NCBI GenBank assembly: GCA_030041195.1
Contig: JASHOI010000562.1
Span: 1-30,530, forward strand
Length of the DNA stretch: 30,530 bases
Direction: 5' to 3'
Origin: Streptosporangiaceae bacterium
Lineage (GTDB): Bacteria > Actinomycetota > Actinomycetes > Streptosporangiales > Streptosporangiaceae
Shown piece by piece: positions 1-30,530 of the stretch. The number at the start of each line of letters is the position of its first letter. Position 1 is the stretch's first letter. The notes below the pieces were generated by a model that was not told the origin of the DNA, ran no database searches, and worked only from the letters and a program-made list of their open reading frames with translations. Both the position numbers and the translations under genes were made by a program.

Positions 1-290
1 CAGGTCAGATGGTGATGATGGGCGTCGGTGCGGCATTTGCGGTACAGCGTCTCGCCGCTTGAATCGCGGATCGCGTCCACCCGGCCGTCCTCGCTGAGCA
101 CCTGCAGATGCCGGTAGACGGTGGTGAGCCCGACATGCTCGCCCCGGTTGCGCAGTTCGGCATGAATCTGCTGCGCACTGAAGAATCCGGGCAGCCCGTC
201 CAGCACCGCGTACACCGCCTCGGCCTGGCGGGTGCCCCGGATCCGGGTGCCGCGGCCGGGCGGGCGGGTGGCCGGCCCGGAAGTAGTCAC
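1..290 (-). CDS. zur: Fur-family regulator, Zur-like (3' end outside window)
   Basis: The first 96 codons of a Fur-superfamily repressor, read leftward from a GTG at 290; the C-terminus lies beyond base 1. The winged-helix DNA-binding domain is visible: FSAQQIHAELRNRG, then the recognition helix region LTTVYRHLQVLSEDG at about residues 54-68. The visible part ends in a run of four histidines (DAHHHHLT) followed by the first two bases of a TGx codon, which fits the family motif HHHHLxC that leads into the metal sites. The YRKC cysteine just before the histidines is usual for the zinc-sensing Zur branch, so Zur is preferred over Fur or PerR, but the rest of the metal ligands cannot be seen. It is divergent from the DUF255 gene at 373; no clear Zur box was seen in the 82 bp between them. 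Confidence 0.8.
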   Translation of the reverse strand, partial: MTTSGPATRPPGRGTRIRGTRQAEAVYAVLDGLPGFFSAQQIHAELRNRGEHVGLTTVYRHLQVLSEDGRVDAIRDSSGETLYRKCRTDAHHHHLT

Positions 291-372
291 ACACGCACGG
301 TAGCAGCCCTCCGCCGCTTTTCTGGTTACCCGCCCGCTCCGCCCGCTGGCATCCAGCGCAGGGGGAGGCAAG

Positions 373-2421
<2,049 letters not shown>

Positions 2422-2527
2422 GGGATAGTCGCCGCCATTCGCGGAAAGACCGGTATAGACATGCGTGCGGCTTTCGGTGCATGGTGTTTTGGTGGCTTGC
2501 GCCAAAGGCCGATAACCGGGAGGAGTA

Positions 2528-3772
2528 GTGCAGCTGCGCGACGGAGCGCGTCGCATGCTTGTCACGCTCGGGTCGGGGGTGGCGCTGGTGACCCTGGCCG
2601 TCGCGGGCAACGCTCCCTCAGCCCTCGCGGCGCAACGGACCTCGCTCCCCGGAAGCAGCGTGTGGGGCGGTGCCGCTGTCGCCGGCGACCAGGTACTCCC
2701 CGGGCAAGCGGGCTCCGCCTCGGTCGCGGTCGCACGCCTCCCCGGCTCATCGTCGGCCATGGCGCCGCTGCACCAGTTGCTCGAGGCCGACCTGTTCGTG
2801 GTCGCCCCGACCACGCTGCGCAGCAGCATTGCGACCGCGGTGCAGCGGCTGCACGGCGTGGTCGCCGCCGAGCCGCTCGACGCCGCGAGGCTCCAGGTCG
2901 ACGGCAAGCTCACCGCGATGCTCGGGGTGGACCCGTCCGAGTTCCGAGCGTTCGCTGCCAAGCCGACAGCGGAGTCGATCGGCCTCTGGAAGAACGTGGC
3001 GGCTGGCGGCGTGGCCGTCTCGTACACCATGAGCAAGCTGGACAACCTGCCGCTCGGCCGCCCGGTCCGGGTGGCCGGCCGGCGCGTCGAGGAGTTGCCG
3101 GTGGCCGGTCTCGGCACCGTGGGGATCGGCGGCGTCGACGCCGTGGTCTCCGACGCCGTGGCCCGCTCGCTGGGCCTGCCTGCGGACAACGCGATCGTGA
3201 TCAGCGCCCCGCACGCCGATCTGACCACGCTGATGAAGCAGATCAAGAAGCTGCTGCCGCAGAACGCGGCGATCGCGTCGCTGGTCGCCCAGTCGGCTTC
3301 ATCGGGCGTCGCCGAAACGAACGGTGCTGCCGGGGGAGCCGCCGACGGGCCGGGCCTGACCGTCACCGAGGTGACCGAGTTCCTCGAGGCAGCCGAGAGC
3401 AGGCTGGGCCTGCCCTACGTGTGGGGTGGTGACGGGCCGTTCGATTTCGACTGCTCCGGCCTGGTGCAGTGGTCGCTCGCCCAAGCCGGTGTGGTGATGC
3501 CGCGGGTGGCCGCCGAGCAGGCGCTGACCGGGCCGGAGGTTCCGGTGAGCGAACTGCAGCCAGGGGACCTGCTCTTCTACCACACCGACCCGACGGCTCC
3601 CGACTACATCTCGCACGTCGCCATTTATCTCGGCCACGGCGAGATGGAGCAGGCTCCGGAGCCCGGCCTCGACGTTCAGATCGTCCCGGCCGACTTCGGC
3701 TCCGAGTTCGCCGGCGCCGTGGCGGTGTACCCGAAGGTAGCGGCAGCGGTCGCCGGGGACCCGGCGGCCTGA
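2528..3772 (+). CDS. Secreted NlpC/P60 (C40) peptidoglycan endopeptidase
   Basis: A 414-residue exported hydrolase. Residues 1-35 form a Sec signal peptide (basic start, hydrophobic core, ALAAQ cleavage region). The C-terminal ~125 residues are an NlpC/P60 domain: YVWGGDGPFDFDCSGL carries the nucleophile Cys309, ISHVAIYLG carries His363, and LQPGDLLFY is the usual strand between them. Members of this family cleave stem peptides of peptidoglycan. The ~220-residue middle region (residues 75-295) is unusual for these enzymes. It has the alternating strands, a VDGKLTAMLGVDP turn and a LPLGRPVRVAGR turn that recall the extracytoplasmic domain of MacB/FtsX-type proteins; this likeness is my inference. 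The GTG start is placed by GGGAGG at 2518-2523. No partner gene is adjacent. Confidence 0.88.
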   Translation: MQLRDGARRMLVTLGSGVALVTLAVAGNAPSALAAQRTSLPGSSVWGGAAVAGDQVLPGQAGSASVAVARLPGSSSAMAPLHQLLEADLFVVAPTTLRSSIATAVQRLHGVVAAEPLDAARLQVDGKLTAMLGVDPSEFRAFAAKPTAESIGLWKNVAAGGVAVSYTMSKLDNLPLGRPVRVAGRRVEELPVAGLGTVGIGGVDAVVSDAVARSLGLPADNAIVISAPHADLTTLMKQIKKLLPQNAAIASLVAQSASSGVAETNGAAGGAADGPGLTVTEVTEFLEAAESRLGLPYVWGGDGPFDFDCSGLVQWSLAQAGVVMPRVAAEQALTGPEVPVSELQPGDLLFYHTDPTAPDYISHVAIYLGHGEMEQAPEPGLDVQIVPADFGSEFAGAVAVYPKVAAAVAGDPAA

Positions 3773-3795
3773 CCCTCCGGTCGTCGCGCTAGGTT

Positions 3796-3874
3796 TGATC
3801 TTGGTGTGCGGGCTTTTCCATGATCCTGGTTGATAAATACCGCTATGAGGTATTCAGACACCAAGATCATGGAA
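3796..3874. repeat. Palindromic intergenic element with three related arms
   Basis: A large hairpin is formed by 3816-3830 against 3860-3874 (15 bp, one mismatch), with an inner 6-bp stem 3836-3841/3849-3854 (AATACC/GGTATT) and a 7-nt loop. A third copy of the arm, TGATCTTGGTGT at 3796-3807, lies just upstream in the orientation of the left arm and is exactly complementary to 3858-3869, so two mutually exclusive foldings exist. The element is more AT-rich than its surroundings. No second copy is present in this window. It could be a REP/MITE-like dispersed sequence or the terminator region of the NlpC/P60 gene. Confidence 0.7.
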
Positions 3875-3987
3875 TGCGGGTGCCTGGCGCGACCGGGGAC
3901 GCTGGGCGCAAGGGTGTGGGGGGCGCCGTCGGCCTGCCCGCCACCGCCACCGCGGCCGTGGCCGCGGTTGCTGTGCAGCGGGAGTTC

Positions 3988-4016
3988 TTGCCAGCCCTCG
4001 GGAAGATCCGTAATCT
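3988..4016 (+). promoter_or_regulatory. Promoter of the gene at 4024
   Basis: TTGCCA at 3988-3993, a 17-nt spacer and TAATCT at 4011-4016 give a good housekeeping-sigma promoter. Only 7 nt separate the -10 box from the ATG at 4024, so the transcript should be leaderless. This decides the start of the downstream gene. Confidence 0.7.
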
Positions 4017-4023
4017 CCATTAC

Positions 4024-4569
4024 ATGAGTACAGGGGATGAGGGCGGCTCGGCAAGCTCGGTGCTCGAGCGGCTCCGCGGGTGGTTCAGTGCCCGCATGCC
4101 CAGCGACTGGTTCAGCGAGGCACCGGAGATCAACCTGGACCGCGAGGAGATCACGGTCATCGGCGTGCTGCCCACGCCGGACGGGGCCGAGGACGGGACC
4201 GAGGCCGAGCGCGCCGCTGCCGCCGAGGGGCGCAGCCGCCGGTTCCGGGAGCAGACCCGGCAGCAGCGCATCGAGATCGCCCGCGAGGCCGAGCACCGGT
4301 TCGGCCGCAAGGTCTCCTGGGGGGTTATCTGCAATGAGAAGAAGGTGATGTTCACCACATTCTCGGTGCCGGTGATGACCAGGCTCCGCCAGCCGGAGCG
4401 GCTCGTCCTGGACACGCTGGTCGACGCCGGCGTGGCGCGCAGCCGCAGCGACGCGCTCGCCTGGTGCGTGCGGCTGGTCGGCGAGCACGAGGACAGCTGG
4501 CTCGGGGACCTCAGGGATGCCCTGCGCCACGTTGAGCAGGTGCGGGCCGAGGGTCCCCGGTCGTCCTGA
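4024..4569 (+). CDS. Conserved hypothetical protein, possible RHH-like C-terminus
   Basis: A 181-residue cytoplasmic protein starting MSTGDEGGSASSVLERL. An N-terminal segment with two tryptophan-phenylalanine pairs (RGWFSAR, DWFSEAP) is followed by EINLDREEITVIGVLP, an acidic and then Arg/Glu-rich helix (about residues 60-90), and a well-ordered C-terminal half with FGRKVSWGV and MTRLRQPERLVLDTLVDAGVARSRSDALAWCVRL. The last stretch looks like the paired helices of a ribbon-helix-helix or CopG-like fold (LVDAGVARSRSDAL), but I do not assign a function. The reading frame is open 68 codons further upstream; that extension crosses the palindromic element at 3816-3874 and is rejected, because a promoter with a leaderless spacing ends 7 nt before 4024. 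It is convergent with pckG, 19 bp apart. Confidence 0.75.
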   Translation: MSTGDEGGSASSVLERLRGWFSARMPSDWFSEAPEINLDREEITVIGVLPTPDGAEDGTEAERAAAAEGRSRRFREQTRQQRIEIAREAEHRFGRKVSWGVICNEKKVMFTTFSVPVMTRLRQPERLVLDTLVDAGVARSRSDALAWCVRLVGEHEDSWLGDLRDALRHVEQVRAEGPRSS

Positions 4570-4588
4570 GGCTTGAGGCTGCTTTCGC

Positions 4589-6430
4589 TCAGTCGGCGTC
4601 GTCAAGCGCCGCGGCGACGCGGCGGTGCGCCAGCCAGATCTGTTCGGGCAGATCGCGGAACTGCTCCAGGTGCTCCGCGCGGTACTTCATCTCCTGCTTC
4701 CACCGCGGGATGTCGATGGTCAGGATCGTCTCGAGGTCGGCCGGCGCGATCGCGAGGCCGTCGAGGTCAAGCTCGTCCTTGACCGGGACGATGCCGACCG
4801 GCGTCTGCCTGCCGCTGACCTCACCCTCGGCCAGGCGCAGCAGCCAGAGCAGCGGCCGCAGGTTGTCGCGGTAGCCGGGCCACAGGTAGTGCCCGTCCTC
4901 GGGGTCCCGCTGGAACCAGTTGACGTGCGCGAAGATCGGCTGGCTCGCCGCCGAGCCGATGAGCTTCAGCCAGTGCGCGGCGTACGCGCCCTCGGGATAG
5001 GACATGAACGGGCGCATCGACATCGGGTCGTAGCGCAGCACCCCGTCGACGCCTTCGGCCGCGAACGTCGCCTCGGCACCCAGCGTCAGCCCGTCGTAGA
5101 CCCCCTCGGCAAGGTCGGTGATCGCGCGGATGAGCGGCTCACGATCGCTCGCGCGGCCGCCGAAGATGATCGCGTCGATCGGCACGCCCTGCGGCTCGTC
5201 GAAGTCCGGCGCGATGTTGGGCACGTTGGCCAGCGTCGTGGTGAACCGGCTGTTCGGGTGGGCCCACGGCGCGCCGGCTTCTTCGGGCGTCCGCTCCGAA
5301 ATGAGCTTGCCGGTCCAGTCTCGCCACCCGGCGACGTCGGCAGGTGGCTCGGGCGTGCGGCCCTCCCACCACACCTCCTGGGTCTGGTCGTTGTAGGCGA
5401 CGTTGGTGAACAGCGTGCCGGTGCCCGGGGCCACGGACCCGATCGCGATCGGGTTGGTCCGCTCGTTGGTGTCCCTGGCCACGCCGAACACGCCGAACTC
5501 GGGGTTGATCGCGTAGATCTTGCCGTCCGAGGGGTCGACCCGGAGCCAGGCGATGTCGTCGCCGTAGAAGTCGACGTGGTACCGGTCGCTGAGCGTGCCG
5601 GGCGCGAGCATCATCGCCAGGTTCGTCTTGCCCGAGGCGCTCGGGAAGCCGCCGCAGATGTGGTAGTGCTTGCCGGTCAGCTTGTCGGTGATGCCGATGA
5701 GCATGAACTGCTCGGCGAGGAACTCGCCCGACACCCAGCCGTCGTAGGCGGCCTGGCGCAGCCCATGGGCGATCTTGCCAAGCAGCGCGTTGCCGCCGTA
5801 GGACGAGCCAAAGTGCAGAATGGTCCGCTCGTCGGCGAACGTGACGAAGTAGCGCTTGTCGTCCGGCGTGCCCTGGCCCAGGTGCTCCAGATCACCGGTC
5901 ACGTGCACCGCGCGGACGAAGCTGTCCGGGTCGGCGAGGTTGTTGATGTGGTCCACTCCCACGCGCGCCATGCGGATCATGTGCAGCGCGACCGTGCGGC
6001 AGTCGGTGAGCTCCACGCCCGCGGCGTACCGCTCGAGCGGCGAGCCGGCCGGAGCCATCAGATACGGCACCACGTACATCGTCTTGCCCGCGGAGGCTCC
6101 GCGCATGAGGCTCTCCAGCAGCGGCCGCATCTCAGCGGCCGGGTGCCAGTTGTTGTAGACGCCCTTGTCGGCAGCGTCGCTCGTCGCGACGATCGTGCGT
6201 TCCTCCGAGCGCGCGGTGTCCTTGACGTAGCTGCGTGAGTAGTACCGCCCCTCGCCGGCGGGCAGGATCTCGCCGTCGGCGAGGGCCTCGGCGATGAGCC
6301 GCGCGTCGTCGGCTGCGCTGACGACCTCGACCCGCGCGGCTCCGGTCAGCTCGGCCCAGTACCGCACGTACTCGCGGACGTGAACGTTTCTCAGCCCCGC
6401 CCCGTCAAGTTCTGCGTGCACGTCGACCAT
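4589..6430 (-). CDS. pckG: Phosphoenolpyruvate carboxykinase (GTP)
   Basis: A 613-residue GTP-dependent PEP carboxykinase (EC 4.1.1.32), which interconverts oxaloacetate + GTP and phosphoenolpyruvate + GDP + CO2 at the entry to gluconeogenesis in the cytoplasm. The reactive cysteine and kinase-1 P-loop are read as CGGFPSASGKTN (Cys259 onward), the metal/nucleotide motif as GDDIAWL, and the guanine-binding region as NPIAIGSVAPGTGTLFTN. Length matches the family (about 600). The frame is open another 52 codons upstream, but the family start MVDVHAELDG and an AGGA ribosome site about 7 nt before the ATG at 6430 argue for the start given here. It is divergent from the gene at 6800, sharing a 369-bp control region. 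Confidence 0.96.
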   Translation of the reverse strand: MVDVHAELDGAGLRNVHVREYVRYWAELTGAARVEVVSAADDARLIAEALADGEILPAGEGRYYSRSYVKDTARSEERTIVATSDAADKGVYNNWHPAAEMRPLLESLMRGASAGKTMYVVPYLMAPAGSPLERYAAGVELTDCRTVALHMIRMARVGVDHINNLADPDSFVRAVHVTGDLEHLGQGTPDDKRYFVTFADERTILHFGSSYGGNALLGKIAHGLRQAAYDGWVSGEFLAEQFMLIGITDKLTGKHYHICGGFPSASGKTNLAMMLAPGTLSDRYHVDFYGDDIAWLRVDPSDGKIYAINPEFGVFGVARDTNERTNPIAIGSVAPGTGTLFTNVAYNDQTQEVWWEGRTPEPPADVAGWRDWTGKLISERTPEEAGAPWAHPNSRFTTTLANVPNIAPDFDEPQGVPIDAIIFGGRASDREPLIRAITDLAEGVYDGLTLGAEATFAAEGVDGVLRYDPMSMRPFMSYPEGAYAAHWLKLIGSAASQPIFAHVNWFQRDPEDGHYLWPGYRDNLRPLLWLLRLAEGEVSGRQTPVGIVPVKDELDLDGLAIAPADLETILTIDIPRWKQEMKYRAEHLEQFRDLPEQIWLAHRRVAAALDDAD

Positions 6431-6712
6431 CGGCCGTCCTCTCGCCTGCCTGAAGAGGTTTTCAACTCTGTACGTAGCGAGAAGGATATAGACCGCGCGT
6501 GGTGAGTGGCTGACTCCGGTGCCGTTGCTCAGCCAACGCTGAGCTTTATGAGGCGCTCGGCCGTATTTTTTCTCGCGCTGCGCCATCCGGCCGGGCGGCG
6601 CCGGCGCCGGCCGTTGTGATACCCCCGTGAGCTGCGCAGCTGCAGGTGGGGATGCCGCCGCGGCGATGCGCTACGGGCGCCGGATCCTCCCGTAGATGGC
6701 CGGCGGCAGCAG

Positions 6713-6732
6713 CCGAAGCCGGCCGGCTTCGG
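6713..6732. repeat. Perfect 20-bp palindrome, operator candidate
   Basis: CCGAAGCCGG is followed directly by its own reverse complement. Perfect spacerless symmetry in a divergent promoter region suggests a dimeric regulator site, although GC-rich palindromes also arise by chance and can be hairpins in RNA. Confidence 0.5.
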
Positions 6733-6787
6733 AAATCGCCGAAAAACAGCGCCGGCGTGGGGGTGTCCCTTTCGGTATCGAAGATGT

Positions 6788-6793
6788 TAACGT
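6788..6793 (+). promoter_or_regulatory. -10 box for a leaderless gene at 6800
   Basis: TAACGT fits the actinobacterial TAnnnT -10 consensus and ends 6 nt before the ATG at 6800. No Shine-Dalgarno sequence precedes that ATG, so leaderless translation is the simplest reading. No clear -35 box is seen. Confidence 0.5.
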
Positions 6794-6799
6794 TCCGTT

Positions 6800-7537
6800 A
6801 TGGGGGAACTACGCTGCGTTGATGGGTCCATTCTGACGGTTACCGCTGTGGCGTGTAATGACCGAGTGGGCACGCCGTACGAGATCACCCTCGACCTCAG
6901 GCGCGGGCGCAAGCCGTTCGCCTCGATAGGCGAGCGCTGCGGCTTCCGGCTGTCCCATCTCGCCGCCAGCACCGCCGCGGCACGCGAGGACCCGGCGCAG
7001 GCCGCGGCGTGGCCGGATCCGGATGACCGGTTCCCCGAGCCGGGCCAGCCCGGCTCGCCCGGCCTGGCCACACGGCCGGAGTTCCGGCCCGGGGAGCGCG
7101 AGTATTTCGCGCTCCGGTCGAGGGAGCACACCGATCTGCCGGGCAGCGGAGAATTCCGGTGCGTGTTGCGCGACTCGGCGGAGTGGCTGGGTGGGCAGCG
7201 GCAGGGCTGGTGTCTTACCCGCCGCGCGGTCATTGAGGCGTGGGGGTCTGATGGGATTGGCGTGCGAGCCGTCCTGACCTCGGCCGAACTCGTGACATTC
7301 TTGGATACGGTGCTTAGGGAACCGGGCGGTGCTGCGGTCGCAGGCTGGGCGTCCGGCAAAAAGGCGACGACAGCCGGGACGGGGCTGGCCCGCGTGGGCA
7401 GGCCATCCTGGCGGCAGCGAGGAAGGGTGCGGGATGGGAGTACGCGATCTCGCCTACCGGCTCTACGAGCACAGACTCGAAGCGTCGCTTTCGCCTCAGG
7501 CGATTCCCAGACACGTCGGGGTGATGTGCGACGGTAA
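6800..7537 (+). CDS. Hypothetical protein overlapping the cis-prenyltransferase gene
   Basis: A 245-codon frame whose first ~180 codons have the strong GC3 of genuine coding DNA. It starts MGELRCVDGSILTVTAVACN, has a short charged segment rich in Pro and Gly (about residues 65-95) and continues with FRCVLRDSAEWL, WCLTRRAVIEAWGSDGIGVRAVLTSAELVTFLDTVL. No domain was recognised and no membrane segment or signal peptide is seen. The last ~65 residues (Arg/Ser/Thr/Gly-rich, weak GC3) look non-native, and the frame runs 104 nt into the next gene in another frame. That suggests a frameshift or read-through near 7330-7430, or a tail that is simply unconstrained. The start is supported by the leaderless -10 box at 6788. 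Confidence 0.55.
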   Translation: MGELRCVDGSILTVTAVACNDRVGTPYEITLDLRRGRKPFASIGERCGFRLSHLAASTAAAREDPAQAAAWPDPDDRFPEPGQPGSPGLATRPEFRPGEREYFALRSREHTDLPGSGEFRCVLRDSAEWLGGQRQGWCLTRRAVIEAWGSDGIGVRAVLTSAELVTFLDTVLREPGGAAVAGWASGKKATTAGTGLARVGRPSWRQRGRVRDGSTRSRLPALRAQTRSVAFASGDSQTRRGDVRR

Positions 7538-8195
7538 CCGGCGCTGGGCCCGCTCGGCGGGTCTGGCCGACGTCAGCAGCGGCCATCAGGCGGGCGCCGA
7601 CAAGATCTTCGAGGTGCTGCAGTGGTGCCGCCAGTCCGGCGTCGAGGTGGTCACCCTCTGGCTGCTCTCGACCGACAACCTGGCCCGCCCCGCGACCGAG
7701 CTCGAGCCGCTGCTGCGGATCATCGAGGACACCGTCCGCGAACTCGTGGCGCAGAACTGGCACCTGAACCCGATGGGAGCGCTCGACCTGCTGCCCGCCG
7801 ACACCGCCCAGGTGCTGAAGGACGCGGCGGACGCCACCGCCAACCAGACCGGGCTGCTGGTCAACGTCGCGGTCTGCTACGGGGGCAGGCGGGAGATCGC
7901 CGACGCCGTCCGCTCGCTGCTGCAGGACCACGCCACCAGGGGAACAACGATCGAGGAACTCGCCGAGGTCCTCGACGTCGAGCACATCGCCGAGCACCTG
8001 TACACCGCCGGGCAGCCCGACCCCGACCTGGTCATCCGCACCTCGGGCGAGCAACGGCTCGGAGGGTTCCTGCTCTGGCAGAGCGCCCATTCCGAGTTTT
8101 ACTTCTGCGACGCCTACTGGCCGGCCTTCCGGCGGGTGGACTTCCTGCGCGCGCTGCGTTCTTATGCCGCGCGGCACCGCAGGTACGGGGCCTGA
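7434..8195 (+). CDS. cis-prenyltransferase (isoprenyl diphosphate synthase, UppS family)
   Basis: A 253-residue member of the undecaprenyl/(Z)-prenyl diphosphate synthase family, which adds isopentenyl units in cis to an allylic diphosphate. The catalytic Asp lies in HVGVMCDGNRRWAR; SGHQAGADK, TLWLLSTDN and the C-terminal IRTSGEQRLGGFLLWQ...SEFYF...WP block, which binds the second diphosphate, are all intact. DGNRRWA instead of DGNGRWA and the overall look resemble the short-chain Rv1086-type enzymes (Z,E-farnesyl diphosphate synthase) of actinobacteria, so the product length is uncertain and no symbol is given. The ATG is preceded by GGAAGG at a good distance. Prenyl carriers made by this pathway serve glycan polymer assembly, which may link it to the envelope locus downstream. 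Confidence 0.92.
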   Translation: MGVRDLAYRLYEHRLEASLSPQAIPRHVGVMCDGNRRWARSAGLADVSSGHQAGADKIFEVLQWCRQSGVEVVTLWLLSTDNLARPATELEPLLRIIEDTVRELVAQNWHLNPMGALDLLPADTAQVLKDAADATANQTGLLVNVAVCYGGRREIADAVRSLLQDHATRGTTIEELAEVLDVEHIAEHLYTAGQPDPDLVIRTSGEQRLGGFLLWQSAHSEFYFCDAYWPAFRRVDFLRALRSYAARHRRYGA

Positions 8196-8275
8196 GAGGC
8201 CACCCCGGCTCCGGGAACAGGGCGCTGACCAGTAAGCATGCCGGATGTCAGGCGCGTTAACACCGTGTGCTGGTA

Positions 8276-8415
8276 CTTCCGGGGACCGGCTCACGGAAGG
8301 TAACGTCTTACGTGACGGGTGGTGCGTAGCCACCCGCCGGGAAGGCCCTCGAGATCCTCGAGCTTCGCGTCCTGGTGCGCAGGCGTGGTGAGCGAAGGGC
8401 CGGCGCCCGGCCCTT
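8276..8415 (+). promoter_or_regulatory. Hairpin-rich leader between the prenyltransferase gene and phoH
   Basis: Four helices lie close together: CTTCCG/CGGAAG (8276-8281/8294-8299), CGGGTGG/CCACCCG (8316-8322/8330-8336, 7-nt loop), CTCGAG/CTCGAG (8348-8353/8357-8362) and a 9-bp stem AAGGGCCGG/CCGGCCCTT (8395-8403/8407-8415, 3-nt loop). The last resembles an intrinsic terminator stem but lacks a T run. The region may be an mRNA leader of phoH, a terminator for the upstream gene, or both. No known riboswitch class was recognised. Confidence 0.45.
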
Positions 8416-8484
8416 GCTGGCCGGTCCCGGTCCCGCCGACACGACTGTCCGGAGATGGCGCCCCGAGCGCCAAGGGGAGAGCGA

Positions 8485-9798
8485 GTGGCCAGTTCCTCAG
8501 CACGTCGCACCTATGTCCTCGACACCAGCGTCCTGCTCGCCGACCCGGCGGCGATCGGCAGATTCGCCGAGCACCGGGTGGTCCTGCCAGTGGTGGTCAT
8601 CACCGAGCTGGAGGCCAAGCGCCACCACCCGGAGCTTGGCTTCTTTGCCCGGCAGGCGCTGCGTTACCTGGACGACCTGCGGGTCGAGTACGGCAGGCTG
8701 GACGCCGATCTGCCGGTCGGCGATCAGGGAGGCACGGTACGCGTCGAGCTGAACCACGCCGACCCGACGGTGCTGCCGGCCGGGTTCCGGCTTGGTGACA
8801 ACGACACCAGGATCTTGTCCGTGGCCCGGAGCCTGGCCGCCGAGGGCGACAGCGTGGTGCTGGTCAGCAAGGACCTGCCGCTCCGGGTGAAGGCAGCCGC
8901 GATCGGGCTGACGGCGCAGGAATACCGGGCCGAGCTCCCGGCCGACTCGGGCTGGACCGGCATGCGCGAGCTTGACGTCACCCCGGCGGAGATCGACGAA
9001 CTGTACGCCAGCGGGCAGCTGGACTGCGCGGCGGCGCGCGAGCTTCCCTGCCACACCGGCCTGGTGCTGGTCTGCGGTGCGTCCGGAACGGGCAGCGCGC
9101 TCGGCCGGGTGCAGCCGGACAAGTCGGTGCGGCTGGTACGCGGCGACCGCGAGGTGTTCGGGCTGCGCGGCCGCAGCGCCGAGCAGCGGGTGGCGCTCGA
9201 CCTGCTGCTCGACCAGGACGTGGGGATCGTGTCCCTGGGCGGCCGGGCCGGGACCGGCAAGTCCGCGCTGGCGCTGTGCGCCGGCCTCGAGGCCGTGATG
9301 GAGCGCCGGCAGCACCGCAAGCTCGTCGTGTTCCGGCCGCTCTACGCGGTGGGCGGCCAGGAGCTGGGCTACCTGCCCGGCTCCGAGGCGGACAAGATGA
9401 ACCCGTGGTCGCAGGCGGTCTACGACACGCTGTCGGCCGTCACCTCCCAGGACGTGATCGACGAGGTGCTGAGCAGGGACATGCTCGAGGTGCTGCCGCT
9501 GACCCACATCCGCGGCCGGTCCCTGCATGACTCGTTCGTGATCGTGGACGAGGCGCAGTCGCTCGAGCGCGGCGTGCTGCTCACCGTGCTGTCCAGGATC
9601 GGCAGCGGTTCCCGGGTGGTGCTCACCCACGACATCGCGCAGCGGGACAACCTGCGGGTGGGCCGGCATGACGGCGTGGTCGCCGTGATCGAGAAACTCA
9701 AGGGGCATCCGCTGTTTGCGCACGTCACCCTCGTTCGCTCCGAGCGGTCGCCGATCGCCGCGCTGGTGACGGAGATGCTGGAGGACGCTGTTCTCTAA
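8485..9798 (+). CDS. phoH: PhoH-like protein, PIN domain fused to PhoH ATPase
   Basis: A 437-residue two-domain protein. Residues 1-~150 are a PIN ribonuclease domain ([30 protein letters not shown] supply the acidic residues). Residues ~220-437 are a PhoH-type P-loop ATPase, with Walker [13 protein letters not shown], Walker [10 protein letters not shown] and the following [10 protein letters not shown] block. Proteins of this architecture (YlaK/PhoH2 type) are RNA helicase-nucleases in mycobacteria. The start is the GTG at 8485, 6 nt after AAGGGGA; an ATG at 8455 in the same frame has no ribosome site. It is preceded by a structured 290-nt gap and followed by a GT2 gene with its own promoter. 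Confidence 0.93.
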
Positions 9799-9873
9799 GC
9801 TTTTGGCCTGGTAATCGCCAGTCTTTACTAAATTTTGCCTCGGCCTGCACTCACCGGAGTCGCCCCGACACGA

Positions 9874-9879
9874 TACGGT
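9874..9879 (+). promoter_or_regulatory. -10 box upstream of the GT2 gene
   Basis: TACGGT fits TAnnnT and lies 10 nt before the ATG at 9890. Together with the absence of a Shine-Dalgarno sequence this suggests a leaderless or nearly leaderless message. No convincing -35 box is seen. Confidence 0.45.
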
Positions 9880-9889
9880 GATGCGCGTC

Positions 9890-10990
9890 ATGAGTCATTC
9901 ACCTGCCATTCGAGCTGACGCCACCGACTCCGGGACTGCGGCGCAGGAGCCGGTCTCGGTGGTGATGCCGGTCAGGAACGAGGAACTGAACCTCGCGGAG
10001 TCCGTGCAGAGCGTGCTCGGCCAGGACTACCCGGGCGAGCTCGAGGTCGTGCTGGCTGTCGGCCCCTCGAGGGACCAGACCATGGAGCTGTGCGAGCGGA
10101 TCGCCGCCGCCGACCCTCGCATCACGGTGGTGGCCAATCCGGCCGGCCACATCCCGTGCGCGGTCAACGCGGCGATCAAGGCGTCCCGGCACTCGATCGT
10201 GGCCAGGGTCGACGGGCACGCCCTGCTGCCGCAGGGGTACCTGCGCACCGCGGTCCAGGAACTGCGGAAGACCGGGGCTGCCAACGTCGGCGGGATCATG
10301 GCCGCGGAGGGCGTCACCCCGTTCCAGGAGGCGGTGGCCTGGGCGATGACCTCTCGGTACGGGGTGGGCGCCGCCAAGTTCCACACCGGCGGCCGCCCTG
10401 GGCCGGTGGACTCGGTCTACCTGGGCGTATACCGCAGGGACGCGATCGAGCAGGTGGGCGGCTATGACGAGACCTACCTGCGCGCCGAGGACTGGGAGCT
10501 CAATCACCGGATCCGGCTGGCCGGCGGAGTGGTGTGGTTCCAGCCAGCGCTCCGGGTCACCTACCGGCCGCGGGCGAGCATCCGCATGCTCACGGCGCAG
10601 TACTTCAACTACGGCCGCTGGCGCCGGGTGGTGGCGCGGCAGCACGCCGGCACGATCAACCCGCGGTACCTGGCCCCTCCGGCCGCGGTCGTGGTCATGG
10701 TGCTGGGGGTGCTGGCGGGTTTCGCCGGCCTCGGCGGCCTGCTCAGCGGCGCCGCCGGGGCCTGGCCCGCGGTCGCGGTCTGCGGGTTCGCGATTCCCGC
10801 GCTGTACGCGCTGGGAGTGAGCGCGGTCGCGGTGATGGCCGCGCGCGGGCTGCGCCTCAAGGTCGCCGCGAGGCTTCCCGCCGTGCTGGCTACCATGCAC
10901 ATCGCCTGGGGAATCGGCTTCCTCACCAGCCCGCGCAGCCTGATCCCGGGTAACCGCCCGGCGCCGCCGGCGGTCGGCGCACCCGGTTAG
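9890..10990 (+). CDS. GT2 glycosyltransferase, ExoA-like, with C-terminal membrane segments
   Basis: A 366-residue family 2 glycosyltransferase. The GT-A fold starts at VSVVMPVRNEELNL (residue 22 on); VARVDGHALLP around residue 108 gives the metal/nucleotide Asp in the form typical of ExoA-like enzymes (VDGH), and LRAEDWELNHRIRLAGG is the acceptor/catalytic ED motif. After residue ~265 come three likely membrane segments. It probably transfers a sugar from a nucleotide-sugar to a lipid-linked acceptor at the inner face of the membrane; donor and acceptor cannot be told. In-frame start codons at 9878 and 9881 exist; 9890 is chosen from the -10 spacing. It is convergent with the IspD-like gene: the stop codons overlap within the four bases TTAG at 10987-10990. 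Confidence 0.9.
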   Translation: MSHSPAIRADATDSGTAAQEPVSVVMPVRNEELNLAESVQSVLGQDYPGELEVVLAVGPSRDQTMELCERIAAADPRITVVANPAGHIPCAVNAAIKASRHSIVARVDGHALLPQGYLRTAVQELRKTGAANVGGIMAAEGVTPFQEAVAWAMTSRYGVGAAKFHTGGRPGPVDSVYLGVYRRDAIEQVGGYDETYLRAEDWELNHRIRLAGGVVWFQPALRVTYRPRASIRMLTAQYFNYGRWRRVVARQHAGTINPRYLAPPAAVVVMVLGVLAGFAGLGGLLSGAAGAWPAVAVCGFAIPALYALGVSAVAVMAARGLRLKVAARLPAVLATMHIAWGIGFLTSPRSLIPGNRPAPPAVGAPG

Positions 10991-11688
10991 CCGCCCCGGC
11001 GCAGCAGGGTCTCCGCGACCTCCAGGTCGCCCGGATATGTGATCTTGATGTTGCGCTCGCTGCCCAGCACCAGGCGGACCGGGACGTCGGGCAGGTAGCG
11101 GAGCACCACGCCGCAGTCGTCGGTGGCCTGCCGCCCGGCGAAGGTCGGATCGGCGCCGGCCAGCTGATAGGCCCGCCTGATCACCGAGAGCCTGAAGCCC
11201 TGCGGCGTCTGGCAGCGGGCCAGCGTCTCCCGGCGCGGCATGCCCGTGACCACGCCGTCGGCAACCTCGACGATCGTGTCCGATGACGGGACGGCGACCC
11301 CGATCGCCCGGTCGGTGCCGAGCGCGCTGACGCAGTCAGCGATGATCCGCTGTTCCAGCAGCGGCCTGGCCGCGTCGTGGAACAGCACGTTGCACTCGCC
11401 CGCGCCGAGCGCCGCGATCGCGCAGCGGGTGGAGTCCGTCCGCGCCGCGCCGCCCTCGATCACCGCGGTCACCTTGGGGTGGCGGTCGGCGGTGAACTGC
11501 TGCCTGGCCGGGCCCGCCAGGCCGGCCGGCATCACGATCATGATCGCGTCCACGCCCGGGGCCTGCTCGAAGGCCGCCACCGAGTGCTCGACCAGGGTTC
11601 GGCCCGCCAGGACCTGCATCTGCTTGGGCCTGTCGCCGCCGAACCGCTGCCCGGTCCCGCCGGCCAGCACGACCGCCACCGTCCGCAT
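10987..11688 (-). CDS. IspD-like CTP:polyol-phosphate cytidylyltransferase
   Basis: A 233-residue IspD/TarI-type cytidylyltransferase. Residues 7-22 (VLAGGTGQRFGGDRPK) form the CTP loop with Arg15 and Lys22; VLFHDAARPLL, TQTPQGF-like CQTPQGFRL and the C-terminal NIKITYPGDLEVAE are family blocks. IspD makes CDP-methylerythritol, while TarI/Bcs1-type relatives make CDP-ribitol. The HDAARP motif favours IspD, but no ispF or carD is adjacent and the gene sits in an envelope locus, so a polyol phosphate other than methylerythritol phosphate is a real option. The frame is open 30 codons further upstream; the ATG at 11688 is chosen because the family fold begins there and a -10 box ends 6 nt before it. 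Confidence 0.85.
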   Translation of the reverse strand: MRTVAVVLAGGTGQRFGGDRPKQMQVLAGRTLVEHSVAAFEQAPGVDAIMIVMPAGLAGPARQQFTADRHPKVTAVIEGGAARTDSTRCAIAALGAGECNVLFHDAARPLLEQRIIADCVSALGTDRAIGVAVPSSDTIVEVADGVVTGMPRRETLARCQTPQGFRLSVIRRAYQLAGADPTFAGRQATDDCGVVLRYLPDVPVRLVLGSERNIKITYPGDLEVAETLLRRGG

Positions 11689-11694
11689 GAGGGG

Positions 11695-11700
11695 ACTGTA
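11695..11700 (-). promoter_or_regulatory. -10 box for the leaderless IspD-like gene
   Basis: On the minus strand TACAGT is followed by 6 nt and the ATG at 11688, a typical leaderless arrangement. No good -35 box was found. Confidence 0.55.
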
Positions 11701-11913
11701 CCTGCCCGACCCTTTGCCCCGGCCCGAGCCATTGCCAGGGGCCGTTACGCGACGCCCCGTGGTGGCCCTGCGCGGCACGCCGCTCGCGCGCAGGTCTGCC
11801 TTCCGCTTCCGATGGGTAGAGATTAGTACCGTAGGTCACTGGGCGGACTCGTGCAGTGCTGGGAGCCGGATGAGTGCAGTAGGGCCGGGTGAGCGGCCCG
11901 CGGGTGGGCCAGC

Positions 11914-13458
11914 GTGAGCGTGCCGGAAACGCTCGACGACCTGCCACGCCGGCTGGCCGGCTGGGCGGTCAACCGGTCCCTTGCCCCGGTCTCGGTGACC
12001 GGCATCTCGGTCGCGCTCGCGGTCTGCGCGGCGGGCTGGTTCAGCGCCGGGACCAGGACGGACAACGTCAACGGGGCGCTGGCGCTGTGCGCCAGCTACC
12101 TGATGGCGTGCGCTGCCCGGCAGCTCGCGGGCCCGGGCCGTGGTCCGGCTGCCCGGCCCGCCGACGCCGACGCGAAACGGGTGGCGGAGTGGTGCGGCGC
12201 GGTGTCCGAGTTCGCCGTCTACGCCGGGCTGGCCGTGGGCGGATACGAGCAGCACTGGGGTGATACCTGGCAGCTCGCGGTCGCGCTGATGATCGTGCAG
12301 GCGGTGCGCAAGGTAGCGATGGCGTGCAGCGGGTCGGCCGCCGAAACGCACGGTGACGCCAATCCGGCGATCCACGCTATCCGGAGCTTCCTGAGCTGCC
12401 CGCCCGGCGGGCGGATCGCGCTGATCACGCTCGTCGCGCCGATCTGGGGTGCTCGCGCCACGCTGCTGGTCCTGCTGGAGTGGGGAATCATCGCCACCGG
12501 TTACGCGCTCACCGGCCGCGGGCCGTACCGGGTGCCCGCGGTCGAGCCGCCGGACGTCGCCGAAGGGGTGGCCCTGGCCGCCGCGCCGATCCCGATCGAC
12601 GGCGCGCCGGTGGAGCCCACGGTTCCGGTCGAGTCAGCGGCCGAGGCCGAGTCGGCGGCCTGGGTGGAATCGGCGGCCTGGGTCGAATCGCCCGGCCCGG
12701 ACGGGCCGCCGGTGCCGGCCGAGGAGCAGCCGATGACGCTATTCGCCTCGGCCGGCCCGGACCAGATGGAACTGCCGCTGACCCTGGCCGAGCCGCCCGA
12801 ACCGAGCACAGCGCTCGACCTGCTGATCCCCGCGCACTCCGCCGACCCGGCTCCGCGCAGGAGGGCCCAGGTGGAGGCCGTAGCCGATCCGCAGGCTCTC
12901 GCGACGATGGCGGCCTGCCGGGATGACGGCGCGGTGGCGGTCTGGCTCGGCCGGGTCGTCAGGGGAGAGTTCGTGCCGCTGCCGCCAGCGGTCGCGGGGC
13001 TGGGCGCCACGTCGTTGCTCGCCTGGCTCGGCATGCGGGAACTTCCCGGGGTGCTGCTGTTCACGCCCTTGGTCGTGATGCTGCTGGCGGCGTTCGGGTC
13101 CCGGCACCCGCACGACGGCCGGCTGGACTGGCTGACGCCAGCCGTGCTGCTGGCCGGCCAGTTGCTCTACTTCGCCGCGCTGGGCTTCGCGTTCCGGGTC
13201 CCGCCGCCGGTGACGTTCACCGTCTGCGCCCTGACCGCGCTGCATTACCTCGACCTCGCCACCCGCACCCGGCAGGACGCCGGGCAGATCCCGGACACCA
13301 AGCTGGGCTGGGAGGGCCGGATGTTCATCGCCGGCATCGGCGCGGTCGTCGGGTTCGCTACGATCGCCTTCCTGGCGCTGGCCGCATATCTTGTGCTGCT
13401 TGTCGGCGCTGGTGTGCTGGCGAGCCGCCTCGCGGCCCGGGAAGGGGAGTACCGGTGA
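11914..13458 (+). CDS. Polytopic membrane protein, probable DUF5941 type with degenerate CDP-alcohol transferase-like N-half
   Basis: A 514-residue integral membrane protein. The N-half (residues 1-205) begins like a CDP-alcohol phosphotransferase (NRSLAPVSVTGISVALAVCAAG resembles the family's first helix) and has EWCGAVSEFAVYAGL where the family's last motif would lie, but the DxxDGxxAR signature is absent. A hydrophilic Pro/Ala/Glu linker (about 210-335) contains two copies of ESAAWV. The C-half has about five membrane segments and LDLATRTRQDAG near the end; from memory it resembles the actinobacterial DUF5941 family, a match I could not search. It starts at GTG 11914 without a clear ribosome site, and its stop overlaps the start of the next gene by four bases (GTGA), so the two are translationally coupled. 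Confidence 0.72.
   Translation: MSVPETLDDLPRRLAGWAVNRSLAPVSVTGISVALAVCAAGWFSAGTRTDNVNGALALCASYLMACAARQLAGPGRGPAARPADADAKRVAEWCGAVSEFAVYAGLAVGGYEQHWGDTWQLAVALMIVQAVRKVAMACSGSAAETHGDANPAIHAIRSFLSCPPGGRIALITLVAPIWGARATLLVLLEWGIIATGYALTGRGPYRVPAVEPPDVAEGVALAAAPIPIDGAPVEPTVPVESAAEAESAAWVESAAWVESPGPDGPPVPAEEQPMTLFASAGPDQMELPLTLAEPPEPSTALDLLIPAHSADPAPRRRAQVEAVADPQALATMAACRDDGAVAVWLGRVVRGEFVPLPPAVAGLGATSLLAWLGMRELPGVLLFTPLVVMLLAAFGSRHPHDGRLDWLTPAVLLAGQLLYFAALGFAFRVPPPVTFTVCALTALHYLDLATRTRQDAGQIPDTKLGWEGRMFIAGIGAVVGFATIAFLALAAYLVLLVGAGVLASRLAAREGEYR
12649..12684 (+). repeat. Two tandem 18-bp units in the linker coding region
   Basis: 12649-12666 and 12667-12684 differ at two of 18 positions and encode ESAAWV twice. 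It is a local in-frame duplication in a low-complexity linker. Confidence 0.7.
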
Positions 13459-14204
13459 TCGGCATGGTTCTCGCGGCCGGGGCGAGCAGGCGGCTTCGCC
13501 CGGACACCGACGAGCTGCCCAAGGCGCTGCTGCCCGTGGCCGGGGAGACCACGATCCTGGATATCGCGCTGCGCAACCTGGCCGCCGTGGGCATCCAGGA
13601 GATCGTGATCATCGTCGGGCACGCCGCGCACGCGGTCGCGGACCGGGCCGCCGATCTCGAGGCGGCGCACGGGGTCACGCTGGAACTCGTGCACAACGGC
13701 AGAGCGCTCGAGTGGAACAACGCCTACTCGCTCTGGCTGGCCCGTGAGTACTTCAGCCGCGGGGCCATGCTGGTAAACGGCGACACCGTGCACCCGGTGA
13801 GTGTCGAGAAGACGCTGCTGGCGGCCAGGGGATCCGCCGCCGCGGGCCGGGCCCGGGTGATCCTTGCCGTGGACAACGTCAAGCCGCTCGCCGACGAGGA
13901 AATGAAGGTGGTCCTCGACGCCAGGGGACTGCTGAGCAGGATCTCTAAGCAGCTCGACCCGGCAAAGGCGTACGGGGAGTACATCGGCGCGACGCTCATC
14001 GAGCCCTCGGCCGCGGTGCCGCTCGCCGATGCGCTCGAGACGACCTGGCGCCGGGATCCCGGGCTCTACTACGAGGACGGCTACCAGGAACTGGCCGACC
14101 GGGGCGGGGAGATCGCCGCGGTGCCGATCGGCGTCGTGGACTGGGTGGAAGTCGACAACCACGAGGACTTGCGCCGGGCGCGCGAGATCGCCTATCACTG
14201 TTAG
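13455..14204 (+). CDS. LicC-like sugar/choline-phosphate nucleotidyltransferase
   Basis: A 249-residue nucleotidyltransferase with the Rossmann-like NTP-transferase fold. The loop LAAGASRRLRPDTDELPKALLPV (residues 5-27) carries the Arg and Lys (PKALL) that bind the nucleotide; LVHNGRALEWNNAYSLWLA and MLVNGDTVHP supply the family's NN-YSL block and the metal-binding Asp. This pattern is typical of proteins annotated as phosphocholine cytidylyltransferase-like (LicC) or of the nucleotidyltransferase half of inositol-phosphate cytidylyltransferases. The substrate is unknown; the next gene suggests a glycerol or polyol phosphate. The GTG start overlaps the previous stop codon, and the next gene begins 27 nt after this one ends. 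Confidence 0.88.
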   Translation: MIGMVLAAGASRRLRPDTDELPKALLPVAGETTILDIALRNLAAVGIQEIVIIVGHAAHAVADRAADLEAAHGVTLELVHNGRALEWNNAYSLWLAREYFSRGAMLVNGDTVHPVSVEKTLLAARGSAAAGRARVILAVDNVKPLADEEMKVVLDARGLLSRISKQLDPAKAYGEYIGATLIEPSAAVPLADALETTWRRDPGLYYEDGYQELADRGGEIAAVPIGVVDWVEVDNHEDLRRAREIAYHC

Positions 14205-14231
14205 CCGCTCGTCACTGCTAATCTCGCGGGC

Positions 14232-15284
14232 ATGCCGCTCCTGGCCCGCATGCTGGCCGCGCCGATGGTCATCGACGTGCGCCCCGGCGCGATCTGCGCG
14301 CTCGGGGACCTGCTGGCCGACCGGCGCATCGCCACCTCGGGCCGGGTCGCGGTCGCGGTCGGCCCCGGCCAGGGCGACAGCATCGCGGCGGAGCTCAAGA
14401 TCGGCGAGGCGGAGATCTTCCGGGTCCCGGACGGCAGCCAGGGCGCCGCCGTGTCGCTGGGCAAGCGGCTCCGCGCTGGCGAGTATGAGGCGGTGGCCGG
14501 CATCGGCGGCGGCAAGACCATCGACGTCACCAAGTTCGCGGCGCACATGGCGGGCATCCCGATGGTGGCCGTGGCGACCAGCCTCGCCCACGACGGCATC
14601 GCCTCGCCGGTCAGCTCGCTGGAACACGAGTCGGGCAAGGGGTCGTACGGCGTGGTGATGCCGGTCGCCGTGGTGGTGGACGTGGACCGGGTGCGGGCGG
14701 CACCCGACCCGCTGGCCACGTCGGGGATCGGGGACGTGGTGGCCAAGCTGTCCGCGCTGGCCGACTGGGAGCTGGCGGCGGCCGACACCGGTGAGCCGGT
14801 GGACGGGCTCGCGGTGGCCATGGCCAGGACGGCCGCCGAGGCGGTGCTGCACCAGCCGGGCCCGGCCCGGTCCGACGAGTTCCTCCGGGTGCTCGCCGAG
14901 GCGCTGATCATGTGCGGGATGGCGATGGCGGTCGCTGGCTCGAGCCGGCCGTGCAGCGGCGGGGACCATGAGATCATGCACGCGATCGACCAGCTCTATC
15001 CGGGCACGGCGAGCCACGGCGAGCTGGCCGGCCTGGGCGCGCTGTTCTGCGCGTACCTGCGCGACGACCCCGTCCAGGCGGAGCTGATCTCGGCATGCCT
15101 GGCGCGGCACGGGCTGCCGAGGGCCCCCGGCGACGTCGGCATGTCGCCGGCCGAATTCGCCCGGGCGGTAGCGTTCGCGCCGGAAACCCGGCCCGGACGG
15201 TACACGATCCTGGAACGCCTCAGCATGTCGGAGGCGGAGACAGCGAAGCGAGTTGAGGAGTATGTCCGGGCCTACGCTGGCTGA
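14232..15284 (+). CDS. sn-glycerol-1-phosphate dehydrogenase-like (iron-containing ADH family)
   Basis: A 350-residue member of the glycerol dehydrogenase / dehydroquinate synthase-like superfamily. The NAD-binding block IGGGKTIDVTKFAA (91-104) and VATSLAHDGIASP (114-126) are characteristic of glycerol-1-phosphate dehydrogenases (archaeal EgsA, bacterial AraM). Metal ligands appear intact: Asp168 in GIGDVVAK, His246/His250 in CSGGDHEIMHAID and His262 in ASHGELAGLG. Such enzymes reduce dihydroxyacetone phosphate to sn-glycerol-1-phosphate, the enantiomer used in archaeal lipids; in Bacillus it feeds heptaprenylglyceryl phosphate. A related polyol phosphate cannot be excluded. It overlaps the start of the next gene by 23 bp, so both are very likely in one operon with the nucleotidyltransferase. 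Confidence 0.87.
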   Translation: MPLLARMLAAPMVIDVRPGAICALGDLLADRRIATSGRVAVAVGPGQGDSIAAELKIGEAEIFRVPDGSQGAAVSLGKRLRAGEYEAVAGIGGGKTIDVTKFAAHMAGIPMVAVATSLAHDGIASPVSSLEHESGKGSYGVVMPVAVVVDVDRVRAAPDPLATSGIGDVVAKLSALADWELAAADTGEPVDGLAVAMARTAAEAVLHQPGPARSDEFLRVLAEALIMCGMAMAVAGSSRPCSGGDHEIMHAIDQLYPGTASHGELAGLGALFCAYLRDDPVQAELISACLARHGLPRAPGDVGMSPAEFARAVAFAPETRPGRYTILERLSMSEAETAKRVEEYVRAYAG

Positions 15285-16035
15285 GCTGCGCGCCGAGGGC
15301 CAGCCGCCGTCCGTGATCGACCGGCTGAACGACGAGCACTGGGCCGGCCGGCTGTACATGCGCAGGTTCTCGCCGTGGGCGACCTGGGTGTTCGCCAGGC
15401 TCGGCTGGTCGCCGAACGCGGTCACGGTGGCGTTCATCGTCTGCGGCGTGGCCGCCGGGGTGGTGGTGGCGCTCGGCGGGCTTCCCGCGGCGATTGGCGC
15501 CGCGATCCTGATCCAGGCCTACCTGCTGTTCGACTGCTCGGACGGCGAGCTGGCCAGGTGGAGCAAGCGGACCTCGGCCTCCGGCGTCTACCTGGACCTG
15601 ATCGGTCACTACCTGGGCGAGTCGGCGCTGCTCGTCGGGCTCGGCGTCCGGGCGCAGGGCCACCTCACGCTGTCCGGCGGCTACGTGAGCGCCGGGCTGG
15701 CGGCCGCCCTGCTCTCGGCGATCGTCAAGGCGGAAACCGACAACGTGATCGTGGCCCGGGCCAAGGCCGGGCTGCCGGCCACGCATGAGGATGCCGCGCT
15801 CGCGCCGCGCTCGTCCGGCCTGGCGCTGGCCCGCCGAATGGCTAGCATTCTCCGGGTGCACCGGATCACCCAGGCGGTCGAGCTCTCGCTGCTGATCCTG
15901 GCCGCCGCGATCGTGGACACGATACGCGGCGGCCTGGTGGCGACCCGGGTGCTCGTCGTGGCGTGCCTGGTGGTCTCGGCCGTGATGGTCCTCGCGCACC
16001 TCGCCGCGATCCTCGCGTCCAGGCGGCTGCGGTGA
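15262..16035 (+). CDS. CDP-alcohol phosphotransferase family membrane enzyme
   Basis: A 257-residue integral membrane enzyme of the CDP-alcohol phosphatidyltransferase family, which displaces CMP from a CDP-alcohol with a second alcohol to make a phosphodiester. The signature D91xxD94G95xxA98R99x8G108xxxD112 is read in FDCSDGELARW and GVYLDLIGH, but the final Asp (D4), usually the general base, is His116. About six membrane segments surround it, with a soluble N-terminal ~40 residues containing LNDEHWAGRLY. The ATG at 15262 follows GAGGAG. It lies within the operon, overlapping the dehydrogenase upstream by 23 bp and the GT2 gene downstream by four bases. The likely substrate is the CDP-activated product of the nucleotidyltransferase two genes upstream. 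Confidence 0.9.
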   Translation: MSGPTLAELRAEGQPPSVIDRLNDEHWAGRLYMRRFSPWATWVFARLGWSPNAVTVAFIVCGVAAGVVVALGGLPAAIGAAILIQAYLLFDCSDGELARWSKRTSASGVYLDLIGHYLGESALLVGLGVRAQGHLTLSGGYVSAGLAAALLSAIVKAETDNVIVARAKAGLPATHEDAALAPRSSGLALARRMASILRVHRITQAVELSLLILAAAIVDTIRGGLVATRVLVVACLVVSAVMVLAHLAAILASRRLR

Positions 16036-16901
16036 AGCTGTCCTGCGTGATCCTGACGATGGGCAACCGGCCGGCCGAGCTCGACCGGGCCGTGGCGAGC
16101 GCCGTCGCGCTGGGACGCGGCGCGCCGGACGCGGCGGTGCAGGTGGTGGTCGTCGGCAACGGCGCCGACGTGCCGCCGATGCCGCCGGGCGTGACCACCG
16201 TGCGGCTGCCGGAGAACGTCGGCGTCGCCGCGGGGCGCAACGCCGGCGTGGCCGCGTGCACCGGCGACGTGGTGCTGTTCCTCGACGATGACGGCTGGTA
16301 CCCGGATGCCGGCCTCGGCGAGCACGTGGCCGCCAGGTTCGCTGCCGATCCGCGGCTTGCCGTGCTCTCGTTCCGGGTCGTTGATCCTGAGGGCGGCCCC
16401 GGCGCGCGATGGTACGTGCCGCGGCTGCGTGCCGGTGACCCGGAGCGGTCTTCCGTGGTCACCACGTTCGCCGGCGGGGCGTGCGCGATCCGGCGCTCGG
16501 CGTTCGAAGAGGCCGGCGGGCTGCCAGCCCAGTTCTTCTACGGCCACGAGGAGACGGACCTGGCCTGGCGGCTGCTCGACCTCGGCTACCACCTTGAATA
16601 CGACGCCGGGGCCCGGATGTGCCACCCGGCCGTGCCGAACGCGCGGCACCCGGCCTGGTACCGGCTGGACGGGCGGAACCGGGTGCTGGTCGCGCGCCGG
16701 AACCTGCCGTGGCCGCTCGCGTGGGCGTATCTCCTAGACTGGGTGGTGTTGACCCTCCTCAGGGAGCGGTCGCCGGGCGCCGTGCGCGCCTGGCTTGCCG
16801 GGTTCACCGAAGGCTGGCGGCTCGATCCGGCGGGCCGGCATCCGATATCGCTGGGGACGGCGTGGCGGATGACCCGGGCCGGCCGCCCTCCGGTGATCTG
16901 A
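16032..16901 (+). CDS. GT2 family glycosyltransferase
   Basis: A 289-residue family 2 glycosyltransferase. LSCVILTMGNRPAELDRAV opens the GT-A fold; VVLFLDDDGWYPD gives the DxD metal/nucleotide motif, FAGGACAIRRSAFEEAGG the acceptor region, and GHEETDLAWRLLDLGY the catalytic acidic residues, as in rhamnosyl/galactofuranosyl-type enzymes. The C-terminal part has an amphipathic or weakly hydrophobic segment (LAWAYLLDWVVLTLL) that may bind the membrane. Its GTG start overlaps the stop of the CDP-alcohol transferase gene (GTGA), which implies translational coupling and a shared pathway. Donor and acceptor are not predictable from sequence alone. Confidence 0.9.
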   Translation: MKLSCVILTMGNRPAELDRAVASAVALGRGAPDAAVQVVVVGNGADVPPMPPGVTTVRLPENVGVAAGRNAGVAACTGDVVLFLDDDGWYPDAGLGEHVAARFAADPRLAVLSFRVVDPEGGPGARWYVPRLRAGDPERSSVVTTFAGGACAIRRSAFEEAGGLPAQFFYGHEETDLAWRLLDLGYHLEYDAGARMCHPAVPNARHPAWYRLDGRNRVLVARRNLPWPLAWAYLLDWVVLTLLRERSPGAVRAWLAGFTEGWRLDPAGRHPISLGTAWRMTRAGRPPVI

Positions 16902-16976
16902 GAGCAGGCATAACAGTCTTCTGGGCGTTCGTCCAGCGCGCGCTAAGCTTGCGGGGTTGGAGGACTCGCCACGCCT

Positions 16977-18254
16977 ATGCTCTCGCTGAAGGAACCGCTG
17001 CCGCAGGCCAGGACGCAGGATTTCCTGGCCAGGTGGATGCGGCCTGTCAGCGTTCCGCGGTACTGGACGGCCACGGCGTTCGTGGTCTGTGCGGGGTTCG
17101 CTGGCGGTGTGGCACTTTTCAGCACCAACGACCTGCACCGGCTTTGGGGGCTGATCGCGAGCGGTGCTTATGTTGCGGCCGCTCTCGCGGTGCTGGCCTG
17201 GCGGTCTCGGGGGATCGACCTGGCGCTGCTGCTGAGCGTCGGCGGCGCGCTGATCACGCCGCTGTTCTGGAACGCGGCCACGGGCCAGCACCAGCCGGAG
17301 GTCTCGGTGATCGCCCGGTCGGCCAAGCAGCTGGTGCATCATCATTCGCCGTACCAGACCGCGGCGGCGCTGGCCGCAGCGCATGACCCGAATGCCTACA
17401 ATCCGTACTTGCCGGTAATGTCGATCTTTGGTATCCCGCGGGCGTTGTTCGGCTCGCACGTGATCACCGATCCTCGGGTCTGGTTCGGGCTGGCATTCCT
17501 GAGCATCTTCTGGCTCGCGCTGCGGGCCGCGGGGGCGAAGAACTGCGTCCGCTGGACGGTGTTCATCGCGGCGTCGCCTGTGATCGCGTTCGAGCTCGCC
17601 GTCGGCGGCGACGACATCCCGATCGTGGCCCTGATGTGCCTGGGGTTCGCGCTGCTGTGGCGGCGCCCCAGGTTCGCGCTGGCCGGGATCGCGCTCGGCC
17701 TGGCGTCGGCGGCGAAGTCCACGGCCTGGCCTGCTGTGGCCGTCGCGGCCGTGCTGATCGGGACGCGTGACGGCAAGAAGCCGCTGCTCACGTTCCTGGG
17801 CTGGACTGTGGCCTCGTGCCTGGCGATCGTCGGGCCGGTCGCGGTGATCTGGCCCGGTCCGCTGGCCGCTAACACGATCGAGTTCCCGCTCGGCCTGGCC
17901 GGCGTCAAATCGGCCGCCGCCAGCCCGCTGCCCGGGCACGTGCTCGCCGATACCGGCCATCTCGGGCACATGATCGCCATTGGCTTGCTCGTGCTGGCCG
18001 GAGGCGTGATCGCGGCCTCGCTGGTGGTCCGGCCGCCGAAGACGGTCCCGGCCGCCGTCTGGCGGCTCGCCATCGGCCTGACGCTGATGTTCCTGCTGGC
18101 GCCCGCCACGCGGTTCGGCTACTTCATCTACCCCGCGACGCTGCTGCTGTGGCTGGAGATATCGCGGCTCCGGGTGCCGCAGCCAGCGGCCGGGCCTACG
18201 CCGGCGGGCGGTGATCCGCCGGAGCGGGTGTCCCCGGCGGTCAGCCCGGCTTAG
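16977..18254 (+). CDS. GT87-like (DUF2029) polyprenol-dependent GT-C glycosyltransferase
   Basis: A 425-residue protein with about ten predicted membrane segments and an extracytoplasmic loop after TM3 (NAATGQHQPEVSVIARSAKQLVHHHSPYQ...AYNPYLPVMSIFG). The pattern of a HHHSPY-type loop, a short periplasmic acidic stretch and a central AKSTAWP block is like the actinobacterial GT87/DUF2029 mannosyl- or arabinosyltransferases that use polyprenyl-phosphate sugars outside the membrane. I call it GT-C by pattern only. A GGAGG lies 12 nt before the ATG, rather far, so translation initiation may be weak. It follows the GT2 gene by 75 bp and ends tail to tail with the HD hydrolase gene, overlapping it by 14 bp. 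Confidence 0.72.
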   Translation: MLSLKEPLPQARTQDFLARWMRPVSVPRYWTATAFVVCAGFAGGVALFSTNDLHRLWGLIASGAYVAAALAVLAWRSRGIDLALLLSVGGALITPLFWNAATGQHQPEVSVIARSAKQLVHHHSPYQTAAALAAAHDPNAYNPYLPVMSIFGIPRALFGSHVITDPRVWFGLAFLSIFWLALRAAGAKNCVRWTVFIAASPVIAFELAVGGDDIPIVALMCLGFALLWRRPRFALAGIALGLASAAKSTAWPAVAVAAVLIGTRDGKKPLLTFLGWTVASCLAIVGPVAVIWPGPLAANTIEFPLGLAGVKSAAASPLPGHVLADTGHLGHMIAIGLLVLAGGVIAASLVVRPPKTVPAAVWRLAIGLTLMFLLAPATRFGYFIYPATLLLWLEISRLRVPQPAAGPTPAGGDPPERVSPAVSPA

Positions 18255-18867
18255 CCGCCGGCGGCTTGTCGCCGGCTAGGTCGGCGAAATCCGCCGCCCA
18301 TTCCGCGTACCAGGCGGCGAACCAGGGCTGGGCGGCGGTCAGTGGGACAATGTGCGTCACGGTCTGCGCGTAGTACGCGCGCTGTCGCTCGGGCGTCAGG
18401 TTGCGCAGGGTCTGCACGTTGCTCATCCGGTCCGCGAGCTTGACCAGGACCGCGTCCGGCGGCGCGTGGCGGAGCCGGCGCAGATACGCCTCGCGGACGG
18501 CCGAGGAGTCCTCGCCGGGGCGTTGCTCCGGGATCGTCACCCAGCCGACGAGTTCGGCCACGCGGGGCCCGAACGCGGCGCGGACGTCGGCCAGCGTGCA
18601 CGGCGTGTCCTCCACGACATCGTGCAGCACCGCGGCGGCGAGCACCTCCGGGTCCCGCACCCCGGCACCCTCGACCAGGATCTGGACCGCCTCGAGCAGG
18701 TGCTCAAGGTAGGGCACGCCGGTCTTGCGGCGCTGATCGCCGTGGTGCTCGGTGGCAAACCGCACCGCCCTGGCGATCTCGGAAACCGTCTCGTCCGGCA
18801 GCACGGCGGCGAGCCTGGGCGCGGCGTCCGGCCACGTGTGCCAGTCGGTAAATGTCCGCATCTCCAT
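18241..18867 (-). CDS. HD-domain protein, small alarmone hydrolase (MESH1/SAH) type
   Basis: A ~208-residue single-domain HD phosphohydrolase resembling the hydrolase half of RelA/SpoT. The metal and catalytic motifs are present: YLEHLLEAV, VLHDVVEDTP (the HDxxED box) and VKLADRMSNVQTL. Proteins of this kind (MESH1, RSH-like hydrolases) remove the 3'-pyrophosphate from (p)ppGpp or, in some cases, act on other nucleotides. No synthetase, TGS or ACT domain is attached. Candidate starts are GTG 18870, ATG 18867 and ATG 18861, none with a good ribosome site; 18867 is a compromise. Its tail overlaps the GT87-like gene by 14 bp on the opposite strand. The LCP gene lies 58 bp upstream on the same strand and may be cotranscribed. 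Confidence 0.85.
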   Translation of the reverse strand: MEMRTFTDWHTWPDAAPRLAAVLPDETVSEIARAVRFATEHHGDQRRKTGVPYLEHLLEAVQILVEGAGVRDPEVLAAAVLHDVVEDTPCTLADVRAAFGPRVAELVGWVTIPEQRPGEDSSAVREAYLRRLRHAPPDAVLVKLADRMSNVQTLRNLTPERQRAYYAQTVTHIVPLTAAQPWFAAWYAEWAADFADLAGDKPPAAKPG

Positions 18868-18925
18868 CACTTGTGCCGCGCGTCAATCGCGCTTCGCCGT
18901 TGCTACGGCACGGGCACGGCCGTGG

Positions 18926-20503
18926 TCACGGGCTGTCCGGGCCGACAAACGCGTTCTGGTCGCTGCAGATCTCGACGTTCCCCTTGATCGCTCCATCGGC
19001 CGCGCCCAGGGCGGTGACCGACGGTGTGGACTTGGGAGAAGCGCCGGAGGACGACGAGGGCAGGGGATTCAGTGCGGAGAAGTCGGAGCCGACGATCAGC
19101 TCGACGGTCCCCGCGGTCAGCGACGAGTCCTGCACCACCTGGACGTCGGGCACCACGGACTTCAGCGTGTCGACCGCCGGCATGTCAGAGGAGCCCGCGT
19201 ACTCGATCACGTTGCTGGTGTAGTTGAAGTTGCTGGCGTCTCCGGTGCCCACCACGTTGAAGCCCTCGTTGGTCAGGTCGCCGCCGACCTGGGCAGCCAT
19301 CCCGTCGATCCCCGATCCGTTCAGGACCTGGACGTTGACCTTCGACGGGGAGACGGTGTCGAGGGTCGGGGTGGACGCCTTCTTCGACGAGCTCTTCTTG
19401 GTCTTCGACTTGCTGTTCGAGGAGGACGTCACCGTGTCGTGCTGGATGGCGGCGAACAGCTCGTTGGCCTGCGGCTGCTCGAACTCCACGTCGTTGTCGT
19501 TCGCCGGGTAGGGGATGTTGGGCGCGGTGACGAACTGGACCTCACTCGAGCTGATGCCCTTCATGGCTTCGGCGATCGACAGCATGGTGTTCTGGTCCAG
19601 TCCGGTGTCCGTGGTCATCGCGTCCGACGCGTCGCGGACCACGGCAAGTACCTTGCTCGGGCTGTGCAGCAGGCCGCTGTGCTCTATGCCGTGGACCAGC
19701 GCGACCATGAGGTACTGGTCCCGCTCGATTCGTTCCAGGTCGGAGCCTGTGCCGATGTCCTCCCGGGTGCGCCAGAAGGCCAGCGCCTGCGGCCCGTAGA
19801 TATGGTGGCGCCCAGCCGGGAGGTCAAGCCCGGACAACGGGTCGTCGACCGCGAACGGCAGGCATACCTCGACGCCGCCGAGGTCGTCGATGATCTTTTC
19901 GAAGCCGGTGAAGTCGAGTTCGACGAAGTGGTCGACGTGGATGCCGGTGACGGTCTCGAACGTCTTCCAGGTGCAGACCGGGCCGCCGAAGTCCAGGGCG
20001 GCGTTGATCAGCTCGACCTGTCCGGGCTCGGCCTGCTGTCCCGTTGTGCCGTCGACGGCAGGGCATTGCAGGACCGGGACCATGGTCTCGCGCGGGATGC
20101 TGACCACCGTGATCTCGTGGTGCTGGGGCGAGATGTGCAGCAGCATCAGGGTGTCCGAGCGGCCGCCCGGCGTCTGGGCCGCGGTCCCGCCGATGCCGTT
20201 CTGGTTGAGCCGGGTGTCCGAGCCGATCAGCAAGATGTTCTCGGCGCTGTTCAGCTTCGGCGGCTGGTTGCCGACCAGCCCGGCCACGTCGATCCGCTGG
20301 ATGCTGTCCCAGATGCTGCGGTACTTGGCGTAGGCCACCAGGGTTCCGGCCACGAGAACGCCGACGACGACGATCGACGTCCAGGCGGCGATCCGCTGCC
20401 CCAGCGAATGCCGAATGCGGCGGCCCTTGGGCCGCTGCCCGCGGCGCCTGCCCCGCGGCTTCCCCCAGCCGATTTCATCATCCACGTCGTGGCGACGGCT
20501 CAT
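18926..20503 (-). CDS. LytR-CpsA-Psr (LCP) glycopolymer-peptidoglycan ligase with LytR_C domain
   Basis: A 525-residue type II membrane protein. A basic cytoplasmic N-terminus (GRRRGQRPKGRRIR) precedes one membrane helix (about 36-60). The LCP domain follows (about 85-300) with LLIGSDTR, GRSDTLMLLHI, VSIPRET and the VDHFVELDFTGFEKIIDDLGGV block, plus AFWRTRED and DLERIERDQ, which carry the Arg/Asp residues that bind the polyprenyl-pyrophosphate. A Ser/Lys-rich linker leads to a C-terminal LytR_C domain (VNVQVLNGSGIDGMAAQ). LCP enzymes transfer lipid-linked teichoic acid, arabinogalactan or capsule to peptidoglycan outside the cell. GGAGGA lies 7 nt before the ATG. It may complete the pathway encoded upstream at 9.9-18.3 kb. 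Confidence 0.94.
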   Translation of the reverse strand: MSRRHDVDDEIGWGKPRGRRRGQRPKGRRIRHSLGQRIAAWTSIVVVGVLVAGTLVAYAKYRSIWDSIQRIDVAGLVGNQPPKLNSAENILLIGSDTRLNQNGIGGTAAQTPGGRSDTLMLLHISPQHHEITVVSIPRETMVPVLQCPAVDGTTGQQAEPGQVELINAALDFGGPVCTWKTFETVTGIHVDHFVELDFTGFEKIIDDLGGVEVCLPFAVDDPLSGLDLPAGRHHIYGPQALAFWRTREDIGTGSDLERIERDQYLMVALVHGIEHSGLLHSPSKVLAVVRDASDAMTTDTGLDQNTMLSIAEAMKGISSSEVQFVTAPNIPYPANDNDVEFEQPQANELFAAIQHDTVTSSSNSKSKTKKSSSKKASTPTLDTVSPSKVNVQVLNGSGIDGMAAQVGGDLTNEGFNVVGTGDASNFNYTSNVIEYAGSSDMPAVDTLKSVVPDVQVVQDSSLTAGTVELIVGSDFSALNPLPSSSSGASPKSTPSVTALGAADGAIKGNVEICSDQNAFVGPDSP

Positions 20504-20701
20504 TGTTCCTCCGGGCGAGACCCCGCGGCGGTCATCGCCGGGAAGCCTGGCCGTTAGGTTCCGCCCATCTTACGTGCTAGTAATGGGCGTATTCGTATGG
20601 AGTTAGCAAAGCCGCTGGTAATGCGGCCTGCTGGGCCGGTCGCGCCGGCGGCGCGCAGCAACTTGGGCGCAGCCGCACACCTTCCCGCCAGGTTGTCCCT
20701 C

Positions 20702-20707
20702 TACAGT
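20702..20707 (+). promoter_or_regulatory. -10 box fixing the start of the gene at 20715
   Basis: TACAGT is followed by 7 nt and an in-frame GTG at 20715. A GTG at 20706 overlaps the box and so cannot be on the transcript, which makes 20715 the better start. No clear -35 box is seen. Confidence 0.55.
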
Positions 20708-20714
20708 GGGATTC

Positions 20715-23648
20715 GTGCGCTCTGGCGACCGCCCGGCCGGCAACGCCGCCGCGACTGACCAGTCGTCGGCGGCCACGGAAGTCACCGGCAACCCCGAGGA
20801 TATCGGCGCCGACGGGTTGGCGGCGACCGTTCAGCCGACTGCCCAGGCGAGCGAGGCCGGGGAGCCCGCGGCGGGCCCCGACCGCGACGAGCCGGCGGCC
20901 GAGGACCGGCCCGGGCTCAGCGAGGACCGGGACAGCCCCTGGGCGCCCGGCGGGGGCGGGTCGCGCTCTCCCGGCCTCTCGGATCTGCCGGACCCTCCCG
21001 ATTCCCCTCTGCCGAACCCTCCCGATTCCCCGTGGTCGTCCGACCCCGCTGGCCCGTCGGACGCGCCGGGCCCGCCCGGTGCCCCGGGTTCGCTGGGCCC
21101 GCCCGGTGCCCCGGGGTCCCTGGCCTCAGCTGATTCCCCGGGCTCCGCTGGCCCCTCGGATCTGCCGGGGTCCCTCGGGGGGTCCGAGGAGGCCGGCCAG
21201 GACCGGCGGGATCAGGCACGCGGCGGCCCAGGGCCCGAGGCCGCACCCGCGGGGTCGCGGCCGACAGCGTCCCGGGCCGGAGCCGCTCGGCTCGGGGCCC
21301 GTACCGGGTTCCCCGCGCCGGGGCAGCGGAGCGGCCAGCGCCCCGAACGCCGGCCCAGATACCCGGACGCCGCCGGAGCAGGGTTCGCCAGGATCACCGT
21401 GCTGCCGGCGATCCTCATCGTGGCCTGGCTGCTGGTCGGCCTGCCGCTGCTGCTCGCCGGGGTGTTCCTGCCGGCCCCGATGCTGCTGCTTTCGGTGCCG
21501 CTGGCCGTTCTGCTGGCCGGGGGCCTGAACCGCATGCCCGCCCGCTGGCCGCGCGCGCTGCCCGGCGCGGTCCGGGCGCCGGGAACCCAGCCGCGCCGGG
21601 AATCAAGCTGGCCGGCCTGGTGCGGGCTCGTGGGCACGATCGTGGTGGCGGCCGGCTTCGCCTTCTGGCAGTTCCGGTTCAACTCCGAGACCGTGATCGT
21701 GCTCCGCGACCCAGGGGCCTACCTGCAGACGGGCTACTGGATAGCCCAGCACGGCTCGCTGCCGATCCCGCAGTCGCTGGCGGCCTTCGGCGGCGCGCAT
21801 CCCGGGCTCGCGTTTTCCAGCACCGGATTCGCCGCCAGCGGCACCTCCGTCGTGCCCCGGCTCATGTCCGGGCTGCCGTTACTCCTCGCCGGCGCGTTCT
21901 GGGTACACGGGACCCCGGCGGCCGCGGCCATGGGGCCGATACTCGGCGGCCTCGCGGTGCTGGCCTTCGGCGGCCTGGTTGGCCGGCTGACCGGCCCGCA
22001 GTGGGCCCCGGCCGGGGCGCTGGTGCTGGCGTGCACGCTTCCCGAGCAGTACACGAGCCGGGCGTCGTTCGGCGAAACCGCCGTCCAGGTGCTGCTGTTC
22101 GGTGGGCTGAGCCTGGTCGTGGACGCCCTGGTTCTCGGGCGCAGGCGCGTCGAGCCCGCGCCGTCCGCTTCGGCGGGGGGACCGGTGGCTCCCGGACCGT
22201 ACCCGGCGGCACGAGCGCGGTACCCGGCAGCAAAGCGGCTCGGGGTGCTCTCGGCGGGCCGCGGCCGCGGGCCGGCCTGGGCGCTGATGGGGCTCGGCGG
22301 GCTGGCGCTCGGGATGACCTCCGTGGTGGGATTTGACGGGCTCCTCTATATCCTCCCGGCGATTCCGTTCGTGGGCATCCTGGTCGTTCGCCGGAGCAGG
22401 AAAGCCGCCCCGCTCTGCATAGGCCTGGCGATCGGCGCGGCGTACGGGCTCGCCGACGGCTACCTGCTGGCGCGGCCGTTCGTGGACTCGCTGCAGCCGA
22501 TGCCCGAACTGATCGGCCTGATCGCCGCGTGGCTGCTCGCGATGACCGTGGCCGGGGTCGAGCTGCTGCGCCTGCCGGGATTCCGCGACGGCCTGCGGCC
22601 GGTGCTGGCCAGGCGCCCGGCGCGCTGGCTGCCCGATCTCTGCGGCGTCCTGGCCGTGGCCGCGATCGTTGGTCTCGCGATCCGGCCGTATGTGCAGACC
22701 GTGCGCGGACCGGCCACCGGGGCGACCGCCAGCCTTGTCGCCAGCCTGCAGCGCCTCGAGCACCTGCCGGTCGACCCGGGGCGGCTCTATGCCGAGGACA
22801 CCCTGTACTGGGTCATCTGGTATGTCGGGGTGCCCGCGGTGCTGCTCGGCGGGTTCGGGCTCGCGCTGCTGCTGCGGCGCTGCCTCCGCGCGCTGTTCGC
22901 GTGGCGTGACCCCTCCGGCGCGGCCCGCGTCTGGGGACTGCCGCTCGCGGTCATCTGCTGTGGCTCGGCGGCCGTCCTCTGGCAGCCGGAAACCGCCCCA
23001 GACCAGCCGTGGGCCAGCCGCCGCCTGGTCCCCCTGGTGATCCCGGGACTGATCCTCTGCGCGATCTGGGCGTCGGCGTGGCTGCGCGGGCGCGCGCGAT
23101 CGCGCGGCGCGAGCACGACGGCCGCATCGATCGTGGCCGCTTTCTGTGTCGCGGCGCTGCTCGTGCCCACCGTGGCAACCACGTTCGGCCTTGGCCTGAC
23201 GCACTCGGGCAGAGGCGGCGCGCTGCGGCTCACCGCCGATGGCCTGGCGCTGAAGCGGACCAGCCCGGGCGAAGACGGCGCCGTCACCAGGCTGTGCTCG
23301 TCGCTCGGGCCTTCCGCGTCGGTCGTGATCGTCGCCTTGCCGGTGGCCCAGCAGTTCACCCAGGTGATCAGGGGCATGTGCGGCGTCCCGGCTGCCTCGA
23401 TGGCCGGGCAGCCAACCGCCGCCGTGCAGACCGTGCTGGCCAGCATCGAGCACGCGGGCCGGCGGCCGGTGCTGCTCGGTGCGCGGCCATCGCAGCTGTA
23501 CCCCTACGGCGGCGGCAGCCCGCTCCGGGTGCTCGACCTGTCCACCTCGCAGGACCCGCACACGCTGACCCAGCCGCCGACCACGCTCTCGCCCGCCGAC
23601 TACGTCATCTGGATGTCAGCCATCGGCCCGCTTGGCACTCGCGCCTGA
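20715..23648 (+). CDS. Large multi-pass membrane protein, GT-C-like, with collagen-like N-terminus
   Basis: A 977-residue protein. Residues 1-~215 are hydrophilic and low-complexity, rich in Pro, Gly, Ser and Asp, with collagen-like GPPGAPGSL repeats; this part should be in the cytoplasm. About 14 membrane segments follow. After an early pair of helices comes VLRDPGAYLQTGYWIAQHGSLPIP, like the first extracytoplasmic loop of GT-C glycosyltransferases (an Asp near DPGxYL and a GSLPIP turn), so a polyprenol-phosphate sugar transferase is likely but not proven. A C-terminal extracytoplasmic domain (about 820-970) has a Cys-containing LCSSLGPSASVVIVAL region. It is divergent from the LCP gene and followed by the initiator tRNA gene. 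The leaderless GTG at 20715 is preferred. Confidence 0.78.
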   Translation: MRSGDRPAGNAAATDQSSAATEVTGNPEDIGADGLAATVQPTAQASEAGEPAAGPDRDEPAAEDRPGLSEDRDSPWAPGGGGSRSPGLSDLPDPPDSPLPNPPDSPWSSDPAGPSDAPGPPGAPGSLGPPGAPGSLASADSPGSAGPSDLPGSLGGSEEAGQDRRDQARGGPGPEAAPAGSRPTASRAGAARLGARTGFPAPGQRSGQRPERRPRYPDAAGAGFARITVLPAILIVAWLLVGLPLLLAGVFLPAPMLLLSVPLAVLLAGGLNRMPARWPRALPGAVRAPGTQPRRESSWPAWCGLVGTIVVAAGFAFWQFRFNSETVIVLRDPGAYLQTGYWIAQHGSLPIPQSLAAFGGAHPGLAFSSTGFAASGTSVVPRLMSGLPLLLAGAFWVHGTPAAAAMGPILGGLAVLAFGGLVGRLTGPQWAPAGALVLACTLPEQYTSRASFGETAVQVLLFGGLSLVVDALVLGRRRVEPAPSASAGGPVAPGPYPAARARYPAAKRLGVLSAGRGRGPAWALMGLGGLALGMTSVVGFDGLLYILPAIPFVGILVVRRSRKAAPLCIGLAIGAAYGLADGYLLARPFVDSLQPMPELIGLIAAWLLAMTVAGVELLRLPGFRDGLRPVLARRPARWLPDLCGVLAVAAIVGLAIRPYVQTVRGPATGATASLVASLQRLEHLPVDPGRLYAEDTLYWVIWYVGVPAVLLGGFGLALLLRRCLRALFAWRDPSGAARVWGLPLAVICCGSAAVLWQPETAPDQPWASRRLVPLVIPGLILCAIWASAWLRGRARSRGASTTAASIVAAFCVAALLVPTVATTFGLGLTHSGRGGALRLTADGLALKRTSPGEDGAVTRLCSSLGPSASVVIVALPVAQQFTQVIRGMCGVPAASMAGQPTAAVQTVLASIEHAGRRPVLLGARPSQLYPYGGGSPLRVLDLSTSQDPHTLTQPPTTLSPADYVIWMSAIGPLGTRA
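21068..21121 (+). repeat. Two tandem 27-bp units coding GPPGAPGSL
   Basis: Units 21068-21094 and 21095-21121 are nearly identical and encode the nine residues GPPGAPGSL twice in a collagen-like region. Weaker related repeats (DPPDSPLPNPPDSP) lie just upstream at about 20990-21035. Confidence 0.8.
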
Positions 23649-23676
23649 ACGAGTGCGGCCGCCGGGCCTGGCGAAT

Positions 23677-23705
23677 TTGCCTGCCGGCCGGCGAGGCCCT
23701 AAAGT
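23677..23705 (+). promoter_or_regulatory. Promoter of the initiator tRNA gene
   Basis: TTGCCT at 23677-23682, a 17-nt spacer and TAAAGT at 23700-23705 place a transcription start near 23712, about 7 nt before the mature tRNA end. It resembles a housekeeping-sigma promoter. Confidence 0.65.
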
Positions 23706-23718
23706 AAAAGGACCTCGA

Positions 23719-23795
23719 CGCGGGGTGGAGCAGTTCGGTAGCTCGCTGGGCTCATAACCCAGAGGTCGCGGGTTCAAATCCCGCCCCCGCTACTA
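23719..23795 (+). tRNA. Initiator tRNA-fMet (anticodon CAT)
   Basis: A complete cloverleaf: acceptor CGCGGGG against CCCCGCT with the 1-72 pair mismatched (C1/T72), D-arm with AGTTCGGTAG, anticodon arm CTGGG-CTCATAA-CCCAG, and T-arm GCGGGTTCAAATCCCGC. The unpaired position 1 and three consecutive G:C pairs next to the anticodon loop are the hallmarks of the initiator, not an elongator Met or Ile2 tRNA. The mature body ends at A73 (23792); 23793-23795 reads CTA, so CCA must be added by nucleotidyltransferase. It has its own promoter and terminator. Confidence 0.96.
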
Positions 23796-23809
23796 AGTGA
23801 GTGCAGGCC

Positions 23810-23845
23810 AGGGCCTGATCGCCGGAAGCGGCGGTCGGGCCTTTT
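23810..23845 (+). terminator. Intrinsic terminator after tRNA-fMet
   Basis: A 15-bp stem (23810-23824 with 23829-23843, three G-U pairs) closes a GAAG tetraloop and runs into CCTTTT. It ends the tRNA transcript and separates it from the leftward vapBC operon. Confidence 0.8.
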
Positions 23846-23889
23846 GGCTGGATGGCAGCGCCATGGCAGCAGGACTTGGGTGCACCGGG

Positions 23890-23917
23890 CTGTCACTTGA
23901 CAGCTGTCACTTGATAG
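23890..23917. repeat. Tandem 14-bp palindromic repeat at the end of vapC
   Basis: CTGTCACTTGACAG (23890-23903) is followed by CTGTCACTTGATAG (23904-23917), 13 of 14 identical. Each unit is itself an inverted repeat, CTGTCA/TGACAG around CT. The second unit overlaps the vapC stop codon. Its GTCA/TGAC half-sites resemble those near the vapB promoter. Confidence 0.7.
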
Positions 23918-24323
23918 TCACGGTTTCGATCGTGCATCGTGCCGCGCCAGCGCGGGCGATGCGGTGGTCGGTGGTGACGAGCGGGACGTCGAGGGCTTCG
24001 CTGAGTGCCACGTACTGGGCATCGTAGACCGACAGGTTCGCCGAGAGCGCCCACACGCGCTCCCACAGCCGCAGCGTGTGGTGCCGCTCGACGGGAAGGA
24101 GGCGGAATGTCGCCATTGCCTTCTCGGTCTGTCGCTTGCCGAGTTTGGGCTCACCTCCTCGCGTCCCGCGCGAGAGTCCAGCCAGGGCCGACATCACCTC
24201 GTAATCCAGCAGTTCCGGGGCACACAACGCGTCCTCTCGCCGGACGCGCTCACGGACCTGATGCCCGGTGGGGCCGTCATCGGTGAGGTAGAAGATGATG
24301 GCGGAGGAGTCGGCGACGATCAC
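23907..24323 (-). CDS. vapC: VapC-family PIN-domain toxin ribonuclease
   Basis: A 138-residue PIN-domain protein. The acidic metal-binding residues are all present: Asp5 in VADSSAI, Glu42 in LLDYEVMSAL, Asp101 in VYDAQYVALSE and Asp119 in TTDHRIA. VapC toxins cut RNA at defined sites; several cleave initiator tRNA-fMet in the anticodon loop and others cut other tRNAs or 23S rRNA. The ATG overlaps the vapB stop by four bases (ATGA), the usual antitoxin-first, coupled arrangement. It points toward the tRNA-fMet gene and ends 62 bp from that gene's terminator. The target RNA is unknown; the neighbour is only a hint. Confidence 0.92.
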   Translation of the reverse strand: MIVADSSAIIFYLTDDGPTGHQVRERVRREDALCAPELLDYEVMSALAGLSRGTRGGEPKLGKRQTEKAMATFRLLPVERHHTLRLWERVWALSANLSVYDAQYVALSEALDVPLVTTDHRIARAGAARCTIETVTIK

Positions 24324-24550
24324 CGGCCGCGTCGCGCCTCGTCGATGGCGCCGAGTACGTCGTCGGTGCTGAGTGACGCGCTGGCCTCGGCCTCGGCCCG
24401 GCTGGTGACCTCAGCGAGGGTCGGGCGGGCGGCCTCGCGGGCGATGAGATCCAACAGGTACGCCTGCAGGCTCTTGCCCGCTTGCGCAGCTCGGGCCTTC
24501 AGCGTGATCAGGGTGCTGTCGGGCACTCGCCGGATAGTCACGTCAGTCAT
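24320..24550 (-). CDS. vapB: VapB/FitA-type RHH antitoxin
   Basis: A 76-residue antitoxin. Residues 1-40 (TDVTIRRVPDSTLITLKARAAQAGKSLQAYLLDLIAREA) read as a ribbon-helix-helix DNA-binding domain of the FitA type; the remaining acidic tail (AEAEASASLSTDDVLGAIDEARRGR) should wrap around the toxin active site. It is the first gene of the operon. A perfect TATAAT box ends 6 nt before its ATG at 24550, so the message should be leaderless. Inverted and direct GTCA/TGAC half-sites around that promoter fit autorepression by the VapBC complex. Confidence 0.9.
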   Translation of the reverse strand: MTDVTIRRVPDSTLITLKARAAQAGKSLQAYLLDLIAREAARPTLAEVTSRAEAEASASLSTDDVLGAIDEARRGR

Positions 24551-24577
24551 GCCATCATTATATCGTCAATGCTGACG
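24536..24577 (-). promoter_or_regulatory. vapBC promoter and operator
   Basis: On the minus strand the inverted repeat CGTCA-GCAT-TGACG (24577-24564) lies directly upstream of TATAAT (24562-24557), which is 6 nt from the vapB ATG. Further TGAC half-sites follow within the first codons (TGACTGACGTGAC). This layout suits a dimeric RHH repressor. Confidence 0.65.
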
Positions 24578-24655
24578 AAGTGCTGCTTACGATTGCCGTG
24601 AGACAGCCGTGACACCAGCATCCTTTCTGAGACCAGATCGGGGAAGATCGCGCAG

Positions 24656-24743
24656 TCAGAATGGCAGCGAGCTTGTCCGGATATGGTCGCGGGTTCCCTT
24701 CCAGTCGATCTCGGGCGGCTGCGGGCGTCGGCGGTTGCGGACG
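24656..24743 (-). other. Possible frameshifted C-terminal tail of the TauD-like gene
   Basis: Directly after the TAG at 24746-24744 the frame shifted by one base stays open to a TGA at 24658-24656 with 23 of 28 codons ending in G or C, and reads through PPEIDWKGTRDHI. The in-frame continuation has much weaker GC3. This looks like lost or displaced coding sequence. The alternative is chance in GC-rich DNA. Confidence 0.4.
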
Positions 24744-25532
24744 CTAGCCGCCGATTACCTTGCGGTACACCCGGGGGCCGTCGTAGTCGTTGACGGCGTA
24801 GTGCCAGGTGGCCTGGTTGTCCCAGAGGACGAAGTCGCCTGGTTTCCAGCCGAAGCCGACGGTGTAGTTCGGGGAGGAGGCGTGGTTGAGCAGGAAGGGC
24901 AGCAGCGCCTTGCTCTCGGCATCGGTGACGCCGGTGAGCCGCAGGGCGGATGTGCTGATGAAGACCCCCTTGCGGCCCGTGTGGCGGTGGGTCCGTACCA
25001 CCGGGTGCTCGACTGTCTCGGTGACCGGCGGCCTGTTGTAGGTTCCGTCGCCCGGGTCGGCGCCGTAGACGCCGTTGACGGACTCCAGCAGCTGCTTGAC
25101 CGGCTCGGACAGGCCGTCGTAGGCCGCCTGCAGGTCGGCCCACAACGTGTGGCCGCCGACATCGGGCACGACCTGGTAGGTGAGCGACTCGATGTTGAAC
25201 GGCGGGTTGCGCCACGTGCCCCCGACGTGCCAGTGCGATGCGGAGCCGGCCTTCTCCAGGTTGAAGGTGTAGACGAGGCGGCTGTCCTCGTGCCGGTGTA
25301 CCCACTTGGGGTGGTCGAAGGGCTCGTCGAAGATGCGCACCGCTTCCACGTGCTGGAGCGGCGACAGGTTCTGGCCCCGGAAGACCAGGACCTTGTAGGT
25401 CCAGAACGCCTCCCGCAGGGCCTCTGCGGTGACCTCGTCGACGGGCTGGGTCAGGTCCACGCCCTCGATCTCGGCGCCGATCAGGGGGCTGGCCGGATGG
25501 GCTTCGAAGCGGCTGGTCAGGGTCTCGGTCAC
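24744..25532 (-). CDS. TauD/TfdA-fold Fe(II)/2-oxoglutarate enzyme with HxG instead of HxD
   Basis: A 262-residue member of the TauD/TfdA family. The N-terminal PLIGAEIEGVDLTQPVDE and FWTYKVLVFRGQNLSP blocks, GGHTLWADLQAAYDGLS and the C-terminal WDNQATWHYAVNDY...RVYRK are all typical. The iron triad normally reads WHTD...H. Here it is WHVG: His102 and the distal His244 are present, but the Asp position is Gly104. Thr129 and Arg254/Arg257 for 2-oxoglutarate are kept. HxG or HxA is the hallmark of non-haem iron halogenases, so a halogenase-like or atypical reaction is possible; an inactive protein is the alternative. It has GAGGAGG before the ATG and its own promoter, lies after an amino-acid permease gene, and may be truncated at the C-terminus. 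Confidence 0.85.
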   Translation of the reverse strand: MTETLTSRFEAHPASPLIGAEIEGVDLTQPVDEVTAEALREAFWTYKVLVFRGQNLSPLQHVEAVRIFDEPFDHPKWVHRHEDSRLVYTFNLEKAGSASHWHVGGTWRNPPFNIESLTYQVVPDVGGHTLWADLQAAYDGLSEPVKQLLESVNGVYGADPGDGTYNRPPVTETVEHPVVRTHRHTGRKGVFISTSALRLTGVTDAESKALLPFLLNHASSPNYTVGFGWKPGDFVLWDNQATWHYAVNDYDGPRVYRKVIGG

Positions 25533-25570
25533 GTTGCTTCCTCCTCGAGGGTGACCACCGTGCCACCTAA

Positions 25571-25599
25571 ATCCTATTTATCCTATCGATTTTATTCAA
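25571..25599 (-). promoter_or_regulatory. Promoter of the TauD-like gene
   Basis: On the minus strand TTGAAT (25599-25594), a 17-nt spacer and TAGGAT (25576-25571) make a good promoter in an AT-rich patch. The -10 region contains a direct repeat ATAGGAT-AA-ATAGGAT (25586-25571) that could be an operator. Confidence 0.65.
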
Positions 25600-25682
25600 C
25601 AGCCTCGTGCTCCAGGACGGGCCAGCGGTTCGGGTGGCCAGAAGCCCAGCGCACGATGTGCCGGCGGGCACCGCGGCACCGG

Positions 25683-27344
25683 CTAGCGCTCCGACGCTGC
25701 CGGTGCCCCGATCGCGACGGCCACCAGTGCGTCGGACACGGCGGGTGAGTCCGCGACGTCCTCCCCGGCGGTCGCCTCGATGTGCTTGCTGCCGACACGG
25801 ACCGCCCACAGGTAGATGCCGACCGACACCATCGCGACGATGATCGAGTCCCAGGGCTGCCCGATCCAGCCCTGGCCGCCGAAGCTGCCGATCCCGGAGA
25901 ACAGGACGAGCAGCAGAAGATAGGCGACGAGCCAGGCACCCGCCTTGATGTCGTCGGTGAGCGGCCGGTCGTTGGTGCGGAGGAAGAAGAACAGCACCAC
26001 GCCGATCAGGGTGACAGGGAACGCGACCCGCAGGTTGCTCCAGCCGGACCAGTAGGCGATCTCGGTGGACAAGATGAAGCTGACCGGCGCGATCCACCTG
26101 ATGCCGGGGATCCATCCTGACAGGCGGGTCGGCGCGGCGCTGCGGAAGGTGCCGGCGGCGATCGCGGAGACGGCGTAGGACAGCACGAACACGTCGCCGA
26201 GGATCGAGACGAGGGTGATCCAGCTGTGCAGGGGGATGAGGACCACGAGGCCGACGATGAAGTTGAGCAGCAGCGCGCGGCGCGGCACGCCGGACTTGCC
26301 AGGGACGGACAGGAAGTACTTCGGCAGCAGCCGGTTCTTCGACAGGGCGTAGGTCTGCCTGGCGGCCTCGGCGGTGCCGACGAACTCCGAGCCGGACGGG
26401 GAGATCACCGCGTCGACGTACAGCAGGCTGGACAGCCAGCCGAGGTTCACCGCAAGGGCGAGCTGGCCGAACGGCGAGGTGAAGTCGATGCCCTTCCAGC
26501 CGTGGACCAGCAGGCTGTGCGGGATGGCCACCAGGAAGGCGAGCTGGAGCAGGATGTAGAGCACTGCCGAGGCGCCGATCGCGACGAGGATCGCGCGCGG
26601 GATGTCTCGGCGCGGGTTGCGTGCCTCGCCGGACAGGTCGACCGGCGGCTGGAAGCCGTTGAGAGCGTAGATCAGCCCGCCGGACGCGATCGCCGACAGG
26701 ATCGCGGCACCGCCGTAGGGTGCGAAGCCGCCCGCGCTGGTGAGGTTGCTGCCGTGGAAGCCGGAGGCGAACAAGGCGATCACCGTGATGGCCGGGACGA
26801 TGAACTTCACCCAGGTGACCACCAGGTTGAGCCTGGCGAACAGCCGGATGCCAAACCAGTTGAGCACGACGAGCACTGCCTCGAGGCCGGCCGCGACGCC
26901 GACGCCGGCCGCCGACAGCGAGCTGCCGTGGTACAGCCAGGGCCAGTAGTGGCTCAGATACTGGGTGACTGCCAGCACCTCGGTGTCGGTGAGCAGGCCG
27001 AGGACGATGGTCCAGCCGAACGTGGTGCCCACGATCCGGCCGTTGGCGTACAAGGGCCAGCGGACGCTGCCGCCGACCTCGGGCCGGGACGCGCCGAGCT
27101 CGACCAGGACCAGGCTGACCAGGGCGACGGCCACGCCGGCGATTAACCAGGAGATGAGCGCGGCGGGGCCAGCCAGCTGCGCGCCGTAGAAGGCGCCGAA
27201 CAGCCAGCCCGAGCCGATGATGCCGCCGAAGGAGGTCGCGGTGAGCGACCAGAACCCGAGCGAGTGGTGGAAGTGCTGCTCCTGAACGATGAGCTCGGAG
27301 ACGCTAGCAGGCACTGGCGGTATCTCAGTCGCTGCTTGTGACAT
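25683..27344 (-). CDS. APC-superfamily amino-acid permease
   Basis: A 553-residue transporter with about 12-14 membrane helices. The first helix FGGIIGSGWLFGAFYGAQLAGP contains the GSG-type broken-helix motif that holds the amino or carboxyl group of substrates in the APC fold; LVLVELGASRPEVGGSVRWP and YALNGFQPPVDLSGEARNPRRDIPRAI are the usual family blocks (the latter after TM6). It should import an amino acid or amine with protons; the substrate cannot be read from sequence. The frame is open 20 codons further up, but MSQAATEIPPV at 27344, with GGAG 6 nt before the ATG, is the better start. The TauD-like gene lies 150 bp downstream on the same strand, with its own promoter. Confidence 0.9.
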   Translation of the reverse strand: MSQAATEIPPVPASVSELIVQEQHFHHSLGFWSLTATSFGGIIGSGWLFGAFYGAQLAGPAALISWLIAGVAVALVSLVLVELGASRPEVGGSVRWPLYANGRIVGTTFGWTIVLGLLTDTEVLAVTQYLSHYWPWLYHGSSLSAAGVGVAAGLEAVLVVLNWFGIRLFARLNLVVTWVKFIVPAITVIALFASGFHGSNLTSAGGFAPYGGAAILSAIASGGLIYALNGFQPPVDLSGEARNPRRDIPRAILVAIGASAVLYILLQLAFLVAIPHSLLVHGWKGIDFTSPFGQLALAVNLGWLSSLLYVDAVISPSGSEFVGTAEAARQTYALSKNRLLPKYFLSVPGKSGVPRRALLLNFIVGLVVLIPLHSWITLVSILGDVFVLSYAVSAIAAGTFRSAAPTRLSGWIPGIRWIAPVSFILSTEIAYWSGWSNLRVAFPVTLIGVVLFFFLRTNDRPLTDDIKAGAWLVAYLLLLVLFSGIGSFGGQGWIGQPWDSIIVAMVSVGIYLWAVRVGSKHIEATAGEDVADSPAVSDALVAVAIGAPAASER

Positions 27345-27410
27345 GGAGGCTCCACGGAGGGGGTAACGGGGGACCGGGGTGGCGTTACGCCTCCAGGCAA
27401 ACACGTTCCG

Positions 27411-27447
27411 TTCATATAGTCAATAAAAACAGTCGGAAATATATGAA
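27411..27447. promoter_or_regulatory. AT-rich inverted repeat upstream of the permease
   Basis: TTCATATA (27411-27418) and TATATGAA (27440-27447) are perfect complements separated by 21 nt, within an AT-rich patch ~70 bp before the permease start. It could hold the promoter (TATATG or TATATT boxes on the minus strand) and a regulator site. The rest of 27448-27641 shows no gene I can support. Confidence 0.45.
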
Positions 27448-27641
27448 TTACGTGATGGCCACCTTGCGGCAGCGTGAGAGCGGGCGGTTCGTGCCGGAGA
27501 TCAGGGATCGGTCAGCTCTGACCGGACCTCGCGGAGGAGTGCGCCGACCGCGTCGGCCAGGATCCGCGGGAGCGTCCTGGCGGCCACGTGATCCATCCGC
27601 CAGGCTGGCATCATCCGCCGGCTCCGCGGGCCGGCTGGTAA

Positions 27642-28355
27642 TCAGGCTGGGACCCGGACCAGCTGGAACCGAGTGCGGCGCCGGATTGTGAACCCGAGCG
27701 ACTCATACAGCCGGATCGCGTTCGTGTTGCTCGCGGCCGCGTGCAGGAAGGGGACGCTGCCCTGCTCGCGGATGTCGGCGGCGATGGCCTTGACCAGCAC
27801 GGTGGCCAGGCCCCGGCCGCGGTAAGCGGGATCGGTGCACACCGCGGAGATCTCGACCCAGCCCGGCGGATGCAGCCGTTCGCCGGCCATCGCGATGAGC
27901 GCGCCGTCCCGGCGCACGCCGAGATAGGTACCCATCTCGATCGTGCGCCGGCGGAATGGTCCGGGCCTGGTTCGCTTGGCCAGGTCGAGCATCTCCGGAA
28001 CATCGCTGCCCTGCAGGCGTACCGCCTCGGAACTCGCCGCGGCCTGGAGGCCTGCATCGATCATCTGCACACCGTCGCCGCTGTCCACGAGTTCCCATCC
28101 CGGCGGCAGCGAGGCCGCCAGCCCGGCCAGCGGGACCAGCCTGCCGGGGCCGACGAGGGTGAGCAGGTCGCCGAACACTTCCTCGTCGGCACCCGGGGCG
28201 ACGGCGACGAACGGAGACACGTCGGCGGGATAACGTGCCGCCTGACCCTTGACTTCGGCGAAGCGCGCATGCGGCCCGGTCAGCGACGTCCATGCCGCGT
28301 GGTCGAGCACGTATGCGTCGCCCGGCCCGAGCAGCGCGTCCCTTGATGCCATCAT
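27642..28355 (-). CDS. GNAT-family N-acetyltransferase
   Basis: A 237-residue protein. The C-terminal ~130 residues are a GNAT domain: the acetyl-CoA pyrophosphate loop is in VCTDPAYRGRGLATVLVKAI, and NAIRLYESLGFTIRRRTRF is motif B, as in the FR47-like branch. The N-terminal ~100 residues (DAYVLDHAAWTSLTGPHARFAE...) form a separate domain usual for this branch. The acceptor is unknown. Two ATG codons in tandem (28355, 28352) begin the frame, without a ribosome site; TATACA at 28371-28366, 10 nt upstream, suggests a near-leaderless message. It is divergent from the GntR-type gene across 212 bp. Confidence 0.88.
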   Translation of the reverse strand: MMASRDALLGPGDAYVLDHAAWTSLTGPHARFAEVKGQAARYPADVSPFVAVAPGADEEVFGDLLTLVGPGRLVPLAGLAASLPPGWELVDSGDGVQMIDAGLQAAASSEAVRLQGSDVPEMLDLAKRTRPGPFRRRTIEMGTYLGVRRDGALIAMAGERLHPPGWVEISAVCTDPAYRGRGLATVLVKAIAADIREQGSVPFLHAAASNTNAIRLYESLGFTIRRRTRFQLVRVPA

Positions 28356-28465
28356 CGGTATTTTCTGTATAAACGATTTGTTTAGTTGATTTTACTGGCT
28401 GCTCGAAGCCCGAAAGACTCGCAGCTGGTGCGTCGGGTGGTAAGGCCGTGCTCAAGGCAAGATAG

Positions 28466-28478
28466 ATTGTTCGACAAT
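28466..28478. promoter_or_regulatory. GntR/FCD operator-like site 1
   Basis: ATTGTTCGACAAT has the arms ATTGT/ACAAT expected for an FCD-type GntR dimer. A related site lies at 28554-28566. Confidence 0.6.
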
Positions 28479-28553
28479 GTGGGAGAGATACTGACACCCT
28501 TCCTAGGCTGTCACGTGCACTCCTGAGTCTACGATCGAGAATCGCGGCCCTTG

Positions 28554-28566
28554 ACTGTTGAACAAT
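28554..28566. promoter_or_regulatory. GntR/FCD operator-like site 2, abutting the start codon
   Basis: ACTGTTGAACAAT matches site 1 at 10 of 13 positions and ends 1 nt before the ATG at 28568, so binding here would block its own expression. Confidence 0.6.
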
Positions 28567-28567
28567 A

Positions 28568-29263
28568 ATGCCGTACGTTGCGCCGGTGCGGGAGGAGCCC
28601 TCGGCAGCGGCGGAAGCTTCCGGTGCGGCGTGCCGGGCGGCTGATGCGCTCCGCGAGCGCATCCTGGGAGGCGAGCTACGACCAGGCTCTGCGCTGCGCG
28701 AGACTGCGCTCGCTGCCCAGCTGGATGTCTCGCGCAATTCGCTGCGCGAGGGCTTGCGGCTGCTCTCAGCCGACGGGCTGGTCGTGCACGTGCCTAACAA
28801 GGGGACGGCCGTCAGCCGGCTCGCCGTGCCGGAAGTACGCGATATCTACCGGGCCCGGCGAGCCCTGGAAGTGCAGGCCGCAACCGAAAGCGCGACCGCC
28901 AGCCCTGAACGGTTCAAGGACATGGACGCCGCGGTCGCCGACGAAGAACGAGCCGAACAGGCCCAGGCGTGGCGCGCGGCCCTGACCGCGGGCTTGCGGT
29001 TTCATCATGCGCTGGTCGCGGTGCTCGGAAGCAGTCGGCTCGACAGTTTCTTCTGGACCCTTCTTGCCCAGTTGCGCCTGGCCTGGGCGGAAGCCGGCGA
29101 TGACGACAGCCTGCAGCAATCCTGGGCTGAGCGCGACAGGGAACTGTACGAATTGCTGCGCACGGGGCGCCGCTCGCACGGTGTTGGTGCCCTGCTGGTC
29201 TACCTTGCCGACTCCGAACGTCAGGTGCTGGACGTCCTGCGTGCACGGGACAGCCGCCAGTGA
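28568..29263 (+). CDS. GntR-family transcriptional regulator, FadR/FCD type
   Basis: A 231-residue regulator. Residues ~20-90 are the GntR winged helix (ALRERILGGELRPGSALRETALAAQLDVSRNSLREGLRLLSADGLV, with the wing VPNKGTAVS). Residues ~95-225 are a helical FCD ligand-binding domain: RARRALEVQAA, FHHALVAVLGSSRL and the last helix HGVGALLVYLADSERQVLDVL. Some FCD metal ligands (Asp and His) are hard to assign. Two similar 13-bp palindromes upstream suggest autoregulation and perhaps control of the divergent GNAT gene. No ribosome site precedes the ATG. The flavodoxin-fold reductase follows 52 bp downstream, probably in the same operon. Confidence 0.88.
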   Translation: MPYVAPVREEPSAAAEASGAACRAADALRERILGGELRPGSALRETALAAQLDVSRNSLREGLRLLSADGLVVHVPNKGTAVSRLAVPEVRDIYRARRALEVQAATESATASPERFKDMDAAVADEERAEQAQAWRAALTAGLRFHHALVAVLGSSRLDSFFWTLLAQLRLAWAEAGDDDSLQQSWAERDRELYELLRTGRRSHGVGALLVYLADSERQVLDVLRARDSRQ

Positions 29264-29315
29264 CGCCCGAAGCGGATTCCCGGCATCTGGAACAGAGCGA
29301 CATGGAGGACCTACC

Positions 29316-29936
29316 GTGGTTACAGACCAGCCTGGGCAACCGGACCGCAACTTCCTTTTCCTGCTCGGGAGCGCGCGTGCCGACGGCAACACCGAAACGC
29401 TGGCCCAGCATGCCGCGCGGGGCCTGCCGGCCGGTGCCGGGCAGCAATGGCTCCGGCTCAGCGAGTTGCCGCTGCCGGAGTACTCAGACACGCGTCACCA
29501 AGCCGGGCGGCGCGAGGCCCGTGAGTGGCCCTCCGGTAATGAGCGGCTGCTTCTGGAAACCACCCTGCACGCCACCGACCTGGTCATCGCCTCGCCGCTG
29601 TACTGGTACAGCGTGTCAGCCGGCATCAAGCGTTACCTGGACTACTGGGTCTGGTGGATGTACACGCCCGAGGCGCAGTTCAAGACCAGGATGCGCGGCA
29701 AGGTCATGTGGGTGATCACCACGCTCAGCGAGGAGCCGGAACAGGCCAGTCCGCTGGTCGACACGCTCCGCCGCTGCGCCGTTTACCTCGGCATGCGCTG
29801 GGGCGGCGTGCTGCTGGGCAACGGCAGCGCGCCAGGCGACGTGCTCACCGACGCCAACGTGCTGGCCAGGGCAGCGACCTTCTTCTCCGCGCCCGCAGGT
29901 GACCCGGCAACCGCCGCGCTGCCCGCGCGATCCTGA
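29316..29936 (+). CDS. NAD(P)H-dependent FMN reductase / flavodoxin-fold oxidoreductase
   Basis: A 206-residue protein of the flavodoxin-like NADPH-dependent FMN reductase family. The FMN phosphate loop is GSARADGNTETLAQH near the N-terminus, and ATDLVIASPLYWYSVSAGIKRYLDYWVWW carries the isoalloxazine-binding Pro-Leu-Tyr-Trp loop typical of the family. It should transfer electrons from NAD(P)H to FMN, a quinone or another acceptor in the cytoplasm. The frame is open 103 codons upstream inside the GntR gene, but the GTG at 29316 follows GGAGG by 7 nt and gives a normal length. It is the second gene of the GntR operon, so the ligand of the regulator may relate to its substrate. Confidence 0.9.
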   Translation: MVTDQPGQPDRNFLFLLGSARADGNTETLAQHAARGLPAGAGQQWLRLSELPLPEYSDTRHQAGRREAREWPSGNERLLLETTLHATDLVIASPLYWYSVSAGIKRYLDYWVWWMYTPEAQFKTRMRGKVMWVITTLSEEPEQASPLVDTLRRCAVYLGMRWGGVLLGNGSAPGDVLTDANVLARAATFFSAPAGDPATAALPARS

Positions 29937-29995
29937 GCGCCACCGGGCGAGTTCGCCTCGGCGTGTGGCTGACTGGCGCGTCGGCGGCGCCGCCG

Positions 29996-30018
29996 GCCAC
30001 CAGCCTTTGGCTGGCGGC
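29996..30018 (+). terminator. Hairpin after the FMN reductase gene
   Basis: CCAGCC/GGCTGG (30000-30005/30009-30014) with a TTT loop extends by three more pairs after one mismatch. There is no T run, so it may be a weak terminator or a transcript-stabilising hairpin. Confidence 0.4.
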
Positions 30019-30074
30019 GCGCCGGTTTCACATGTGCGAAGCTGTGGATATCGTCGTCTCGGCAGGAGGTCCGT

Positions 30075-30269
30075 ATGACTGACGCCGCGCCGGAGCCTGA
30101 GGGTTCCGAGGATGAGATGAAGCGAAAGTTCCGCGAGGCGCTGGAGCGTAAGCGTTCCATGCAGGCGGACGGGAACGCGGCCCCCGGTGGCAAGGACGCC
30201 GGAAAGGTCCACGGCGCCCGCGGCTTGGCCCGAAGCCGGCGTTCGTTTCGCCGCAAGACCGGTGGCTGA
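30075..30269 (+). CDS. DUF5302 family small protein
   Basis: A 64-residue highly charged protein with the actinobacterial DUF5302 pattern: an acidic N-terminus, the helix DEMKRKFREALERKR, and a basic tail HGARGLARSRRSFRRKTGG. AGGAGG lies 6 nt before the ATG. The function of this family is not known; the basic tail would suit nucleic-acid binding, which is only a guess. It appears monocistronic. Confidence 0.85.
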   Translation: MTDAAPEPEGSEDEMKRKFREALERKRSMQADGNAAPGGKDAGKVHGARGLARSRRSFRRKTGG

Positions 30270-30293
30270 GCGGCTAACTCAGCGCATCGGCGC

Positions 30294-30518
30294 TCACGCG
30301 TCGAGAAACTCGCGCACGGCGCGCTTGGACCGGAGCACGTACATCGCCACATGCCTTCCGTGCTCCGACAGGATCTTCAGCTCTGTCTCGCGCTCAGAGC
30401 GGCGGACTCGCCAGATCCGCCAAGCCAGCCACCATTCATCGCGGAGCCGGCGCAAACGGGACTCGTCACAGCCGTCTGGCAGCTCGAAGTCAACCGGGCG
30501 CGTTCGAATCCCGCGCAC
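30294..30518 (-). CDS. Hypothetical basic protein, possibly continuing past the window edge
   Basis: A 74-codon frame ending at 30294 with a Trp/Arg-rich core (DEWWLAWRIWRVRRSERETELKIL) and HVAMYVLRSKRAVREFLDA. No domain was recognised. A GTG at 30518 is the last start inside the window, but the frame stays open to base 30530, so the true N-terminus may lie outside. GC3 is consistent with coding. Confidence 0.5.
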   Translation of the reverse strand: MRGIRTRPVDFELPDGCDESRLRRLRDEWWLAWRIWRVRRSERETELKILSEHGRHVAMYVLRSKRAVREFLDA

Positions 30519-30530
30519 GAGCGCGCGCCA

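Follow-up and report, generated by a model that had tools for sequence, protein, structure and literature searches.

TauD and the type II alkylsulfatases AtsK and Rv3406 carry an HxD motif, and the TauD and AtsK precedent is hydroxylation next to a hetero-atom followed by cleavage of a C-S or C-O bond. Loss of the carboxylate normally cripples hydroxylases, and the Fe(II)/2-oxoglutarate (2OG) halogenases have several independent origins. In the portions of the literature cited here, known natural enzymes with an Asp-to-Gly or Asp-to-Ala change take up halide (PMC12346261, PMC11186838, PMC10187165), BesD shows a strong link between halide and substrate binding (PMC10187165), and sequence mining uses loss of the Asp/Glu ligand to pick out Fe/2OG halogenases (PMC11186838). 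Also according to the sections cited, sulfate- and sulfonate-binding residues are conserved between TauD and the type II sulfatases (PMC3675115), and the Bacillus subtilis clusters for salvage of S-modified cysteines (scm/yxe, ytn and yha) have a layout of GNAT acetyltransferase plus NtaA/DszA-type monooxygenase (PMC12757645, PMC10863075).

We analysed a TauD-family gene with HxG instead of HxD in a 30,530-nt stretch of DNA from a Streptosporangiaceae bacterium (contig JASHOI010000562.1; the whole stretch is referred to as the window). When compared with AtsK, Rv3406 and TauD, the window enzyme also has Lys for the substrate-binding Arg, a shorter lid region and the residues E115, S116, Y119, Y156, W243 and Y256, which are specific to its clade (the HxG clade). 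Like SyrB2, WelO5, BesD, AdaV and DAH, as characterized in the passages cited (PMC11186838, PMC12346261), the enzyme lacks the carboxylate ligand while the two His and the 2OG residues are kept. Unlike the Fe/2OG halogenases, the HxG clade occurs in a sulfur-scavenging setting, and the window enzyme has no relative named as a halogenase among the 40 solved sequences matched at E<=10. An earlier note on this DNA had interpreted the gene as halogenase-like; its observation that the carboxylate is lost with the machinery kept was borne out, whereas a halogenase is possible but is not the reading we favour.

The HxG enzyme and its iron site

Two homologue searches, the second using a distant clade member as the query, gave 213 distinct sequences (the best 120 of 772 and the best 120 of 458 matches), and a 128-member family alignment contained 49 HxG rows, 79 HxD rows and no other. 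The gene and the positions discussed below are as follows.

24744..25532, minus strand: HxG TauD-family enzyme, GTG start, 262 aa, no Cys and no Met beyond the start
25539..25546, minus strand: likely ribosome-binding site GAGGAGGA, upstream of the GTG start of the HxG gene
25311..25313, minus strand: H74 (49/49 HxG rows), aligned with TauD H70, which we take to be the sulfonate-binding His
25218..25229, minus strand: H102-V103-G104-G105, the first iron His, then Gly-Gly replacing the Asp ligand and the residue after it
25188..25190, minus strand: E115, an invariant, clade-specific Glu in the alignments; candidate relocated ligand or substrate-binding acid
25146..25148, minus strand: T129 (128/128 rows), aligned with TauD T126, presumably the 2OG-binding Thr
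24801..24803, minus strand: H244, the distal iron His in the alignments
24759..24773, minus strand: R254 (2OG Arg) to K258 in the alignments; the Arg aligned with K258 is presumably the sulfonate-binding Arg of TauD (R270)

A fold comparison and a Pfam search both placed the protein with TauD (Pfam TauD, E 3.7e-48). Its SHWHVGGTW block aligned without gaps to the HTDVTF block of E. coli TauD and AtsK, with H102 as the first His and G104 at the position of the Asp, confirming the carboxylate loss claimed by the earlier note; T129 and H244 were retained, also as claimed, and the 2OG arginine could be refined to R254. By sequence, the closest solved relatives were AtsK, TauD and similar dioxygenases, and among the 40 solved sequences matching the protein at E<=10 none was named a halogenase. 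SyrB2, WelO5 and BesD were absent among the 50 fold matches listed in each of two comparisons, an absence that is not evidence. PlaO1 was considered as a possible HxG relative and set aside; the alignment showed the C-terminal part of PlaO1 only, and the metal motif lies outside the part shown.

The motif WH.GG.W was present in 120/120 homologues listed by the first search, and WH.GG.WR in 93/93 new homologues listed by the second. In a single alignment of the 213 listed homologues and the window protein, H102, G104, G105, R108, E115, S116 and T129 were invariant (214/214), and H244, R254 and K258 were each present in 213/214 sequences with one gap each. The HxD...H facial triad is absent from the HxG enzyme, and every clade member among the matches listed has HxG; Gly104 is thus conserved across a clade, which refutes a lone mutation.

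A genome scan yielded 50 clade loci (L001-L050) at 58-82% identity, the next full-length relatives being at ~32%. The carriers include Frankia, Pseudofrankia, Protofrankia, Mycobacterium, Mycolicibacterium, Streptomyces, Actinomadura, Amycolatopsis, Pseudonocardia, Rhodococcoides, Rhodococcus, Williamsia and other actinobacteria. WH.GG.WR was found in 50/50 of these loci, which is no independent test because the motif was one of the two patterns of the scan. L047 (frame of 138 aa), L048 and L049 (frame of 159 aa at a contig end) have the motif, failed the frame/coverage filter and so lie outside the 49 HxG rows. L081 comes from the same genome (G007) as L018 with its last 200 residues identical, and is therefore the same gene, leaving one duplicate among the 49 rows. 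L052, a fragment covering query residues 179-261, was excluded from the counts; in Streptomyces sp. CB01635 this fragment (71%) is on another scaffold than the full gene, L024.

In a maximum-likelihood tree (quick method) a branch with support of 100 separated the HxG rows, with a long stem of 1.4 changes per column. Next to the clade in the tree came three HxD rows (support 90), followed by the AtsK group (support 95), and the Frankiaceae were the clade members nearest to the window protein. Judged from their sequences, the HxG enzymes are an old, strictly conserved actinobacterial group without one of the usual iron-holding residues. Their distribution among Actinomycetota is patchy: in 296 sampled genomes a close member was found in the centre genome only, which had been picked for having one, and in the other 28 genomes that had matches at E<=1e-30 the scores did not exceed 173 bits, the fetched best matches being HxD. 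Within the taxonomic family of genome G020, the clade gene was found in 3 of 341 genomes, two of the three already known.

Changes in the pocket accompanying the Gly

The cofactor residues H102, T129, H244 and R254 were invariant in both the HxG and the HxD rows of the 128-member alignment. E115 was present in 49/49 HxG rows versus 0/79 HxD rows, which have Thr, Ser, Ala or Gly at this position, and S116, Y119, Y156, W243 and Y256 changed along with the Gly. As for the residues that bind the sulfo group, the His is kept (H74, 212/214), and the Arg found in 77/79 HxD relatives is replaced by Lys in the HxG clade (K258). The dN/dS values were 0.05-0.31 in 13/13 gene pairs. These alignments suggest that the HxG pocket is probably a coordinated re-design, in which an anion anchor was probably retained and a new acid gained.

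A family-defining metal ligand is missing in all clade members among the matches listed, as would be expected of a pseudoenzyme that binds or senses 2OG or a sulfur compound. However, the clade retains both iron His together with the 2OG Thr and Arg and is under strong purifying selection, and we regard a pseudoenzyme as very improbable. The earlier note had named a dead enzyme as the main alternative; since the Fe/2OG machinery is kept clade-wide and E115, Y119, Y256 and K258 switched together with the Gly, a dead copy appears unlikely. The same residues bear on a second alternative, that of a relocated carboxylate, in which E115 would reach the iron and the protein would be an ordinary hydroxylase with a rearranged triad. 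This alternative overlaps with the explanation that we prefer; the strict presence of E115 in the clade, its absence from the HxD rows and its change in step with Y119, Y256 and K258 argue for it, but the role of E115 may instead be to pair with K258 or to hold an ammonium group of the substrate, and we consider this alternative rather unlikely.

Genes surrounding the HxG gene in the window

The genes upstream of the HxG gene in the window are the following.

25683..27344, minus strand: APC-type amino-acid permease, 150 bp upstream of the HxG gene, likely start MSQAAT, 553 aa
27642..28355, minus strand: GNAT acetyltransferase (Pfam), with relatives near the HxG gene elsewhere; not sulfur-depleted
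28568..29263, plus strand: GntR/FCD regulator, divergent; similar proteins near the HxG gene in L010, L016, L029 and L030 (cluster c18)
29316..29936, plus strand: NADPH-dependent FMN reductase-like protein; a similar gene adjoins the HxG gene in L010

The FMN reductase-like protein may act as a flavin supplier. The window has no luciferase-type monooxygenase. Permease matches in the clade loci were near-absent and weak (25-27%, in 2/50), so the pairing with the permease is so far peculiar to the window. A promoter/terminator scan of 24400-28700 gave no site between the permease and the HxG gene, with counts near chance, and repeats in this region were unremarkable. An ATAGGAT repeat was rejected as a shared upstream motif, being present in 1/50 upstream regions, the window's own.

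Clade genes occur in a sulfur-scavenging setting

Neighbour genes were called with a simple GC-position script and clustered over the 50 loci; some calls are misread or antisense, and the GNAT genes were initially put on the wrong strand. A cluster of NtaA/DmoA-family FMN monooxygenases was found near the HxG gene in 23/50 loci, with 4/4 tested members above the TIGR03860 cut-off, and in L029, L032 and L050 the start of the HxG gene overlaps the end of an NtaA/DmoA-type gene. The other neighbours included further luciferase-like monooxygenases, an SsuD-like enzyme, parts of a sulfonate transporter (SsuA over its cut-off, SsuB- and SsuC-like proteins below theirs), an O-acetylhomoserine sulfhydrylase (MetY) over its subfamily cut-off, oligopeptide-type transporter parts and, in 10/50 loci, a cluster of family-3 (amino-acid-type) solute-binding proteins (Pfam SBP_bac_3), whose closest transporter model was that for cystine at a score far below the cut-off. 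At least one sulfur-type cluster was present in 36/50 loci.

Luciferase-type monooxygenases were found in 33/50 clade loci versus 0/20 control stretches (20 kb each, from six HxG-bearing genomes; Fisher p 1e-7, kinship ignored), the 33/50 leaning upward because the neighbourhoods under test were also the source of the monooxygenase profiles, and the neighbour counts not being independent because the loci are related. As a genome-wide yardstick, 20 HxG-bearing genomes (175.8 Mb) gave 813 TIGR03860 matches at E<=0.001, or 4.6 per Mb, and the neighbour-built monooxygenase profiles gave 71 hits in 0.95 Mb of HxG loci. We also examined 111 neighbours from 17 hand-picked loci of the 50 (110 taken from a list of 199 near genes in 24 loci, together with the GNAT of L050); 17 of them matched TIGR03860 at E<=1e-40 and 30 matched Bac_luciferase, which is not a fair average because sulfur clusters occur in 16/17 of the chosen loci versus 36/50 overall. 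An M20-type N-acetylcysteine deacetylase was not found among the 25 of 67 Pfam families listed for these neighbours.

Relatives of the window GNAT at 57-62% lay no more than 10 kb from the HxG gene in L028, L029, L034, L039, L044 and L050, and one at 44% in L046 (7/50 other loci in total). In L050 the GNAT directly follows the HxG gene. The first six of these loci (6/50) combine the GNAT with NtaA/DszA-type FMN monooxygenases, as do the B. subtilis scm/yxe, ytn and yha clusters. L039, with the order ABC permease, ATPase, family-3 binding protein, GNAT, NtaA-type, NtaA-type, HxG, additionally resembles those clusters in its amino-acid-type ABC transporter. Unlike them, the window has the GNAT but no NtaA/DszA-type monooxygenase, and the cited parts of the B. 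subtilis descriptions make no mention of an HxG enzyme (PMC12757645, PMC10863075). Overall, the gene setting of the clade is one of sulfur scavenging, borne in the window itself only by the composition of the enzyme and permease and by the shared GNAT.

A separate cluster, c16, has members in six Streptomyces loci (L028, L033, L034, L035, L039 and L044) and adjoins the HxG gene in L028, L033, L034 and L035; the member in L028 scored above the cut-off of the NCBIfam model 'beta-glucuronidase AbsR1'.

Leader peptides upstream of clade genes

A leader-like short frame that contains RRL[YH]VDLAR and has a Cys close to the end was found upstream of the HxG gene in 10/50 loci, where the motif begins 98-175 nt before the gene and on its strand, and in 0/20 control stretches. 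Nine of the leader-bearing loci are from named Streptomyces and one is from 'Actinobacteria bacterium OV320', which falls on the same branch. A looser pattern gave 11/50 loci (adding L049), and 7 additional leader-like hits lay elsewhere in the clade loci. When the peptides of L018, L022, L026, L027, L036, L039 and L044 were scanned against NCBIfam NF042934 'putative leader peptide' (cis_reg_atten), 7/7 matched at E<=6e-4, one of them above the curated cut-off. In mycobacteria, according to the portion cited, Cys-rich short ORFs are cysteine-responsive attenuators (PMC9094748), and the 10/50 leaders resemble such attenuators. The leader pattern was absent from both strands of the window. In L027, an additional leader peptide scoring above the NF042934 cut-off lies ~1036 nt past the start of the HxG gene, with an SsuD-like gene on its other side.

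Depletion of Cys and Met

Among the 213 listed homologues, 192 have no Cys or Met beyond the start, and the mean Cys+Met content was 0.05 per 100 aa, versus 1.67 in 32 actinobacterial HxD relatives and 2.34 for the control stretches (242 gene calls, which may include false genes). Such a scarcity of Cys and Met is a sulfur-sparing signature of unusual clarity. Several neighbours were depleted as well (Cys+Met per 100 aa: NtaA/DmoA 0.24, SsuA 0.44, family-3 binding proteins 0.37), whereas the MFS neighbour of L020 and L021 was not (2.93). Five HxD relatives on the AtsK branch (L036, L100, L103, L104 and L105) also lack Cys and Met beyond the start, so the HxG clade is not alone among TauD-family proteins in being free of sulfur. 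In the report cited for Rhodococcus qingshengii IGTS8, the relevant section describes sulfur-acquisition enzymes of sulfur-poor make-up under sulfate starvation (PMC8557817).

The APC permease of the window (553 aa) contains no Cys and a single internal Met, against 12.9 such residues predicted from the control rate (Poisson P 3e-5), and is thus a likely sulfur-starvation partner of the enzyme. The other called genes of >150 aa in the window have at least 0.87 Cys+Met per 100 aa, and neither the GNAT nor the FMN reductase is sulfur-depleted. Since only the HxG gene and the permease stand out, the two probably form a small sulfur-starvation unit.

Proposed function and significance

Four lines of evidence, namely the neighbours with their control, the gene overlap, the leader peptides and the composition, point to sulfur starvation. 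We consider it fairly probable that the HxG protein is a sulfur-starvation Fe(II)/2OG enzyme of the TauD/AtsK family that helps to free sulfur from an organosulfur, most likely amino-acid-like, compound. An amino-acid-like small substrate, as the earlier note had suggested, is plausible given the APC permease in the window and the family-3 binding proteins elsewhere. By analogy, our guess is an S-substituted amino acid or its N-acetyl form, on account of the amino-acid-type transporters in the window and elsewhere and of the layout of GNAT with NtaA/DszA-type monooxygenase.

Actinomycetes would make the enzyme when sulfur is scarce, and its substrate would be imported by the APC permease in the window and by an amino-acid-type ABC transporter in some other loci, the GNAT perhaps N-acetylating it. 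Iron would be held by the two His and bidentate 2OG, and the ferryl would abstract a hydrogen beside the hetero-atom of the substrate; rebound, or transfer of a cis ligand instead, would give an unstable adduct that breaks down, as with TauD and AtsK. The iron site vacated by the Asp-to-Gly change may be filled by a halide, water, a substrate group or E115, and if a halide fills it, chlorination may lead to the same cleavage.

Counting against the sulfur reading, a luciferase-type neighbour is missing from 17/50 loci. These include 8 of 12 loci of the Frankiaceae (L001-L009, L012-L014), the group closest to the window; such a monooxygenase and a leader are also absent from the window itself, where neither the GNAT nor the FMN reductase shows sulfur depletion. 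Some directly abutting neighbours are not sulfur genes, i.e. an alpha/beta hydrolase-like protein in L016 and the MFS transporter in L020 and L021. A sulfur-starvation protein also need not act on sulfur.

An alpha-chloro thioether hydrolyses, breaking its C-S bond, and a 'cryptic' halogenase, chlorinating beside sulfur before the C-S break, would fit the sulfur setting. In a true Fe/2OG halogenase, chloride or bromide would take the site of the Asp and pass to the substrate radical, and the Asp-to-Gly change with both His and the 2OG residues kept is common to the known halogenases, as the cited sections describe them (PMC11186838, PMC12346261). However, the organosulfur neighbours, the leaders in 10/50 loci and the sulfur-poor composition lend the halogenation proposed by the earlier note no support, and neither do the 40 solved matches, although kinship with known halogenases is not required given their several origins. 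We judge a true halogenase to be improbable. For the specific proposal that this widespread, old HxG clade is not a halogenase group and cleaves C-S (or C-O-S) bonds for sulfur by way of the substrate, E115 or a cryptic halide, we see the chances as even.

A clade with the HxG mark and a sulfur setting spans Frankia, Mycobacterium, Streptomyces, Pseudonocardia, Rhodococcus and relatives; the matches listed in open-licence PMC included no paper dealing with a TauD clade of the HxG kind or with 2OG enzymes in the salvage of S-alkylcysteine, a weak absence. If the non-halogenase reading is true, HxG is no longer a safe sign of halogenation in genome mining. In a sulfur-scavenging setting the mark would mean either that a halogenase-type site serves to cleave C-S bonds or that the acid of the facial triad has moved, and both outcomes make the role of the carboxylate in hydroxylation versus other outcomes testable on a natural enzyme.

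Other genes of the window

At 20706-23648 (plus strand) the window encodes a protein of 980 aa whose N-terminus is rich in Pro, Gly, Ser and Asp and which, by eye, contains many hydrophobic stretches; no Pfam family matched it at E<=1e-4. The HxG gene is followed directly downstream, at 23907-24550 (minus strand), by overlapping genes for a PIN-domain protein and a FitA-like ribbon-helix-helix protein, a toxin-antitoxin pair of the VapBC/FitAB type.
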